DNA from: Deltaproteobacteria bacterium
GTDB taxonomy: Bacteria > Myxococcota > Myxococcia > Myxococcales > 40CM-4-68-19
Direction of reading: 5' to 3'
Assembly: GCA_005879315.1 (NCBI GenBank)
Contig: VBLC01000055.1
Span: forward strand, 1-64,000
Length of the DNA: 64,000 nt
Positions 1 to 64,000 of the stretch are shown one piece after another; position 1 is the first letter of the stretch, and the number at the start of each line of letters is the position of its first letter. Made by a program: the position numbers and the translations under genes. The notes under the pieces are model-generated. The model did not search any database, was not told the origin of the DNA, and worked only from the letters and a program-made list of their open reading frames with translations.

Positions 1-2
1 GG

Positions 3-428
3 GCCCTCCTCTTCGGCGGCGCGTATTTCCTCTTTCGCCGCTACCGGGCCGGAGCGTTGATGCTCGGCCTCTTGGTGCTCAGCCACTGGGTGCTGGACGT
101 CATCTCGCACCGGCCCGACGTGCCGGTCCTTCCCAAGGGCCCGTATCTTGGATTGGGATTGTGGAACTCGGTGCCCGCGACCATTCTCACCGAGGAGGCC
201 ATGCTGGCGATCGGCGCGGCGCTCTACTTGCGCGCCACCCGCTCGGGAGGGACGGCGAGCACCATCGCCCTCTGGGCGATGTTCGCTCTCTTCGCCGTCA
301 TCGGCGTGGCGGGCACGCTCGGACCGCCGCCGCCCAGCATCACGCCCGTCGCGGCGCTCGGGCCCATTCTCGCCGCCGTGCTGATCCCCTGGGCATCCGC
401 GGTCGACTCGCGGCGCGCGCCCGCATAG
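3..428 (+). CDS. C-terminal fragment of a small multi-span membrane protein
   Basis: The frame is open to the left edge, so the N-terminus lies outside the window. An internal TTG (57) and ATG (60) are possible but unnecessary starts. The visible part begins with hydrophobic residues, then has a conserved-looking HW-x3-D-x3-H segment (S-H-W-V-L-D-V-I-S-H-R-P-D), then three more hydrophobic stretches. This resembles small inner-membrane proteins often annotated as YdjM-like or 'metal-dependent hydrolase', where His and Asp sit at a membrane face. Function is unknown. It ends 12 nt before the downstream M2 peptidase on the same strand and may be co-transcribed with it. I am confident it is coding and only moderately confident of the family. 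Confidence 0.6.
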   Translation, partial: ALLFGGAYFLFRRYRAGALMLGLLVLSHWVLDVISHRPDVPVLPKGPYLGLGLWNSVPATILTEEAMLAIGAALYLRATRSGGTASTIALWAMFALFAVIGVAGTLGPPPPSITPVAALGPILAAVLIPWASAVDSRRAPA

Positions 429-440
429 CATGCGCGGCGC

Positions 441-2234
441 ATGAGACCCTTGCTCGCTCTCGCGCTCTGCGGGTGCGCCTCCGCGCCGCCGGCCACCGCA
501 GAAAACAATCCTCGCAAGCCCACCGCCGACGACGCCAAGGCCTTCGTCGCCAGAGTCAACGAGGATCTGAAGCGGCTCTTCGTCAAATCTTCCACGGCGG
601 ACTGGATCAAGAACACCTACATCACCGACGACACCGAACGGAACGCGGCGAGCGCAAACGAGGAGCTGCTCGGCTATCAAGCGCGCGCCACCAAGACGGC
701 CGCGGCGTTCAAGGAGCTGCCGCTCGACCCCGACACAGCGCGCATGCTTTATCTCTTGCGCATCTCCGCAACCGCGCCGGCGCCGGAGGATGCGAAGAAG
801 CGGCTCGAGCTGACCACGCTCGCCGCCAAGCTCGAGGGCCACTACGGCTCGGCCAAGGACAAGAAGGGCCGCGACCTGCAAGAGCTGAGCGCGCTGCTCC
901 GCAAGAGCCGCAACCATGACGAGCTGCTCGATGCCTGGGTCGGCTGGCACGAGACCGCCCGCGAGCAGCGGCCGCGGTACCAGCGCTTCGTGGAGCTGGC
1001 CAACGAGGGCGCGCGCGAGATCGGCTTCGCCAACATGGGCGACGTCTGGCGATCTTCCTACGACATCCCGCCCGACGAATTCGAAAAGGAGACGGACCGG
1101 CTCTGGGCGCAAGTGAAGCCGCTGTACGACGGCCTGCATTGCTATGTGCGCGCGCAATTGCAGCAGCAGTATGGGAAGGAAAGGATTCCCGAGGGAAAGC
1201 CCATTCCGGCGCACGTGCTCGGCAACATGTGGGCGCAAGAATGGGGAAGCATCTATCCCTTGGTCGAGCCCTACAAAGGGGTCGCGAGCCTCGACGTGAC
1301 CAAGGCCATCGTCGCGCAGAAGTGGGACCCCGTCCGGATGGTGAAGGCCGGCGAGGCATTCTTCACTTCGATGGGCCTCGACCCGCTGCCCAGGACCTTC
1401 TGGGAACGGTCGATGTTGGTGAAGCCGCGCGACCGCGAGGTCGTCTGCCACGCCAGCGCCTGGGACGTGCAGTTCGACGACGACCTGCGCATCAAGATGT
1501 GCATCAGGCCCGAGGAGGAGGATCTCGTCACCATCCACCACGAGCTGGGCCACGATTACTATTTCCACGCCTATTACAAGCTGCCCGCGCTCTATCAGGG
1601 AGGCGCCAACGATGGCTTTCACGAGGCCATCGGCGATGCGCTGACCTTGGCGATGACGCCGGCCTATCTCAAGCGGCTAGGCCTCCTCGAAGAGATGCCC
1701 GACAATCCGAAAGCGGTCATCAACGTGCAGATGAAGGATGCGCTCAACAAAGTCGCCTTCCTTCCTTTCGGCAAATTGATCGATCAATGGCGGTGGGACG
1801 TCTTCAACGGAAAGACCGCGCCCGGCGATTACAACAAAGCCTGGTGGGCATTGAGAACGAAGTTCCAGGGTATCGCCGCCCCGGTCGCGCGCAGCGAGCA
1901 GGATTTCGACCCGGGCGCGAAGTATCACGTGCCCGCCAACGTTCCCTATACGCGATATTTCCTCGCCCGCATCCTGCAATTCCAGTTCTATCGCGCCATG
2001 TGCCAGGCGGCGGGACACAAAGGCCCGCTGCATCAATGCTCCTTCTATGGGAGCAAAGAGGCGGGTGCGCGCCTGTGGAAGATGCTCTCGATGGGCGCCT
2101 CGCGGCCCTGGCCTGACGCGCTCGAAGCGATGACCGGGCAGCGGCAGATGGACGGCGGCGCGCTCCTCGAATACTTCGCGCCGCTGCAGGCCTGGCTTCT
2201 GGAGCAGAACAAAGGGTTGTCCTGTGGCTGGTGA
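441..2234 (+). CDS. M2 family (ACE-like) zinc dipeptidyl carboxypeptidase, probable lipoprotein
   Basis: A 597-aa zinc metallopeptidase expected to release dipeptides from the C-termini of peptides in the periplasm. The gluzincin motif HELGH is at residues 367-371 and the third zinc ligand is Glu395 in E-A-I-G-D. The 24-residue spacing between the last His and this Glu matches the angiotensin-converting-enzyme family. Length is close to bacterial ACE homologues (about 600 aa). The N-terminus is short and hydrophobic with an L-C-G-C stretch that could serve as a lipobox, so it is probably lipid-anchored. The stop overlaps the start of the POT transporter by 11 bp. That pairing suggests released dipeptides are imported by the transporter. 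Confidence 0.92.
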   Translation: MRPLLALALCGCASAPPATAENNPRKPTADDAKAFVARVNEDLKRLFVKSSTADWIKNTYITDDTERNAASANEELLGYQARATKTAAAFKELPLDPDTARMLYLLRISATAPAPEDAKKRLELTTLAAKLEGHYGSAKDKKGRDLQELSALLRKSRNHDELLDAWVGWHETAREQRPRYQRFVELANEGAREIGFANMGDVWRSSYDIPPDEFEKETDRLWAQVKPLYDGLHCYVRAQLQQQYGKERIPEGKPIPAHVLGNMWAQEWGSIYPLVEPYKGVASLDVTKAIVAQKWDPVRMVKAGEAFFTSMGLDPLPRTFWERSMLVKPRDREVVCHASAWDVQFDDDLRIKMCIRPEEEDLVTIHHELGHDYYFHAYYKLPALYQGGANDGFHEAIGDALTLAMTPAYLKRLGLLEEMPDNPKAVINVQMKDALNKVAFLPFGKLIDQWRWDVFNGKTAPGDYNKAWWALRTKFQGIAAPVARSEQDFDPGAKYHVPANVPYTRYFLARILQFQFYRAMCQAAGHKGPLHQCSFYGSKEAGARLWKMLSMGASRPWPDALEAMTGQRQMDGGALLEYFAPLQAWLLEQNKGLSCGW

Positions 2235-3615
2235 AAAGCGGCTGCCGCCCTCCGTCAAGTACATCATCGGCAACGAGGCCTGCGAGCGGTTCAGCTTCTA
2301 CGGCATGAGCACCATTCTCGTGCCGTACATGCAGCAGTTCCTCGGCTGGCCGCACAATACCGCGGAGAGCATCTATCATTACTTCGTCGCCGCGGCCTAT
2401 GCGATGACGGTCGTCGGCGGCTGGCTCTCCGATCGCTTCTTCGGCCGCTATCGCACCATCCTCTGGCTTTCCTATGGATATGTGCTCGGACATGCCGTGC
2501 TGGCTGCCGGCGATCTCGGATTTCGGGTTCCGGCGCTCGTCGTCGGAATGATCCTGATCGTCATTGGACAATCGGGGATCAAACCGAATCTATCGGCTTT
2601 CGTCGGCGATCAATTCCGGCAGGACGAGCGGCACCTGCTCGACCGCGTCTATTCCTGGTTCTATTTCGCCATCAACGTCGGCTCGGCCACCTCGCAGCTG
2701 ATCACGCCCTGGCTGCTCGCCGGCTGCGCCTTCGGCGCGATCAAGCTCTGCGACAGAACCGCCACCGCCTGGGGATTTGGCGTGCCCGGCCTCCTGATGG
2801 CGGCGGCCCTGGTCATCTATCTGGCCGGACGCAGCCAGTACGTCAAAGTGCCGCCCGCAGGCCGCGACCCGAACGGCTTTCTCGCCGTGCTCCGCACCCG
2901 CCTCGCCGACGGCGAAGACGTCGCCCGCAAGCGTCACGGAGACGTCGCGGTGGAAGGGATGCGCTCGGTCTTCCGCATCGCGCTCGTCTTCCTGCCCATC
3001 GTCGCTTTCTGGGCGCTCTACTTTCAATACGGCTCCTCCTGGTTCAACCAGGCCGAGAAGATGGACCGCGACATCTTCGGCTGGCAGATGGAATCGGCGC
3101 AGATGGAATCGCTCAACGCCATCCTCATTCTCATCATGGTTCCGAGCTTCGCCTACCTGGTCTATCCCGCGCTCGAGCGGGCCGGGCTGCGCATGACGAT
3201 GCTGCGGCGGATGGGCATCGGCATGTTCGTCGCCGTACCGGCCTTCGTCTCGGCGGCGATGATCCAGCGCTGGATCGAGGCTGGAGGACAACCGCACATC
3301 GCCTGGCAAGTGATCCAGTACGTTCTCATCTCCATCGCCGAGACGATGGTCAGCGTCACCGCGCTCGAGTTCGCCTACACGCAGGCGCCCAGGTCGATGA
3401 AGGGCGCGATCATGAGCCTCTGGTTCTTGACGCTCGGGACCGGATCGCTGGTCACCTCGCTCGTCCGCAGCTACGTCTCCTTCTCCTCGGGGAGCGGCTA
3501 CTTCCTCTTCTGGGCGGTCTTCATGCTCCTCGGAGCGGTCGCCTTCGCCGTCGTGGCGGCGCTCTACAAGCCGGTCGCTTTCGTCGCCGCCGGCGAAGGC
3601 GCTCAGGCGGCCTGA
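2224..3615 (+). CDS. POT/PTR family proton-coupled oligopeptide transporter
   Basis: A 463-aa member of the proton-dependent oligopeptide transporter family (MFS fold), an inner-membrane importer of di- and tripeptides. The diagnostic proton-coupling ExxER motif is at residues 18-22, followed by F-S-F-Y-G in the first helix. About twelve or more hydrophobic helices follow. The start is GTG at 2224, inside the end of the M2 peptidase gene (11-bp overlap), which indicates translational coupling. The 3' end overlaps the convergent prolidase by 13 bp. Context fits a peptide-scavenging module: extracellular peptidase, importer, cytoplasmic prolidase. Confidence 0.93.
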   Translation: MAGEKRLPPSVKYIIGNEACERFSFYGMSTILVPYMQQFLGWPHNTAESIYHYFVAAAYAMTVVGGWLSDRFFGRYRTILWLSYGYVLGHAVLAAGDLGFRVPALVVGMILIVIGQSGIKPNLSAFVGDQFRQDERHLLDRVYSWFYFAINVGSATSQLITPWLLAGCAFGAIKLCDRTATAWGFGVPGLLMAAALVIYLAGRSQYVKVPPAGRDPNGFLAVLRTRLADGEDVARKRHGDVAVEGMRSVFRIALVFLPIVAFWALYFQYGSSWFNQAEKMDRDIFGWQMESAQMESLNAILILIMVPSFAYLVYPALERAGLRMTMLRRMGIGMFVAVPAFVSAAMIQRWIEAGGQPHIAWQVIQYVLISIAETMVSVTALEFAYTQAPRSMKGAIMSLWFLTLGTGSLVTSLVRSYVSFSSGSGYFLFWAVFMLLGAVAFAVVAALYKPVAFVAAGEGAQAA

Positions 3616-4907
3616 CCCCCGCCCTTCTCGAGGACTTCCCGCGTCAGGTTGCGCACCCCGCGCGCGAGGACCTGCACGTCGTCCTCGATGCGCACTCCGC
3701 CGAACGCCGCCAGCGCATCGACGAGCTTCCAGTCGATGTCGGACGACTTGCGCCAGGGCGCGAGCAGCGCTTCGATGAAATAGATCCCCGGCTCGATGGT
3801 GAAGACCTGGCCCTCGGCGATGACGCTGGTGTTGCGCAGGAATGGATTGTCCGCACGCGGCGGACGCAGGGCGCAGCCGACGTCGTGGCACTGCAAGCCC
3901 AAGGAGTGGCCGAGGCCGTGCGGATAGAAGGCGCGGGTGATGCCGCGCTTGACCAGCTCGTCGACCGACAGCCTGGAGATGCCGACGATGCGGAGGATCT
4001 GCGCGACTTGCCGGTGCGACTCGTCGTGCAGCTCCTCGTACGGCATTCCGACGCGCACTGCGGCGCAAAGGCGCTGCTGCATCGCCTCCACTCCCGCGAC
4101 GACCTGCGCGAAGACCGACGCGGCTGCGCCGCCTCCTTTCACCCAGGTGCGGGTGATGTCGGAGCAGTAGCCGGAGAAAGAGGCTCCGGCATCGAGCAAG
4201 AGCGACTGCGCCGGCGTCGCGCGCTTTTCGTAGCTGATGTGGTGAAGCGTCGCGGCGTGCTTGCCCAGCGCGACGATGTTCTTGTAAGGGGTTTCGGCGT
4301 CGTCCTGCAGGGTCGTGCCAAGAAACGCCAGGTGGAGCTCGAGCTCGGCCCGATCGCCGGATGCGAAAAGCGTGCGCAGCTGCTCGTGCCCGGGACCGGC
4401 GCGCCGGTTGGCTTCCGCCAGACAGAAGACTTCGTATTCGGTCTTGTGCACCCGCAGCTGATCGAGCTCGGCGAGAAGAGAGGCCGGATTGCGCCCCTCC
4501 TCGGGAACGCCGAGGGCCACAGCCGCGGCCAGGTCGTCGCCGATGAAGGCTGCGCGAGCGGGAACGAGCTCGCGCGCAGCGTTGCTCTCGATCACCTCGA
4601 AGGCGCCCCAGAAATGGGCGCTCTCGGGCGGCGCCGGCGCTTCCCAGAAACTGGGCTGCAGCGTCCGAACCAGTTTGGGCTGCTTGCCGGGCTGCACCAC
4701 GAGCAGACCGCCAGGCTCGGCGAGGGGCAGCCAGTGCTGGAAATGCGGAGTGGGCCGCAGCGGCCAGTAGGCGTCGTCAGCCTCGGTGCGCTTGACCGGC
4801 GAACCCGAGTGGATGGCGAGCGCGCCGAAGCCGGTCTTCTCCAGCGCGGCCGCCACACCGCGCTGCAGACTCTCGACATGGGCGCGATGCAGTGAGGCGA
4901 GATCCAT
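3603..4907 (-). CDS. pepQ: Xaa-Pro dipeptidase (prolidase), M24B family
   Basis: About 434 aa from ATG 4907. An upstream in-frame start at 4937 would add ten residues of unconvincing sequence. It is a cytoplasmic metallopeptidase that splits Xaa-Pro dipeptides. The pita-bread metal ligands are all visible in order: Asp in L-D-A-G-A-S, Asp in S-D-I-T-R-T-W, His in H-G-L-G-H-S-L-G, Glu in T-I-E-P-G-I-Y-F, and Glu in V-R-I-E-D-D. Length and the internal E-R-A-T-P-like region fit bacterial PepQ (E. coli 443 aa) rather than the shorter Xaa-Pro aminopeptidases. It converges on the POT transporter gene and completes a peptide-use set. Confidence 0.93.
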   Translation of the reverse strand: MDLASLHRAHVESLQRGVAAALEKTGFGALAIHSGSPVKRTEADDAYWPLRPTPHFQHWLPLAEPGGLLVVQPGKQPKLVRTLQPSFWEAPAPPESAHFWGAFEVIESNAARELVPARAAFIGDDLAAAVALGVPEEGRNPASLLAELDQLRVHKTEYEVFCLAEANRRAGPGHEQLRTLFASGDRAELELHLAFLGTTLQDDAETPYKNIVALGKHAATLHHISYEKRATPAQSLLLDAGASFSGYCSDITRTWVKGGGAAASVFAQVVAGVEAMQQRLCAAVRVGMPYEELHDESHRQVAQILRIVGISRLSVDELVKRGITRAFYPHGLGHSLGLQCHDVGCALRPPRADNPFLRNTSVIAEGQVFTIEPGIYFIEALLAPWRKSSDIDWKLVDALAAFGGVRIEDDVQVLARGVRNLTREVLEKGGGQAA

Positions 4908-5171
4908 GGCGCTCACTCTAACGCGATCTTCCCCCAACGACTCGACCGGCCTACGCCCAAGGTCTCAGATGGCGGCGAAGACTCGTGCGCTTTCTGTTCG
5001 ATCGATCATTTTCAATCCAGTTCACAGCCTGCGGCAGAGCGAAGTCCGAAGTGTTGTCCACAAATCGCGCCCATGGCTTCACAGCCCTTCCACAGCACGA
5101 CTGCCCAGATTCGAATCGCCGTACAGATCTGCACCTGTTCTGTTTCTGCGCTGTTAGGTCGCGTCAAGAAC
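4908..5171. other. Non-coding stretch upstream of the RNA promoter
   Basis: There is no convincing ORF here. Two short perfect palindromes lie upstream of the sigma-54-like promoter: GATTCGAATC (5108-5117) and CAGATCTG (5124-5131). They are about 55 and 41 nt upstream of its -24 element, where an enhancer-binding protein could sit, but each is short enough to arise by chance. A single DnaA-box-like TTGTCCACA is at 5054-5062. Base composition is visibly less GC-rich than the neighbouring genes. Confidence 0.5.
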
Positions 5172-5187
5172 TGGCACGCGTGATGCT
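5172..5187 (+). promoter_or_regulatory. Sigma-54 (RpoN) type -24/-12 promoter
   Basis: The sequence TGGCACGCGTGATGCT matches the RpoN consensus TGGCACG-N4-TTGCW at all but one position (A for T before TGC). The invariant GG (5173-5174) and GC (5185-5186) are separated by exactly 10 nt. Taking the C of GC as -12 puts the start of transcription near 5198. Downstream lies the structured-RNA region and no gene on this strand until 6272. Motif strength is good, but no experiment supports it. Confidence 0.6.
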
Positions 5188-5197
5188 CTAGTCCCGT

Positions 5198-6169
5198 CCG
5201 TGCTCGGCGGTCCGGTGGGTCGCCTGGCGCGCAGGCCTCGAACCTGTTTTTCGAAAGGAGGATGGGAGTTCAGGCCAGAAACCTCGTGCGGGTCGGAAAC
5301 CTGGTTCCAGGACATTCCGACCCTCGCACTGGCGAAACGCCGAGGACCAGCTGCGGTGGGCTCATCGCAGTGAAGGTCGAGGGCGGAGGGGGCGTGAAGG
5401 CGCTTCCACGGTGCGGGGGGAGAAAACCCGGAGGAGGAGAAGCCCAAGAGGGGCGCGGATCGATCGGGGCTTTAACCGGTCCCATCGACACCGCACTCAC
5501 CGCGGGGAGCAAGGCCCTGAAGTCGAGGGCGCATTCGCTGGTCAAAGGCGGATGCGTCCAACGGCCAGAGGGCATGAAACGGCCGGGGAAACCCGGTACG
5601 GCTCCGCGGAGAGGGAGAAACCCCTGAAGGGCAAACCCTGGACGTGGCTGCGGGGTGAAATAAACCCGCAAGGTTGGTGGCGGAGCAAACCGTCGAGGGC
5701 GTGCGAAACGCCGAGGACGGAACTAAGTCCGGGCTGGGATTTCCCGGGCGTGTGTGGACGCTGCCAGCTGATGCCGCGATGAGGGACGAAACCCCAAGGG
5801 AGGCGCTCTCTGGTCGTCCGGAAGGTCGCGAGGTCTTCCGGGATACGGGGAGCAGGTCGCAGGTCGTCGAACTCTGAAGGAGGCGAAAAGCTCTCGGGAG
5901 GATGAAATCGTCGGCGCGAGTCGGCGATGGACGGCGTACGAAGAGAAACCGCAGGGTCCGGTTGAAAGGCCGAGATCGAGGCGGGAGCGGGATAAGCCAA
6001 CTGTCCCGTGATTCGGACGCATAGGAATACTCCGAGGAGCATCGAACCTCCATGAGAGGCAGCGCAGGCCGGGGCAACCCGGCAGGTGCAACGACAGGCG
6101 GTCCTTGAACCTCCGAAGGGGAAAGCGCGCCGGGTGGTCCTTCGGGCCACCGGGCACGTTTTCTTTTTT
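5198..6169 (+). ncRNA. Large (~970 nt) structured non-coding RNA, family not recognised
   Basis: No plausible gene occupies this stretch, yet it folds locally almost end to end on the + strand. Examples: a 12-bp stem 5286-5297/5316-5329 enclosing CCTG-GTTC-CAGG; 5351-5355/5366-5370; 9 bp 5530-5538/5548-5556; 5583-5587/5592-5596 capped by GAAA; 5650-5654/5665-5669; 5698-5702/5708-5712; 5715-5718/5727-5730; 8 bp 5817-5824/5835-5842; 9 bp 5907-5915/5920-5928 capped by GCGA; 5959-5963/5968-5972 capped by GAAA; 5988-5992/6004-6008; and 6 bp 6068-6073/6078-6083 capped by GCAA. It has a sigma-54-like promoter just upstream and an intrinsic terminator at 6129-6169. Size and 'ornate' loops recall OLE, GOLLD and ROOL RNAs, but I recognise no defining motif of these, nor a group II domain V, RNase P, tmRNA or rRNA. 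The minus-strand ORFs across it are low-complexity Pro/Arg/Ser translations and look spurious. Confidence 0.7.
6129..6169 (+). terminator. Intrinsic terminator ending the structured RNA
   Basis: The stem is 6129-6140 with 6144-6155 around a TTC loop. It has eleven pairs including one G-T, and one G-G mismatch at 6132/6152. It is followed within 4 nt by an 11-nt T tract (6159-6169) interrupted by one C. T-runs like this are very rare in this GC-rich DNA. It separates the RNA from the Liv operon, which starts 103 nt later. Confidence 0.8.
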
Positions 6170-6251
6170 GGGCGCGCAGCTCGCTCCAGGCGCAGATCCG
6201 CGAGCGCAAGCATCGGACCTTGAAGGTTCCGGCGATGCGTTCTAGCGTGCG

Positions 6252-6268
6252 CCCTCCGGTCAGGAGGG
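6252..6268 (+). promoter_or_regulatory. Hairpin that contains the ribosome binding site of the Liv operon
   Basis: CCCTCC (6252-6257) is perfectly complementary to GGAGGG (6263-6268), with a 5-nt loop between. The right arm is the Shine-Dalgarno of the substrate-binding-protein gene, whose ATG is at 6272. In the mRNA this 6-bp GC-rich hairpin would mask the ribosome binding site. That could lower translation or make it depend on a factor or upstream ribosomes. Confidence 0.5.
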
Positions 6269-6271
6269 TCC

Positions 6272-7408
6272 ATGCGGATCATTCTCGCAGCGCTCCTCTT
6301 CTCGTTGGCAGCGCAGGCGAAAGAAACCGTTCGTATCGCCTTCATCGGTCCGCTCACCGGCGGCAACTCCGCCGTCGGCCTGGGCGGCCGCAACTCCGCC
6401 GACCTGGCCGTCAAGCTGCACAACGCCGGCCCCGGCTCGAAGTACCAGTACGAGCTGGTCGTCCTCGACGACGAGTGCAAGCCCGACGCTGGCGTGCAGA
6501 TGGCGACCAAGGCCGGCTCCGACCGCAGCATCGTCGCGGGGGTGACCCACTACTGCTCGGTGGTGGCGATGGCCACCGTGGACACCTTTCACCGCTTCGG
6601 CCTTCCCACCATCGTCTGGGGCGCGGTCCTGCCCGACATCACCTATGGCCACGACTTCAAGGAGATCCACCGGGTCAACGGGACGATGATCAACCAGAAC
6701 GAGACCAACGCGAAGTTCATGGCCGCGCAGGGCTACAAGAAGTTCGCCGTCATCCACGACACGACCGACTACGGCAAAGGCCACGACAAGTACTTCACCA
6801 AGTTCATCACCGAGTCGGGCGGGCAGATCGTCGGCGACTTCGGCGTCACCGCCGACCAGCAGGACTTCACCGCCGAGCTGACCCAGATCAAGGCGCTCAG
6901 TCCCCAGGCGCTGTACTTCGGCGGTCTGACGCCCATCGGGGTGCGCATCCGCTCGCAGATGGACAAGCTGGGCCTGAACGCGCAGTTCGACGGCACCTCG
7001 GGGATCGTCAACGACGATTTCATCAAGGCGCTCGGTCCGCTCGCCGAAAGCGTCCTCGCCTTCCGCGAGGGCGCGCCGGCCGAGAAGCTGCCGGGCGGGA
7101 GGAAATTCCTCGAGGAGTACGGCAAGCAGGGCTACTCCAACCCGCCCGAGGCGTACGGCCCCTTCGCGTTCGTCGCTGCCGACCTGCTCATGCAGACCAT
7201 CGAAAAGACGGGCCCCGATCGCCGCAAGATCATCGCCGGACTCGCCCAGGTGAAGGACTTCGATTCCATCGTCGGCAAGATCACCTTCGACGATCACGGC
7301 CAGAACACCGTCCCCGTCATCACCAAGTACGTCGCGCAGGACGGCAAGTGGGTCTTGTGGGAGGAGAGCGAATACGCCAGAGGCTCGCGCAAGCTGCGCG
7401 GCAAGTAG
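6272..7408 (+). CDS. Branched-chain-amino-acid-type (LivK/HAAT) periplasmic substrate-binding protein
   Basis: A 378-aa receptor of a high-affinity amino-acid (HAAT) ABC importer. It has a signal peptide of about 16 residues ending A-A-Q-A before K-E-T-V-R-I-A-F. The type I periplasmic-binding fold begins with F-I-G-P-L-T-G-G and continues through L-D-D-E-C-K-P-D, as in Leu/Ile/Val-binding proteins. A well-placed GGAGGG precedes the ATG but lies in a hairpin. The permease starts 2 nt after its stop. The ligand cannot be read from sequence. The downstream peptidase, amidase and acyl-CoA ligase suggest an amide or amino-acid conjugate rather than plain leucine. Confidence 0.9.
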   Translation: MRIILAALLFSLAAQAKETVRIAFIGPLTGGNSAVGLGGRNSADLAVKLHNAGPGSKYQYELVVLDDECKPDAGVQMATKAGSDRSIVAGVTHYCSVVAMATVDTFHRFGLPTIVWGAVLPDITYGHDFKEIHRVNGTMINQNETNAKFMAAQGYKKFAVIHDTTDYGKGHDKYFTKFITESGGQIVGDFGVTADQQDFTAELTQIKALSPQALYFGGLTPIGVRIRSQMDKLGLNAQFDGTSGIVNDDFIKALGPLAESVLAFREGAPAEKLPGGRKFLEEYGKQGYSNPPEAYGPFAFVAADLLMQTIEKTGPDRRKIIAGLAQVKDFDSIVGKITFDDHGQNTVPVITKYVAQDGKWVLWEESEYARGSRKLRGK

Positions 7409-7410
7409 CG

Positions 7411-8325
7411 ATGTCGATCATCGCCCAGTACGTCATGAACGGCGCCATGCTCGGCATGATGTACGCGCTGGTGGCGGTGGGCTTTACCCTCTTCTTCGGC
7501 GTGCTCGACGTCATCCAGTTCGCCCACGGGGACGTGCTGGCGGCGGGCGCCTTCGCCGCGCTGGCGGTCTGGTTGGGCTTGACCAGGCTCGGGGTCGCAT
7601 CGCCCGCCCTCCTCCTCGCGCTGGTCGTCGTCGCCGCGACGGTCGCCACGGCCCTGCTCGGCGCGGCGGTGGCGCGCTTTCTCGTCTTGCCCCTCAAGGG
7701 CGCGCCGCAGCTCAACGTGCTGCTCGTCACCCTGATGATGGGCACCGTGCTGCGCGAATCGATCCGGCTCTTCTATCCGGGCGGATCGCAGCCACAGCTT
7801 TTTCCCGCGCTCCTGCCGACGAGCAGCGTGGCCTTGGGCGAGTTCAACCTGCGCATCGACAACGTCATCCTCCTTGCAGCCGGCACGGTGCTCATCGCAG
7901 GGACGAGTCTGCTCGTCACCCGCACGCGGCTGGGCCTCGCCATCCGCGCCGTCGCCCAGGACGAGGAGACGGCCCGCACCATGGGCGTCGACTTCCGCCG
8001 CATCGTGCTGCTGACGTTCGCGCTCGGCTCCGCGCTGGCCGCCTTCGCCGGCGTGATGGACGGCCTCTATTACAACGAAATCTTCTTCGGCATGGGCCTC
8101 TTGCTCGGGGTGATCGGCTTCGCCGCGGCCATCATCGGCGGCCTGGGAAATCTCTACGGCGCCATCCTCGGCGGGTTCTTCTTCGCCGCACTGCAGACGA
8201 TCGGTGCCGTCGCGCTGCCCTTCGCCAGCGCCTACAAGGACGTGTTCGCTTTCGGCGTGGTGATCGCTTTGATGGCGCTGCGGCCCAAAGGCCTCATCGG
8301 CGAGCGAACCAGCGAGCGGGTATGA
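7411..8325 (+). CDS. livH: Liv-type ABC transporter permease, LivH family
   Basis: A 304-aa inner-membrane permease of the HAAT family with about eight hydrophobic helices. The start is ATG 7411, two nt after the binding-protein stop. An upstream extension of the frame reads through the previous gene and is not real. Characteristic LivH features are N-G-A-M-L-G-M-M-Y-A-L near the N-terminus and the cytoplasmic E-E-T-A-R-x-M-G-V-D ATPase-coupling segment. A-I-I-G-G-L-G-N-L-Y-G-A-I-L-G-G lies near the C-terminus. It overlaps livM by 4 nt (ATGA) and pairs with LivM as a heterodimer. Confidence 0.92.
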   Translation: MSIIAQYVMNGAMLGMMYALVAVGFTLFFGVLDVIQFAHGDVLAAGAFAALAVWLGLTRLGVASPALLLALVVVAATVATALLGAAVARFLVLPLKGAPQLNVLLVTLMMGTVLRESIRLFYPGGSQPQLFPALLPTSSVALGEFNLRIDNVILLAAGTVLIAGTSLLVTRTRLGLAIRAVAQDEETARTMGVDFRRIVLLTFALGSALAAFAGVMDGLYYNEIFFGMGLLLGVIGFAAAIIGGLGNLYGAILGGFFFAALQTIGAVALPFASAYKDVFAFGVVIALMALRPKGLIGERTSERV

Positions 8326-9263
8326 GGAAGGGCCTCCTGGCGGCGGCGGCGGTGTTGGCCGTCTCGCTCGCGCTGCGCGAGGATGACTTTGCTCTTCTCC
8401 TCTTGACCCGCGTCCTCATCGTCATCCTCGCCTGCCTGGGCCTCAACGTGCAGTTCGGGTATGCCGGCGTCGTCAATTTCGCCGGCGCCACTTTCTTCGG
8501 GGTGGGCGGCTACACCGCGGCGGTCCTCGCGCGCAGCACGGCCGTTCCGCATCTCTTCATCCTGCTCATCGGCGGCGCGGCCGCGGCGCTGGCCGGCACC
8601 ATTCTCGTCGTCCCCGTCCTGCGCACGCGAGGGCATTACGCAGCGCTCGTGACCATCGCCTTCGCCCTTCTCTTCCGCACCTTCTTCGAGGTGAACGATG
8701 CGCTGGGCGGACCGCAGGGGCTCAAGCTCCCCGAGCTGCGCATCGGACCCGTCCACTTCAACGACGCCATCGAGATCGGCTCGTTCTTCGCCTCCTTCTA
8801 TCTCAAGTACATCGTTCTCTCGCTGCTCCTCGCGGCGCTCGGTTTCGCCTTTGTGCTGCGGCTCGAGCGCTCCTTCATCGGCGTCGCCCTCGATTGCATC
8901 CGGCTCGACGAGATCGCCGCCGCATCTTTCGGAGTGGACGTCGCGCGCTGGAAGATCGTCGCCTTCACCTTGGGCAACTTCCTCATCGGCCTTGCGGGCG
9001 CGCTCTCTGCCTTCATGGTCGGCTTCATCGCTCCCGACAACTACAGCTTCGGCGAGTCGCTCATTTTCGTCTCCATCCTGCTGCTCGGCGGATTGGGCAA
9101 CCCCTGGGGACTGTCGCTGGCGAGCGCCGTCGTGCTGCTCCTTCCCGAGAAGCTGCAGGTCATCGCGGAATATCGCTTCCTCCTCTTCGCGGCGGTGGTG
9201 ATTCTCATCCTCCTCTTTCGGCCCGCCGGCCTTTTGCCGCGGCCGCTGCGGCGGCTGACATGA
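8322..9263 (+). CDS. livM: Liv-type ABC transporter permease, LivM family
   Basis: A 313-aa inner-membrane permease and partner of LivH. After a first hydrophobic segment it carries the family hallmark L-N-V-Q-F-G-Y-A-G-V-V-N-F at about residues 41-53. The coupling region containing L-D-E-I-A-A-A-S-F-G-V-D and a C-terminal G-G-L-G-N-P-W-G loop follow. It starts at ATG 8322 inside the livH stop and ends in an ATGA overlap with livG, so translation of the whole set is coupled. Confidence 0.92.
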   Translation: MRKGLLAAAAVLAVSLALREDDFALLLLTRVLIVILACLGLNVQFGYAGVVNFAGATFFGVGGYTAAVLARSTAVPHLFILLIGGAAAALAGTILVVPVLRTRGHYAALVTIAFALLFRTFFEVNDALGGPQGLKLPELRIGPVHFNDAIEIGSFFASFYLKYIVLSLLLAALGFAFVLRLERSFIGVALDCIRLDEIAAASFGVDVARWKIVAFTLGNFLIGLAGALSAFMVGFIAPDNYSFGESLIFVSILLLGGLGNPWGLSLASAVVLLLPEKLQVIAEYRFLLFAAVVILILLFRPAGLLPRPLRRLT

Positions 9264-10033
9264 GCGCGCTGCTCCGCTGCCGCGACCTGTCGCGCGCGTT
9301 CGGCGGCCTGCTCGCGCTGGAAGGGCTCGATCTCGACGTCGAGGAAGGCGGCGTCCTCGGGCTCATCGGCCCCAACGGCTCCGGCAAGACGACGTTCTTC
9401 AACGTGCTCACGGGCTTCTTCCCCGCCACTCGCGGCGAGGTGCTCTTCGCCGGCGAGCCGATCACCGGCCTGTCCCCGCAGGTCGTCTATCGCAAAGGCG
9501 TCGCCCGCACCTTCCAGCGCTCGCGGCTCTGCTTGCCGCTGTCGATCTTCGATAACTTGCTCATCGGCAACCACAAGCACCTCGATCACCGGCTCTGGTC
9601 GAATCTGGTCGACCGCCGCGCGCTGCGGCGGCAGATCGAGCAGACGTTCGCCGAGGCGCGCGAGCTGGTGCGCATCTTCGATCCGCCCCTCGCCGATCGG
9701 CTGCTCGAGCCGGCCTCGCGCATTCCGATGATCGACCGCCGCCGCATCGAAGTGTGCCGTGCCCTCATCAGCCGCCCGCGCCTGCTCTTGCTCGACGAGC
9801 CCTCGGCAGGGATGACCCAGGAGGAGACGATGCGGCTGATGGACGACATCCTCCAGGTGAAATCCAGGCTGGGGGGGCTCACCATCATCCTCATCGAGCA
9901 CGAGATGACCGTGATCGAGCGAGTCACGGAGCGCTGCGTGGTGCTCAATTACGGGCGCAAGATCGCCGAGGGCGCCTACGCCGAGATCGCGCGCACTCCT
10001 TCGGTGCGCGAGGCGTATCTGGGTCTGGAATGA
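9260..10033 (+). CDS. livG: Liv-type ABC transporter ATPase, LivG family, with a degenerate signature motif
   Basis: A 257-aa cytoplasmic ATPase of the importer. Walker A GPNGSGKTT is at residues 37-45 and Walker B is L-L-L-L-D-E-P-S-A-G. Where the ABC signature is expected (normally L-S-Y-G-E-Q-R-R-x-E-I-A-R-A-L) the protein reads S-R-I-P-M-I-D-R-R-R-I-E-V-C-R-A-L. The flanking R-R-x-E-x-x-R-A-L is kept but the Gly-Gln core is gone. LivF keeps a normal signature, so one of the two ATP sites may be weakened. The start is ATG 9260 (ATGA overlap with livM), and longer frames upstream are read-through. Confidence 0.88.
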   Translation: MSALLRCRDLSRAFGGLLALEGLDLDVEEGGVLGLIGPNGSGKTTFFNVLTGFFPATRGEVLFAGEPITGLSPQVVYRKGVARTFQRSRLCLPLSIFDNLLIGNHKHLDHRLWSNLVDRRALRRQIEQTFAEARELVRIFDPPLADRLLEPASRIPMIDRRRIEVCRALISRPRLLLLDEPSAGMTQEETMRLMDDILQVKSRLGGLTIILIEHEMTVIERVTERCVVLNYGRKIAEGAYAEIARTPSVREAYLGLE

Positions 10034-10755
10034 GCGCGCTCCTGCAAGTCGAGAACCTCTTCGCCGCCTACGAGCGCGCCGACGTGCTCGAGGATGTTTC
10101 GCTCAGCGTCGAGCGCGGATCGATCACCTGCCTGCTCGGCTCCAACGGCTCGGGCAAGACCACCCTCATCCGTTCCATCCTCGGCCTCACCCCGCCGCGG
10201 CGCGGGCGCGTGCTCTTCGAAGGAGCCGACATCACCAGCTGGCCCACGCACCGCATCGTCGAACGAGGAATCTCCTGCATTCCCGAGGGGCGCAAGGTCT
10301 TTCCCCGGCTGACCGTGCTGGAGAACCTGCGGCTCGGCGCCTACCTGGAACGAGGGCCGGAGGTCATCGCGAAAAGGCTCGATCGCGTCTTCGCCGTCTT
10401 CCCCCAGCTCGACGATCGCCGCGCGCAGCTGGCCGGCACGATGTCGGGAGGTGAGCAGGCGATGGTTTCCATCGGCCGCGGAATGATGAGCGCGGCGAAG
10501 CTGCTGCTCGTCGATGAGCCCTCGCTGGGGCTTTCGCCGCTTCTGGTCAAGGAGAACTTCGCCGTGATCCGCCGCATCAACGAGCAGGGCACGACCGTCT
10601 TTCTCGTCGAGCAGAACGTGCACCAGACGCTGTCCATCGCGCAGCGCGGGTATGTGCTCTCCAAGGGCCGCGTCGCCGTGCAAGGCTCGGCGCAGGAGCT
10701 GCTCGAGAACGATCGGGTGCGCCAGGCGTACTTCGGACAAGGAGCGCCGCGATGA
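10030..10755 (+). CDS. livF: Liv-type ABC transporter ATPase, LivF family
   Basis: A 241-aa second ATPase of the importer. Walker A GSNGSGKTT is at residues 37-45, the signature is M-S-G-G-E-Q, and Walker B is L-L-L-V-D-E-P-S-L-G-L-S-P. The family-typical I-P-E-G-R-K-V-F-P-R-L-T-V-L-E-N-L segment is present. The start is ATG 10030, overlapping livG by ATGA. Its own stop overlaps the M20 peptidase start in the same way, so import is translationally tied to the catabolic genes. Confidence 0.92.
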   Translation: MSALLQVENLFAAYERADVLEDVSLSVERGSITCLLGSNGSGKTTLIRSILGLTPPRRGRVLFEGADITSWPTHRIVERGISCIPEGRKVFPRLTVLENLRLGAYLERGPEVIAKRLDRVFAVFPQLDDRRAQLAGTMSGGEQAMVSIGRGMMSAAKLLLVDEPSLGLSPLLVKENFAVIRRINEQGTTVFLVEQNVHQTLSIAQRGYVLSKGRVAVQGSAQELLENDRVRQAYFGQGAPR

Positions 10756-11846
10756 ACGCCGTCGAGTTGACCTGTGAGCTGGTCCGCATCGACACCATCA
10801 ATCCGCGCAGCCCGGAGCGGCCCGCGGCGGAGCTGTGCGCGAGATTGCTGGAGAAGGCGGGCTGGCAGGTCCGGCTGCACGAATTCGCGCCGGGGCGCGC
10901 CAGCGTGGTCGCGCGCCGGGAAGGACCGGGCGAAAGGAAGCCGATCTGCTTCGCCGGCCATCTCGATACCGTTCCGCTCGGCGCGCGAGCCTGGTCGCGC
11001 GATCCATTCGCCGGTGAAATCGACTCCGGCAAGCTCCATGGCCGTGGCTCGAGCGACATGAAGAGCGGCGTCGCGGCGATGGTGGCCGCGGCCCTCTTGA
11101 TGAAGCGCTTCCCCAAGGCCGGCATGACGCTGCTCTTGCTCGCGGGCGAGGAGACCGGCTGCGAAGGCGCCGCGCATCTCGCGCGGCTTCCCGGCGCTCT
11201 GGGCAGCGCTGGCGCGCTCGTCGTCGGTGAGCCCACCGGCAACCAGCCCGTCCTCGGCCACAAGGGAGCGCTCTGGTTGCGCGCGCGCACCCGCGGAGTG
11301 ACCGCGCACGGGTCGATGCCGGAGAGGGGAGTAAACGCGGTGGTCAAGGCTGCGCGCGCCGTGCTCCAGCTCGCCGAGGTACGCTTCGCCATCGCTCCCG
11401 ACCCGCTGCTCGGCGCTCCAACCCTCAACATCGGCACCATCGCAGGCGGCCTCAACGTCAATTCGGTCCCCGACGAGGCGGCGATCGGCATCGACATCCG
11501 CACCATTCCGGCGCAGCGGCACGCGCAGGTGCGCAAGGAGCTGCAGGCGGCGCTCGGCCCCGAGGTGGAGCTGAGCGCGCTGGTCGATCTGGAAGGGGTG
11601 CGCACGCCGGAAGACGATCCCTTCGTCCAGACCGTGCTCGGGATCGTCGAAGCCCCGCCCGGCGTCGCGACCTACTTCACCGACGCCAGCGTGCTCACGC
11701 CAGCATTCGGCGGCGTCGCCACGGTCGTGCTCGGCCCCGGCGAGATGGCGCTCTGCCACCAGACCGACGAGTACTGCCGCGTCGATCGCATCGAGGAATC
11801 GGTCGAGGTCTACGGGCGCATCGCGCGCGCCTGGTGCGGATCGTGA
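10752..11846 (+). CDS. M20 family metallopeptidase/deacylase (ArgE/DapE/CPG2 type)
   Basis: A 364-aa di-zinc amidohydrolase. Metal and catalytic motifs are in order: G-H-L-D-T-V-P (His ligand plus catalytic-supporting Asp), G-R-G-S-S-D-M-K-S-G (bridging Asp), then G-E-E-T-G-C-E-G (catalytic Glu plus ligand Glu). The mid-protein lid/dimerisation domain contains D-I-R-T-I-P. M20 enzymes cleave N-acyl amino acids or terminal peptide bonds, and the exact substrate is not readable here. Position inside the Liv operon suggests that it hydrolyses the imported compound. Confidence 0.88.
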   Translation: MNAVELTCELVRIDTINPRSPERPAAELCARLLEKAGWQVRLHEFAPGRASVVARREGPGERKPICFAGHLDTVPLGARAWSRDPFAGEIDSGKLHGRGSSDMKSGVAAMVAAALLMKRFPKAGMTLLLLAGEETGCEGAAHLARLPGALGSAGALVVGEPTGNQPVLGHKGALWLRARTRGVTAHGSMPERGVNAVVKAARAVLQLAEVRFAIAPDPLLGAPTLNIGTIAGGLNVNSVPDEAAIGIDIRTIPAQRHAQVRKELQAALGPEVELSALVDLEGVRTPEDDPFVQTVLGIVEAPPGVATYFTDASVLTPAFGGVATVVLGPGEMALCHQTDEYCRVDRIEESVEVYGRIARAWCGS

Positions 11847-12954
11847 GCGGGCTCGAGCGGCTGGGCGCGGCCGAGGCGCTGCGGCGGATCTCGCGCCGCG
11901 AGATCTCCGCCGAGGAGCTCTTGCGCGACTGCCTCGAGCGCATCGAGCAGCGCGAGCCGGCCGTCCAGGCGTGGGAGGCGATCGACCGCGCTCCCCGCCC
12001 GACCGAGGACTCGCGCCTGCGCGGGCTGCCTGTCGGCGTCAAGGACCTCATCGACACCGCCGATTTTCCCACTGCCTACGGGTCGGCCATCTACCGCGGA
12101 CACAGGCCGGAAGCGGATGCCGCTTGCGTGCAGTCGCTGCGGCGCACCGGCGCCGTCATCCTGGGCAAGACGGTCACCACCGAGTTCGCCGTCTACACGC
12201 CGGGCAAGACGAAAAATCCGCACGACCTGTCGCGAACTCCGGGAGGATCGTCGAGCGGCTCGGCGGCGGCGGTCGCCGATTTCATGGTCCCCGCGGCGCT
12301 GGGCACGCAGACGGCGGGCTCGGTGATCCGGCCCGCTTCCTTCTGCGGCGTGATCGGCTGGAACCGCTCCTCATGACCGCGCTGGGCGTGCCCACGCAGC
12401 TGCGCGCGATCGAGCCTCGCCTCGGCTTCTGCCGCACGGAGGAGTGGCCGCTCTGCCAGACGAAGGATCTGATCGAATCCGCCGCCGGCAAGCTGGGCGC
12501 CGAGGAGGTCGTCCTCGGCCCCTCCTTCGGCGGCCTGATGCAGTCGCAGATTGCCATCATGGGCGCGGAAGCCGCGCGCTCGATGCGCGAGGATCGGGCG
12601 CGGCTGAGCCCGCGCCTGCGTGAGTTTCTCGACGCGGGAGCTCGGGTGACGGCCGAGCAGCTCGAGGCTGCGCGCGCGCAAGCGGAGATCTGCCGCCGGG
12701 AGATCGACGCTCTCTTCGCCCGCTTCGATGCGCTGATCACCCCCGCCGCCAACGGCGAGGCGCCGCCCCTCGAGACGACCGGCGACCCGGCCTTCGCCCG
12801 CATCTGGACGCTGCTGGGAACGCCTGCTGTCTCGCTGCCGCTGCTCGAGGGACCCTCGGGACTGCCGGTGGGATTGCAGCTCGTCGGCCCCCGGGGCGAA
12901 GATGAGCGCCTGCTGGCCGCCGCCAACTGGGTGGCGCAAAGGGGACGCGCATGA
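11843..12954 (+). pseudogene. Amidase-signature-family gene broken by an internal deletion with frame change
   Basis: The first part (frame of 11843, GTG start in a GTGA overlap with the M20 gene; GTG 11834 is an alternative) encodes a normal amidase N-terminus. It has Lys in G-V-K-D, the G-G-S-S-S-G-S-A-A-A loop and the nucleophile region T-A-G-S-V-I-R-P-A. After S-F-C-G-V-I-G it runs into W-N-R-S-S and a stop at 12374-12376. The rest of the amidase resumes in another frame from about 12367 with L-L-M-T-A-L-G and continues to 12954. Family proteins normally have about 35-40 residues between these points, so roughly 110 bp look deleted. Three catalytic residues remain, but no full-length product can be made. 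An assembly error is the alternative. The 3' end still overlaps the ligase gene by ATGA. Confidence 0.75.
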
Positions 12955-14564
12955 ACGGCCTGATGATGGATTACCCACTCACGCTCGCGCACGTGCTCGA
13001 TCGCGCCGGACGTTATTTCCCCAAGCAGGAGATCGTCTCGCGCAGACCCGACCGATCGATCCACCGCACCACGTACGGCGAATTCCACCGCCGCGCGGGC
13101 AAGCTCGCGAACGCGCTCCGGCGGCTCGGCCTCGCGTCAGGCGATCGGGTGGCGACCCTGGCCTGGAATCACAGCCGCCATCTCGAAGCCTACTTCGCGG
13201 TCCCGCTCGCCGGCGGTGTCCTGCACACGCTCAATCCGCGGCTCTCCGCGCAGGACCTCGCGTACATGGTCAATGACGCCGACGACAAGATCATCCTGGT
13301 CGACGACGTGCTGCTCCCTGTGCTGGACAAGTTCCGCAGCGAGATCCGCCCGCGGCACGTGATCGTCTTTGGCCATGGCGCGACGCCGGCGGGCGCGCTC
13401 GACTACGAGCAGCTCATCGAGCCGCAGAGCGCCGACTTCGACCCCGGCCCCATCGACGAGGAGCAGGCGGCAGGGATCTGCTACACCTCCGGCACGACCG
13501 GCCGGCCCAAGGGAGTCCTCTACAGCCACCGCGCGCTGGTCCTGCATTCCTTGATCTCCGCGCTGCCGGATTCGATCGGCCTCTCCCAGGCCGACGTGGT
13601 CATGCCCGTGGTCCCCATGTTCCACGTCAACGCCTGGGGCCTGCCCTTCAGCTGCACGATGGTCGGCTGCAAGCAGGTCTTCCCCGGGCCGTGCCTCGAT
13701 CCGCCCAGCCTGCTCGCCCTGCTCGCCGAGGAGAAAGTGACCTGCACGGCGGGCGTGCCCACCATCTGGCTCGGCATCCTCGAGACGCTCGACAAGAATC
13801 CGGGCGCCTATGATCTGAAAGCGCTGAAGCAGATGGTGGTGGGAGGATCGGCCGCGCCGCCGGCGATGATCGAGGGCTACGAGAAGCGGCACGGCCTGCA
13901 CATCCTCCACGCCTGGGGCATGACCGAGATGTCGCCCATCGGCACCATCTGCCGCGTCAAATCGCAGCTCAGGAGCGCGCCGGCGGCGGAGCAGCTGCGC
14001 CTGCGCGCGACCCAGGGATTGCCGGTGCCCTTCGTCGAGCTGCGCGCCGTCGGCGAAGACGGCCCCGCCGCCTGGGACGGAAAGTCGATGGGCGAGCTCC
14101 AGGTGCGCGGGCCCTGCATCGCCAAGAGCTACTTCCAGAACCCAGCGGAGGAGGACAAGTTCACTCGCGACGGCTGGTTCAGGACCGGCGACATCGTCAC
14201 CGTCGACCCCGAGGGCTACATCCGCATCACCGACCGGAGCAAGGACGTGATCAAGTCGGGCGGCGAGTGGATCAGCTCCGTCGATCTGGAAAATGCCTTG
14301 ATGGGGCACCCCGCGGTCAAGGAGGCCGCGGTGGTGGCGATCAAGCATCCCAAGTGGGACGAGCGGCCGGTCGCCTGCGTCGTGCTGAAGGAGGGACAGC
14401 GCGCGAGCGAAGACGAGCTGCGCCGCTTCCTCCAACCGCTCTTCGCCAAGTACCAGCTGCCCGACGCCTACGTCTTCATGGAGCAGCTTCCGCGCACGGC
14501 GACGGGAAAGTTCCTCAAGACCGCGCTGCGGCAGCAGCTCAAGGATTTCAAGTTCAGCGCTTGA
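12951..14564 (+). CDS. Acyl-CoA synthetase (AMP-binding, medium/long-chain fatty-acid type)
   Basis: A 537-aa adenylate-forming ligase that activates a carboxylic acid to its CoA thioester. The P-loop Y-T-S-G-T-T-G-R-P-K-G is near residue 178, and W-G-M-T-E-M-S-P and the R-T-G-D hinge segment follow. The C-terminal catalytic Lys is in T-A-T-G-K-F. The overall pattern, including S-G-G-E-W-I-S-S-V-D, resembles AlkK-like medium/long-chain ligases. It starts inside the amidase remnant (ATGA), as the last gene of the Liv operon, and probably activates the acid released from the imported substrate. The 3' end overlaps the convergent methyltransferase by 11 bp. Confidence 0.88.
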   Translation: MNGLMMDYPLTLAHVLDRAGRYFPKQEIVSRRPDRSIHRTTYGEFHRRAGKLANALRRLGLASGDRVATLAWNHSRHLEAYFAVPLAGGVLHTLNPRLSAQDLAYMVNDADDKIILVDDVLLPVLDKFRSEIRPRHVIVFGHGATPAGALDYEQLIEPQSADFDPGPIDEEQAAGICYTSGTTGRPKGVLYSHRALVLHSLISALPDSIGLSQADVVMPVVPMFHVNAWGLPFSCTMVGCKQVFPGPCLDPPSLLALLAEEKVTCTAGVPTIWLGILETLDKNPGAYDLKALKQMVVGGSAAPPAMIEGYEKRHGLHILHAWGMTEMSPIGTICRVKSQLRSAPAAEQLRLRATQGLPVPFVELRAVGEDGPAAWDGKSMGELQVRGPCIAKSYFQNPAEEDKFTRDGWFRTGDIVTVDPEGYIRITDRSKDVIKSGGEWISSVDLENALMGHPAVKEAAVVAIKHPKWDERPVACVVLKEGQRASEDELRRFLQPLFAKYQLPDAYVFMEQLPRTATGKFLKTALRQQLKDFKFSA

Positions 14565-15315
14565 CGGCGCTGATCATGAAATTCCACCCGAGCGCATCGG
14601 GCACGAAGCGCGCGAGCGGACCGAGCCACTTGCGATCGTAAGCGGTCGCGACGGGCGTGATCTGTGCGCTCTCGAAGGCGCCGAACATCTCCCGCAGCTC
14701 GCCGGAGGTATAGGCCTTGGTGCCGACGCTCTCCATGTGATGCCAGACCACGTCGGCGAGCGAGCGCAGCGGCCTGCCCGCGAGCAGCGCCCGGCGCACC
14801 CAGAGCTTCGCGGCCACCAGTGAAAGGCGCGAGTACATCATGCCGACGAACGAGCCGCCCGGGCGCAGCACGCGGTGGATCTCGGCGATGATCTGCTCCG
14901 GCTTCGCCGAGTGGTGGATCACTCCCCAGGAATAGACGAGGTCGAAACTCGTAGCGGAGAAGGGCAGGTCCTCGGCGTCGGCGCGCCGAAGATCGGAGCG
15001 GTGCCCGTGCAGCGCCAGGTGCTGGCGCGTCGTCTCGATGGCGGCGTCGGTGAGATCGACGCCGTGGCAGATGGCGCCGGCGCGCGCGAACTGCAGATGA
15101 TCGCATCCAGCGCCCACGCCGATCTCGAGCAGCGCCTTCCCTGCCCAGCGCGTGAACTGCGCCGCGGTGAAGATGTGCGGCTCCTCCTGGTAGCGATGCT
15201 GCTCGACGTTGGCGAACCAGTCTCGCGAGCGCACCGGCGTGCGGCCGACGATGAAGTCACTGGTCCCGCAAGGTTCTTTCTCCCAGTAGTGGCGAACGGC
15301 GACGTTGAGAGACAT
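14554..15315 (-). CDS. Class I SAM-dependent methyltransferase
   Basis: A 253-aa protein with a Rossmann-type methyltransferase core. Motif I is L-L-E-I-G-V-G-A-G-C-D near residue 63, the acidic ribose-binding residue is in G-V-D-L-T-D, and the motif II/III region is A-E-D-L-P-F. V-I-H-H-S follows, and L-R-P-G-G-S is the post-III loop. This is the Methyltransf_11/UbiE-like pattern. The ~180-residue core is followed by a C-terminal segment seen in enzymes acting on natural products or lipids. The substrate is unknown. It is read divergently from coxS across a 169-bp gap. Confidence 0.82.
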   Translation of the reverse strand: MSLNVAVRHYWEKEPCGTSDFIVGRTPVRSRDWFANVEQHRYQEEPHIFTAAQFTRWAGKALLEIGVGAGCDHLQFARAGAICHGVDLTDAAIETTRQHLALHGHRSDLRRADAEDLPFSATSFDLVYSWGVIHHSAKPEQIIAEIHRVLRPGGSFVGMMYSRLSLVAAKLWVRRALLAGRPLRSLADVVWHHMESVGTKAYTSGELREMFGAFESAQITPVATAYDRKWLGPLARFVPDALGWNFMISAVKR

Positions 15316-15404
15316 GCGCCCCTCCCCTCGGAGAGATGCGCATCGAGCCGAGACTTGGCCAGAGAGCGGGCGGCCGAGCAGGGCCTCGCGCGCCGCAGCG
15401 CGTG

Positions 15405-15433
15405 TTGACCCCCTCCCCGCGCGGTGCTAACGG
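15405..15433 (+). promoter_or_regulatory. Possible housekeeping promoter for the coxSLM operon
   Basis: A -35-like TTGACC (15405-15410) is followed, after exactly 17 nt, by TAACGG (15428-15433). An upstream TG at -15/-14 (TGC-TAACGG) makes an extended -10. The -10 itself is weak. The site lies 52 nt before the GTG start of coxS, and a GGGGG ribosome site is at 15476-15480. Apart from this, the 169-bp divergent gap (15316-15484) shows nothing I can name. Confidence 0.4.
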
Positions 15434-15484
15434 ACGTGCCCCGCGCGATCGGCTGCGCGCACTTCTCGCAAAAAAGGGGGCACC

Positions 15485-15949
<465 letters not shown>

Positions 15950-15952
15950 CCC

Positions 15953-18304
15953 ATGGCCGAGACGCAGAAGATCTTCGGAGCGAGCATCAAGCGCAAGGAA
16001 GACCCGCGCTTCCTCACCGGCCGGGGCAACTTCACCGACGACGTCAAGCTGCCCGGCACGACCTACGCGGTGTTCGTGCGCAGCCCGCATGCCCACGCGC
16101 GCATCCGCTCGATCGATTCTTCCGCGGCGAAGGCGCTCAAAGGCGTCCTTGCGGTCTTCACCGGCAAGGATCTTGCTGACGCCAAGGTCGGCTCGCTGCC
16201 CTGCGGCTGGCTGTTGCCCGGCATCAAGGTGCCGCCGCACCTGCCGCTCGCCGCCGACAAGGCGCGCTACATGGGCGACGCGGTGGCGGTCGTCATCGCG
16301 GAGAGCCCGTACATCGCCAAGGACGCCGCCGAGCTTGTCGACGTCGACTATCAGGTCCTGCAAGCCATCGCCGACACCGAGAAGTCGCTCTTGCCCGCCG
16401 CCGCGCAAGTGCACGACCAGGCGCCGGGCAACGTCTGCTTCAACTGGTCGATCGGCGACAAGGCCAAGACCGAGGCCGCCTTCAAGAGCGCCGCGAAAGT
16501 CGTCAAGCAGCGCATCGTCAACCAGCGGCTCATCCCCAATGCGATGGAGCCGCGCGCCTCGCTGGCCAGCGCGAACCCCGCCACCGGCGACGTCACGCTC
16601 TGGGTCACCTCGCAGAATCCGCACGTGCACCGGCTGCTCATCGGGGCCTTCGTCCTCGGCATCGGCGAGCACAAGCTGCGGGTCATCTCGCCCGACGTGG
16701 GCGGCGGGTTTGGCTCGAAGATTTTCGTCTACCCCGAGGAGTGCGTGGTCACCTTCGCCTCCCGCAAGCTCTCGCGGCCGGTGAAGTGGACGGCCGAGCG
16801 GCGCGAGAGCTTCATGGCCGACGCGCACGGCCGCGACCACGTCAGCGACGCCGAGATCGCCTTCGACGAGAACGGCAAGATCGTCGGCTTGCGGGTGAAG
16901 ACGATCGCCAATCTGGGCGCCTATCTGTCGACCTTCGCGCCGCTCATCCCCAGCTACCTCTACGGAACGATGCTCTCCGGCGTCTACGACATCCCGAGCA
17001 TCTACTGCGAGGTGACCGGCGTCTTCACCAACACCGCGCCGGTCGACGCCTATCGAGGCGCGGGCCGGCCGGAGGCGGCGTTCCTGGTCGAGCGCATGGT
17101 GGATCTCGGGGCGCGCGCGCTCGACACCGATCCCGTCGAGCTGCGCCGGAAGAATTTCATTCCCAAGGAGAAGTTCCCCTACCAGACGGCCGTCGCCTTC
17201 GTCTACGACAGCGGCGATCATCACGGCGCCTTGGAGAAGGCTCTGGAGATCGCCGATTATCGAAAGCTGCGCGAGGAGCAGGCGCAGGCGCGCAAGAACG
17301 GGCGCTACCTCGGCATCGGCGTGGCCACTTACGTCGAGGTCTGCGGGCCGGCGCCTTCTCAAGCGGCCGGCTCGCTCGGCGCGCAGGCTGGCCTCTACGA
17401 GAGCGCGAACGTCCGGGTCCACCCGACCGGGGCAGTGACGGTCTTCACCGGGTCGCATTCGCACGGCCAGGGCCACGAGACCACCTTCGCGCAGGTGGCC
17501 GCGCAGGAATTGGGCATCCCCATCGAGAACATCGAGGTGGTGCACGGCGACACGGCGCAGATCCCCTTCGGCATGGGAACCTACGGCAGCCGCAGCGCGC
17601 CGGTGGGCGCGACCGCCGTCTATCTCAGCCTGCAGAAGATCAAGGAGAAGGCGCGCAAAATCGCCGCGCACCTGCTCGAGGCCAACGAGAACGACGTCGT
17701 CTTCGAGGACGGCAAGCTCTCGGTGAAGGGATCGCCCGATCGCTTCAAGACCTTCGGCGACGTCGCGCTGATGGCGTATCTGGCGCACAATCTTCCCAAA
17801 GGTCTCGAGCCCGGGCTCGAGTTCAACACCTTCTTCGACCCGCCCAACTTCACCTTCCCCTTCGGCACGCACATCGCCGTCGTCGAAGTCGAGCGCGACA
17901 CCGGGCAGATCAAGCTCGAGCGCTACGTCGCCGTCGACGACGTGGGCAACGTCATCAATCCGATGATCGTGGACGGGATGGTCCACGGGGGCATCGTGCA
18001 GGGCGTGAGCCAGGCGCTCTGGGAGGCCGCCGTCTACGACGAGAACGGACAGCTGGTCACCGGATCGATGATGAACTACACCATCCCGCGCGCCGACGAC
18101 GTCATCTCCTTCGAGACGGCGCGGACGGTGACGCCGACGCCGGTGAATCCGCTCGGCGTCAAAGGCGCGGGTGAGACCGGCACCATCGCCTCGACCGCGG
18201 CGATCGCCAACGCGGTGATGGACGCGCTCGCGCCTCTGGGCGTGAAGCACATCGACATGCCGCTCACCCCCGGGCGCATCTGGGACGCGATCAAAGGACG
18301 GTGA
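15953..18304 (+). CDS. coxL: Molybdopterin-binding large subunit, CoxL form II (xanthine-dehydrogenase family)
   Basis: A 783-aa catalytic subunit. The active-site loop at residues 366-372 is A-Y-R-G-A-G-R, the form II signature. Form I true CO dehydrogenases have A-Y-x-C-S-F-R with the copper-binding Cys. Other family features are G-G-G-F-G-S-K for cofactor binding and the C-terminal [10 protein letters not shown] bearing the catalytic Glu. No export signal is seen, so it is cytoplasmic or membrane-associated. Without the Cys, a Mo-Cu centre is unlikely. Hydroxylation of an aldehyde, purine or aromatic/heterocyclic acid is more probable than CO oxidation. Confidence 0.9.
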
Positions 18305-18308
18305 CGCC

Positions 18309-19181
18309 ATGTACCCTGCTCCCTTCGAGTACCACGCGCCCGACACCGTGAAAGAGGCGCTCGCGCTCCTCGACAAGTACCAGGACGACTGCAAGGTGCT
18401 GGCGGGCAGCCAGAGCCTGGTCGCGCTGATGAAGCTGCGGCTGGCGCAGCCGGCGCATCTCATCGACCTGCGCAAGCTGCCCGGCATGGTGGGCATCAGC
18501 GAGAGCGGCGGCACGCTGCAGATCGGCGCCCTGACCACCCATCGCGCGGTGGAGAGCAGCCAGCTGGTGCGCTCGCGGCTCCCTGTCCTCGCCGAGGCGG
18601 CGGCCCAGATCGGCGATGCGCAGGTGCGCAACATGGGAACGATCGGGGGCAGCCTCGCGCACGCCGATCCCGCGGCCGATTATCCGGCGGTGGGAGTGGC
18701 GCTCGATGCCAGTGTCCAGATCGTCTCGGCGCGCGGGGAGCGCTCGCTGAAGGTCGATCAGCTCATCACCGGGCCGCTCAGCACCACGCTCGCTCCGGGC
18801 GAGATCCTCACCCAGGTGCGCGTGATCTTGCCCACCGGGCGCACCGGCAGCGCCTACGAGAAGCTGCCGCATTCCGCGTCGCACTTCGCCATCGTCGGCG
18901 TCGCCGCGGCGGTGGCGCTCGACGCGAAGGGCAACGTCCAGGCCTCCCGCGTGGCGATTACCGGCCTCGCCTCCAAAGTGGTCCGCGCCGGCTGGGTGGA
19001 GCAGGCGCTCCAGGGCAAGGCGCCCGACGCCGCTGCGCTCAAGTCGGCCGCGGCCCGCGCCGCCGAGCGCCTCGAGCTGCGCGCGGACCTGATCGGCTCG
19101 GCGGATTACAAGGCGAACCTCGCCGCCGTCTACACCGAGCGCGCGCTCAAGCGCGCGGTGGCGCGCGCGCTCGAGAAGTGA
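18309..19181 (+). CDS. coxM: FAD-binding medium subunit of the molybdenum hydroxylase
   Basis: A 290-aa flavoprotein subunit that hands electrons to quinone or another acceptor. Two FAD-binding motifs are seen: A-G-S-Q-S (usually A-G-G-Q-S) near residue 32, and T-I-G-G-S-L-A-H-A-D-P-A-A-D near residue 114. The C-terminal CO_deh_flav_C domain follows. It starts 4 nt after coxL. Its stop codon directly abuts the stop of the convergent sufS gene with no spacer, so no terminator separates the two operons. Confidence 0.9.
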   Translation: MYPAPFEYHAPDTVKEALALLDKYQDDCKVLAGSQSLVALMKLRLAQPAHLIDLRKLPGMVGISESGGTLQIGALTTHRAVESSQLVRSRLPVLAEAAAQIGDAQVRNMGTIGGSLAHADPAADYPAVGVALDASVQIVSARGERSLKVDQLITGPLSTTLAPGEILTQVRVILPTGRTGSAYEKLPHSASHFAIVGVAAAVALDAKGNVQASRVAITGLASKVVRAGWVEQALQGKAPDAAALKSAAARAAERLELRADLIGSADYKANLAAVYTERALKRAVARALEK

Positions 19182-20351
19182 TCAGCGCAGCTCTCGCGCC
19201 GCGGCGACCGCCTCGGCGAGGGCATCGACGTCTTCGCGCGAGCTGTAGACGTGCAGGCTGGCGCGCACCGTGCCGGAGACGCCGAGGCGCCGCATGAGCG
19301 GCTGGGCGCAGTGGTTGCCGGCCCGCACGCAGATGCCGCGCGCATCGAGGAAGGTGGCGAGGTCGTGCGGGTGCACCCCGCGCAGGTTGAAGCTGATGAT
19401 GCCGCTGCGCGCGCCGGCCTCTTCGGGGCCATAGAGCACGACGTCGGGCACTTTCGCCAGCTGCGCGAACGCCCGGGCGATCAACTCCCGCTCGTGCGCG
19501 CGCACCTCGCCCATGCCGAGCTTTTCCAGATATTCGATCGCCGCGCGCAATCCGACCGCCTCGGCGATGGGCGGCGTGCCCGCCTCGAATTTCGCAGGCG
19601 GCTCGAGCCAGGTGGCGCGCTGATCGGAGACCTCGAGCACCATCCCGCCGCCGGTGAGCAGCGGCTCCATCTCCTGCAGCCGCTCGGGCCGCGCCCAGAG
19701 AACGCCGATGCCCGTCGGCCCCAGCATCTTGTGCCCGGAGAAGGCGAGGAAGTCGCATCCCAGCTCGGCCACCGAGACGGGCAGGTGGGGCACGCTCTGC
19801 GCAGCATCGATCAAGACCACCGCGCCGCTCGCCCGGGCAGCGCGCGCCATCCGTGCGGCCGGAAGGATGGTGCCGAGCGCGTTCGAGACGTGCGAGAGCG
19901 CGAGCACTCGAGTGCGTGGCCCGAAGCGCGTCTCCTCCGCGCCGACCACTCGCAGCGACGCTCCCGTCGCCCGCGCGGCCCGCTGCCAGGGAACGAAGTT
20001 GGAATGATGCTCGACCTCGGTGACGGCGATCTCGTCGCCTTTGCTCAACAGCCGCCCGGCCCAGCCTTGCGCGACGAGGTTGATCGATTCCGTCGCGCCG
20101 CGGGTGAAGATGATCTCCTTCGTGCTCCGGGCGCTCAAGAATCGGCGCACGGCCTCGCGCGCTTCCTCCAGGGCGGCCGTGGCCTCCTCGGCCAGCCGAT
20201 GGACGCCGCGCCGGACGTTGGCGTTGGAGCGCTGGTAGAACTCGTCCATCGCCTGCAACACCGCGCGCGGCTTCTGCGAGGTCGCGGCGCTGTCGAGATA
20301 GACGAGCCCGCGGTCCTGGAGCAGAGGAAAGTCGGAGCGGACGTCTCTCAC
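19182..20351 (-). CDS. sufS: SufS-type cysteine desulfurase
   Basis: A 389-aa PLP enzyme that takes sulfur from cysteine as a persulfide. It has the PLP Lys in F-S-G-H-K-M-L-G, H-H-S-N near the cofactor, and the active Cys in R-A-G-N-H-C-A-Q-P as in group II desulfurases. The start is GTG 20351 in a GTGA overlap with sufU; the longer upstream frame is read-through. It is the last gene of the coxD-coxE-coxF-sufU-sufS chain. In Rhodobacter capsulatus a desulfurase (NifS4) sulfurates the molybdenum cofactor held by XdhC. By analogy, this one may serve cofactor sulfuration for the adjacent hydroxylase. General Fe-S assembly is the alternative. Confidence 0.9.
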   Translation of the reverse strand: MRDVRSDFPLLQDRGLVYLDSAATSQKPRAVLQAMDEFYQRSNANVRRGVHRLAEEATAALEEAREAVRRFLSARSTKEIIFTRGATESINLVAQGWAGRLLSKGDEIAVTEVEHHSNFVPWQRAARATGASLRVVGAEETRFGPRTRVLALSHVSNALGTILPAARMARAARASGAVVLIDAAQSVPHLPVSVAELGCDFLAFSGHKMLGPTGIGVLWARPERLQEMEPLLTGGGMVLEVSDQRATWLEPPAKFEAGTPPIAEAVGLRAAIEYLEKLGMGEVRAHERELIARAFAQLAKVPDVVLYGPEEAGARSGIISFNLRGVHPHDLATFLDARGICVRAGNHCAQPLMRRLGVSGTVRASLHVYSSREDVDALAEAVAAARELR

Positions 20352-20710
20352 AACCGCTCCCGCAGCGCAGCGCGCAACACCTCGAGCGGCAGCGTGGCGC
20401 AGCCCAGGCGCGAGGGACGGAGCGGAGCCTCGAGCGCGGCGAGCAGCTGCTCGCGAGGAAACGCCGCCGCCTCGGCGATGGACAGACCGCGGACGAAATC
20501 GGTCAAGAGCGAGGCAGCGGCGATCGCCACCATGCAGGCATCGCCGCGAAAGCGTGCCGCCGCGATCCGGCCGCCTTCGATCTTCACTTCCATGCGCAGG
20601 CGATCGCCGCAGAGCGGATTGAATCCCTCGTGGACCGCGTCGGGCGACTCGAGCGCGCCCTGGTTGCGCGGGCGCCGGTAGTGCTCGGAGATGACCGCTC
20701 CGTAGATCAT
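20348..20710 (-). CDS. sufU: SufU/IscU-like Fe-S scaffold or sulfur-acceptor protein (short)
   Basis: A 120-aa protein, somewhat shorter than usual SufU (about 140-150 aa). The three conserved cysteines are present: N-P-L-C-G-D (with the Asp), G-D-A-C-M (family usually G-x-G-C-x-I-S), and L-G-C-A. The second motif is atypical in its surroundings. SufU proteins accept persulfide from SufS and, in Gram-positives, stimulate it through a zinc site. The start ATG 20710 overlaps the coxF stop (ATGA) and its stop overlaps sufS (GTGA). No sufBCD is nearby, which argues for a specialised role. Confidence 0.85.
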   Translation of the reverse strand: MIYGAVISEHYRRPRNQGALESPDAVHEGFNPLCGDRLRMEVKIEGGRIAAARFRGDACMVAIAAASLLTDFVRGLSIAEAAAFPREQLLAALEAPLRPSRLGCATLPLEVLRAALRERL

Positions 20711-21741
20711 TCCCTTCCTCGGCCGCGCTCCGCGATGATCTGCCCCAGGGCGCTGAGCGCGATCTCGGCGGCGCTCTGCGCGCCGATGTCCAGACCGAGC
20801 GGCACATGGACGCGCGCCAGCTGCTCCTCGCTCAGGCCCTGTTCGCGCAGCATCTCCAGCACCGCCTTGCCGCGCCGCTTGTTCCCCAGCATGCCGACGT
20901 ACCCCGCGCTGGAGGCCAGCGCCGCCTTGAGGACGGGGACTTCCACCTTGTAGTCGTGGACGGTGAGCACCACCGCCGTCGAGGGCACGAGCCGGATCTG
21001 TCCGATGATCTCGGAGGCGATGCCGACCTTGATCTCGTCCACCTCGGGAAATCTCTCCCGGTTGGCGAAGCGCGGGCGCGCGTCGATGACGGTGGTGCGG
21101 AAGCCGAGCGTGCGCGCCAGCGGCACGAGCGGCATGGAGATGTGCCCCGCCCCCACCAGCACCAGATGGGGCCGCGGCGTGTGCAGCTCGAAGAAGGCCT
21201 CTTCGCCGGCGATGGTCTCGCTGCGCGAGGCGCCGCGGGCGAAGGCGATCTCGCGTGCGGCCCTGTCGAGCTCGGGCGTCCCGAGCGTCCCTTCGCTCTC
21301 GCCACCCTGCAAGAGCAGCAAAGACTGCGCAGGATCGCGCAACGAGCGCACCAGACAGGCCGCCCGCCCCTGCTCGATCTCGCCGGCGATGCGCCGGTAC
21401 ATCCGGACAAGCGCGCCCTCGAGGTCGAGCGGCTCGACGAGAAGCTCCACCGTCCCGCCGCAGGAGAGTCCGATCTCCCAGGCGTCCTCGTCGCCGAGCG
21501 CCATGCTCAGCCGCCGCGCTGCGCCGGCCGAAAGCACCGTCTCGGCCTCGGCGATCACCTTGGCGTCGACGCAGCCGCCGATGGTCACCGACCCGCGCAC
21601 CTGTCCGTCGGCGCCGACCCACATCTTGGCGCCTTCCTTCTTCGGCGTGGCGCCGCGGGTGCCGATCAGCGTGGCCATCGCCACCCGCCGTTCGCTCTTG
21701 CCGAGCGCTTCCAGCTGCGAATAGACCTGCTCCATCGTCAC
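20707..21741 (-). CDS. coxF: XdhC/CoxF family molybdenum-cofactor insertion factor
   Basis: A 344-aa protein with both XdhC halves. The N-terminal XdhC/CoxI domain has V-T-I-G-G-C-V and G-L-S-C-G-G-T-V-E. The C-terminal Rossmann domain has V-G-A-G-H-I-S and A-G-Y-V-G-M-L-G-N-K. XdhC-type proteins bind molybdenum cofactor, protect it while it is sulfurated and insert it into the hydroxylase apoenzyme. The start is GTG 21741 in a GTGA overlap with coxE (ATG 21735 is an alternative). It sits between coxE and sufU, where a sulfuration complex would be expected. Confidence 0.9.
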   Translation of the reverse strand: MTMEQVYSQLEALGKSERRVAMATLIGTRGATPKKEGAKMWVGADGQVRGSVTIGGCVDAKVIAEAETVLSAGAARRLSMALGDEDAWEIGLSCGGTVELLVEPLDLEGALVRMYRRIAGEIEQGRAACLVRSLRDPAQSLLLLQGGESEGTLGTPELDRAAREIAFARGASRSETIAGEEAFFELHTPRPHLVLVGAGHISMPLVPLARTLGFRTTVIDARPRFANRERFPEVDEIKVGIASEIIGQIRLVPSTAVVLTVHDYKVEVPVLKAALASSAGYVGMLGNKRRGKAVLEMLREQGLSEEQLARVHVPLGLDIGAQSAAEIALSALGQIIAERGRGRE

Positions 21742-22826
21742 ACCAATAGATGCCGCTCGAGCGCGCGCAGGCTCATCAGATTGTGCGCGGGAGCGAAGAC
21801 GTCGACGTGCGGCAGCGCCGCGGCCATCCCTTGCGCGACCGGCTGATATCCCTCGCTTCCGAGCAGCGGGTTGAGCCAGATCAGCCTTCGGCTCCGCATC
21901 CTCAGCGCCTCCATGGCGAGCGAGAGCTCCTGCGGGTCGCCGGTGTCCCAGCCGTCGCTCAGGACGATCACCACCGTGCGGCGGTCGACCAGCCTACTCC
22001 ATTCGGCGTTGAAGGTGGACAGCGAGGCGCCGATGCGCGTGCCCCCCGACCAGCCCTGCGCCTGTAGCCGAAGCTCCGCGAGCGCTTCGTCATAGCGGCG
22101 CGCCCGCAGCGCGGAAGTGACGTGGCGCAGCTCGGTGGCGAAGACGAAGCTCTCGACCCGCGCGAACGAGCCCTGAAGCGCATAGAGAAATTGCAGGAGC
22201 AGGCGGCTGTAGAGATCCATCGAGCCCGAGACGTCGCAGAGGGCGACGATGCGCGTCTTGCGCGTCTTGCGGCGGCGATGTCGCAGGTCGAGCGGCTCGC
22301 CGGTCGAGAGCGAGCGGCGCATGGTCGCGCGCAGATCGATGCGACGGCCCCTGCGCGCCGCTTTCCAGCGCCTGCTGGGCCGCGCGGCCAGCTTGCGCGC
22401 GATACGCGCAGCGATCCGCTCGATCTCCGCCAGCTCGTCGGCGGCGAAGGCCCTGAAGTCCTTCTCCGCCAGCGCCGGGCGATCGCTGGCGGCGCGGATC
22501 TCCTGCGTCTCGCTCGCCTCCTCCTCTTCGTTCCAGGAGGCGAGGGAGGGCACCGCCTCCGCCGGCGCATCCGGCTCGCGATGCTTGCGCAGCGGTGCTT
22601 CTTGCTGTGCGAAGAGCTGCGCGAACAGCTCGTCGAAGAGAGAAAAATCTTCCGGCCGCGAAATCAGCACGCAGCGGAGCGCCTGGTGCACTCGCTCGCG
22701 GCTGTCCAACCCGACGCAGCTCAATGCTCGCAGAGCGTCGGCAGCGTGCGCGCTGGTCACAGGCAGTCCGCGGCTGCGGAGCTTGCGGACGAGATCGAGC
22801 ACGCGCTCGACCAGATCGGCGCTCAT
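21738..22826 (-). CDS. coxE: CoxE family VWA-domain protein
   Basis: A 362-aa protein. The C-terminal VWA domain carries the MIDAS start D-V-S-G-S and later L-S-D-G-W-D-T-G-D. The N-terminal half is a charged helical region that includes an Arg-rich stretch. CoxE works with the AAA+ ATPase CoxD in maturing the active site of CO-dehydrogenase-family enzymes. The general MoxR-VWA partnership is well established. The start ATG 22826 overlaps the coxD stop (ATGA). The arrangement coxD-coxE-coxF is the standard maturation order. Confidence 0.9.
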   Translation of the reverse strand: MSADLVERVLDLVRKLRSRGLPVTSAHAADALRALSCVGLDSRERVHQALRCVLISRPEDFSLFDELFAQLFAQQEAPLRKHREPDAPAEAVPSLASWNEEEEASETQEIRAASDRPALAEKDFRAFAADELAEIERIAARIARKLAARPSRRWKAARRGRRIDLRATMRRSLSTGEPLDLRHRRRKTRKTRIVALCDVSGSMDLYSRLLLQFLYALQGSFARVESFVFATELRHVTSALRARRYDEALAELRLQAQGWSGGTRIGASLSTFNAEWSRLVDRRTVVIVLSDGWDTGDPQELSLAMEALRMRSRRLIWLNPLLGSEGYQPVAQGMAAALPHVDVFAPAHNLMSLRALERHLLV

Positions 22827-23686
22827 GGCGCGAGGCGCCCGGCCTCGAGCTCGGCGCGCACCTTGCGCAGGTCGGACTCATCCTTGACCACGCAGCCGAG
22901 CGTCTCCTCGATGATGCGCGGCGAGAGCCGTGCGGCATGGAGCGAGACCAGCGCCGCCGCCCAGTCGAGCGTCTCGGCCACGCCCGGCACCTTGGCCAGC
23001 CGCGCTGCGCGGAGCTGCTGGATGAGCGCGACGATCTGCCTGGCCAGCTCCTCGCTCGCTCCCGGCACCTTGCGGCGCACGATGGAGAGCTCCTTCTCGA
23101 AGGGCGGATAATCGATCCAGAGATAGAGACAGCGGCGGCGCAGCGCATCAGAGAGCTCGCGCGAGCGGTTCGAGGTGAGAATGACGTGCGGCCGCTCCTG
23201 CGCGCGGATGGTGCCGATCTCCGGCACGGTGACCTGGAAGTCGGAGAGCACTTCCAGAAGGAACGCCTCGAACTCCTCGTCGCTGCGATCGATCTCGTCG
23301 ATGAGCAGCACGGGAGCGCGTCCGGAATGGGCGATGGCCTGCAAGAGCGGCCGCTTGAGCAAGAAAGGCTCGCTGAAGATCTCCGCCTCGTCCGGCCTGC
23401 CGTCCTTCTCCTGCAGGCGGATGTGGAGCAGCTGGCGCGCGTAGTTCCATTCGTAGAGCGCGGTCGAGGCGTCGAGACCCTCGTAGCACTGCAGGCGGAT
23501 GAGGTCGGTCTGCAGCACTCGCGCCAGGACCTTGGCGATCTCGGTCTTGCCCACTCCGGCGTGGCCCTCGACGAGCAGCGGCTTGCGCAGCGTCGCGGCG
23601 AGATGGAGCGAGGTGGCGATGGCGGGATCGGCCACGTACGACTCGCGGTCGAGCTGTTCCAGCAATGTCGGGATGGCATCGATCAC
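22823..23686 (-). CDS. coxD: CoxD/MoxR family AAA+ ATPase
   Basis: A 287-aa AAA+ protein with Walker A G-H-A-G-V-G-K-T-E and Walker B L-L-I-D-E-I-D-R-S-D, then the sensor I segment T-S-N-R-S-R-E-L. In Oligotropha, CoxD is needed for sulfur and copper addition to the molybdenum site. I place the start at GTG 23686, which gives the usual V-I-D-A-I-P-x-L-L beginning. A GGAGG lies about 15 nt upstream, farther than ideal. Longer frames run across the divergent qor promoter. It is the first gene of the five-gene maturation operon. Confidence 0.88.
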   Translation of the reverse strand: MIDAIPTLLEQLDRESYVADPAIATSLHLAATLRKPLLVEGHAGVGKTEIAKVLARVLQTDLIRLQCYEGLDASTALYEWNYARQLLHIRLQEKDGRPDEAEIFSEPFLLKRPLLQAIAHSGRAPVLLIDEIDRSDEEFEAFLLEVLSDFQVTVPEIGTIRAQERPHVILTSNRSRELSDALRRRCLYLWIDYPPFEKELSIVRRKVPGASEELARQIVALIQQLRAARLAKVPGVAETLDWAAALVSLHAARLSPRIIEETLGCVVKDESDLRKVRAELEAGRLAP

Positions 23687-23747
23687 GGCGGAGGCCAGTA
23701 TCCTCCGGCAGCGTGCTGTGATGGAAGGCATGGCTCGAGGAGGACAC

Positions 23748-24743
23748 ATGAGCCACGCGCTGGTGCTGCGAGAGACAGGCGGACCGGAAGCGCTGCGCTG
23801 GGAAGAGTGGCCCGTGCCGAAGCCTGGTCCGGGCGAAGTGCGCATCCGCCACAGCGCCGTCGGGCTCAACTTCATCGACGTCTACCAGCGGCGCGGGCTC
23901 TATCCGTTGCCGGTGCCGCTGCCGGCGGTGATCGGGCAGGAAGCGGCCGGCATCGTGGTCGAGGCGGGGCCGGGAGTTTCGATTCCGCCGAAGACGCGGG
24001 TCGGCTATGCGGGGGCGCTCGGGGCCTATGCGGAGGAGCGGATCGTCGCCGCCGACCGCCTCGTGCGCCTCCCCGACTTCCTCTCCGACGAGCAGGCAGC
24101 GGCCGTTCTCTTGAAAGGCTTGACCGCCGAAATGCTGCTCAGGCGGGTGCGCGCGCTCAAGCCCGGCGAGACGATCCTCTTCACTGCAGCGGCCGGTGGT
24201 GTGGGACAGATCGCCTGCCGCTGGGCCAAAGCGCTGGGCGCGAAGGTGATCGGCACCGTCGGCTCGCCGGCCAAAGCAGAGCTCGCCAAAGCGGCAGGTT
24301 GCGACCATGTTTTGATCGCCGATGCGGCGGGGCTGCCGCAGATCCCGGCGCGCGTGCGGGAGATCACCGCAGGCAAAGGCGTGCCGGTCGCCTACGATTC
24401 GGTCGCGGGCGATTCCTTGCGCGCCTCGCTCGACTCGCTGTCCCCGCGCGGAATGCTGGTCGTCTTCGGTCAGTCCTCCGGCACGGTGCCCAAGCTCGAT
24501 CTGGGCGAGCTCGCCAACAAGGGATCGCTCTACGTGACGCGGCCGACGATCCGCACCTACGTTACCGATCCGGCCGAGCTGCAGGCGGCCGCCGCTGCGC
24601 TCTTCGATGCGATCCGCGCGGGTCACGTGCGCGCGGAAGTGCGCCAGCGCTATCCGCTGCGCGAGGCCGGGCGCGCGCAGACGGATCTCGAAGCGCGCCG
24701 CACCACCGGGTCGACAATCCTGCTGGTGGAGGAGCGAACATGA
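23748..24743 (+). CDS. qor: NADPH:quinone oxidoreductase (zinc-independent MDR family)
   Basis: A 331-aa cytoplasmic medium-chain reductase. The N-terminal GroES-like domain includes G-L-N-F-I-D-V-Y-Q-R-R-G-L-Y-P, the typical QOR signature. The nucleotide-binding domain has A-A-A-G-G-V-G-Q. The structural-zinc cysteines of alcohol dehydrogenases are absent, as expected. The start ATG 23748 has GAGGAGG (23737-23743) 4-5 nt upstream, which decides it over earlier in-frame starts. It is divergent from coxD across 61 bp and overlaps the next gene by ATGA. Reduction of quinones or alpha,beta-unsaturated carbonyls is expected. Confidence 0.9.
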   Translation: MSHALVLRETGGPEALRWEEWPVPKPGPGEVRIRHSAVGLNFIDVYQRRGLYPLPVPLPAVIGQEAAGIVVEAGPGVSIPPKTRVGYAGALGAYAEERIVAADRLVRLPDFLSDEQAAAVLLKGLTAEMLLRRVRALKPGETILFTAAAGGVGQIACRWAKALGAKVIGTVGSPAKAELAKAAGCDHVLIADAAGLPQIPARVREITAGKGVPVAYDSVAGDSLRASLDSLSPRGMLVVFGQSSGTVPKLDLGELANKGSLYVTRPTIRTYVTDPAELQAAAAALFDAIRAGHVRAEVRQRYPLREAGRAQTDLEARRTTGSTILLVEERT

Positions 24744-26305
24744 TCCTTCTACTTCTCGCCGCTGTGCACTGCCCCACGGACCTGACCGCCTGGAAGCAGA
24801 TCCTCGGCGCGGACTGGCTCGACTGTCACGAAGTCTCGGACCTGACCACCACGAACAACCCCTTCACCGATCCGGGGAGCCTCACCGGAATGGGATTCCC
24901 TCCGCCAGGCTCGGGGACGCTCAATTCCCATTACACGAATCCCGCTTCGCCTGCCGTCAGCGGCCTGCAGATCGACGGCTACTTCCCGGACTCCTGCAAT
25001 GCCTTTCAGGCCGAGCCGGCGCTGACCGCGAAAGATGGAACGCCCTTCATTCCCGGCTGCACGCCAGAGCCCATCGCCGGCGGGACCTGCGCTTCGGGCT
25101 GCCACCACGATTCACAGTTCGTCATCCGCATTCCCGGCAGCTGGAACGGGCATCTGCTCTCGACCGGCACGCCCGGCATCCGCGATGCCTTTTCCAGCGA
25201 CTTCATCCTCTCCGATTACGCGCTGGAGAAGGGCTGGGCCTACGTCTCGCAGGACAAGGGAAACATGGGCGCGAACTTCTTCCGCTCCGGCATCGACGAG
25301 TCGGGAAGCGCTGGCACGCCTTGGGAGGCAGGCGCCGCCATCCATGAATGGACGGTCCGCATGCGGCAGGCCACGGCCGCGGCGCGCGCGCTGTTGCAAT
25401 CGGTCGCGCCGCAATATGGGCTGCGCGGAGTCACCTATTCCTATGCGGCGGGTATTTCCAACGGCGGATACCAGACCCGGCGCGCCATCGAGACCGACTT
25501 CCACCACCAGCGGCTCTATGACGGCGGCGTCGACTGGGAGGGAACGCTCTTTCTCGGCTCCCTGCCACCCGGCATCCAGACGCAGGCGCCGACCACCGGA
25601 TACAACCTCTTTACTTATCTACCGACGGCATTGTTCAACTATCCGGGAGATGTGCTCGGTGTCCCGGCCTCGGTGCAGGCGCTGGCGGCGGTGGGATTCA
25701 ATCCGCAATCGCAGCCGCTCTGGAGCTACCACTGGGGCATCTATTGGGGCTTGACGCAGAAGATCTATCGCCTGGAATTCGATCCCGAATACACCGGCTA
25801 CACCTGCTCCGACATGCTCGGGGCCGGTCCGCCCTGCGTCGTGCCACCGGCCTTGACGGTGCCGCCCACCGACCCTGATGCGCTCTACGATTATTCCGCT
25901 CGCGTGGTGCAGAATCCGGCGATCCTGGCGCGCATGCAGGAGGTGGCGAACACCGGCAACATCCAGCGGCCGCTCATCACCTTGCACGGCGATCAAGATT
26001 CATTGCTTCCCATCGCCACCGACTCGGACCTCTATTCGCAGCTGGTTGCGCGGGCGCACAAGTCGAGCCGCTATCGTTATTACGTGGTGCAGGGAGGCAA
26101 TCACGTCGACCCGCAGTTCGACGATCACTATGGCGTCGACGCTTACGGCAACAATGTGCTGCGGCCGATGCTGCCTTGCGTTCGCGCCGCCATCGACGCG
26201 CTCGCCGCCTGGGTCGAAAAGGGAATCGCTCCTCCGGCCAGCCACACCATCGCGAGGCCGGCGGGAGCGAGCGCAAGCGATCTCGCCAACCTCTGCAGCT
26301 TATGA
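24740..26305 (+). CDS. Secreted alpha/beta-hydrolase, substrate unknown
   Basis: A 521-aa protein with a short hydrophobic leader. The likely catalytic triad is Ser in G-I-S-N-G-G-Y, Asp in H-G-D-Q-D-S-L-L-P and His in G-G-N-H-V-D-P. The fold is comparable to tannase/feruloyl-esterase-like or hydroxybutyrate-oligomer hydrolase families. I cannot choose between them. A cluster of cysteines (C-T-P...C-A-S-G-C-H-H) in the first third suggests disulfides and export. The start ATG 24740 lies in the qor stop (ATGA). It converges on the amino-acid permease gene with a 6-bp overlap. Confidence 0.7.
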   Translation: MILLLLAAVHCPTDLTAWKQILGADWLDCHEVSDLTTTNNPFTDPGSLTGMGFPPPGSGTLNSHYTNPASPAVSGLQIDGYFPDSCNAFQAEPALTAKDGTPFIPGCTPEPIAGGTCASGCHHDSQFVIRIPGSWNGHLLSTGTPGIRDAFSSDFILSDYALEKGWAYVSQDKGNMGANFFRSGIDESGSAGTPWEAGAAIHEWTVRMRQATAAARALLQSVAPQYGLRGVTYSYAAGISNGGYQTRRAIETDFHHQRLYDGGVDWEGTLFLGSLPPGIQTQAPTTGYNLFTYLPTALFNYPGDVLGVPASVQALAAVGFNPQSQPLWSYHWGIYWGLTQKIYRLEFDPEYTGYTCSDMLGAGPPCVVPPALTVPPTDPDALYDYSARVVQNPAILARMQEVANTGNIQRPLITLHGDQDSLLPIATDSDLYSQLVARAHKSSRYRYYVVQGGNHVDPQFDDHYGVDAYGNNVLRPMLPCVRAAIDALAAWVEKGIAPPASHTIARPAGASASDLANLCSL

Positions 26306-27559
26306 TCGCCGGCGCCAGAGGAAAAAGACCGGCAGGCCCAGCAGCGTGATGCAGAGGCCGATCACCCCCTGTAGCGGGTGCTGGCGAAAAGTCGAGATCA
26401 CCACGGCGGCGCAGACGGCGATGAATGCCAGAGTCGTCACCGGGTGGCCCGGGATCTTGCGTTCCGTGCTCCCGCGCTTGCGAAAGATGAAGACCGCGCC
26501 GGCAGTGAGGGCGAAGAAGATGAAGTCGATGCTGGTCACGTAATTGAGGATCAGCTCGAAAGTCCCGGCGAGCGCGATGGCGATGGTGAGCGCGCCCTGC
26601 AGGGCGATGGCGACCACCGGCGCGCGCGTGCGCCGATTCACCCTTGCGACGCTGCGGAAGAAGAGGCCGTCTTCCGCCATGGCGAAATAGACGCGCGGCG
26701 CGGTGAGGATCGACTGGCTGAGGAATCCCAGCGTGGAGAGGGCGATCGCAGCCGCGATCAGCGAGGCGCCGCGAGGTCCCACCGCCAGCGTCATCACCTC
26801 CAGCGCGGGGGCGGCGGTGTGCGCCAGCCGCTCCGCGCCGAGGACGCGCAGGCAGACGAACGCGATTGCGACGTAGAGCACGATCACGGCCGCCACCCCG
26901 ATGACCAGCGCGCGCGGCAGGTCGCGGCGCGGCTCCTTCATTTCTCCAGCGACGAAGCAGGCGGTCTGCCAGCCTCCGTAGGAAAAGAGCACCGGAACGA
27001 GCGCAGCGCCCAGCGAATTGCCGCCCGAGAACGGAACGGCCGCAGGCGCCGCCGTGGCAAAAAGACCGAACGTCACCAGCGCGGCGATGGCGAGAATCTT
27101 CACCACCATCAGCGCGCTCTGCACCCTGGCGCCCGCGCTCACTCCCAGGCAGTTGATGACGGTCAAGGAGCCGACGGCGATGGCCGCGACGGCGTTCTCG
27201 CCGATGGGCAGCGCCAGGAAATGTCGCGCGAAGGTGATGGCGTTGGCCGCCATGCCCCCGGTCTCGATGACGAGCAAGAGCGCCCAGCCGTAGAGAAAGG
27301 CGACGGCGGGATGATACGCCTCGCGCAAATAGACGTACTGTCCGCCCGCCGCTGGTCGCGCGGCCGACAGCTCCGAATAGATGAACGCGCCGAGCATCGC
27401 CGCCGCGCCGCCCACCAGCCAGACGCCGAGGATGGCCGCGTTGGAATGCGCGCTCCGCGCCACGATGGCGGGGGCGACGAAGATGCCCGAACCGACGATG
27501 CCTCCCATCACCGCCATCGTGGCGTCGAAGAGCCCGATGCGGCGCGCGAGGCCAGACAT
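26300..27559 (-). CDS. APC superfamily amino acid permease
   Basis: A 419-aa inner-membrane carrier with about 12 hydrophobic helices. It begins G-L-F-D-A-T-M-A-V-M-G-G-I-V-G-S-G-I-F, the unwound-helix-1 substrate-binding motif of APC transporters. It also has P-A-A-G-G-Q-Y-V-Y-L-R, typical of the LAT/YfnA-like branch. It is shorter than E. coli-type permeases but has the full core. The start is ATG 27559. An in-frame upstream extension of about 110 residues is Arg/Pro-rich and overlaps the divergent amidase gene, so I reject it. Substrate is unknown. Confidence 0.88.
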   Translation of the reverse strand: MSGLARRIGLFDATMAVMGGIVGSGIFVAPAIVARSAHSNAAILGVWLVGGAAAMLGAFIYSELSAARPAAGGQYVYLREAYHPAVAFLYGWALLLVIETGGMAANAITFARHFLALPIGENAVAAIAVGSLTVINCLGVSAGARVQSALMVVKILAIAALVTFGLFATAAPAAVPFSGGNSLGAALVPVLFSYGGWQTACFVAGEMKEPRRDLPRALVIGVAAVIVLYVAIAFVCLRVLGAERLAHTAAPALEVMTLAVGPRGASLIAAAIALSTLGFLSQSILTAPRVYFAMAEDGLFFRSVARVNRRTRAPVVAIALQGALTIAIALAGTFELILNYVTSIDFIFFALTAGAVFIFRKRGSTERKIPGHPVTTLAFIAVCAAVVISTFRQHPLQGVIGLCITLLGLPVFFLWRRRS

Positions 27560-27600
27560 GCGCGCAACGTAGTACGTTTGCCGCTCACGGAGGGGGAACC

Positions 27601-29361
27601 ATGCCCGCAGCGAAAGCCTCGCGACGTGAATTTCTCGCCCTCGGTCTCGCCGCCGCCATCGCGCCAGAGGATGCCGGGCCGCCGGCGGGAATGCCGCCCG
27701 CCTTCGGCACTGCGCCGCCGGTTGGACCGGAGGTGACACCGGCCACCTTCGCCGAGGCGGAGAAGCTCGTGCAGGTGGAGTACTCGCCCCAGGAGCGGGC
27801 GCAGGCCGCGGGTAACTGGCGCGAGTCGATGGCCGCGGTCTACGAACGGCGCACCGGACCGCGCAAGGTCGCGGTCGCGGAAGCCCCGGCATCGCGCTGG
27901 ATTCCCGGAGGCGCGCAGCCGGCGCGCACCCGCTTCCTGCGCTCGCCGCAGTCGCCCGGGCCTTTGCCGCAGAGCGAGGCGGAGATCGCCTTTGCGCCGG
28001 TGACGGCGCTCTCGCGCTGGATCGAATCGCGCGCGCTCACCTCGACGCGACTGACGCAGATCTATCTCGATCGGCTGCAGCGCTTCGACGAGAAGCTACG
28101 CTGCACCATTACGCTCACTCGCGATCTGGCGCTGGAGCAGGCCGCTCGCGCCGACGCCGAGATCCGCCGCGGCCGCTATCGCGGCCCGCTGCAGGGAATT
28201 CCTTGGGGGGCAAAAGACCTGGTCGACACCAAGGGAATCGCCACGACCTATGGTGCCGAGCCGTTCCGCAATCGCGTCCCCGAGACCGACGCGGCGGTGG
28301 TCGAGCGGCTCGATCGCGCCGGCGCCGTGCTGGTGGCCAAGCTCTCTCTCGGAGCGCTGGCGCTGAACGACATCTGGTTCGGCGGACAGACGATGAATCC
28401 CTGGCTGCTCGAGGAGGGGGCCTCGGGCAGCAGCGCCGGTCCCGGCGCGGCGACGGCGGCGGGTCTGGTCGGCTTCTCTCTGGGCAGCGAGACGCTGGGC
28501 AGCATCGTCGCTCCATCCATGCGTTGCGGAGTGACCGGCCTGCGGCCCACCTTCGGCCGCGTACCGCGAACGGGCGCGATGACCCTCTGCTGGTCGCTCG
28601 ACAAGCTCGGGCCGATGGCGCGCGGCGTGGAGGACACCATGCTAGTTCTCGCCGCGCTCTCAGGGCCCGATGAGGGCGACCTGAGCACCGTTCCCTCGCG
28701 GCTCGACTTCGACGCCGCCGCGGGCGCGCGCGGCTTGCGCCTCGGATACGTGCGCCGATTCATGCAGGAGAATCCCGCCACCGACGTCGACCGCGCCGCG
28801 CTGGAGACCGCGCGCAAGATCGGCATGACGCCCGTCGAGGTAGAGCTGCCCGACTGGCCCTACGCGTCGCTGCTGGTCATCCTCTTCGCCGAGTCAGCCG
28901 CGGCCTTCGAGGAGCTGACGCTCTCGCACGGAGTCGATGCGCTCAAGATGCAGGTGCCCGACGCCTGGCCCAACACCTTCCGGCAGTCGCGCTTTCTCTC
29001 CGCGGTCGATTTCGTCCAGGCCGATCGGCTGCGGCGCAAAGTGGCCAGGGAGATGGCGCGCATCTTCTCCCAGGTCGATCTGCTCCTCGTTCCTTCGCTG
29101 CGCGACGAGACGCTGACGATCTCCAACTTCACCGGTCATCCTTCACTCACCTTGCGCGCCGGATTCGTCGAGGTCGATCAGGCCCGCAGCGACTGGGCGC
29201 CCGACCCGGCCCATCCCTTGCCGAAGTTCTCGCCGCCGCGCCGCGTACCCCACGGCGTCACTCTGATCGGCCGGCTATTCGACGAAGGCACCCTGGGCCG
29301 CGCCGGCATCGCTCTCGAGCGTGCCTTCGCTGTCACCTCCGCCCACCCCCCGGGGTTCTAG
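27601..29361 (+). CDS. Tat-exported amidase-signature-family enzyme
   Basis: A 586-aa protein with a twin-arginine signal, S-R-R-E-F-L-A-L at residues 7-14, so it is probably exported folded. The amidase core begins near residue 135. The catalytic Lys is in W-G-A-K-D-L-V-D, the cis-Ser loop is G-A-S-G-S-S-A-G (usually G-G-S-S-G-G) and the nucleophile is in S-E-T-L-G-S-I. The roughly 120-residue region between signal and core is Pro-rich. The start ATG 27601 is preceded by GGAGGGGG (27589-27596). Unlike the broken amidase at 11.8-12.9 kb this copy is intact. The substrate is unknown. Confidence 0.85.
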   Translation: MPAAKASRREFLALGLAAAIAPEDAGPPAGMPPAFGTAPPVGPEVTPATFAEAEKLVQVEYSPQERAQAAGNWRESMAAVYERRTGPRKVAVAEAPASRWIPGGAQPARTRFLRSPQSPGPLPQSEAEIAFAPVTALSRWIESRALTSTRLTQIYLDRLQRFDEKLRCTITLTRDLALEQAARADAEIRRGRYRGPLQGIPWGAKDLVDTKGIATTYGAEPFRNRVPETDAAVVERLDRAGAVLVAKLSLGALALNDIWFGGQTMNPWLLEEGASGSSAGPGAATAAGLVGFSLGSETLGSIVAPSMRCGVTGLRPTFGRVPRTGAMTLCWSLDKLGPMARGVEDTMLVLAALSGPDEGDLSTVPSRLDFDAAAGARGLRLGYVRRFMQENPATDVDRAALETARKIGMTPVEVELPDWPYASLLVILFAESAAAFEELTLSHGVDALKMQVPDAWPNTFRQSRFLSAVDFVQADRLRRKVAREMARIFSQVDLLLVPSLRDETLTISNFTGHPSLTLRAGFVEVDQARSDWAPDPAHPLPKFSPPRRVPHGVTLIGRLFDEGTLGRAGIALERAFAVTSAHPPGF

Positions 29362-29365
29362 AGGT

Positions 29366-29381
29366 CATTTTGTACAAAATG
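29366..29381. promoter_or_regulatory. 16-bp perfect palindrome, probable operator of the Phd-like gene
   Basis: CATTTTGTACAAAATG is a perfect inverted repeat and is strongly AT-rich in DNA that is otherwise GC-rich. It lies 50 nt upstream of the ATG at 29431, between the amidase stop and the Phd-like gene. Antitoxins of the Phd/YefM fold commonly bind such palindromes and repress themselves, so this is a good operator candidate. A GC-rich hairpin (CCGC...GCGG) follows immediately at 29382-29398. Confidence 0.55.
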
Positions 29382-29430
29382 CCCGCTGGCGCCGGCGGGG
29401 ATGTCGGACCCCTGTGGGAGGGTGGTGGGC

Positions 29431-29838
29431 ATGGCTGAAATGCATGTGACGGCGACGGACTTCCGCAGGTGCATTGCGCAGATCAAGAATGCGGTCGCGT
29501 ATCGTCAGGACCGGGTGGTCATGACGCTGCACGGACGTGTCCTGGTGGCTCTCGTCAGCATCGAGGATCTGGAGTTTCTGCAGGAGCATCGGCCGCGGCC
29601 GTCAGAGCCGACGCCCGAGAATTTCCCTCCCGGCATCCATCTCCGGGTCGAGAAGCCGCGGCCGCCGCCTCCGCCGAAGAAGAAGCTGCCAGACCCGTGG
29701 GACATGCCCATCGAGGAAGTCCGCGCTCGCTACCAAGCATACGGAGGCGAGCTGCCGGGAACGCCGGAGGAGGTCACCTGGTATGGCCGCGCTGCCGGCG
29801 TGTTGAATGCCGCGAGATCGCGGGCGCCGCCCTCGTAG
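29431..29838 (+). CDS. Phd/YefM-like antitoxin-fold protein without an adjacent toxin
   Basis: A 135-aa protein. Residues about 3-48 resemble the Phd/YefM DNA-binding domain: V-T-A-T-D-F-R, then a helix, then V-V-M-T-L-H-G-R-V-L-V-A-L-V-S-I-E-D-L-E-F-L. After this comes a Pro-rich, basic linker (P-P-P-P-P-K-K-K) and a novel-looking C-terminal segment with W-D-M-P-I-E-E-V-R-A-R-Y. I chose ATG 29431 because GGGAGGG (29416-29422) is well placed; ATG 29401 is possible. There is no short toxin-like ORF on either side: an amidase is upstream and a convergent crotonase downstream. Confidence 0.6.
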   Translation: MAEMHVTATDFRRCIAQIKNAVAYRQDRVVMTLHGRVLVALVSIEDLEFLQEHRPRPSEPTPENFPPGIHLRVEKPRPPPPPKKKLPDPWDMPIEEVRARYQAYGGELPGTPEEVTWYGRAAGVLNAARSRAPPS

Positions 29839-29849
29839 TACTGAGAAAT

Positions 29850-30626
29850 TCAGCGCCCGGTCCACTTGGGCGCGCGCTTCGCCAGGAACGCGCTCATGCC
29901 TTCCTGCGCGTCGGGCGCGCGGGCGTTGGAGCACATCACTTCCTGCGTGTGCTGGTAGGCCGCCTCGCGCGGCAGCTGCAGCTGGCGCCAGAAGGCGCGC
30001 TTGCCGAGCGCGAGAACGCTGGCGCTATAGCCGGCGATCTTCTCCGCCAGTTCTTTGGTCGCCTTGGCCAGCTCGGCGGCTGGCACGACTCGATTCACCA
30101 GGCCTGCCGCCTTCGCTTCCTCCGCGGAGATCATTTCTCCCGTGAGCAGCATCTCCATCGCCTTCTTGGAGCCCACCGCGCGGCTCACCTCGACCATCGG
30201 CGTGGAGCAGAAGAGGCCGATCTTGATCCCGGGCGTGGCAAAGCGCGCCTCGCTGGAGGCCATCACCAGGTCGCAGGCCGCCGCCAGCTGGCATCCCGCA
30301 GCGGTGGCGACGCCGTGCACCTCGGCGATGACCGGCTGGGGAAGAGCGTGGATGGTCTCCATCACGTCGGTGCAGACCCGGAAGAGCCGCTCGTAGAATT
30401 CCGCCGGCCGATCGATCATCTCGCTCAGGTCGTGCCCGGCGGAAAAGGCCGGTCCTTTTCCGCAGAGGATGACGACCCGCGCGCCTTTGTCCTCGCCCAG
30501 GGCGCGGAAGCACTCGAGCAGCTCTTGCAGGTGCTCCAGCGAGAGCGCGTTGCGCCGTTCGGGCCGGTTCATCGTCACGTACGCGAGCTGCCCCTCGCGT
30601 TCGAGAGTGATGTTCTTCCACGTCAT
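29850..30626 (-). CDS. Crotonase-fold (enoyl-CoA hydratase/isomerase family) protein lacking both catalytic Glu
   Basis: A 258-aa protein with the crotonase fold and the oxyanion-hole segment F-S-A-G-H-D-L. The two hydratase glutamates are replaced. The region equivalent to G-G-G-C-E-L reads A-A-G-C-Q-L (Gln), and the second site reads F-A-T-P-G-I (Gly). The sequence resembles ECHDC3-like proteins, whose reaction is unclear. It should bind an acyl-CoA but is unlikely to hydrate a double bond by the classical route. Its start overlaps the stop of the upstream secreted protein (ATGA). It ends with the common K-W-T-G-R tail. Confidence 0.82.
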   Translation of the reverse strand: MTWKNITLEREGQLAYVTMNRPERRNALSLEHLQELLECFRALGEDKGARVVILCGKGPAFSAGHDLSEMIDRPAEFYERLFRVCTDVMETIHALPQPVIAEVHGVATAAGCQLAAACDLVMASSEARFATPGIKIGLFCSTPMVEVSRAVGSKKAMEMLLTGEMISAEEAKAAGLVNRVVPAAELAKATKELAEKIAGYSASVLALGKRAFWRQLQLPREAAYQHTQEVMCSNARAPDAQEGMSAFLAKRAPKWTGR

Positions 30627-31216
30627 GGCCGATCCTCCCTTCGCTTGCAGCGCTGTTCCCCCATCGAGGTGAAGTCCGCGGCGCCGCCGGTCTTGAGGTC
30701 CGAGGCCCAGACGAGCTCGTTCTTGCCCTTCAGCGTGACGGTGTCACGCAAGGTCGACTTCTGACCCATCACGACCCCATCGCCCGTGATCACCAGCTTG
30801 TCACCCTCCCAGCCCGCGCTGGTCTCGGTGACGTACCCTCCCATGCTGTCGACGCTGAGCAGGATGAACTTCCGCGCCACCGGATCGAAGCCGAGCGGGC
30901 CGTGCGCCTTGACGGCGACCGGATGCGTCTTGGTCTTCTTCTCCTCGTAGTCGGTCATGTACCAGAAGCCGTCCAGGCTCTTCTTCATCTTCATCGTCGA
31001 CCTGTAGGACTGCTCGGGCGACCCTGGGCCCATCGCGCCCGCGGGGACGGTGCCCTTGCAGCTCCAGCTTCCTTCGAGCGGCTTGAGCTGCTCGAGCTCA
31101 GGCGGCGGCTTGGGCAGCTCGATCGGCGTCTGCGGCACGCCTCCGTCCTGGGCGGCGGCGGAGAAGGAGACAGCCAGGACGGCCGCAAAAACGCTGCAGC
31201 GATTCCCATCAATCAT
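30623..31216 (-). CDS. Secreted DUF1579-like protein
   Basis: A 197-aa protein with a signal peptide (hydrophobic stretch about residues 8-20, ending S-A-A-A-Q). Mature residues include L-K-P-L-E-G-S-W-S-C-K-G near the start of the domain, as in DUF1579 beta-barrel proteins. The regularly spaced beta-strand pattern and V-D-S-M-G-G-Y fit the same family. No function is known. The C-terminus is basic (C-K-R-R-E-D-R-P). It overlaps the crotonase gene by ATGA and is divergent from the DUF1015 gene across about 45 bp. Confidence 0.6.
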   Translation of the reverse strand: MIDGNRCSVFAAVLAVSFSAAAQDGGVPQTPIELPKPPPELEQLKPLEGSWSCKGTVPAGAMGPGSPEQSYRSTMKMKKSLDGFWYMTDYEEKKTKTHPVAVKAHGPLGFDPVARKFILLSVDSMGGYVTETSAGWEGDKLVITGDGVVMGQKSTLRDTVTLKGKNELVWASDLKTGGAADFTSMGEQRCKRREDRP

Positions 31217-31261
31217 GGCGAGTCACTCCCTGCGGCCAGCTTATCACTGCGGATCTAAGAT

Positions 31262-32476
31262 GTGCCGATGGCCACGCTCCGCCCGTTCCGCGCCCTGCGC
31301 CCGCCGCCTTTGCATGCCCTGCGCGTCGCAGCGCCGCCCTACGATGTGGTGACCACCGAGGAGGCGCGCGAGCAGGCGAGCGGCAACCCGGAGAGCTTCC
31401 TTCACGTCTCGCGGCCCGAGATCGATCTGCCGGTGGGCACCGACGAGCATGCACCGGAGGTCTACGCGCAAGGAGCGCGGGCGCTGGCCGAGCTGCGCCG
31501 GCGCGGCGTGCTGCAGGAGGACGCCGCGCCGCACTTCTATCTCTACGCGCAGCGGATGGGCTCGCACCGCCAGACGGGATTGGTCGGCGTCGCGCCTGTC
31601 GCGGAGTACGTCTCCGGCGTGATCAAGAAGCACGAGAACACGCGGCCCGACAAAGAGGACGACCGCACACGGCACATCGATGCGCTTTCGGCGCACGACG
31701 AGCCGGTCTTTCTCGTCTACCGCAAGAGCCGGGCCGTCGATGCGCTGGTCGACTCGGCGCAGCGATCGCGGCCCGAGCTGGAGCTGACGACGGCCGACGG
31801 CGTGGAGCACAGGCTCTACATCGTGCCCGAGCCGAACGAGATCGAATCTCTCCTGCGCGCGGTGCCCGTCCTCTACATCGCCGATGGTCACCACCGCTCG
31901 GCAGCGGCGGCGCGCGTTGCGGCGCTGCGAAAAGGAAAGCCGGGCGAGCACGAATCGTTCCTCGCGGTGCTCTTCCCGCACGACCAGGTACAGATCCTCC
32001 CCTACAACCGCGTCGTCCGCGACCGGCGCGGCCGCAGCGCGCAGGAGCTTCTCGCCGAGCTGCGCAAGGCGATGGAGGTGACGCCGGCGAGTGCTCCACA
32101 GCCGGATGCACCGCTGTCGTTCGGCATCTACCTGGGCAACCGCTGGTGGCGCGCGCGGGCGCGGCCGGGCAGCTTCGACGCCAGAGACCCGGTCGCGTCG
32201 CTCGACGTCTCGATCGCGCAGGAGCAGATCCTCTCGGGCATCTTCGGCGTCGACGACCCGCGCCGCGACAAGGATGTCGATTTCGTCGGGGGCATCCGCG
32301 GCGCGGCCGAGCTCGAGCGCCGCGTCGATGCAGGCTCGTGGTCGATGGGGCTGCATCTCTTCCCGACGCGGGTGGAGCAATTGATGGCCGTCTCCGACGC
32401 CGGCCTGCTCATGCCGCCGAAGAGCACCTGGTTCGAGCCCAAGCTGCGCAGCGGCCTTTTGCTGCATCCCTTCTAG
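31262..32476 (+). CDS. DUF1015 family protein
   Basis: About 404 aa from GTG 31262; ATG 31268 would shorten it by two residues. The N-terminus has the family beginning F-R-A-L-R-P with A-A-P-P-Y-D-V-V. A central I-A-D-G-H-H-R-S-A-A-A is the most conserved DUF1015 motif. Members are widespread in bacteria and archaea, often beside serine or phosphoglycerate dehydrogenase genes, but the biochemical role is unproven. It converges on the BNR-repeat gene with a 4-bp overlap. Confidence 0.82.
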   Translation: MPMATLRPFRALRPPPLHALRVAAPPYDVVTTEEAREQASGNPESFLHVSRPEIDLPVGTDEHAPEVYAQGARALAELRRRGVLQEDAAPHFYLYAQRMGSHRQTGLVGVAPVAEYVSGVIKKHENTRPDKEDDRTRHIDALSAHDEPVFLVYRKSRAVDALVDSAQRSRPELELTTADGVEHRLYIVPEPNEIESLLRAVPVLYIADGHHRSAAAARVAALRKGKPGEHESFLAVLFPHDQVQILPYNRVVRDRRGRSAQELLAELRKAMEVTPASAPQPDAPLSFGIYLGNRWWRARARPGSFDARDPVASLDVSIAQEQILSGIFGVDDPRRDKDVDFVGGIRGAAELERRVDAGSWSMGLHLFPTRVEQLMAVSDAGLLMPPKSTWFEPKLRSGLLLHPF

Positions 32477-35418
32477 CGCGGCACCTTCGCCAGCAGCGCA
32501 CGCGTCTGGGCGATGGCTTCTTCTGCAGCGCGGCCGAGCGGCCCGGTGGGCGCGGCGTCCGTCTCTTGCAGCATGACGAAGATGGCCGAGAGGCGCGCGT
32601 TGAGCGACTTCAGCGAGGGCGGCGGCTCCTCCCAGCGCCGGATGCGAAGGGGCTTCTCCACTCCTTCCAGCTCCTCCAGCTCGGGCGTGTCCTTGGCGGC
32701 GCGCGCCTTGCGCACGGCCTGGAGCGCCGCGAAGTCGTCGTCGATGGCTTGCGCCACGCGCCGGGAAAGATCGAACTGCCGCTGCAGCGCAAGGAGCGGC
32801 GTCTTCACCCGCGGGTCCATCGCGAGCACGAGCGGCTGGGTGCGCTCCTCGCCGCCCGCCCTCAGCCGCACCGTGTAGCGGCCCGGCAATGCCCAGGGTC
32901 CGCGCGGCTCGCGAGGGGTGTCTCCCGGCACCGCGGCGATGGGAAAGCCGGTCTCGACCACGAGCGGCGCCGGATGATGCAGATCCCAGACGAAGCGATG
33001 CAGCCCCGGCTCGCGCGAAGGAATCTGCGCGGGCCTGATCCACCAGCGGGGAATGTTGCCCTCGTCGCGCAGCGGCGGCTGCGACTCCGCGCTGGAATAG
33101 CTGCGCACGAGCTTGCCCTGCGCATCGAGGATCTCCAGCGTCACGACGGTCGCGGCGCTTTCGAGGAAGTAGTCGATGATGGCGCCGTCCGGCGGATTGG
33201 GCGCGCGGGGCTCGTCGGGCGGCAGCGGCGTGTCGGGGTTCTGGTTCCAGCGCACCCGCAGCGCCTGCTGCGGCCGGAAGAGATGCACGCCCCGCGGCGG
33301 CGGCTCGCGCAAAGGCTCGATGTCGTCGAGGATCCAGAACCCGCGGCCATGGCTCGCCACCGCCAGGTCGTCGCCTTTGACGATCAGGTCGCGGATCGAA
33401 GTCGCGGGCATGTCGAGCCGGAGCGGCTGCCACCCTTCTCCGTCGTCGAAAGAGAGGTAGACGGCCTGCTCGGTGCCGCAGAAGAGCAGGCCGCGCCGCT
33501 TGGGATCCTCGCGGACCACGTTGACGATTCCGCCTGCAGGCAGGCCGCGCACGATCTCGCTCCAGCTCTTCCCGCCGTCGCGCGTGCGGAAGAGGTGCGG
33601 CCGCAGGTCGTCGAGCCGCATCGTATTGATGGCGGCATAGGCGGTGAGCTTGTCGAAGTGGCTCGCCTCCATCAGCGAGACCTTGGCCCAAGGCACGAGC
33701 TCTTTGGGCGTGACGTCGCGCCAGCTCTTGCCGCTGTCGCTGGTCAGCTGGATGAGGCCGTCGTCGGTGCCGATCCAGATCATCGCCTTGTCGAGCGGCG
33801 AGGGGGCGATCGTGTAGATGACGCCGCGCTGTTTCGGCTGTGCGCCCTCCTCGTCGCGATACTTGGCGACGCTCGCGGGCAGACCCCAGCTCTTGCGCGT
33901 CAGGTCGGGGCTGATCGCCGTCCAGCTCTGCCCGCCGCTCGTCGTCTTCCACAGCCGGTTGGTGGCGAAGTACAGGGTATGCGGGTCGAGCGGCGAGAAG
34001 ATCAACGGCTGCGTGCGCACCATCCGATCGCCGGCTGTCTTCAGCGGAACGGGCGCGACGTTCTGCGCCTGGGCGGTCCGCCGATCCCAGCGGGTGAGCT
34101 TCCCCCCGAAGACGATGTCGGGATCGAGCGGATCGGGCGCCGCGTATCCGTACTCCTCGAAGGCGGCCGGATGCCATTCGCGAAAGGTGATCTGGCCGTC
34201 GTCGCCCCGGCTCTGCACGCAGGCCGAGCCGCTCTCCTGCTGGCCGCCGCAGAGCCGGTAGGGGAAGGCATTGTCGGCGGTGACGTGGAACATCTGCGCG
34301 GTCGGTTGGTTGTACCAGGAGCTCCAGCTCTCGCCGCCGTTGACGGTGACGATGGCGCCCTGGTCGGAGGCGACGAGCATCACCTCGGGGCGGAGCGGAT
34401 CGATCCAGATCCGCTGGTAGTCGTCGCCGCCGGGCGCGCCGCGGAAGGCCAGGAAGCTCTTGCCGCCGTCGACCGACTTCCACACCACCACGCTGGCGGT
34501 GAAGACGATGTCCGGATTTTTCGGATGCACCTTCACTTCGGCGAAGTCGTCGCCGCGCTCGGCGACGTGCTCGTCGTCGGCGATCTTCCGCCAGCTCTCG
34601 CCGGCGTCGTCGGAGCGGTAGAGGCCGCCGTCCCGCTTGACCGAAACCGTGGCGAAGATGCGCGAGGGCGAGGAGGGGGCGATTCCGATTCCGATGCGGC
34701 CGAAGCGATCGGGCAACCCTTTTCCGATCTGTTTCCAGGTGGCACCGCCGTCGGTCGATTTGTAGAGCCCGCTGCCAGGGCCTTCGAACTCGGAATTTTC
34801 CCAAGGCCCCTGGCGCGATTCCCACAAGGAGGCGAAGACGACCTGCGGGTTCGACGGATCGAGAACCACGTCCGCGCCGCCCGTGTCGGGGTCCCGGTAA
34901 AGGACCTTGGCGAACGTCTCGCCGCCGTCCAGCGAGCGGAAGATGCCGCGCTCTTCGTTGGGCCCGTACGGGTGACCGAGGACCGCGACGAAGAGGCGAT
35001 TCGGATCGCGCGGGTCGACGGCGATCTGCGGGATCTGCTGTCCGTCGCGCAGGCCGAGATGGCGCCAGGTCTTGCCGGCGTCGATCGACTTGTAGATGCC
35101 GTCGCCGGTGGAGAGGTCGGGGCGCTGCAAGCCCTCCCCGCTGCCGGCGTAGAGGATGTCGGGATTCGAAGGCGCGACGGCGATGGCGCCGATGGAGCCG
35201 GTCGGCTGCTCGTCGAAGATGGGGGCCCAGGTGCGCCCGTAGTCGTCGGTCTTCCACACTCCGCCGTTGACGGCGCCGATGTAGAAGGTGCCGGGCCGCT
35301 GGGGAACGCCGGCCGCCGCCTTGGTGCGCCCGCCGCGATAGGGGCCGACGGGCCGCCAGCGCAGCTCCCGGTAGAGATTGGCCTGCGCGAAGAGAAGCAG
35401 CGCCAGAGCGATGTTCAT
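32473..35418 (-). CDS. Large secreted BNR/sortilin-like beta-propeller protein
   Basis: A 981-aa protein with an N-terminal hydrophobic leader (L-A-L-L-L-F-A-Q) followed by repeated Asp-box/BNR units. Examples of the S-x-D-x-G-x-T-W theme are K-T-D-D-Y-G-R-T-W, K-S-I-D-A-G-K-T-W, K-S-T-D-G-G-A-T-W and R-S-D-D-A-G-E-S-W. They recur through about residue 690, as in VPS10/sortilin and exo-sialidase-like propellers. The last roughly 280 residues form a different domain. Sialidase catalytic residues are not evident, so a glycosidase label would be unsafe. It is probably a periplasmic or surface binding protein, or an uncharacterised hydrolase. Confidence 0.8.
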   Translation of the reverse strand: MNIALALLLFAQANLYRELRWRPVGPYRGGRTKAAAGVPQRPGTFYIGAVNGGVWKTDDYGRTWAPIFDEQPTGSIGAIAVAPSNPDILYAGSGEGLQRPDLSTGDGIYKSIDAGKTWRHLGLRDGQQIPQIAVDPRDPNRLFVAVLGHPYGPNEERGIFRSLDGGETFAKVLYRDPDTGGADVVLDPSNPQVVFASLWESRQGPWENSEFEGPGSGLYKSTDGGATWKQIGKGLPDRFGRIGIGIAPSSPSRIFATVSVKRDGGLYRSDDAGESWRKIADDEHVAERGDDFAEVKVHPKNPDIVFTASVVVWKSVDGGKSFLAFRGAPGGDDYQRIWIDPLRPEVMLVASDQGAIVTVNGGESWSSWYNQPTAQMFHVTADNAFPYRLCGGQQESGSACVQSRGDDGQITFREWHPAAFEEYGYAAPDPLDPDIVFGGKLTRWDRRTAQAQNVAPVPLKTAGDRMVRTQPLIFSPLDPHTLYFATNRLWKTTSGGQSWTAISPDLTRKSWGLPASVAKYRDEEGAQPKQRGVIYTIAPSPLDKAMIWIGTDDGLIQLTSDSGKSWRDVTPKELVPWAKVSLMEASHFDKLTAYAAINTMRLDDLRPHLFRTRDGGKSWSEIVRGLPAGGIVNVVREDPKRRGLLFCGTEQAVYLSFDDGEGWQPLRLDMPATSIRDLIVKGDDLAVASHGRGFWILDDIEPLREPPPRGVHLFRPQQALRVRWNQNPDTPLPPDEPRAPNPPDGAIIDYFLESAATVVTLEILDAQGKLVRSYSSAESQPPLRDEGNIPRWWIRPAQIPSREPGLHRFVWDLHHPAPLVVETGFPIAAVPGDTPREPRGPWALPGRYTVRLRAGGEERTQPLVLAMDPRVKTPLLALQRQFDLSRRVAQAIDDDFAALQAVRKARAAKDTPELEELEGVEKPLRIRRWEEPPPSLKSLNARLSAIFVMLQETDAAPTGPLGRAAEEAIAQTRALLAKVPR

Positions 35419-35456
35419 GGGGCGCGCACCCTATCACTTCCTTCTCCGCCGCAGAC

Positions 35457-38213
35457 GTGCTTGAACACCGCATGCGGCGGCGCGTCTTCGTGGTGGCCGG
35501 CGAGTACAGCGCCAATCCGCGCCACCTCTCTCGCGAGCGGCGGCAGCGGGACTTCTTCTCCCATCCGCTCCCCGAGCTGCCTCGCGAGGAAGTGACGCGG
35601 CTCTTCTTCCGCTTCCCCAACCGGAGCGACGACGGCCGCACCCGCCCCGAGGACTGGCAGCGCGACTTCAGCATCTCCGAGCCGGTGGGCTTGAACGACC
35701 TCTTCGCCTCCGCCGCGCACCGCGCGCTCAGCTCGCTGCACGCCCTCCTCGGCGGCGACTACCGGCGGACGCGCGATTCCCTCACCGACCTCTTCGTCAC
35801 CTCGATGCCGGGGCTGGAGCCGAACGAGCGGATGAACATCGGCCTGGTCGCGCCGGCTCTGCGCGCCGTGCTCGGGCTCTCGCCGCGCCTGCGCGCGCAG
35901 TACGTGGTCGGCACTTCCGACAGCGGCGCCTGGGCCTTTGCGCAGGCCGTGCGCACCGCGCGCAATGCCGAGCGGCCCGCCACCATCCTGGTCCTCGCCG
36001 GTCAGATCATCCCGGCGGGCTATGTCTCGCAGTACCAGATCCGCAGCGTGCTGGGCGAGGACGACCAGATGCGCGGCCTCGACATGCTCGCCGTCGGCGA
36101 TCTCCTCATGGACGCCATCCGCCGCAACCTCGGCCACCGGCGCGAGGAGCTGGAGGCCTTTCTCGCGCGCGTCTCGCAGCGCAAGCTGCAGGCCGGCGCG
36201 CACTATCCGGCGGGCATCCAGTCGGGAAAGCCCTTCCGGCGCGAGGCGCGGCGCACTCCTTATTTCGACGCCAGCGACATCGCCGTTCCCTGCTGCGGAG
36301 CGGCCGCCACCATCGTCACCTCCGACGAGGAGCTGGCGCTCGCCGTCTCGGCCACGAGCAGCCCGCGCTATCGCACCGCGCCGGTGATGGAGGTCCTCGG
36401 CGTCGGCGAAGGCTCGAGCAACCAGAACATGCTGCAGCGCAAGTCGCCGCTCATCTTCGCTACCGCCATCCGCGAAGCCTTCGCCGATCTCGCCGACGAT
36501 GCGCAGGTCCCCATCTCCACTTTCGTCTCCTGCGCTTTCGGCGTCGCGCACGACGCCTTCCCCAGCATCGAGCTGTCCTTCCTCCTCGGCCTCGGCCTCG
36601 GCTGGGAGCGCAGCGCCGAGCGGATGGCGGAGGGTTGGTCGAACCCGGTCGGCGGCCTGCTCAGCTTCGGCCACGCGCTGGGCGCATCGGGCCTCGTCCA
36701 GGTGAACAAGGCCCACCATCTCTTCTGCGTCGATCAGCGCTACCTCGCGGAGTTGCCCGGCCGCAAGCGGCAGGGATTTCGCGAAGACGGCGCGCTCGCC
36801 TTCACCACCTCGGTGGGCGGGCCGCTCTCGCATATCGTGACCGGGCTCTTCCGCGGGGGATACCAGGAGATGCGCGCGGTCCGGCAACGCTCGGGGCGAG
36901 GCGAGCCCGAAGGCGCGCCCAGCAGCAGGCTGTGGCGGGAGAAGCGGCACCACCTCCGGCTGGTCTTGCCTGCGTACTTGCGCGGCATGCGCGGCGCCTG
37001 GCTGATCGAGGGCACGACCTGGGTGAGCATCCGCAGCTGCCTGCGCGCGCTCACGCCAGCGGACGTGGCGCGGCTCACCTTCCCCGGCATCGAGGAGCTG
37101 GTGCAGGCAGACAAGCTGCCTGAGCTGCGCCAGCGGCTGCGCAGCGTGGTGGCCATCGTGCAGCAGGAGAGCGAGCGGCTCGCCTCGATGTTCGACGTCT
37201 TCCGCCTGCTCACCGACGAAGTGCGCGAGATCGTCTCCGTCTATCGCCAGCGCGGCGGGCTCCTGCCCCAGGCGGCGGCGCTGGGCGAGGAGCGCGTGGC
37301 CGATCGCCTGAAGGAATCGCTTCGCGTGCCCTTCGTCGTGCTCTGCCGGCCCACCGCGCAGGATGCCGGGCGCGAGGTGCGCTTCCTCCCTCTCGGCGAG
37401 ATGACCTCTGCCGCGCTGGACGAAGTGGAGCTGGTCTCGGCCGACACGCTGCAGCCGCTTCCCGCGCAGCCCACCGAGCTGCCGTTCTGGAACATCCGCG
37501 CCCAGCGCAGCGCCCAAGGCTCGCGAGCCGGCGGATCGCTGCGGCAGGTGATCGAGAGCGCCGTCGAGAACGGGCCGCGAAGCGCGGGAGAGCTGGCGCT
37601 CTTGCGGCTCTGGTTCATGCCCGATCCGCCTCGTCCCCTGCTCGAGCGCGCGCTCCTGGATGCCGAAGGAGTCGCGCCCGAGCCGCCGACGCCGGTTCGC
37701 GCGCTCTTCTATCTCGGCGAGGTCGTCGACTGCGGCAAGGAGCTCACCGCTGCCGAGGCCCATGAGCTCCTCGGCCGCGCAGCCCGCGAAGCGCGCGCGT
37801 ACCTCGAGGCCTATGAATCGAGCATCGGGCAGATCGGTCCGCTGTTGCTCGCGATCGCGTTCGAGCGGCCGCCCTACCGCACCGGCCTGGACGAGGCCCT
37901 GCAGAGCGCGGGCCGCTTCGCGCAGGAGGTGGCCCGGTCTGCGCTGGAGCACGGCGTCGTCGTGCGCGCGGCGGCCTGCGCCGGCGAGGGGCAGATCTTC
38001 GAGGATGCCGCCGGCCGCCCCGCGGTGGTTTCGCCGGCAGCCTCGCGGGTGCACGAGCTGCTCGCCGCGGCTCGCGCCGCCGCGCCGGGCCGACCCGCCT
38101 TTGTGCTGGAAGGAGCCTCGAGCCTGCTCGCCTCGCTGCTCGGTCAACGGCTCGCCGGCTGGGAGAAAGCGCCGGACGTTCCGGGCGGCGCCGCCCTGTG
38201 GATCGGGCCATGA
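35457..38213 (+). CDS. Thiolase-fold protein lacking the nucleophilic cysteine, with a long C-terminal extension
   Basis: A 918-aa protein (GTG 35457; ATG 35472 possible). Residues about 1-490 follow the thiolase/beta-ketoacyl-synthase layout, with C-terminal-half motifs N-P-V-G-G-L-L-S-F-G-H-A-L-G-A-S-G (catalytic His region). The nucleophile segment reads G-T-S-D-S-G-A-W at residues 152-159. Ser154 stands where thiolases have Cys in C-x-S-G. The last conserved Cys loop reads T-S-V-G-G. The remaining roughly 430 residues are helical and unlike anything I recognise. It overlaps the ligase gene by ATGA, so it probably acts on an acyl-CoA made by that ligase. Normal Claisen chemistry is unlikely. 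Confidence 0.7.
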   Translation: MLEHRMRRRVFVVAGEYSANPRHLSRERRQRDFFSHPLPELPREEVTRLFFRFPNRSDDGRTRPEDWQRDFSISEPVGLNDLFASAAHRALSSLHALLGGDYRRTRDSLTDLFVTSMPGLEPNERMNIGLVAPALRAVLGLSPRLRAQYVVGTSDSGAWAFAQAVRTARNAERPATILVLAGQIIPAGYVSQYQIRSVLGEDDQMRGLDMLAVGDLLMDAIRRNLGHRREELEAFLARVSQRKLQAGAHYPAGIQSGKPFRREARRTPYFDASDIAVPCCGAAATIVTSDEELALAVSATSSPRYRTAPVMEVLGVGEGSSNQNMLQRKSPLIFATAIREAFADLADDAQVPISTFVSCAFGVAHDAFPSIELSFLLGLGLGWERSAERMAEGWSNPVGGLLSFGHALGASGLVQVNKAHHLFCVDQRYLAELPGRKRQGFREDGALAFTTSVGGPLSHIVTGLFRGGYQEMRAVRQRSGRGEPEGAPSSRLWREKRHHLRLVLPAYLRGMRGAWLIEGTTWVSIRSCLRALTPADVARLTFPGIEELVQADKLPELRQRLRSVVAIVQQESERLASMFDVFRLLTDEVREIVSVYRQRGGLLPQAAALGEERVADRLKESLRVPFVVLCRPTAQDAGREVRFLPLGEMTSAALDEVELVSADTLQPLPAQPTELPFWNIRAQRSAQGSRAGGSLRQVIESAVENGPRSAGELALLRLWFMPDPPRPLLERALLDAEGVAPEPPTPVRALFYLGEVVDCGKELTAAEAHELLGRAAREARAYLEAYESSIGQIGPLLLAIAFERPPYRTGLDEALQSAGRFAQEVARSALEHGVVVRAAACAGEGQIFEDAAGRPAVVSPAASRVHELLAAARAAAPGRPAFVLEGASSLLASLLGQRLAGWEKAPDVPGGAALWIGP

Positions 38214-39730
38214 ATTCCCTCCCCGAACTGCTGCTGCGCGGCGACGATTCCGCGGGGGCCATCGGCTCGACCGATGATGTCCCGCCGCTCGCCTATCGAG
38301 AGCTGCGCGCGCAGATGGAGCGCACCGTCGCGCGGCTCAACTCCTTCGGCCTGGGCCGCGGCGACCGCATCGCCATCGTCCTGCGCAACGGGCCGGAGAT
38401 GGCCGCCTCCTTCGTCTGTATCGCCGCCGGCGCTGCCACCGCGCCGCTCAATCCCGGATACCGCGCGGAGGAGCTCGAGTTCTCCCTCGCCGACCTCGAG
38501 GCCAAGGCGCTGGTGGTCGAGCCGGGACCGTCGCTCGCGCGCGACGTCGCCGGGAAGCTCGGCATCCCGATCCTCGAGCTGCACGCGCAGCGCGAGGCCG
38601 GCGCGGGGACGTTCACGCTGGAGAGCTCGCTGCGCGGCAAGCCGTCCGTCCCCGGGCTCGCCGCCGCCGACGACGTCGCACTCCTGCTGCACACTTCCGG
38701 CACGACCAGCTCGCGGCCAAAGCTCGTGCCGCTCCTGCAGCGCAACCTGGTGGCGTCGGCGCGCCATATCGTCGAGTCGCTCCAGCTCGTGCCGGGCGAC
38801 CTCTGCCTCAACATCATGCCCCTCTTCCACATCCATGGACTGATGGCGGCTACCCTCGCCTCGCTCGCGGCCGGCGCCCACGTCTGCTGCTCGCCGGGCT
38901 TCAGCGCCCTGCGCTACTTCAGCTGGCTCGAGGATGTGCGCCCTACCTGGACCACCGCCGTTCCCACCATGCACCAGGCCATTCTCGACCGCGCCGGCCG
39001 CCACCGCGACCAGGTGGGGCAGAACCGGCTGCGCTTCATCCGCTCCTCTTCCGCTTCCCTGCCCGCGCCGGTGATGATGGAGCTCGAGGAGATCTTCGAG
39101 GCGCCGGTGATCGAGTCGTACGGCATGACCGAGGCCGCGCACCAGATGGCGAGCAATCCGCTGCCGCCGCTGCGCCGCAAGCCGGGCAGCGTCGGGGTTC
39201 CGGCGGGACCGCAGATCGCCCTCTTCGACGACGAAGGGCGCATCCGCGCTGGCAAGGGCATCACCGGCGAAGTGGTCATCCGCGGGCCCAACGTCACCCC
39301 GGGCTACGAAGCGAATCCGGAGGCGAACGCCGCGGCCTTCGTCGAGGGCTGGTTTCGCACCGGCGACCAGGGAATCTTCGACGAGGACGGTTATCTGCAG
39401 CTCACCGGCCGGCTCAAGGAATTGATCAACCGCGGGGGCGAGAAGTTCTCGCCGCTCGAGATCGATCAGCTGCTGATGGAGCATCCCGCCGTCCAGCTCG
39501 CCTGCTGCTTCGCGCTGCCCCATGAGAAGCTCGGCGAAGAGGCGGCCGCCGCGGTGGTGCTGCGCGAGGGCCAGACCGCCAGCGAGCGGCAGCTGCACGA
39601 CTTCCTCCACGCCCGCCTGCCTGCTTTCAAAGTGCCGCGCAAGATCGTCATCGTCAAAGAGATCCCCAAGGGCCCGACCGGAAAGCTGCAGCGCATCGGG
39701 CTCGCCGCCCGCCTGGGGCTGACCGAGTGA
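38210..39730 (+). CDS. AMP-dependent acyl-CoA ligase, oxalyl-CoA synthetase (Pcs60/AAE3)-like
   Basis: A 506-aa adenylate-forming enzyme. The P-loop is H-T-S-G-T-T-S-S-R-P-K. The pocket and hinge regions L-F-H-I-H-G-L, T-A-V-P-T-M-H-Q, Y-G-M-T-E-A-A-H-Q-M-A-S-N-P-L-P and L-I-N-R-G-G-E-K-F-S-P follow. The catalytic Lys is in P-T-G-K-L-Q-R-I. The M-S/A-S-N-P-L-P stretch and overall order closely match yeast Pcs60 and plant AAE3 oxalyl-CoA synthetases. The start ATG 38210 overlaps the thiolase-like gene (ATGA), and its stop overlaps the PanE-like gene (GTGA). Small dicarboxylate or fatty-acid substrates are both possible. Confidence 0.83.
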   Translation: MNSLPELLLRGDDSAGAIGSTDDVPPLAYRELRAQMERTVARLNSFGLGRGDRIAIVLRNGPEMAASFVCIAAGAATAPLNPGYRAEELEFSLADLEAKALVVEPGPSLARDVAGKLGIPILELHAQREAGAGTFTLESSLRGKPSVPGLAAADDVALLLHTSGTTSSRPKLVPLLQRNLVASARHIVESLQLVPGDLCLNIMPLFHIHGLMAATLASLAAGAHVCCSPGFSALRYFSWLEDVRPTWTTAVPTMHQAILDRAGRHRDQVGQNRLRFIRSSSASLPAPVMMELEEIFEAPVIESYGMTEAAHQMASNPLPPLRRKPGSVGVPAGPQIALFDDEGRIRAGKGITGEVVIRGPNVTPGYEANPEANAAAFVEGWFRTGDQGIFDEDGYLQLTGRLKELINRGGEKFSPLEIDQLLMEHPAVQLACCFALPHEKLGEEAAAAVVLREGQTASERQLHDFLHARLPAFKVPRKIVIVKEIPKGPTGKLQRIGLAARLGLTE

Positions 39731-40710
39731 AGATCTGCGTCTACGGCGCCGGCGCCATCGGCGGGCTGATGGGCGGAAAGCTCGCCCTCGCCGGGCAGGA
39801 CGTCACCTTGATCGCGCGCGGCCCGCACCTCGAGGCGATGAAAGCCCGCGGGCTCAAGCTCATCTCGGAAGGGAAGACGGACGTCGTCCGCCCTCGCGTC
39901 ACTTCAGATTCGCGGGAAGCGGGTGAGCAGGATTACGTCATCCTCAGCGTCAAGGCGCACGCGCTGGTCGGCATCGCCGATGCGGTCCAGCCGCTCCTGG
40001 GCAAGAAGACCGCGCTCGTTCCGGCCATCAACGGCGTCCCCTGGTGGTACTTCTACAAATTGCCTGGGCCTTACCAGGACACCAAGCTGCAGAGCGTCGA
40101 CCCCGGCGGCGTGCTCTGGGAGAAATTGCCGCCCGAGCGGGTGATCGGCTGCGTCGTCTATCCCGCCGTGGACGTGGTCGAGCCCGGAGTCGTCGAGCAC
40201 ACCTACTCCAACCGGTTCGACCTCGGCGAGCCCGACGGCAGCAAGAGCGAGCGCGCGCAGGTCTTCTCCAAGGCGATGATCGACGCGGGCTTCCGCGCGC
40301 CGGTCCGCCCCCGCATCCGCGAAAACCTCTGGGTGAAGCTGTGGGGCAACCTCTCCTTCAACATGATCTGCGCGCTGACGCACGCCACGCTCGACCTCGT
40401 CATCGGAGACGAAGGCACGCGCGCGGTGGCGCGAGCGATGATGCTGGAAGCGCAGCGGGTCGGCGAGAAGCTGGGCGTCGACTTCCCGCTCGACGTCGAC
40501 CGCCGCATCGCCGGCGCGGCGGAGGTGGGCGCGCACAAGCCTTCGACGCTGGTCGATCTCGAGAAGGGTCGGCCGATGGAGATCGATCCGCTGCTCGGCG
40601 CCGTGGTGGAGATGGGCCGGCTGGTCCAGCTCCCCACTCCGACCTGCGAGAATGTGCTGGCCCTGGTCCGGCTGCGCGCGCGCACGGCCGGCCTCTATCC
40701 CCCGAGGTGA
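39727..40710 (+). CDS. Ketopantoate reductase (PanE/ApbA) family oxidoreductase
   Basis: A 327-aa NADPH-dependent reductase. The Rossmann motif G-A-G-A-I-G-G is at residues 7-13. Lys in S-V-K-A-H is the catalytic Lys of the family, and the C-terminal helical domain has K-L-W-G-N-L-S-F-N. The N-G-V-P-W-W-Y-F segment marks a sub-branch often found in catabolic operons rather than pantothenate synthesis. The GTG start overlaps the ligase stop (GTGA). Two nt separate it from the GlcG-like gene. It probably reduces a 2-keto acid, or oxidises a 2-hydroxy acid, connected with the ligase substrate. Confidence 0.83.
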   Translation: MKICVYGAGAIGGLMGGKLALAGQDVTLIARGPHLEAMKARGLKLISEGKTDVVRPRVTSDSREAGEQDYVILSVKAHALVGIADAVQPLLGKKTALVPAINGVPWWYFYKLPGPYQDTKLQSVDPGGVLWEKLPPERVIGCVVYPAVDVVEPGVVEHTYSNRFDLGEPDGSKSERAQVFSKAMIDAGFRAPVRPRIRENLWVKLWGNLSFNMICALTHATLDLVIGDEGTRAVARAMMLEAQRVGEKLGVDFPLDVDRRIAGAAEVGAHKPSTLVDLEKGRPMEIDPLLGAVVEMGRLVQLPTPTCENVLALVRLRARTAGLYPPR

Positions 40711-40712
40711 AC

Positions 40713-41114
40713 ATGCCTCTCTCCCGAGACGAAGCACGGCGGTTGATCGACGCAGCCCAGGCGCGGGCGGCGCAGATCGGCATCAAGGTGACGGTGGCGG
40801 TGGTCGACGAAGGCGGGCTTCTCTTTGCGCTCTCGCGCATGGACGGAGCGCCGCCGCTCTCCTCGCAGGTGGCGGAGGCCAAGGCGAGCGGCGCGGCGCT
40901 CACGCTGCGCGACGGCGCGGCGATGGCGCAGATGTTCCAGGAGCGGCCCGGCTTCTTCGCGGTGATCGCCAAGCTGACGCGGCTGCCGGCAGTTCCCGGC
41001 CCGGGGTCGGCGCTGATCAAACGCGACGGAGCCGTGCTGGGCGCGGTGGGAGTGAGCGGCGGGAAGCCGGAGCAGGACCTCGACTGCGCCGAGGCGGGGC
41101 TGCGCTCGCTCTGA
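40713..41114 (+). CDS. GlcG/HbpS-like (DUF336) protein
   Basis: A 133-aa protein of the GlcG/HbpS fold. The N-terminus has a helix then V-T-V-A-V-V-D-E-G-G, the strand-turn typical of the family. The middle contains S-R-M-D-G-A and A-E-A-K-A-x-G-A-A. The C-terminus has G-A-V-G-V-S-G-G. GlcG-like proteins occur in glycolate, propanediol and other catabolic operons; some bind haem, and the role is unresolved. It starts 2 nt after the PanE-like gene, as the last gene of this operon. Confidence 0.82.
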   Translation: MPLSRDEARRLIDAAQARAAQIGIKVTVAVVDEGGLLFALSRMDGAPPLSSQVAEAKASGAALTLRDGAAMAQMFQERPGFFAVIAKLTRLPAVPGPGSALIKRDGAVLGAVGVSGGKPEQDLDCAEAGLRSL

Positions 41115-41156
41115 AGAAAAGTTGACGGAATCCAGGGTTGGTCTACCAGTCGTACA

Positions 41157-42224
41157 GTGACTGCCCATCGAGCCGCTGCTCCCCTGGTCGATCCCGCTCC
41201 CGTCATCGCCCGCGTCCTCCACGACCGCCTCCCCGACCGGATCCGCGCCGCCGGCACGCTCTACGTCTGGTCGACCAGCGCGGCTCGCGCGCTGCGCCTG
41301 TCGCGCCGCGCCTACGAATACTTCGACGGCTGCGCTTGCATTCCCTTGGGCGAGGGCGAAGTGCCCGCCTGCACCGCCGAGCTGCTCTCCGAATTGTCCT
41401 CCGACACCCGCGCGCTCTTCGTTGCCGGCAAGCGCGAGCCGCGGCTCGCCGACTTCGGGCAGATGACCACGCTGCACGCGCTCGATGTCCTGGCGCAGTC
41501 GGGCTGGCTGCTCGATCAGATCGAGGAGGGCCGCTTCACCAGCTGGTTCCACCCGATCGTGCACGCCGACGACACGCGGCGCATCTTCGCGCACGAGGCG
41601 CTCTTGCGCGGGGTGGAGCGCGACGGCAGCGTGGTCGCGCCGCAACCGATCCTGGCGCTGGCGCGCGAGGCCGGCCTGCTCTTCGAGGTGGACTCCGCCG
41701 CCTGCCGCTCCGCCATCCGCGAGGCCGCGCGCCAGGCGCCGGACATGTGCGTCTTCATCAACTTCTCGCCGGCCGCCATCGAGGATCCCGACGCCAGCCT
41801 TTCGGCCACCCTCAGCGCCATCGAGGAGGCGAAGCTGCCCCGCGACCGGGTGGTCTTCGAGGTGGTCGAGGCCGACCGCTTCGGCGATTCTCCCCTTCTC
41901 GACCGCGTGCTGGCCGGTTACCGGAACGCGGGCTTTCGCGTCGCCCTCGACGATCTCGGCGCGGGCTGGTCCACGCTCAATCTCGTCCACCGCCTGCGGC
42001 CTGACTTCATCAAGATCGACGGCGAGCTGATCCGCGGCGTGCACCGCGATCCGGTCAAGGGGCTGATTGCCAACAAGCTGCTCGAGATCGGCAGAGGCAT
42101 GGGGATCGGAACCATCGTCGAAGGGATCGAGGTAGAGGAGGAGCTGCGCTGGGTGCGCGAGCACGGCGCCAACTTCGTGCAGGGGTTCCTCCTCGGCAAG
42201 CCGGCGCCAGTAGCGAGGTCCTGA
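41157..42224 (+). CDS. EAL-domain c-di-GMP phosphodiesterase
   Basis: A 355-aa cytoplasmic protein. Residues about 1-115 are an unassigned N-terminal domain. The EAL domain follows with Glu147 in E-A-L-L-R, then I-N-F-S-P, F-E-V-V-E, D-D-L-G-A-G (usually D-D-F-G), the Lys in K-I-D, V-E-G-I-E, and Q-G-F-L-L-G. All metal and catalytic positions are kept, so it should degrade c-di-GMP. The start is GTG 41157. The stop and the next ATG share one base (TGATG), which couples it to the GGDEF-EAL gene. Confidence 0.85.
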   Translation: MTAHRAAAPLVDPAPVIARVLHDRLPDRIRAAGTLYVWSTSAARALRLSRRAYEYFDGCACIPLGEGEVPACTAELLSELSSDTRALFVAGKREPRLADFGQMTTLHALDVLAQSGWLLDQIEEGRFTSWFHPIVHADDTRRIFAHEALLRGVERDGSVVAPQPILALAREAGLLFEVDSAACRSAIREAARQAPDMCVFINFSPAAIEDPDASLSATLSAIEEAKLPRDRVVFEVVEADRFGDSPLLDRVLAGYRNAGFRVALDDLGAGWSTLNLVHRLRPDFIKIDGELIRGVHRDPVKGLIANKLLEIGRGMGIGTIVEGIEVEEELRWVREHGANFVQGFLLGKPAPVARS

Positions 42225-44428
42225 TGCATCCGCGGCTGCAGAAGCAGACGCAATCGTTGAGCGGGGAGGCCCTTCTTCTGGCGGTGGACAAAGCGTATCG
42301 CGAGGCGGACGAGTCGATCCGCTCGCTGACCGCGATGCTCCAGCGCACGCAGGACGACCAGAGCGAGTCGGAGGCGCGAAAGGCCTTGCGCCAGAAGCGC
42401 GCGGCGAAAGCGGCGCGAAGGCTGGAGCGCGCGATGACCCGCTGCGGGATGCCCATCTTCGAGCTCAATGCGGAGCTGGTGGTGCAGATCGCGAATCCCG
42501 CCGCAGAGCGCCTCTGCGCCGCCGACCCGGTGGGCAAGCCGCTCCTCGCGATGCTCGAGCCGCTCCAGGCGGAAATGGTGGCGGTGCGCTGGCACAAGCG
42601 GTTCCTCGAGCTCGAGCCGGTGGCGGAGACGCTGGCCTGCTCCGCGGCGGATCACCGCGGCCTCACCTGCGACTTCGTCCTGGTGCCGAAGACGCGCAAG
42701 GGCAAGCTGGAGGGCGTCACCGCCCTGGTGCGCGACGAGACCCAGCGCGCCGAAGCGCAGGAGGCGCGGCGCGAGCGCGAGGAGCGGATGGCGCTCGCGC
42801 TCGGCTTCGGGACGGACATCGTCTGGGACTGGGACCTGCGGCTCGGCAAGCTCCACCTCTCTCCCCGCTGGCGCGATCTGGTGGGCGAGCCCGACGCCGC
42901 CGCGCGCATCCCCTCCGACTGGATCGAGCGGGTCCATCCCGACGACCAGGCGCCGTTCCGCGCCGCCATCTCCGCTCACATCGAGGGCCAGAGCCCGGCC
43001 ATCGAGCACGAGCACCGCGTCCGCCACCAGAGCGGCGACTATCGCTGGGTCTGGGTGCGCGGCGCGGCGATCCGCGACAAGAGCGGCATGGCAATCCGCG
43101 CGACGGGGCTGATGACCGACGTCACCCGGCACCGGGCGCTGGTCGAGCGGATGGCGCACGACGCCCGCCACGACAGCCTCACCGGCCTGTGCAACCGCAT
43201 GCTCTTCCTCGACCTGCTTCGCCATTCGCTGCACCGCACCCGGCGGCACGCCGATCACAGGTTCGCCGTGCTCTTCATCGACATCGACCGCTTCAAGACG
43301 GTCAACGACACGCTCGGCCACCAGGTGGGCGACGAGCTGCTCGTCCAGATCGCCCGGCGCCTCGAGACCTGCCTCCGCCAGGGCGACACGCTGGCGCGCC
43401 ACGCCGGCGACGAGTTCACCATGCGACTCGACGACGTCCGTGACCAGGGCGATGCGGTGCGCGTGGCGGACCGGGTGCACGAGGTGATGCGCGAGCCCTT
43501 CCAGATCGGCATGCACACCGTGCGCTCGAGCGCGAGCATCGGCATCGCCGTCGGCTCGGCGGCCTACTCGCAGGCCGAAGAGGTCCTCCGCGACGCCGAC
43601 TCGGCGATGTATCGCGCCAAGGGAATGGGGACGGGCCGGACCGCGATCTTCGACCGCCAGCCGTCGGAAGCGACGCCCTCGCTGGAGAGCGACCTGCGGC
43701 GCGCGCTGCAACACGAGGAGCTGCGCGTCTATTACATGCCGATCGTCGAGGTCCCGAGCGGCAAGCTGGAGGGCCTGGAGGCGCTGGCGCGCTGGCAGCA
43801 TCCGCGGCTGGGCCTCGTCTCGCCGGTGAACTTCCTCGCGCTCGCCGAGCGGACCGGCCTGATCGTCGCCATCGATCGCTGGGTGCTCGATGCCGCCAGC
43901 CGCCAGCTGCGCGAGTGGCGGCGGGACATGAACCAGGCACGCTACACCTCGCTCTCGGTCAACTTCTCCCAGAAGATGCTCGAGCAGCAGGACCTGACCG
44001 CGCAGGTGGAGGGCGTGCTGCACGAAACCCGCCTCGACCCGGGCGACGTCAATCTCGACGTCAGCGAGAGCACGATGGAGACCCCCAGCCGCTGCCTCGG
44101 CGAGCTGCACCGCCGCGGTCTGCGCTTCAACATGGACGACTTCGGCACCGGGCATTGCTGGCTGCGCCATCTGCACGCGGCCGATGTGGACTCGGTCAAG
44201 GTCGACCGCTCCTACGTGGCCGGAGAGCGCGAGGTCTTGCGGCGCATCGTCTCCATCGCCCGCGAGCTGGGCAAGAAGGTGATCGCCGAAGGAGTGGAGA
44301 CCGAGGAGCAATTGCGCTGCGTCCGCGAGGTGGGCTGCGACGCCGCGCAGGGGTTCCTCTTCTCCGCGCCGCTCGACGCCACGCACGCCGGCGCGCTCCT
44401 GCAGCATGGCCTCCGCGTGCGCGCATAG
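42224..44428 (+). CDS. PAS-PAS-GGDEF-EAL dual-domain c-di-GMP enzyme
   Basis: A 734-aa protein. The N-terminal 65 residues are helical and charged. They are followed by a PAS-like domain (about 68-180) and a PAS_3-type domain (about 190-305, with I-V-W-D-W-D-L and Y-R-W-V-W-V-R-G). The GGDEF domain carries A-G-D-E-F at 394-398 with F-I-D-I-D-R-F-K. The EAL domain has Glu519 in E-A-L-A-R-W, N-F-S-Q, D-D-F-G-T-G and A-E-G-V-E-T. First-position Ala in AGDEF is known in active cyclases. No membrane segment is seen, so input is probably a small molecule or redox signal through the PAS domains. Confidence 0.88.
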   Translation: MHPRLQKQTQSLSGEALLLAVDKAYREADESIRSLTAMLQRTQDDQSESEARKALRQKRAAKAARRLERAMTRCGMPIFELNAELVVQIANPAAERLCAADPVGKPLLAMLEPLQAEMVAVRWHKRFLELEPVAETLACSAADHRGLTCDFVLVPKTRKGKLEGVTALVRDETQRAEAQEARREREERMALALGFGTDIVWDWDLRLGKLHLSPRWRDLVGEPDAAARIPSDWIERVHPDDQAPFRAAISAHIEGQSPAIEHEHRVRHQSGDYRWVWVRGAAIRDKSGMAIRATGLMTDVTRHRALVERMAHDARHDSLTGLCNRMLFLDLLRHSLHRTRRHADHRFAVLFIDIDRFKTVNDTLGHQVGDELLVQIARRLETCLRQGDTLARHAGDEFTMRLDDVRDQGDAVRVADRVHEVMREPFQIGMHTVRSSASIGIAVGSAAYSQAEEVLRDADSAMYRAKGMGTGRTAIFDRQPSEATPSLESDLRRALQHEELRVYYMPIVEVPSGKLEGLEALARWQHPRLGLVSPVNFLALAERTGLIVAIDRWVLDAASRQLREWRRDMNQARYTSLSVNFSQKMLEQQDLTAQVEGVLHETRLDPGDVNLDVSESTMETPSRCLGELHRRGLRFNMDDFGTGHCWLRHLHAADVDSVKVDRSYVAGEREVLRRIVSIARELGKKVIAEGVETEEQLRCVREVGCDAAQGFLFSAPLDATHAGALLQHGLRVRA

Positions 44429-44480
44429 CCGCCTGACCGACCCTCGTGTTAGAGAGGGGGAAGGTTTGGGGGACTGCGCC

Positions 44481-46040
44481 GTGATCCGGATCACGCACCT
44501 CTCGGGCAGTCTGCAGGGCAAGACGTCCACCTCCGGCAAGCCGGTGGTGCGCGTCGGCCGGGCCGCCGACTGCGACGTCCGCTTCGACGGCGCCCGCGAT
44601 CCCAAGGTCTCCAACCACCACGCCCAGTTCGTCTACGAGGACGGCCAGTGGTTCATCGTCGACACCGCCTCGACCAACGGCACCATCATCGACGGCGAGC
44701 GGATCCTCAAGCAGCGGCTCCGCCAGGGCGAAGAGGTCCAGATCGGCGCCGGCGGGCCTCTGGTGCGCGTCGACTTCGACGCCGCCACTGGCAAGGGCGG
44801 AGCGATGAAGACCGAGGCGGTCTCGCTCAAGGACCTGGCGCAGTACATCCCCAAGGGCAAGCCGAAGCCGCCGCCGCGGATCGACGCCACTGCCGAGATC
44901 GCCGTCCTCTCCAGCGAGCTGAAGGCGAGCGCCGACACCCAGACCGCCAAGCTGGCCGAGCTGGCCGCGCGCAGGGTGGCGCAGGAGCGCGCCAAAGCGG
45001 GCGGCCTGTCTTCGGGCATGACGATGATGATCATGGCCAGCACCATGAAGGAGGTGCAGCAGGGCACCAAGACCCGCACCCGCAAGAAATGGGTCAAGGT
45101 GGTGCTGGCGGTGGCGGCCCTCTCCGCCGTCGTGGTCGCCATCCTGTCGGTGGTGATCATCCGCCAGCGGCGCGAGATCGAGAGGCTGGTCAAGCAGAAG
45201 GAGCGCATCGACAAGGAGATCGCCGCGGTCCAGAAGGAGATGGACGAGGAGACCGACTCCGATCGACTCGCCGCCCTCGAACAGAAGTACGACGCGCTCA
45301 GCGGCAACGCCCAGCAGACGCTCGAGGTGCTGGGCAAGTCGGACAAGAAGAAGGCGGCGGAGGTGGCCGAGCAGGGCGACGATCTCGACCGCGCCATCCG
45401 CGAGATCCTCCGCAAGTTCGACGCGGCCACCTATGCCGTGCCGCCCATCTTCAAGGAGCGGCTGCAGGTCCACATCGACGTCCTGGCGAAGTCCTCGAAC
45501 CTCAAGTTCATCTTCAAGCGAAAGCAGAAATACTGGCCGATGATCTCGCGCGAGTTCGCCGCGCTCGGCCTGCCCGAGGCGATGGCGTACATCGCCTGGG
45601 CCGAGACCCAGTTCGATCCCAGGGCGAAGAGCGCGGCAGGCGCGGCGGGCATGTGGCAGATGACGCCCTCGACCGGGCAGAACTACGGGCTCAAGATCGA
45701 ACCGAGGGGAATCGACGAGCGCTACGATCCGGAGAAGGAGACGCGGGCTGCCGCCAAGCACCTCGCCAACCTGCTCGCCGAATACGGCGCAGATTCCTTC
45801 ATGCTCGCCATGGCCAGCTACAACCGCGGCGAGTCGGGAGTGCGGCGGGTCTTGCATCAGATCGCCCAGGAGCCGGGCGGGTTCCGCAAGGAGAAGCGCG
45901 ACTTCTGGCACCTCTATCGCCTGAAGAAGCTGCCCGAGGAGACCCGCGAATACGTGCCCAAGGTGCTGGCCGCCGCCATCGTCTGCAACGACGCGAAGAA
46001 GTATGGACTGGAAATGCAAGGGGCTGAAGAGAACGACTAA
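44481..46040 (+). CDS. FHA domain - transmembrane - coiled coil - lytic transglycosylase fusion
   Basis: 519 aa from GTG 44481; the frame extends to 44406 but overlaps the upstream gene. The FHA domain (about 15-90) has V-G-R, K-V-S-N-H-H-A and S-T-N-G, the phosphothreonine-binding residues. A Met-rich linker follows, then one membrane helix (about 205-227) and a charged coiled coil (about 228-300). The SLT domain has catalytic Glu375 in A-E-T-Q-F-D-P, G-A-A-G-M-W-Q-M-T-P and A-S-Y-N-R-G-E. FHA should be cytoplasmic and the murein-cutting domain periplasmic. The layout suggests Ser/Thr-kinase control of peptidoglycan cleavage. It follows the c-di-GMP genes on the same strand. Confidence 0.87.
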   Translation: MIRITHLSGSLQGKTSTSGKPVVRVGRAADCDVRFDGARDPKVSNHHAQFVYEDGQWFIVDTASTNGTIIDGERILKQRLRQGEEVQIGAGGPLVRVDFDAATGKGGAMKTEAVSLKDLAQYIPKGKPKPPPRIDATAEIAVLSSELKASADTQTAKLAELAARRVAQERAKAGGLSSGMTMMIMASTMKEVQQGTKTRTRKKWVKVVLAVAALSAVVVAILSVVIIRQRREIERLVKQKERIDKEIAAVQKEMDEETDSDRLAALEQKYDALSGNAQQTLEVLGKSDKKKAAEVAEQGDDLDRAIREILRKFDAATYAVPPIFKERLQVHIDVLAKSSNLKFIFKRKQKYWPMISREFAALGLPEAMAYIAWAETQFDPRAKSAAGAAGMWQMTPSTGQNYGLKIEPRGIDERYDPEKETRAAAKHLANLLAEYGADSFMLAMASYNRGESGVRRVLHQIAQEPGGFRKEKRDFWHLYRLKKLPEETREYVPKVLAAAIVCNDAKKYGLEMQGAEEND

Positions 46041-46059
46041 CCCTCGAGAGGGAGAACAC

Positions 46060-46590
46060 ATGATCTGTCGCGCAATCGCCTTGTCGCTTGCAGCGCTCGT
46101 CGCGCTCCCCGCCGCCGCGCAGGAGGCGCAGCCGCCCCCCTCGGCGAAAGAGAAGACGCCGATGCCCAAAGAAGCTCAGGGGGCACCGCCCGCCACCACG
46201 ACGACGCCGGGCACGACGGCCGAACCGACCACCGCGGCACCGCCGACCGATCGCCCGGATTGGAAGGCACACGTCGATGCGGTGACGACCTTCCTCAAGG
46301 CCTGGGGCCACGGCAAGCTGGAGGACGCCAAGGCCGTTGCGGCCGACAAGGTGGATCTCAAGATGGGCGGCAAGACCTACACAATCGACGTCGCCTCCGG
46401 CAAGGCGGACGCCAAGATCCTGCTCCCCTTCCGCGGCCTCAGCGCCATCCGCGAGGACGGCAAGATGAAGGGCGTCGCCGTCAACGAGATCAAGGTCAGC
46501 GCCGGCGGCGAGGAGAAGACGGGCAAGGCCAAAGTGATGACCGACGAGACGGGCGGGACGGTCAAGGTGACCTCCGTCGAAGTCGAGTAG
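46060..46590 (+). CDS. Secreted small protein of unknown function with a Pro/Thr linker
   Basis: A 176-aa protein starting at ATG 46060, with GAGAGGGAG (46046-46054) as ribosome site. The signal peptide is about 20 residues ending A-L-P-A-A-A-Q. A low-complexity Pro/Thr/Ala stretch follows (about residues 25-65), then a roughly 110-residue domain rich in Lys and Gly with alternating beta-like strands. It may be surface or periplasmic with the linker spanning the wall. It starts 19 nt after the FHA-transglycosylase gene and may share its transcript. I do not recognise the C-terminal domain. Confidence 0.6.
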   Translation: MICRAIALSLAALVALPAAAQEAQPPPSAKEKTPMPKEAQGAPPATTTTPGTTAEPTTAAPPTDRPDWKAHVDAVTTFLKAWGHGKLEDAKAVAADKVDLKMGGKTYTIDVASGKADAKILLPFRGLSAIREDGKMKGVAVNEIKVSAGGEEKTGKAKVMTDETGGTVKVTSVEVE

Positions 46591-46619
46591 CCTGGTCGAT
46601 CCTCAGCGCTCGGCAATTT

Positions 46620-48398
46620 CTAGATGACGCCGTTGCCGCCGCAGGCCGCGGCCTCGAGCACCGCGGCCCGCGCGCGCGTCAGGAGAACGCTCACGTCCTC
46701 GGCCCGGTCGAACTCCGCGATGCCTCCCGAGAGCGTCACGCGCGGCACGTTGCGGATCCACACCTCCGCGGTCTCCTCGACGATGCGAGTGGCGAAGCGG
46801 AAGGCGGCCTGCGCCGGGGCGCCGGGCAGGATGACGGCGACGGAGTCATGATCGAGGCGCGCGGCGTGATCGTAGCCGCGGGTGATGTCGGCGATGAGCC
46901 AGGCCACGTCGCGCAAGACCACGTCGGCCACGCCGGCCCGCAGCCGCTCGCGCTCGTCGATGCGGAAGATGGCGAGCGAGAGCGTCGAGCCGGTGCGGTG
47001 CACCCGCGAGATCTCCTTGGCCAGCATCTCGTCGAAGCTGTGCCGGTTGCCCAGGAGCGTCAGCGCATCGACGCGCACCAGCTTGGCGATCGACTTGCGC
47101 TCCTGCGACTCCGCCGTGAGGTCGGCGACCTCGTCGACGCGGCAGACTTCCTGCTGCACGGAGAGGAGCCGCGTCTCCCAGCGCAGGATCCGATCGCCGC
47201 CGACGTTGATCGCCACTTCCAGCCGGAGCGGCTCGCCGGCCGGCTCGAGAAGCTTCGCCGCCGTCCGTCCATCGAGCGCGGAATGGAGCCGCAGCCGCTC
47301 GATCACGCGGGCGCGCATCAACCCCGAGAGCTTGCGATTGCGCAGCCCCAGGTGGCGGATCATCGCCTGGTTGGAGAGAGCGATGCGGTCGGCGCCGTCG
47401 GTGAGGAGAAATCCCGTCTCCAGCCCCGCGAACAGCTCGCCCAGCGCATGGCCGACGTCGAGCGCGGTGGGCCGGAGTCTCGGCTCGCGGCTCTTCGCCG
47501 GCCGCGCGATGGAGCGAACGGCGGCATCGGCGAAATCGTCGAGCCGCGATCCGATGTGCTGCGCCCAGACGGTGAGCGGATGGAGCACGTCGGGCACGAG
47601 ACCCTCGGCGTGCTTCTGCGCCACCCAGAGGACGCCGGCGCCGCGCCCGTTGCGGTCCACCACCGGCGCGCCGGCGAAGCTGCCCACCGTGCCGGAGATG
47701 ACCAGCGGCGATCGGGCGAGCACCTTGTCGTCGGCGCAGCGGCGCACGTCGACCGGCGCGCTTTCCGCCAGATGGCGGAAGGGCGCCCACTCCTCCTCGG
47801 TCCCCACCATCGGCACGAGGTCCTTGTCCCAGCCGAAGTGGCCATGCAGCGTGCCCTCGCTGCCGTCGTCGAGCCAGAGCATGGCCATCGAGGCGCGCAG
47901 CGATCGCGCGGCCTGCGCCAGCATCTCGTCGAGGACGCGCGGCTGTTTCGCCGGCTCGGGCTGCTTCTCCGGCTGCGCCTTCTTCGCCGGCGCCGGCGGA
48001 AAAGGCTGCTCCTCGGCGGGCGCCTTTCGCCTGGCCGGCTCGAGCGCCCGCGCCACCGCCTTTTCCACGGTGAGGAGCGGCTGCGAGGCGGCGAGGACCT
48101 CGGCGATGCCCAGCTGCTTGCGCAGACGGAGCGCCTCGTTGCGCAGCTCCCACGAGCCGGAGATCACCAGCGCGGGACAGGTCTGCCGCGCGCGGCGGAG
48201 GCGATGGAGAAGCGCGAAGCCGTCGGCATCGGAGCGAACTTCGATCAAGAGCAGCGCGGCCGGCCCCAGGCGGCGGGCGTGAAAGAGCGCCTCGTCCTGC
48301 GTGCGCGCCGGCGTGGCCGCGAGCTTGTGCTGCTCGACCAGCGCGGCGTATTGAGCCGCGCGCGCGGGGTCGAGAACATGGATGAGCGCGTAGGCCAC
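46620..48398 (-). CDS. Degenerate REC-GAF-PAS-GGDEF regulatory protein
   Basis: A 592-aa protein. The N-terminal 120 residues look like a receiver domain whose phospho-acceptor Asp is replaced by Glu (L-L-L-I-E-V-R-S-D-A-D-G-F). A Pro/Lys/Glu-rich linker (about 122-150) follows, then a GAF-like region (about 150-290) and a PAS-like domain (about 310-420). The GGDEF-type domain has D-A-L-T-L-L-G-N-R-H-S-F at its start, but its active loop reads L-D-H-D-S instead of G-G-D-E-F. It therefore cannot make c-di-GMP and may act as a sensor or protein-binding module. Divergent from the CoA-transferase gene across 25 bp. Confidence 0.75.
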   Translation of the reverse strand: MAYALIHVLDPARAAQYAALVEQHKLAATPARTQDEALFHARRLGPAALLLIEVRSDADGFALLHRLRRARQTCPALVISGSWELRNEALRLRKQLGIAEVLAASQPLLTVEKAVARALEPARRKAPAEEQPFPPAPAKKAQPEKQPEPAKQPRVLDEMLAQAARSLRASMAMLWLDDGSEGTLHGHFGWDKDLVPMVGTEEEWAPFRHLAESAPVDVRRCADDKVLARSPLVISGTVGSFAGAPVVDRNGRGAGVLWVAQKHAEGLVPDVLHPLTVWAQHIGSRLDDFADAAVRSIARPAKSREPRLRPTALDVGHALGELFAGLETGFLLTDGADRIALSNQAMIRHLGLRNRKLSGLMRARVIERLRLHSALDGRTAAKLLEPAGEPLRLEVAINVGGDRILRWETRLLSVQQEVCRVDEVADLTAESQERKSIAKLVRVDALTLLGNRHSFDEMLAKEISRVHRTGSTLSLAIFRIDERERLRAGVADVVLRDVAWLIADITRGYDHAARLDHDSVAVILPGAPAQAAFRFATRIVEETAEVWIRNVPRVTLSGGIAEFDRAEDVSVLLTRARAAVLEAAACGGNGVI

Positions 48399-48405
48399 GC
48401 TTGAT

Positions 48406-48415
48406 CAGTATACTG
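48406..48415. promoter_or_regulatory. Palindromic CAGTATACTG in a 25-bp divergent gap
   Basis: This perfect 10-bp palindrome contains TATACT on both strands, a good -10 hexamer. Used as -10 elements, the predicted starts of transcription are about 48421 (+) and 48400 (-), only 2-3 nt before the two ATG codons. Either messages are leaderless or the motif is an operator. No convincing -35 element is at the right distance on either strand. Confidence 0.3.
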
Positions 48416-48423
48416 CGCCTCCC

Positions 48424-49626
48424 ATGGCAGACCCGGCACTGAGGGGAATCCGCGTCCTCGAGATCGGAAACTTCATGGCGGCGCCCTTCTGCACGCTGCA
48501 GCTCGCCGACCTGGGCGCGGACGTGATCAAGATCGAGAACCCCGACGGCGGCGACCAGACGCGCAATGCCGGGCCTTTCCTCGAGGGAGAGTCCTCCGCC
48601 TTCATCCGCCTCAACCGGAACAAACGCTCGCTCGCGCTCGATCTCAAGGCGCAGCAGGGCAAGCAGATCTTCCGCGAGCTCGCCCGCCGCTCCGACGTCG
48701 TGGCGGAGAACTTGCGCCCGGGAACGATGGGCGACCTGCAGCTCGACTATCCGCGGCTGGCGGAGATCAACCCGCGGCTCATCTACCTGGCAGCGAGCGG
48801 CTGGGGGCAGGACGGCCCGTATTCCCAGCTGGCGGGCCTCGACATCATGGCCCAGGGCATGAGCGGCCTGATGTCGATCACCGGGACCGAAGACGGCCGC
48901 GAGCCGGTCAAGATCGGCGTGCCGCTGACCGATCTCACCTGCGCGCTCTACGCGACCGTGGCCATTCTCGCCGCGCTGCGCGCGCGCGACCGCGACGGCG
49001 CCGGACAGTTCATCGACGTCTGTCTCTTCGAGGCGGGCGTGTCGCTCGCGGTCTGGGAAGCGGGCCGCTATTTCGCCACCGGGGAAGTGCCGCGGCCGCT
49101 CGGGTCGGCGCACCAGACCAGCGCGCCCTACCAGGCGATCAAGGCGAAGGACGGCTTCTTCACGGTCGGCGCCACCACCGCGCGCAACTGGACCGCCTTC
49201 TGCCAGGCGCTCGGGCTGGCCGATCTGGAGAACGATCCGCGCTTTCGCACCAACCATCTGCGCCATCAGAACCGGCGCGAGCTGATTCCGCTCATCGAGG
49301 CCGTTACCGTCCAGCGGCCGGCGGCGCACTGGGTCGAGAAGCTGCAGGCCGGAGGCGTGCCCTGCGGCAAGCTGCAGACCTACGATCAGGTCTTCAACGA
49401 CCCGCAGCTGAAGGCGCGCGGCTTCTTCAGCGACGCGCCTCACAAGAAGCTCGGGCCGGTGCGGCAGGTCGGCTCGCCCATGCGCATGTCGCGGACGCCC
49501 GCGCGCATCGAGAAGGCGGGGCCGCTGCTCGGCGAGCACTCGGTGGAAGTGCTGCGCGAGCTCGGCCACTCCGCCGACGAGATCCGCCGCCTGACCGAGG
49601 CGAAAGTCATCGGAGTGCCCGCATGA
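48424..49626 (+). CDS. CaiB/BaiF (family III) CoA-transferase
   Basis: A 400-aa cytoplasmic enzyme that moves CoA between carboxylic acids. It begins G-I-R-V-L-E-I-G-N-F with A-D-L-G-A-D-V-I-K-I-E, the CoA-binding start of the family. The catalytic Asp is in G-V-P-L-T-D-L, matching Asp169 of formyl-CoA:oxalate CoA-transferase. N-R-N-K-R-S-L-A-L-D-L is also typical. First gene of a five-gene operon; the stop overlaps the crotonase start (ATGA). The donor/acceptor pair cannot be read from sequence. Confidence 0.9.
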   Translation: MADPALRGIRVLEIGNFMAAPFCTLQLADLGADVIKIENPDGGDQTRNAGPFLEGESSAFIRLNRNKRSLALDLKAQQGKQIFRELARRSDVVAENLRPGTMGDLQLDYPRLAEINPRLIYLAASGWGQDGPYSQLAGLDIMAQGMSGLMSITGTEDGREPVKIGVPLTDLTCALYATVAILAALRARDRDGAGQFIDVCLFEAGVSLAVWEAGRYFATGEVPRPLGSAHQTSAPYQAIKAKDGFFTVGATTARNWTAFCQALGLADLENDPRFRTNHLRHQNRRELIPLIEAVTVQRPAAHWVEKLQAGGVPCGKLQTYDQVFNDPQLKARGFFSDAPHKKLGPVRQVGSPMRMSRTPARIEKAGPLLGEHSVEVLRELGHSADEIRRLTEAKVIGVPA

Positions 49627-50399
49627 GCGACGACGTCCTCTTCGAAGTGCGCGAGCGGATCGGCTTCGTCACCTTCAACCGGCCGCAGGCGCGCAACGCC
49701 ATGACCTTTGCGATGTACGAGCGGCTGGGCGAGATCTGCACCAGCCTCGACCCCTCGGTGCAGGTTTTGGTCCTGCGCGGGGCGGGCGGCAAGGCCTTCG
49801 TCTCCGGGACCGACATCTCGCAATTCGAATCCGGCTTCGCCACCGCGCAGGACGGGCTCGAATACGAGGCGCGGATGGACCGCGTCTTCGACGCTATCGA
49901 AGACGTGAAGGTGCCGACCATCGCCGCCATCCAGGGCGCGTGCACCGGGGGCGGCGCGGGCATCGCCGCGGCCTGCGATCTGCGCTTCGGATCGCCCTCG
50001 GCCAGATTCGGCTTCCCCATCGCGCGCACCGTGGGCAACTGCCTCTCGATGCGCAACACCGCGCGGCTGGCGGCGATGATCGGCGTCGCCAAGACGAAAG
50101 AGCTCTTGCTCCTGGCGAAGCTCTTCGACGCGGAGGAGATGAAAGCGCTCGGGCTCCTCAGCGAAGTGGTCCCATCGGAGGAGGCGCTCCTTCCCCGCGT
50201 CGAGGAGGTGGCCCGGATGCTCCTCTTGCACGCGCCACTCACCATGCGCGCCAGCAAGACCGCCTTGAACCGGTACATCCGCCGTCTCAATCCCGGCGAA
50301 GGAGACGACTTGATCGCTCTCTGCTATACAAGCCGCGATTTCAAGGAGGGCGTCCGCGCCTTTCTCGAGAAGCGCAAGCCGCAATGGACCGGCAAATGA
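49623..50399 (+). CDS. Crotonase-fold protein (enoyl-CoA hydratase/isomerase family) without the hydratase Glu pair
   Basis: A 258-aa protein with N-R-P-Q-A-R-N-A-M and oxyanion segment F-V-S-G-T-D-I. Where hydratases have G-G-G-C-E-L and a second Glu, it reads T-G-G-G-A-G-I-A-A-A-C-D (Gly) and F-G-F-P-I-A-R (Ala). So the fold and CoA site are kept but the classical acid/base residues are missing. Other crotonases with such changes are isomerases, thioesterases or decarboxylases. Both ends are ATGA overlaps, so it is made in step with the CoA-transferase and aminotransferase. Confidence 0.83.
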   Translation: MSDDVLFEVRERIGFVTFNRPQARNAMTFAMYERLGEICTSLDPSVQVLVLRGAGGKAFVSGTDISQFESGFATAQDGLEYEARMDRVFDAIEDVKVPTIAAIQGACTGGGAGIAAACDLRFGSPSARFGFPIARTVGNCLSMRNTARLAAMIGVAKTKELLLLAKLFDAEEMKALGLLSEVVPSEEALLPRVEEVARMLLLHAPLTMRASKTALNRYIRRLNPGEGDDLIALCYTSRDFKEGVRAFLEKRKPQWTGK

Positions 50400-51529
50400 C
50401 CTTTCGCAGCGGGCGCCACTTCCTCCAGATCCCCGGCCCGACCAACGTGCCCGACCGGGTGCTGCGCGCGATCGATCGGCCCACCCTCGATCACCGCGGG
50501 CCCGACTTCGCGCAGCTGACCAAGGAGATCCTGCCGGGCCTGCAGCGCGTCTTCAACACCAAGGGCCCGGTGATCGTCTATCCCTCGTCCGGAACCGGCG
50601 CGTGGGAAGCGGCGCTGGTGAACACGCTGTCGCCGGGCGACCAGGTCCTGATGTGCGAGACCGGCCACTTCGCCACGCTGTGGAGGGAGATGGCCGAGCG
50701 GCTCGGCCTCTCCGTCGAGTTCATCGCCGGCGACTGGCGCCACGGCGCCGACCCGGCCGCGATCGAGGCGCGCCTCACCGCCGACAAGGAGCACCGCATC
50801 AGCGCAGTAGCGGTGGTCCACAACGAGACCTCGACCGGAGTGACCAGTCGCATCGCCGAGATCCGCACGGCCCTCGATCGCGCGCGCCACCCTGCCCTGC
50901 TCCTGGTCGACACCATCTCCTCGCTCGCCTGCATGGACTATCGCCATGACGAGTGGGGGGTCGACGTCACCGTCTGCGGATCGCAGAAGGGCCTGATGCT
51001 TCCGCCCGGCCTCGGCTTCAATGCGGTTTCGAAAAAGGCGCTGGCGCGCAATGGTTCACGCCGCTCCTATTGGGATTGGAAGCCGATCCTCCAATCGAAT
51101 GAGACGGGATACTATCCCTATACCCCTGCCACGAATCTCCTCTATGGCCTGCGCGAAGCGCTCGCCATGCTCTTCGAAGAGGGGCTGGAGGCCGTCTTCG
51201 TCCGTCACGCCCGGCACGCCGAGGCCACCCGCCGCGCCGTGCGCGCCTGGGGGCTGGAGCTTCTCTGCGCCGACGAGCGCGAGTTTTCCTCCTCGCTGAC
51301 GGCGATCCTTGCGCCCGACGCTGACCGCATCCGGCAGATCGCCTTGCAGCGCTTCGATCTCTCCCTCGGCGCGGGCCTGGGCAAGCTGTCGAATCGCGTC
51401 TTCCGCATCGGGCACCTCGGCTGGTTCAACGACGTCATGCTCTGCGGCACGCTCGCTGGCGTGGAGATGGCTTTGGGGCGCAAAGGCGGAGTGGCTGCAG
51501 CGATGGAGTGGCTGGCAAAAGGGGGATGA
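50396..51529 (+). CDS. Class V aminotransferase, serine(alanine)-glyoxylate type
   Basis: A 377-aa PLP enzyme from ATG 50396; longer frames are read-through. The N-terminus has I-P-G-P-T-N-V-P, characteristic of serine/alanine-glyoxylate aminotransferases. S-S-G-T-G-A-W-E binds the phosphate, and the PLP Lys is in C-G-S-Q-K-G-L-M-L-P-P-G. The N-E-T-S-T-G-V segment is also typical. The expected reaction converts glyoxylate to glycine using serine or alanine. Its stop abuts the MFS gene directly. The pairing with a formyl/oxalyl-type CoA-transferase suggests metabolism of C2 acids. Confidence 0.88.
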   Translation: MTFRSGRHFLQIPGPTNVPDRVLRAIDRPTLDHRGPDFAQLTKEILPGLQRVFNTKGPVIVYPSSGTGAWEAALVNTLSPGDQVLMCETGHFATLWREMAERLGLSVEFIAGDWRHGADPAAIEARLTADKEHRISAVAVVHNETSTGVTSRIAEIRTALDRARHPALLLVDTISSLACMDYRHDEWGVDVTVCGSQKGLMLPPGLGFNAVSKKALARNGSRRSYWDWKPILQSNETGYYPYTPATNLLYGLREALAMLFEEGLEAVFVRHARHAEATRRAVRAWGLELLCADEREFSSSLTAILAPDADRIRQIALQRFDLSLGAGLGKLSNRVFRIGHLGWFNDVMLCGTLAGVEMALGRKGGVAAAMEWLAKGG

Positions 51530-52783
51530 ATGAAAGTCCGCGCGACCGGGATTGTGCTGCTGCTGCTCTGTCTGATGTACGGCATCACGTACATCGACCG
51601 GGTCAACATCGCGACCGCCGCGGGCGCGATCCAGAAAGAGTTCGGTCTCAACAACGCCATGTACGGGCTGGCCTTCGGCGCCTTCGGCTGGGCGTACCTG
51701 GCGCTGCAGATCTCCGGCGGCTGGTTCGCCGATCGCTTCGGAGCCCGCAAGACGCTGACCATCTCCGGATTCATCTGGGCGGGCGCAACCATCCTCACCG
51801 GCGCGGTGTGGAACTTCTGGTCGCTCTTCGCCGCCCGCGTGCTGCTCGGTATCGGCGAAGGCGCCACCTTCCCCACCGCCACCCGCGCGATGGCCAACTG
51901 GACGGCCCCGGGCAAGCGCGGCTTCGCGCAGGGCATCACCCATTCCTTCGCCCGCTTCGGCAACGCCATGTCGCCGCCCCTGGTGGTCCTCTTGATGGGC
52001 GCTTTCGGTTGGCGCGGCTCCTTCGTCGCCCTCGGCCTGGTGAGCATCCTCTGGGTGATCGTCTGGGGCTTCTACTTCCGCGACGACCCGCGCGAGCACA
52101 AGAAGATCACGCCCGAGGAGGTCCAGTTCCTCCCCAACTTCCGCGGGCGCATCGAGCTCAAGGCGGAGCCCGTTCCCTGGGGACCCCTGGTGCGGCGCAT
52201 GGTGCCGGTGGTGATCGTCTACTTCTGCTACGGCTGGTCGCTCTGGCTCTACCTCAGCTGGCTGCCCCTCTTCTTCAACCACGGGTTCAAGCTGAACTTG
52301 AAGAACTCGGCGTTCTTCTCCGCCGGTGTCTTCCTCGCCGGGGTGGTCGGCGACACCGCCGGCGGCGTGATCAGCGACCGCCTCCTCCACAAGTACAAGA
52401 ACCTGCTCTGGGCGCGCAGCTATCTCGTCTTCGTCAGCCTGATGGGCTCCTTGGTGTTCCTCGTGCCGGTGGTGTTCATCCACAACCTGGTTGCCATCGC
52501 CATCCTGCTCAGCTTCGCCTTCTTCTTCCTCGAGCTCGCCATCGGCCCGATGTGGGCCATCCCCATGGACATCGCGCCGCATTACTCCGGCACCGCCAGC
52601 GGGATCATGAACTCGGGGTCGGCGTTGGCCGCCATCGTCTCGCCCTGGGTCTTCGGCGTGATCATCGACAAGACGGGCAACTGGACGCTGCCCTTCATCG
52701 GCTCGATCGCGCTGCTCGGTTTCGGAGCGCTCCTCTCGTTCACCATGCATCCGGAGAGAGCCCTCGCCGCCCAGCCGCGTTAG
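51530..52783 (+). CDS. MFS transporter, anion:cation symporter (ACS) type
   Basis: A 417-aa inner-membrane carrier with 12 predicted helices. The N-terminus has Y-G-I-T-Y-I-D-R-V-N-I-A, the ACS-family hallmark. The loop 2-3 motif is G-G-W-F-A-D-R-F-G-A-R-K, followed by R-V-L-L-G-I-G-E-G-A-T-F-P. ACS members import organic anions such as hexuronates, glucarate or phthalate. The position after a glyoxylate aminotransferase suggests a small hydroxy- or dicarboxylate. The start codon follows the previous stop with no gap, and 9 nt separate it from thrC. Confidence 0.88.
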   Translation: MKVRATGIVLLLLCLMYGITYIDRVNIATAAGAIQKEFGLNNAMYGLAFGAFGWAYLALQISGGWFADRFGARKTLTISGFIWAGATILTGAVWNFWSLFAARVLLGIGEGATFPTATRAMANWTAPGKRGFAQGITHSFARFGNAMSPPLVVLLMGAFGWRGSFVALGLVSILWVIVWGFYFRDDPREHKKITPEEVQFLPNFRGRIELKAEPVPWGPLVRRMVPVVIVYFCYGWSLWLYLSWLPLFFNHGFKLNLKNSAFFSAGVFLAGVVGDTAGGVISDRLLHKYKNLLWARSYLVFVSLMGSLVFLVPVVFIHNLVAIAILLSFAFFFLELAIGPMWAIPMDIAPHYSGTASGIMNSGSALAAIVSPWVFGVIIDKTGNWTLPFIGSIALLGFGALLSFTMHPERALAAQPR

Positions 52784-52792
52784 ATTCGCGGC

Positions 52793-54112
<1,320 letters not shown>

Positions 54113-54193
54113 AGCTCCGAAAGACCGGGCCCAGGTTCGGGCGCGTACTCGGGTGCGTGGACGTCGACGGCGACGGGTTCGGCCTACCTAACC

Positions 54194-55333
54194 TTAGTGT
54201 GGCTCATTGGCTTCGAGCACGCGCAGGGTGTTGAGCCCGAGGATCTTTTCCACCTGCTCGGGCGAGTATCCCCGCCGCCGCAGCTCGAGCGTGAGGAGCG
54301 GCAGCCTGGAGGCGTCCTCCATGCCGTCGGGAAGAAAAGGGATGCCGTCGTAGTCGCTGCCCAGGCAGACGTGATCGATGCCCGCCACCTTGACGATGTG
54401 ATCGATGTGGTCGGCGATGCGGGTGTACGAGACCCGCGGCAAGGAGCCGCGCGCGTCGTTGAACGCTCGCTCGCGCTGGTCGCGCGGCAGCTGATCGAGC
54501 TTCGCCCGCAAGGGCGCGGCAGCCCGGGCGAAGTCGTCGTCGAGAAATCCCGCCCAGTAATTGACGCAGACGGCGCCGCCGTTCTTCCCCACCGCCACGA
54601 GCTGCGCGTCGGTCAGGTTGCGGGGCACGTTCGCCAGCTGCCGCGCCGAGGAATGCGAGGCGATGACCGGCTTCTTCACGTAGCGGATGACATCCCAGAA
54701 GAGGGGATCCGAGACGTGCGAGAGATCGGCCAGCACGCCGAGCCGCTGCATCTCGTCGAGCGCGCGGCGGCCCAGCTCGGTCAGACCGAGCACCTGTCCC
54801 TCGTCTCCGGAAGATCCGCCCAGCGGATTTGAGTTGCTCCAGGTGATGGTCATGTACCGCACGCCGCGCTCGGCAAAGGCGCGCAGATGGGCCAGCTGCT
54901 CTTCGCCATCGCCGGGCAAGAGCGAATGTCCGCCCTCGACACCGAGAAGGGCGGACAGCACTCCGCGCGCGGCGTTGCTGCGCACCTCCGCTGCCGTGCG
55001 CGCCAGCGCGATGCTCTGTGGATTCGCCCGCGCCATCGCGGCGACCGCATCGATCTGCCGCAGGGATTCCTCGAACCACTTGTCCGCCTTGATCTGGTCC
55101 GGGTCGATCCAGATGGAGAAGAACTGGGCGTCGATCCCTCCCTCCTGCATGCGGGGAAGATCTTCGTGGCCGGCGGCGCGGCGCTTGGAGAGGTCGACGC
55201 CGCGATAGACGATCTCCTGCGTCACGTCGGAGTGCGTGTCGACGACGAGCGCGCGCTTGTGCAATTCCAGGTCGGCTGCCGGCGGCGCGTGCGCGCACCC
55301 GAGAAGGGCAAAGAAGATCGGAATCCGTCGCAT
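54194..55333 (-). CDS. M19 family membrane (renal-type) dipeptidase, lipoprotein
   Basis: 379 aa from ATG 55333. The N-terminus is a lipoprotein signal with L-L-G-C-A-H, so the mature protein is anchored at Cys12 in the envelope. Zinc ligands of the renal dipeptidase fold are seen: D-T-H-S-D (His, Asp), G-V-E-G-G-H (bridging Glu), L-S-H-V-S-D and A-S-H-S-S-A-R (His pair), and G-S-D-Y-D-G. It cleaves dipeptides, including D-amino-acid types. The upstream in-frame extension to 55558 overlaps the divergent mepA gene and is rejected. The 81-bp gap to thrC shows nothing notable. Confidence 0.9.
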   Translation of the reverse strand: MRRIPIFFALLGCAHAPPAADLELHKRALVVDTHSDVTQEIVYRGVDLSKRRAAGHEDLPRMQEGGIDAQFFSIWIDPDQIKADKWFEESLRQIDAVAAMARANPQSIALARTAAEVRSNAARGVLSALLGVEGGHSLLPGDGEEQLAHLRAFAERGVRYMTITWSNSNPLGGSSGDEGQVLGLTELGRRALDEMQRLGVLADLSHVSDPLFWDVIRYVKKPVIASHSSARQLANVPRNLTDAQLVAVGKNGGAVCVNYWAGFLDDDFARAAAPLRAKLDQLPRDQRERAFNDARGSLPRVSYTRIADHIDHIVKVAGIDHVCLGSDYDGIPFLPDGMEDASRLPLLTLELRRRGYSPEQVEKILGLNTLRVLEANEPH

Positions 55334-55460
55334 GCGCTCTCCTAACACGCGGCGATCCCGGCAGGTGCGCGTTTGCCTACCCCCTCGTAGTTCCTCGGTA
55401 AAGAGCGCACCCTCAAGATTGTCCCTTTGCTGCTGCCGGGTTGCGGCTATGCTGCGCTGA

Positions 55461-56540
55461 ATGCGCCACCTGCTCGTCGCAATCTTGTTCTTCGCCAGCG
55501 CGGCCCGCGCGCAAGAGATGCAGCCGGACGACTCGGTTTCCGATACCGATTCGGACACGGATTCTGACGAAGCCGAAGCGGAATCGGCCGAGCCCGTCGC
55601 GGCCCCGCCGGGCGTCCGCTATTCGAGCGACGTCTCCGACGACGAATTGCGCCGCCGGTGGGAAGAAGACCCGGAATCGCTGGGAAGCGTCTCGGTGGGG
55701 TTCGCCGATCAGGGACGGCTGATCAATGCGCTGCAGATGCCCGAGGGCGAAGCCTGGGTGCGCCAGCGGCCCGATCTTTCCTGGGGCGCGCAGGAGACCA
55801 TCGAGTCGCTCGCGACCGTCTTCCGCGCCGTGCGCGAGCAGTTTCCAGATTCGTCGCCGGCGCGCCTCAGCCAGATCAGCGCGCGCGAGGGCGGACATCT
55901 CAAGCCGCACCGCTCGCACCAGTCGGGCCGCGACGCGGACATCGGCCTCTTCTACAAGAAGGACTCGCTGTCGCGCGGCAGATCGCGCGAGAGGCTGATC
56001 GATCCCGAGCGCAACTGGGCGCTCTTGCGCGAATTGATCCTCGAGACCGACGTGCAGGTCATTCTCATCGACCGCAAGATCCAGCACGTGCTCCGCGCGC
56101 ACGCGCTCGCGGCCGGAGAGGATCGCGCCTGGATCGATCGCATCTTCTCCGGCAAGCACGGAGCCATCCTGCAGCATGCGCGGCGGCATCGCGATCACTT
56201 CCACGTCCGCTTCTTCGCGCCGCGATCGCAGGAGCTGGGCCGGCGCATCCAGCCGCTGCTCGCCTTGCGCCCCGAGCAGAACCTGGTCGCGCACAAGGTC
56301 AAGCACGGGCAGACGCTCGGGCACCTCGCGCGCGTCTATGGAGCGAACATCGCGGCCATCCGCAAGGTGAACCACATGCGCGGTTCGTTCTTGCGCATCG
56401 GACAGCAGCTGTTCATTCCGCTGCGCAAGCCCTGCACGCATTGTCCACTGCCGCCGCCTGTCCTGGTGCGGCCGCGCTGTCTGCCGAGCGAGCCGGCCGC
56501 CGCCGTCGTCAGCCTCTCCCTGGCGTCGGCCGCGCCGTAA
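55461..56540 (+). CDS. MepA-type murein endopeptidase with C-terminal LysM, copy 1
   Basis: A 359-aa periplasmic enzyme. It has a signal peptide (about 17 residues, A-A-R-A) and a very acidic Asp/Ser/Glu stretch (about 22-45). The M74/LAS-type zinc peptidase has H-R-S-H-Q-S-G-R-D-A-D-I-G and a C-terminal H-R-D-H-F-H-V-R-F. The LysM domain (about 275-320) begins H-K-V-K-H-G-Q-T-L-G. Penicillin-insensitive endopeptidases cut peptide cross-bridges in peptidoglycan. E. coli MepA has no LysM, so this is an extended form. It is divergent from the M19 dipeptidase across 127 bp, and the next gene is a paralogue. Confidence 0.87.
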   Translation: MRHLLVAILFFASAARAQEMQPDDSVSDTDSDTDSDEAEAESAEPVAAPPGVRYSSDVSDDELRRRWEEDPESLGSVSVGFADQGRLINALQMPEGEAWVRQRPDLSWGAQETIESLATVFRAVREQFPDSSPARLSQISAREGGHLKPHRSHQSGRDADIGLFYKKDSLSRGRSRERLIDPERNWALLRELILETDVQVILIDRKIQHVLRAHALAAGEDRAWIDRIFSGKHGAILQHARRHRDHFHVRFFAPRSQELGRRIQPLLALRPEQNLVAHKVKHGQTLGHLARVYGANIAAIRKVNHMRGSFLRIGQQLFIPLRKPCTHCPLPPPVLVRPRCLPSEPAAAVVSLSLASAAP

Positions 56541-56591
56541 CAACCACCTCCGCGCATTTTCGCGTCGGGCAGCGGCGGCTACGCTCGTGGC

Positions 56592-57527
56592 ATGCTGCTT
56601 CTTCTTTTGGCTGCGATCTACTCCAGCGACATCTCCGATCAGGAATTGCAGCTGCGCTGGGAAAAAGATCCCGCATCGCTGGGCAGCATCTCGCTCGGGT
56701 TCGTGGATCGCGGCCGCGTGATCAATGCCGTGCAGATGCCGGAAGGAGACGCGTGGATCTGCACGCGGCCCCATCTCTGCTGGGGCACGCAGGAAACCGT
56801 CGATGCCTTGACGGCAGCGTTCCGCGCAGTGCGGGCGCAGTTTCCCAAATCGTCGCCGGCGCGGCTCAGCCAGATCGGCAAGCGCGAAGGGGGTTGGCTT
56901 CCGCCGCACCGCTCGCACCAGGCGGGCCGCGACGCCGACATCGGCTTCTTCTGGAAGCGCGACGACAACGAGCCGCCGCCGGTGAGGCGCTCGGGATTCC
57001 TCGACGTGCCCCGCACCTGGGCGCTGATCCGGGCGCTGATCGCGGTCAGCGACGTGCAGGTCATCCTCGTCGACCGCGGCATCCAGAAGGTGTTGCGCAG
57101 GTACGCGCTGCGCCTCGGAGAGGATCCCGCCTGGGTCGAGCGCGTCTTCGGCGACCGAAAGCCGGCGCTGATCCAGCACGAGGAACACCACCGCGATCAC
57201 CTGCACGTGCGCTTCTACGCGCCGCGATCGCAGGAGATGGCGCTGCGCATCCAGCCGCTCTTGCCCCTGCGCCCGGAGCAAAACCTCGCGCTGCACAAGG
57301 TCAGGCGCGGCGAGACGCTCGGGCGAATCGCCCGGCTCTACCGCTCGGCGGCGGCCACCATCCGCCAGATCAATCATCTGCGCGGATCGTTCCTCGCGGC
57401 GGGGCAGCAGCTGCTCGTTCCGCTGCGCGGGGAGTGCGCGACCTGCGCCCTGCCGCCTCCGCTGGTCGTGCCGCCCCGCCTGCTCCCGCCTCCCACGGCG
57501 CACGTCGCCAGTCTGTCGACGCGCTAG
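56592..57527 (+). CDS. MepA-type murein endopeptidase with C-terminal LysM, copy 2 (tandem paralogue)
   Basis: A 311-aa paralogue of the gene 51 nt upstream, with the same order of motifs. These are S-D-I-S-D at the domain start, H-R-S-H-Q-A-G-R-D-A-D-I-G, H-R-D-H-L-H-V-R-F and a LysM beginning H-K-V-R-R-G-E-T-L-G. It lacks the acidic N-terminal stretch of copy 1 and has only a short hydrophobic leader. Both copies end in a Cys-x2-Cys and Pro-rich tail. Tandem duplication is clear. It converges on the TolB-TPR gene with a 7-bp gap. Confidence 0.87.
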   Translation: MLLLLLAAIYSSDISDQELQLRWEKDPASLGSISLGFVDRGRVINAVQMPEGDAWICTRPHLCWGTQETVDALTAAFRAVRAQFPKSSPARLSQIGKREGGWLPPHRSHQAGRDADIGFFWKRDDNEPPPVRRSGFLDVPRTWALIRALIAVSDVQVILVDRGIQKVLRRYALRLGEDPAWVERVFGDRKPALIQHEEHHRDHLHVRFYAPRSQEMALRIQPLLPLRPEQNLALHKVRRGETLGRIARLYRSAAATIRQINHLRGSFLAAGQQLLVPLRGECATCALPPPLVVPPRLLPPPTAHVASLSTR

Positions 57528-57534
57528 CCCCGGC

Positions 57535-59265
57535 TCAATCGACCGGAAGGTTGATCTTCTTGAGCAGCGCCCGGTAGCGGGGATCGCCCTTCACCTTGCG
57601 CAGCAGCGGATCGACCTTGAGGATGACGAGCCCCCCGTCGCGCTGCGTGCGGGCCCGCTCCAGCCACTCGAGAGCGCGAGCGGTTTCTCCGCGCCAGGCG
57701 TAGACCTGACCGATCTGATACGCGGCGCCGTGCGCGTCCTTTGCGATCAGCTCGTCTAGGACGCGCTGCGACTCCGCGGAATGCCCGAGATCGTGCTCGG
57801 CCAGTGCTGCGCCCGCGAGCTTGAAGACCTCGTTGGTCGACCGCGTGAAGATCTCTTTGGCGGCAGCCGGTTTTCCCTCGAGCAGGAAGGTAATTCCAAG
57901 CGCGTACGGCGTGAACGATTGGTTGGGACTGATCTCCAGCGATCGATTGTATGCCTCTCGCGCGAGATCGAGCTGGCCGCTCAACGACAAGAGGGCGCCC
58001 AGCGTAACCCAGAACCGGGCATTGAGCGGATCCAACTCGGTGGCCCGGCGCGCGGCCGCGATTCCCTCGGGGAAGCGTCCCAGCGCGCGACAGATGAGAT
58101 TGGCGTAGTTGTGGAGCGCGTCCGGATCGTCGGGCTTGAGCCGAAGCGCGCGCTCCAGGTCGGCGCGCGAACCCTCGAAGTCCCACTGGATGGGAACTCG
58201 CACGAACCCTCGGGCGAGATAGCCGTCGGGCAGCTCGGGCGCGAGCGCGATCGCCTTCTCCGCCGCCGCCACGGCGCGATCCTGGCCGGCGGCGATGGCG
58301 GCGACCGATTCCGCGCTGTCGGCCACCCAGAAAGTCGCGAGAGCCAGACCTGCCCAGGCCGGGGCGTAGTCCGGGTCAAGTGTCACGGCCTTCTCGAAGG
58401 CCTGCTTGGCGCGCCGGAAGTCTTCGACGTTGTTGCGATGATAGAACTGCCGGCCGAGGAGGTACTCGTTGAAGGCGTCGATGTTGACCGTACGCCGCTC
58501 CTTGGAAGTCGGCGGCTGCAAGAGCTTGAGCTTCAACGCCGCCACCACCGCCTGGGCGATCTCGTCCTGCACGGCGAAGACGTCGATCAGCCTGCGGTCG
58601 TAGGTCTCCGACCAGAGATGGTAGCCGTCGGCGGCGTTGACCAGCTGGGTGGTGATGCGGATCTGATCGCCGGCCTTGCGCACGCTGCCTTCGAGGACGG
58701 TGCTGACGTGCAGCTTCTGGGCGATGTCGCGCACGTCCTCGCTCTTGCCTTTGAAGGCGAAGGCCGAGGTCCGCGCCGCCACGCGCAGGCCGGGTACCTT
58801 GGCGAGGAGGTTGAGCAATTCCTCGGAGAGCCCGTCGGAGAAATACTCCTGCTCCTTGTCGGAGCTGAGGTTCACCAGCGGAAGGACGGCGATGGAAGGA
58901 GCCTGCTCTGCCGTCGCGGAAGTCTGCGGCGGCCGGCGGAGAAGGAAGTACCAGGCCAGCCCCGGCGCTGCGGCGAGCACGCCGATGGCTGCGATCAGCG
59001 CAAATGCAGGCGCCCCGCGCAGTTGCCCTGGCGCGGTGCGCTCGATGCGGCCGGCGTTGACGTCGAAGATCCAGGCCAGCCCCACCACGATGGGGAATCC
59101 GGCGGCAAGGCCGACCACCACGTAGGAGAGCACAGCGTCGGGCCAGTGCAGGCCGTGCATGAGCGGCTCGATGATCTGCAGCACCGCAAAGGCGGCGATG
59201 GCGTACCCCACCAGCGCGCGGAAGACGCGGCGGCGCTGCAGCTCGGCGAGAAACGACGGAAGCAA
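57535..59265 (-). CDS. Membrane protein with TolB-like domain and TPR repeats
   Basis: 576 aa from TTG 59265, chosen because GGAGG (complement of 59270-59274) sits just upstream and the sequence then begins L-P-S-F-L-A-E-L-Q-R-R-R-V-F-R. Three hydrophobic helices lie in the first ~110 residues. A TolB/FlgO-like domain (about 125-245) begins S-I-A-V-L-P-L-V-N-L-S-S-D and contains F-S-D-G-L-S-E-E-L. At least six TPR units follow to the C-terminus. Such proteins often accompany adenylate cyclases or act as scaffold-type regulators, but no cyclase domain is present here. It is divergent from the ABC importer operon across 60 bp. Confidence 0.83.
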   Translation of the reverse strand: MLPSFLAELQRRRVFRALVGYAIAAFAVLQIIEPLMHGLHWPDAVLSYVVVGLAAGFPIVVGLAWIFDVNAGRIERTAPGQLRGAPAFALIAAIGVLAAAPGLAWYFLLRRPPQTSATAEQAPSIAVLPLVNLSSDKEQEYFSDGLSEELLNLLAKVPGLRVAARTSAFAFKGKSEDVRDIAQKLHVSTVLEGSVRKAGDQIRITTQLVNAADGYHLWSETYDRRLIDVFAVQDEIAQAVVAALKLKLLQPPTSKERRTVNIDAFNEYLLGRQFYHRNNVEDFRRAKQAFEKAVTLDPDYAPAWAGLALATFWVADSAESVAAIAAGQDRAVAAAEKAIALAPELPDGYLARGFVRVPIQWDFEGSRADLERALRLKPDDPDALHNYANLICRALGRFPEGIAAARRATELDPLNARFWVTLGALLSLSGQLDLAREAYNRSLEISPNQSFTPYALGITFLLEGKPAAAKEIFTRSTNEVFKLAGAALAEHDLGHSAESQRVLDELIAKDAHGAAYQIGQVYAWRGETARALEWLERARTQRDGGLVILKVDPLLRKVKGDPRYRALLKKINLPVD

Positions 59266-59325
59266 GGCTCCTCCGGAGGAGAAGGTAGCACGCGCAGGAA
59301 CGGCGCCCGGCGATATGATGCCCGG

Positions 59326-60096
59326 ATGGCGCGCGAGGTGATCGCGGTCCGGGGTGTCGCCTGCGAATACGCGACGCCCCGCGGAAATGTGCCGGCGCTC
59401 GAGGCCATCGACCTGACCGTCGCCGAGGGCGAGTTCGTCGCCGTCGTCGGCCCCTCGGGATGCGGCAAATCGACGCTGCTCAAGATCCTCGCCGGCCTCT
59501 TGCCCACCACCCGCGGCGAGGTGCGGCTGCGCGACGTGCCGGTCACCGGCCCGCGGCGCGACATCGGCGTGGTCTTCCAGTCGCCGGTCCTCTTCCCCTG
59601 GAGGACGGTGCTCGACAACGTGCTCCTCCCCGTCGACGTGCAGCGCCTGGGCCGCGCCGCCAATCTCCGCCGCGCGCTCGATCTCCTCGCGCTGGTCGGG
59701 CTGAGCGGATTCGAGGAGCGCTACCCATGGGAGCTGTCGGGCGGCATGCAGCAGCGCGTCGCCATCACCCGCGCGCTCATCCACAATCCCGCCATGCTGC
59801 TGATGGACGAGCCCTTCGCCGCGCTCGACGCCATGACGCGCGAGAGCATGAATCTCGAGCTGCAGCGCATCTGGCTGGAGCGGCGCGAGACGGTGTTGTT
59901 CATCACCCATTCCATTCCCGAGGCTGTCTTTCTCGCCGACCGCGTCTTCGTCATGACCGCGCGGCCTGGGCGCATCCTCGAAGAGGTGGCGGTGCGCATC
60001 CCCCGGCCGCGCGCGCTGGAAGCGACCGCCGCCGCGGAATTCGGCGCGCTGGTCCAGCGCATCCGGGGACATTTCAGTCCGCGGGCGGGGTCATGA
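59326..60096 (+). CDS. NitT/TauT-type ABC transporter ATPase
   Basis: A 256-aa ATPase. Walker A is G-P-S-G-C-G-K-S-T, the Q-loop is F-Q-S-P-V-L-F-P-W, the signature is L-S-G-G-M-Q-Q-R, and Walker B is L-L-M-D-E-P-F-A-A-L-D. The Q-loop and F-A-A-L-D-A-M-T-R are typical of the nitrate/taurine/sulfonate importer group. The start is ATG 59326; earlier in-frame sequence overlaps the divergent gene. The stop overlaps the permease start by ATGA. Confidence 0.92.
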   Translation: MAREVIAVRGVACEYATPRGNVPALEAIDLTVAEGEFVAVVGPSGCGKSTLLKILAGLLPTTRGEVRLRDVPVTGPRRDIGVVFQSPVLFPWRTVLDNVLLPVDVQRLGRAANLRRALDLLALVGLSGFEERYPWELSGGMQQRVAITRALIHNPAMLLMDEPFAALDAMTRESMNLELQRIWLERRETVLFITHSIPEAVFLADRVFVMTARPGRILEEVAVRIPRPRALEATAAAEFGALVQRIRGHFSPRAGS

Positions 60097-60872
60097 AGCG
60101 GCAGGTGTTGCGCGCAGCAGTGCTCGTCGTCTCGCTCGCTCTGTGGGAGGGAGCGGTCCGGGCGCTGCGCGTGCCGGCGTTCATCCTTCCGCCGCCCTCG
60201 CAAGTGCTGCTCGCGCTCCAACGCGGCGCCGCAAGCAACATCTACCTGCCGCATCTCTGGGTCACCCTGCTCGAGACGCTTCTCGGCTTCGCCTCCGGCT
60301 CGCTGCTCGCCTTTCTCCTCGGCACGGGGCTCGCCGCGAGCCGGACTGCCGAATACTTCTTCTATCCTTACATCGTCATGTTCCAGTCGATGCCCAAGGT
60401 GGCGCTGGCGCCGCTCATCGTCGTCTGGTTCGGTCTCGGCCTCACCTCGAAAGTCGTGAGCGCGGCGCTGGTCGCGTTCTTTCCATTGCTGGTCAATACC
60501 ATCGCCGGACTGCGCTCGGCGGACGAGGACCGCGTCAATCTGATGAAGTCGCTGGCGGCGAGCGAGCTGCAGATCTTCTGGATGCTGCGATTGCCCTCCG
60601 CGCTGCCCTTCATCATGGCGGGGCTGGAGGTGGCGATGGTCTTCGCGCTGGTCGGAGCGATCGTGGCGGAATTCGTCGGCGCGGAAGCCGGGCTGGGCAT
60701 GCTCATCCAGAGCAGGAACTTCAGCATGGACGTGGCGGGCGAATTCGCGGTGCTCTTCATCCTTTCTCTGATGGGACTGTTGCTCAACTGGGGGCTCGTC
60801 TCCATCCGCCGCCGCGTGCTCTTCTGGGATCCGTCGGAGAAGGCCGGACCCCTGGCCGGGGAGATTCCATGA
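60093..60872 (+). CDS. NitT/TauT-type ABC transporter permease
   Basis: A 259-aa inner-membrane permease with about six helices. The N-terminus has P-A-F-I-L-P-P-P-S-Q-V, the usual beginning for SsuC/TauC-like proteins. The cytoplasmic EAA loop is recognisable around S-L-A-A-S-E-L-Q-I-F-W-M-L-R-L-P-S-A-L-P. The start is ATG 60093 in an ATGA overlap with the ATPase, and it overlaps the binding-protein gene the same way. Confidence 0.9.
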   Translation: MKRQVLRAAVLVVSLALWEGAVRALRVPAFILPPPSQVLLALQRGAASNIYLPHLWVTLLETLLGFASGSLLAFLLGTGLAASRTAEYFFYPYIVMFQSMPKVALAPLIVVWFGLGLTSKVVSAALVAFFPLLVNTIAGLRSADEDRVNLMKSLAASELQIFWMLRLPSALPFIMAGLEVAMVFALVGAIVAEFVGAEAGLGMLIQSRNFSMDVAGEFAVLFILSLMGLLLNWGLVSIRRRVLFWDPSEKAGPLAGEIP

Positions 60873-61906
60873 CGCGAACGATGCTCGCCTTGATCTTTTG
60901 CCTGCCCGCCACGGCAATGGCCCAGACGCTGGTGAAGGTGGGCTTCTGCGCAAAGACGATCAGCTCCGCCGCGGCCCCTTTCGCCGTCGCGACCAAGCTC
61001 GGCTGGTACCAGGGCTTCGAGGTGCAGCTCACTCCGCTCGCCGGCTCGACCGAATGCGTGAAGCTGGTGGCGACCGGCGACCTGCCCTATTCGCTCCCCT
61101 CGGTGGAGGCGCTGCCGACGGTGCGCGCGCAGGGGATCAAGGCGAAGATCTTCTATACGGCCTATCAAGGAAACATCTACGGCATCTCCGTGCCCCGCGA
61201 CAGCTCCGTCCGGTCGATCCGCGATCTGAAGGGCAAGAAGATCGGCGTCGCCTCGATGGGCTCGAGCGCCGTTCCGGTCGTGCGCGCGCTCTTTGCGATG
61301 AATGGAATGGATCCAGACAAGGACGCGCAGATCGTCGTCTCCGGCGAAGCCGCTCAGGCAGCGGCCTTGACGCGCGGCAAGCAGATCGATGCGCTCGCGC
61401 TCTACGACAGCATGTTCGCGCTGGTGGAGAACGCGGGAGTGCAGCTGCGTCCGCTCGACGTCGGCCCGCTGGCGAAATTTCCTTCCAACGGCTTTCTCGC
61501 TCTCGAGGAGACGCTGCAGAAGAAGCGCTCGCAAGCGGTGGCGATCGCAAAGGGGTACGCGATGGGGACCGTCTTCGCCCTGGCCAATCCGCAGGCAGCG
61601 GTCAAGATCGTCTACCAGATCTATCCGCAGTCGAAGCCGACCGGAAAGAGCGAGGAGGAAGCGATCGAGCAGGACGTCAAGACGCTTCTCGCGCGTGCCG
61701 AGCATTGGAAGCTGGAGGCGGGCGGGGTCAAGCGATGGGGCGAGAGCTCGATCAAGGATTTCGACGCCTACGAGGATTTTCTCCTCAGGTGGAGCGTCAT
61801 CAAGGAGAAGTTGCCTGCGACGGATCTGGTGACGAATGAGCTCATCGACGAGATCAATCGATTCGACGCGGCGAAGATCGCGGCGCAGGCAAAGGAATAC
61901 AGATAA
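60869..61906 (+). CDS. NMT1/THI5-like periplasmic substrate-binding protein
   Basis: A 345-aa receptor for the adjacent importer. The signal peptide is about 19 residues ending A-T-A-M-A before Q-T-L-V-K-V-G-F. The mature part has the SsuA/THI5 pattern: A-A-A-P-F-A-V-A-T-K-L-G-W-Y-Q-G-F near the start, D-L-K-G-K-K-I-G-V-A-S-M-G-S in the middle. The ligand is unknown. The family covers nitrate, sulfonates, pyrimidine precursors of thiamine and aromatic acids. The stop shares one base with the TPP-enzyme start (TAATG), linking the ligand to that enzyme. Confidence 0.87.
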   Translation: MTRTMLALIFCLPATAMAQTLVKVGFCAKTISSAAAPFAVATKLGWYQGFEVQLTPLAGSTECVKLVATGDLPYSLPSVEALPTVRAQGIKAKIFYTAYQGNIYGISVPRDSSVRSIRDLKGKKIGVASMGSSAVPVVRALFAMNGMDPDKDAQIVVSGEAAQAAALTRGKQIDALALYDSMFALVENAGVQLRPLDVGPLAKFPSNGFLALEETLQKKRSQAVAIAKGYAMGTVFALANPQAAVKIVYQIYPQSKPTGKSEEEAIEQDVKTLLARAEHWKLEAGGVKRWGESSIKDFDAYEDFLLRWSVIKEKLPATDLVTNELIDEINRFDAAKIAAQAKEYR

Positions 61907-63600
61907 TGGGCAAGCGATCGATCCTCTCCGGCAGCGGCGGACAGATTCTGGTCGAAAGCCTCGCCGTCCACGGCGTCGATCACGTCTTCTGCGTGCCCGG
62001 GGAAAGCCATCTGCCGGTGCTCGATGCGCTCCACGACCTGCGCGACCGCATCAAGCTCCTCGTCTGCCGGCACGAGGGCGGCGCGGCGAACATGGCCGAG
62101 GCCTACGGCAAGCTGACCGGCCGGCCCGGCATCGCGCTGGTCTCGCGCGGCCCTGGCGCAACCCACGCCGCCATCGGAGTCCACACCGCCTTCCAGGATT
62201 CCACGCCGATGATCCTTCTCGTCGGGCAGGTCCGGCGCGAATTCATCGAGCGCGAGGCGCTGCAGGAGGTCGATTACCGTCGATTGTTTGCACCCCTGGC
62301 CAAATGGGTGACGCAGATCGAGGACGCGCGCCGCATCCCCGAGCATCTCAGCCGCGCATTCCACACCGCCGTCTCGGGGCGATCGGGTCCCGTGGTGCTG
62401 GCGTTGCCCGAAGACATGCTCGCTGATCGAGTCGAGGCGCCGGGCGCGCCGGCCTTCACGCGCGCGGCCGCGGCGCCGCCTGCCGATCGGCTGGCGCGGC
62501 TGCAAGAGCTGCTCGGCGAGGCGCGCCGGCCCGTCGTCTTGCTCGGCGGCAGCGGCTGGACGGCGGAAGCCTGCGCGCACTTCCAGCAGTTCGCCGAGGC
62601 CTGGCGCTTGCCCGTTGCCTGCGCCTTTCGCCACCAGGATCTCTTCGACAATGGGCACGATTGCTATGCCGGCGACATCTCCCTGTCGGTGAATCCCAAG
62701 CTGGCGGCGCGCATCGCCGGAGCGGACCTCGCGCTCGTGCTCGGCGCGCGTCTGGGCGAAGTGACCACGCGCGGCTACACGCTCTTCGAGGTTCCGGTGC
62801 CGAAGCAGACGCTGGTGCATGCGCACGCCGGCGCCGAGGAGCTGGGCCGCGTCTACGCGCCCGATCTCGCCATCCAATCCAGCATGCCCGAGCTGGTCGT
62901 GGCTTTGGCGAAGCTCAAGCCGGCCTCGGCGCCGCCTTGGGGCGAAGAGACCACCGCCGCCCGCGCCGATTATCTTTCCTGGAATACTCCGACCCGATTG
63001 CCAGGCGCGCTCCAGCTCGGCCAGATCGTGCTGCAATTGCGCGAGCGGCTCCCCGCCGACGCCATCGTCGCCAACGGTGCAGGCAATTTCGCCATCTGGG
63101 TCAATCGCTACTATCGATATCGACAATTCAGGTCGCAGCTGGGACCGCACAGCGGCGCGATGGGTTATGCGGTGCCCGCCGCGGTCGCGGCCAAGTCGGT
63201 CCATCCGGAGCGCACGGTCGTCGCCTTCGCCGGCGACGGCGATTTCCTCATGACCGGCCAGGAGCTGGCCACGGCCGTCCAATATGGGCTGCCCGTCATC
63301 GTATTCGTCATCAACAATGGGCAATACGGAACCATCCGCATGCACCAGGAAAGGAATTACCCAGGCCGCGTCTATGGCACCCGCTTGCTCAATCCCGATT
63401 TCGCCGCCTATGCGCGGTCTTTCGGCGCATTCGGCGAAGTGGTCGAGACGACTGAGCAGTTCCTTCCCGCGTTCGACCGCGCGCTCGCGGCGAAGGCCCC
63501 GGCACTGATCGAGCTTCGGCTGCCGGAGGAAGTGATCACGCCGGACACCACCTTGACCGCCATTCGCGAAGCGGCGATCAAAAAATTGCGCGTTAAGTGA
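61906..63600 (+). CDS. Thiamine-diphosphate-dependent enzyme of the acetolactate synthase/decarboxylase family
   Basis: A 564-aa enzyme with the three-domain TPP layout. The PYR domain has the catalytic Glu in R-H-E-G-G-A-A-N-M-A-E-A-Y and S-R-G-P-G-A-T-H. The central domain has L-L-G-G-S-G-W. The PP domain carries G-D-G-D-F-L-M-T then V-I-N-N, the magnesium and diphosphate motif. It resembles the IlvB-like group whose members decarboxylate or ligate 2-keto acids. Specificity is not clear: I see no IlvH partner, so biosynthetic acetolactate synthase is unlikely. It is the fourth gene of the NitT/TauT operon and probably acts on the imported compound. Confidence 0.85.
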   Translation: MGKRSILSGSGGQILVESLAVHGVDHVFCVPGESHLPVLDALHDLRDRIKLLVCRHEGGAANMAEAYGKLTGRPGIALVSRGPGATHAAIGVHTAFQDSTPMILLVGQVRREFIEREALQEVDYRRLFAPLAKWVTQIEDARRIPEHLSRAFHTAVSGRSGPVVLALPEDMLADRVEAPGAPAFTRAAAAPPADRLARLQELLGEARRPVVLLGGSGWTAEACAHFQQFAEAWRLPVACAFRHQDLFDNGHDCYAGDISLSVNPKLAARIAGADLALVLGARLGEVTTRGYTLFEVPVPKQTLVHAHAGAEELGRVYAPDLAIQSSMPELVVALAKLKPASAPPWGEETTAARADYLSWNTPTRLPGALQLGQIVLQLRERLPADAIVANGAGNFAIWVNRYYRYRQFRSQLGPHSGAMGYAVPAAVAAKSVHPERTVVAFAGDGDFLMTGQELATAVQYGLPVIVFVINNGQYGTIRMHQERNYPGRVYGTRLLNPDFAAYARSFGAFGEVVETTEQFLPAFDRALAAKAPALIELRLPEEVITPDTTLTAIREAAIKKLRVK

Positions 63601-63627
63601 TCTGACTCTGCATGAGGCATCGATCCT

Positions 63628-64000
63628 TTACGCGAAACAGCTCCGGGCGCGCTCTAGGAGCAGCGTTCGCTCGCGCGCGTTCTTCGTCAGCGACGCCGCG
63701 CGCTCGAATTCCGCGCGCGCCTCGTCGCGGCGGCCAAGCTTCAGGAGCAGGTCGCCGCGCACGCTGGGCAAGAGGTGGTACCCCTCGAGAGACTTTTCCG
63801 AGCTGAGGGCATCGACCAGCGCGAGACCCGCTGCCGGGCCGGAGGCCATCCCGACCGCGACCGCTCGATTCAGCTCCACCACCGGGGAGGGCACCAGGTC
63901 GGCGAGCTCCTCATAGAGCGCGGCGATCCGCGGCCAGTCGGTTTCCGCCCCGGTCCGCGCACGCGCATGGCAGGCGGCGATGGCGGCCTGGAGAGCATAG
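63628..64000 (-). CDS. C-terminal part of an ECF sigma factor (ECF42-like, with SnoaL/TPR-type extension)
   Basis: The frame is open to the right edge, so the sigma2/sigma4 regions lie outside the window. The visible 123 or so residues include L-Q-A-A-I-A-A-C-H-A-R-A, D-W-P-R-I-A-A-L-Y, P-S-P-V-V-E-L-N-R-A-V-A-V and G-Y-H-L-L-P-S-V-R-G-D-L-L. These are the conserved C-terminal helical repeats of the ECF42 group (formerly annotated as RNA polymerase sigma-70 factor, DUF6596). These sigma factors lack a classic anti-sigma and are often next to DGPF/YCII proteins. It converges on the TPP-enzyme gene with a 27-bp gap. Confidence 0.85.
   Translation of the reverse strand, partial: YALQAAIAACHARARTGAETDWPRIAALYEELADLVPSPVVELNRAVAVGMASGPAAGLALVDALSSEKSLEGYHLLPSVRGDLLLKLGRRDEARAEFERAASLTKNARERTLLLERARSCFA

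Follow-up and report, generated by a model that had tools for sequence, protein, structure and literature searches.

A gap of ~1.3 kb in the window (the whole 64,000-nt stretch of DNA that was analysed) raises the question of what lies between its upstream neighbour, an M24 Xaa-Pro dipeptidase gene (3603 to ~4905–4937, minus strand), and its downstream neighbour, a gene for a branched-chain amino-acid binding protein (6272–7408, plus strand). An earlier reading of the letters alone (the sequence-only reading) had found no genes here and had proposed a large, possibly undescribed and regulated non-coding RNA. The stretch between the two genes is indeed gene-free, and the absence of a conserved open reading frame (ORF), massive covariation and a negative Rfam search support a large structured non-coding RNA that is probably regulated and apparently undescribed. 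We are very nearly certain that it represents a real new family of structured RNAs.

Coding capacity and neighbouring genes

On the plus strand, purines prevail in the interval 5198–6169 (G 38%, A 21%, C 27%, T 14%). Eight ORFs were tracked in the alignment, and each of them meets stops or frame shifts in homologues. Indels between close family relatives were not multiples of three in 99 of 102 cases, leaving 3 triplet indels. The possibility of a conserved protein, which the sequence-only reading had raised against its own proposal, is thereby answered, and the interval is without coding capacity.

The binding-protein gene belongs to the downstream side of the locus, where a branched-chain amino-acid transporter operon runs on the plus strand; the 3′ end of the RNA lies ~100 nt ahead of the ATG of this operon, on the same strand. 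The genes downstream of the RNA differ in most homologues and occur on either strand, and no neighbouring gene common to the RNA loci was found outside close relatives. At the G005 locus the upstream gene is the same as in the window and the downstream gene is different. In G003, a member of the genus, the dipeptidase gene is kept and the RNA site is taken up by other sequence with open frames, without the RNA. The RNA can therefore be missing and is dispensable for the lineage. Together with the lack of a conserved neighbour, this argues against a cis-acting leader and against an obligate partner in cis. The RNA is independent of its neighbouring genes.

Upstream of the RNA, genes for an M2 (ACE-like) peptidase, a POT peptide transporter and the Xaa-Pro dipeptidase stand in a row (441–4937), by appearance a peptide-scavenging cluster, with the branched-chain amino-acid ABC transporter across the RNA from it.

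Architecture of the RNA

The minimum free energy (MFE) fold of the plus strand at 5199–6169 has −520 kcal/mol, and the centroid lies within 0.1 kcal/mol of it. Measured against 20 dinucleotide shuffles, the fold z was −12.1 for the plus strand vs −2.7 for the minus strand, in agreement with the strong plus-strand structure that had been claimed. The features are as follows.

5172–5187, plus strand: sigma-54 (−24/−12) promoter motif, TGGCACGCGTGATGCT; from the sequence and homologues
5198–6169 (~972 nt), plus strand: the whole non-coding RNA; from homologues, fold z and RNAalifold z
5199–5232, plus strand: terminal helix P1, 5′ strand; inverted repeat with 6125–6158, in MFE and centroid
5234–5276, plus strand: hairpin P2 with GAAA loop at 5253–5256; outer helix paired in 96% of cells
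5282–5437, plus strand: domain I; closing helices paired in 98–100% of cells
5282–5285/5434–5437, 3x3 loop 5286–5288/5431–5433 and 5289–5293/5426–5430: closing module of domain I
5342–5344/5379–5381: second 3x3 loop of domain I
5442–5632, plus strand: domain II; closing helices paired in 97–100% of cells
5442–5445/5629–5632, 3x3 loop 5446–5448/5626–5628 and 5449–5453/5621–5625: closing module of domain II
5519–5521/5566–5568: inner 3x3 loop of domain II, which also has a GAAA loop at 5588
5567–5725, plus strand: core used for covariance models R1–R3, from the end of domain II through most of domain III
5636–5785, plus strand: domain III; closing helices paired in 98–100% of cells, with covariation
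5636–5639/5782–5785 and 5643–5648/5773–5778: closing helices of domain III
5655–5664, plus strand: hairpin loop of domain III, GUGAAAUAAA
5695–5697/5713–5715: 3x3 loop of domain III, GAG/GAG
5792–6121, plus strand: domain IV; closing helices paired in 94–100% of cells
5792–5795/6118–6121, 3x3 loop 5796–5798/6115–6117 and 5799–5803/6110–6114: closing module of domain IV
5872–5882/6048–6058 and 5890–5900/6030–6040: nested modules of domain IV
5828, 5916, 5964 and 6074: GNRA loops of domain IV
6125–6158, plus strand: terminal helix P1, 3′ strand; overlaps the terminator hairpin proposed earlier
6159–6169, plus strand: U-tract, TTTTCTTTTTT; possible termination point

The 5′ end of the RNA is placed at the predicted sigma-54 start and its 3′ end in the U-tract. 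P1, a helix of 34 nt (5199–5232/6125–6158), joins the two ends and encloses one hairpin and four domains with the same kind of closing module, in which a short purine-rich loop, of the 3x3 type in domains I, II and IV, separates a helix of 4 bp from one of 5–6 bp. Domain III is the most conserved part of the RNA. Equivalents of P1 with quite different sequence were found in the members Baikal (28/29 nt), nzgw251 (27/27) and LakeF (15/16), as well as in L058 and L059; RNAs delimited by P1 span ~940–980 nt. Ungapped detection of P1 gave no helix in many loci of the second phylum described below, and P1 was seen in the listed members only.

The purine-rich 3x3 internal-loop module occurs in ~8 copies in the RNA, and the multi-domain architecture is built on its repetition. 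Among 54 sequences the 3x3 loop of the core reads GAG/GAG in 24, AAG/GAA in 13 and GAA/AAG in 4, the rest including close variants. At the ends of the loop G mostly stands opposite G and A opposite A, a non-canonical form of covariation. Motifs of the module are concentrated on the RNA strand: CTGAAG has a density of 2.3/kb there, compared with 0.11 on the antisense strand and ~0.25 in the flanks, and CANGAGRG one of 2.6/kb, compared with 0 on the antisense strand.

All four GNRA tetraloops listed by the sequence-only reading are present (GAAA at 5588, GCGA at 5916, GAAA at 5964 and GCAA at 6074), and there are two more (GAAA at 5253 and GCGA at 5828). At 5964 each of the 8 sigma-54-type sequences that cover the loop has GAAA. 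At 5916 all 8 sigma-54-type sequences have a GNRA loop or UCAC (GCGA, GAAA, GGAA or UCAC), at 6074 7 of 8 have GCAA or GUGA, and the loop at 5588 is less constant among these sequences. The core hairpin is capped by a GNRA loop in ~39 of the 54 sequences and by a pentaloop (e.g., GACGA) in most others. The loops thus vary in sequence and are conserved as a GNRA class. The module CCCUGAAG/GAGGG may resemble the IC3 GNRA receptor, a likeness that we take as no more than a lead. IC3 receptors bind GNRA loops (PMC3494683).

Covariation across homologues

The sequence-only reading had named a lack of covariation among homologues as a finding that would speak against an RNA. In 15 sequences of the core, 92.7% of cells were paired vs 36–47% when the partners were slid, two-sided changes affected 23 of the 41 core pairs, and 79 two-sided cells were counted vs 24 ± 3.4 in shuffled and 8–16 in slid controls. 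With 54 sequences, 87% of cells were paired and covariation was abundant: 438 cells were changed on both sides and still pairing, vs 134 ± 9 after shuffling and 44–83 after sliding. One pair, for example, is GC in 27 sequences, CG in 22, AU in 2, UA in 2 and UG in 1, without a single failure.

Alignments fitted by a covariance model bias such counts towards the structure of the model, to which the slid controls and a family-only test are a partial answer. For this test a structure was derived from six family members and applied to three distant sequences in an alignment made from sequence only. It paired 76% of cells, compared with 36–43% when slid, and kept 140 double changes, compared with 50–60. 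RNAalifold on nine sequences gave z = −22.8 vs 12 column-shuffled alignments. Compensatory changes beyond those due to relatedness, which define a structured RNA family, are therefore present, and both the strand and a conserved secondary structure closed by the 5′–3′ helix P1 are established.

Promoter and 3′ end

The sigma-54-like promoter of the sequence-only reading was recovered as TGGCACGCGTGATGCT exactly at 5172–5187, and it predicts a transcription start near 5198. The element is present in 9 of 9 close homologues of the sigma-54 type, and across the 54 loci it was found upstream of the RNA in 18, vs 0.47 expected. At the level of the motif, the marks of a sigma-54-dependent gene (a conserved TGGCAC with GG-N10-GC upstream) are thus in place, and a large subset of the family shares this putative promoter. 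Several other members carry TTGACA-like elements in its place.

The intrinsic terminator proposed at 6129–6169 stood only in part. The window and G001 have its U-tract and G005 lacks it. A scan with a consensus terminator gave one weak match, no better than chance; the proposed terminator consists mainly of the 3′ strand of P1, and intrinsic termination at this place is not conserved. The local terminator hairpin and P1 would be alternative folds, and the former perhaps helps termination in the species of the window. In nzgw251 and Baikal a separate hairpin and a U-rich stretch follow further downstream.

Distribution of the family

The source genome has one copy of the RNA. Full-length or near full-length homologues were found in 6 of 12 genomes of the family to which it belongs, and the five relatives are 76–83% identical to the window across most or all of the length of the RNA. 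Within the genus no copy was found in 3 of 7 genomes, G003 among them. Covariance model R1, made from the 159-nt core (5567–5725, plus strand), reached beyond the family to others of the same phylum, and distant members were matched at E-values down to 1e-32. A degenerate pattern was also scanned across 84,980 genomes and its matches were checked by covariance model; the confirmed members are labelled Myxococcales, Myxococcota, Deltaproteobacteria or uncultured proteobacterium. Seven of the 18 pattern-scan loci (L031, L033, L034, L036, L038, L041 and L044) had no covariance-model match and were set aside as chance, as were the 30-bp matches L007–L010, which are not homologues.

The broader model R2 found the RNA in 10 of 195 genomes of the phylum of the window and in 58 of 284 genomes of a second phylum, that of the genome carrying L048, where one genome can have as many as six loci. 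As a negative control, the broadest model, R3, found nothing in two outgroup phyla: 0 of 297 genomes in one, to which a Desulfobacteraceae genome belongs, and 0 of 299 in the other, to which an alphaproteobacterium belongs, 0 of 596 altogether. These genome counts are lower bounds, as the first look in the searches was lossy. Borderline matches were seen in G031 and G023 (E 0.003–0.005). In an RpoB tree the RNA-bearing genomes form a group from which Desulfobacteraceae and Alphaproteobacteria are separate; basal support is moderate (81/79). We therefore call the range Myxococcota sensu lato; the many carriers are bacteria of soil and water that resemble myxobacteria.

No match was found among 50,697 phages or 72,556 plasmids, nor an exact-pattern match among the viral contigs of IMG/VR. 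The window is free of tRNAs, and a single tRNA was found among 36 loci.

In five genomes (G206, G256, G276, G398 and G408) three to six separate RNA loci lie on different contigs. The RNA members at L060 (1–3155) and L061 adjoin uvrA, and their purine-rich stretch seems to extend for ~1.7 kb, nearly twice the length of the RNA in the window, between a TTGACG/TATAGT-like promoter and a hairpin with a U-tract.

Comparison with known large RNAs

Few bacterial RNAs near 1 kb have a conserved and elaborate structure, and their functions are mostly open. The suggestion that the present RNA might belong to an existing Rfam family did not hold: of 4227 families none reached the gathering score, whether with the window or with 24 distant loci, and nothing credible turned up for the window at E ≤ 5. 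No published description was found in the open-access papers searched. Judged against Rfam 15 and the open-access papers, the RNA is new as a family; it also belongs to the informal kind of the "large ornate RNA".

OLE, ROOL and GOLLD share size and ornateness with it (PMC12286853), although their Rfam models had no match at gathering score in the window or the 24 distant loci. OLE, which works as a ribonucleoprotein (RNP) and forms an RNA dimer (PMC12286853, PMC9723947), is likewise a large, highly conserved and elaborate chromosomal non-coding RNA whose biochemistry is unknown. It differs in being ~600 nt long and found mainly in Bacillota, whereas the present RNA has ~970–1,700 nt and occurs in Myxococcota sensu lato, where, as judged from the neighbours at the loci, no conserved protein gene adjoins it across clades. 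GOLLD, an ornate giant of more than 800 nt, is similar in that it covaries extensively. ROOL, likewise large and ornate, is similar in the great complexity of its secondary structure, in having no known protein partner and in being a candidate for RNA-only assembly. Phages and prophages carry the genes for both, those for GOLLD often close to tRNAs and those for ROOL close to tRNA islands (PMC12286853), but the present RNA is without phage, plasmid or tRNA association, and no such location was found at the loci examined, apart from the one tRNA among 36 loci. Group I and II introns and RNase P presumably resemble it in packing several domains by GNRA loops and receptors; they differ in that the present RNA is closed at its ends and preceded by a promoter motif of its own, and Rfam gave no match to the catalytic core of a group I or II intron or to an RNase P family. 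The RNA may work like OLE, ROOL and GOLLD by analogy, though it is not a member of them.

Proposed mode of action

Our preferred reading, to which we assign a probability of about 0.6, is that the RNA is induced by sigma-54, folds by docking of its GNRA loops and acts as an RNP scaffold or as an RNA-only assembly. Sigma-54 with an enhancer-binding protein would induce the RNA in a particular condition; the sigma-54 promoter class in many members suggests this route. The RNA would then fold autonomously, with P1 joining the ends, and its GNRA loops would dock into minor grooves or 3x3 modules and so pack the four domains anchored by P1. The finished particle would act in trans, either as a scaffold for an RNP or as a homo-oligomer of RNA only, in the manner of OLE, ROOL or GOLLD. 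That the role is architectural (scaffold or assembly), rather than one of catalysis or of regulation by base-pairing, we put at even odds. The fullest version, in which a new giant Myxococcota RNA family unrelated to OLE, ROOL and GOLLD is switched by sigma-54 and forms a particle from 3x3 modules that receive GNRA loops, is tentative and on balance doubtful.

In a ribozyme, size, conserved loops (e.g., UGAAAYAA) and a packed architecture would serve catalysis. Loop nucleotides are conserved beyond the helices, as in the h7 loop (NTGAAAYAAN), and a ribozyme is often suspected where a bacterial RNA is large and highly conserved, as stated for OLE (PMC11332333). However, architecture accounts just as well for the GNRA loops and the module repeats, the sequence indicates no substrate, and there is no match to a known ribozyme or intron family; we regard a ribozyme as unlikely. 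We find it distinctly unlikely that the RNA is a sponge or regulator, whose GGA/GAGG motifs would titrate a CsrA-like RNA-binding protein or whose exposed segments would pair with mRNAs. The RNA is rich in GAGG/AGGAG strings, sigma-54 control would suit a regulatory RNA, and the myxobacterial sRNA Pxr regulates development (PMC10217877). Yet the purine strings lie in the conserved 3x3 internal loops between helices and not in hairpin loops, and their register is variable on both strands (GAG/GAG, AAG/GAA, GAA/AAG), which points to a structural constraint.

The patchy distribution and the up to six copies per genome would suit a phage or mobile-element RNA like ROOL or GOLLD that had entered chromosomes, but the phage, plasmid and IMG/VR searches, the near-absence of tRNAs and the ordinary chromosomal neighbours make this improbable. 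A role as cis-regulator or long 5′ leader for the transporter operon is highly improbable; the position just upstream and on the same strand would fit, but the downstream genes vary among homologues, the upstream gene and not the downstream one is common to the window and the G005 locus, and the RNA comes with a promoter motif of its own and with closed ends. High GC eases strong folds, and there are long open frames on both strands, yet chance hairpins in GC-rich DNA or an overlooked coding gene have a negligible probability in view of the fold z of −12, the covariation, the 99:3 indels and the stops in homologues. The readings as operon leader, phage RNA, intron and coding gene were thus rejected on account of variable neighbours, the lack of a phage or Rfam match and broken ORFs.

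The covarying 3x3 module and the GNRA loops conserved as a class open the folding and assembly of giant RNAs to direct tests, in a family that is found in many genomes of two phyla, with an estimated length of up to 1.7 kb and up to six copies per genome.

Further observations

The core model also gave weak matches (12–13 bits) elsewhere within the same RNA, at 5378–5488 and 5897–6045 in the window and at 2120–2247 in L004. Other parts of the RNA thus score weakly (~12 bits) against the core, which hints at a likeness among the domains and at their origin by internal duplication.

The metagenome-assembled genome G199 is probably chimeric, because it carries two different rpoB genes (contigs C556 and C790), one of which groups with Acidimicrobiia in the tree on a long branch. 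A selenocysteine tRNA (L050, 2682–2780) lies on the contig of the nzgw251 RNA, ~5 kb away from it, probably by coincidence. The high-GC member L081 (601–2200) has very many CTTCGG strings, i.e., UUCG-type hairpin caps, in its 5′ part, and its GNRA loops seem fewer.
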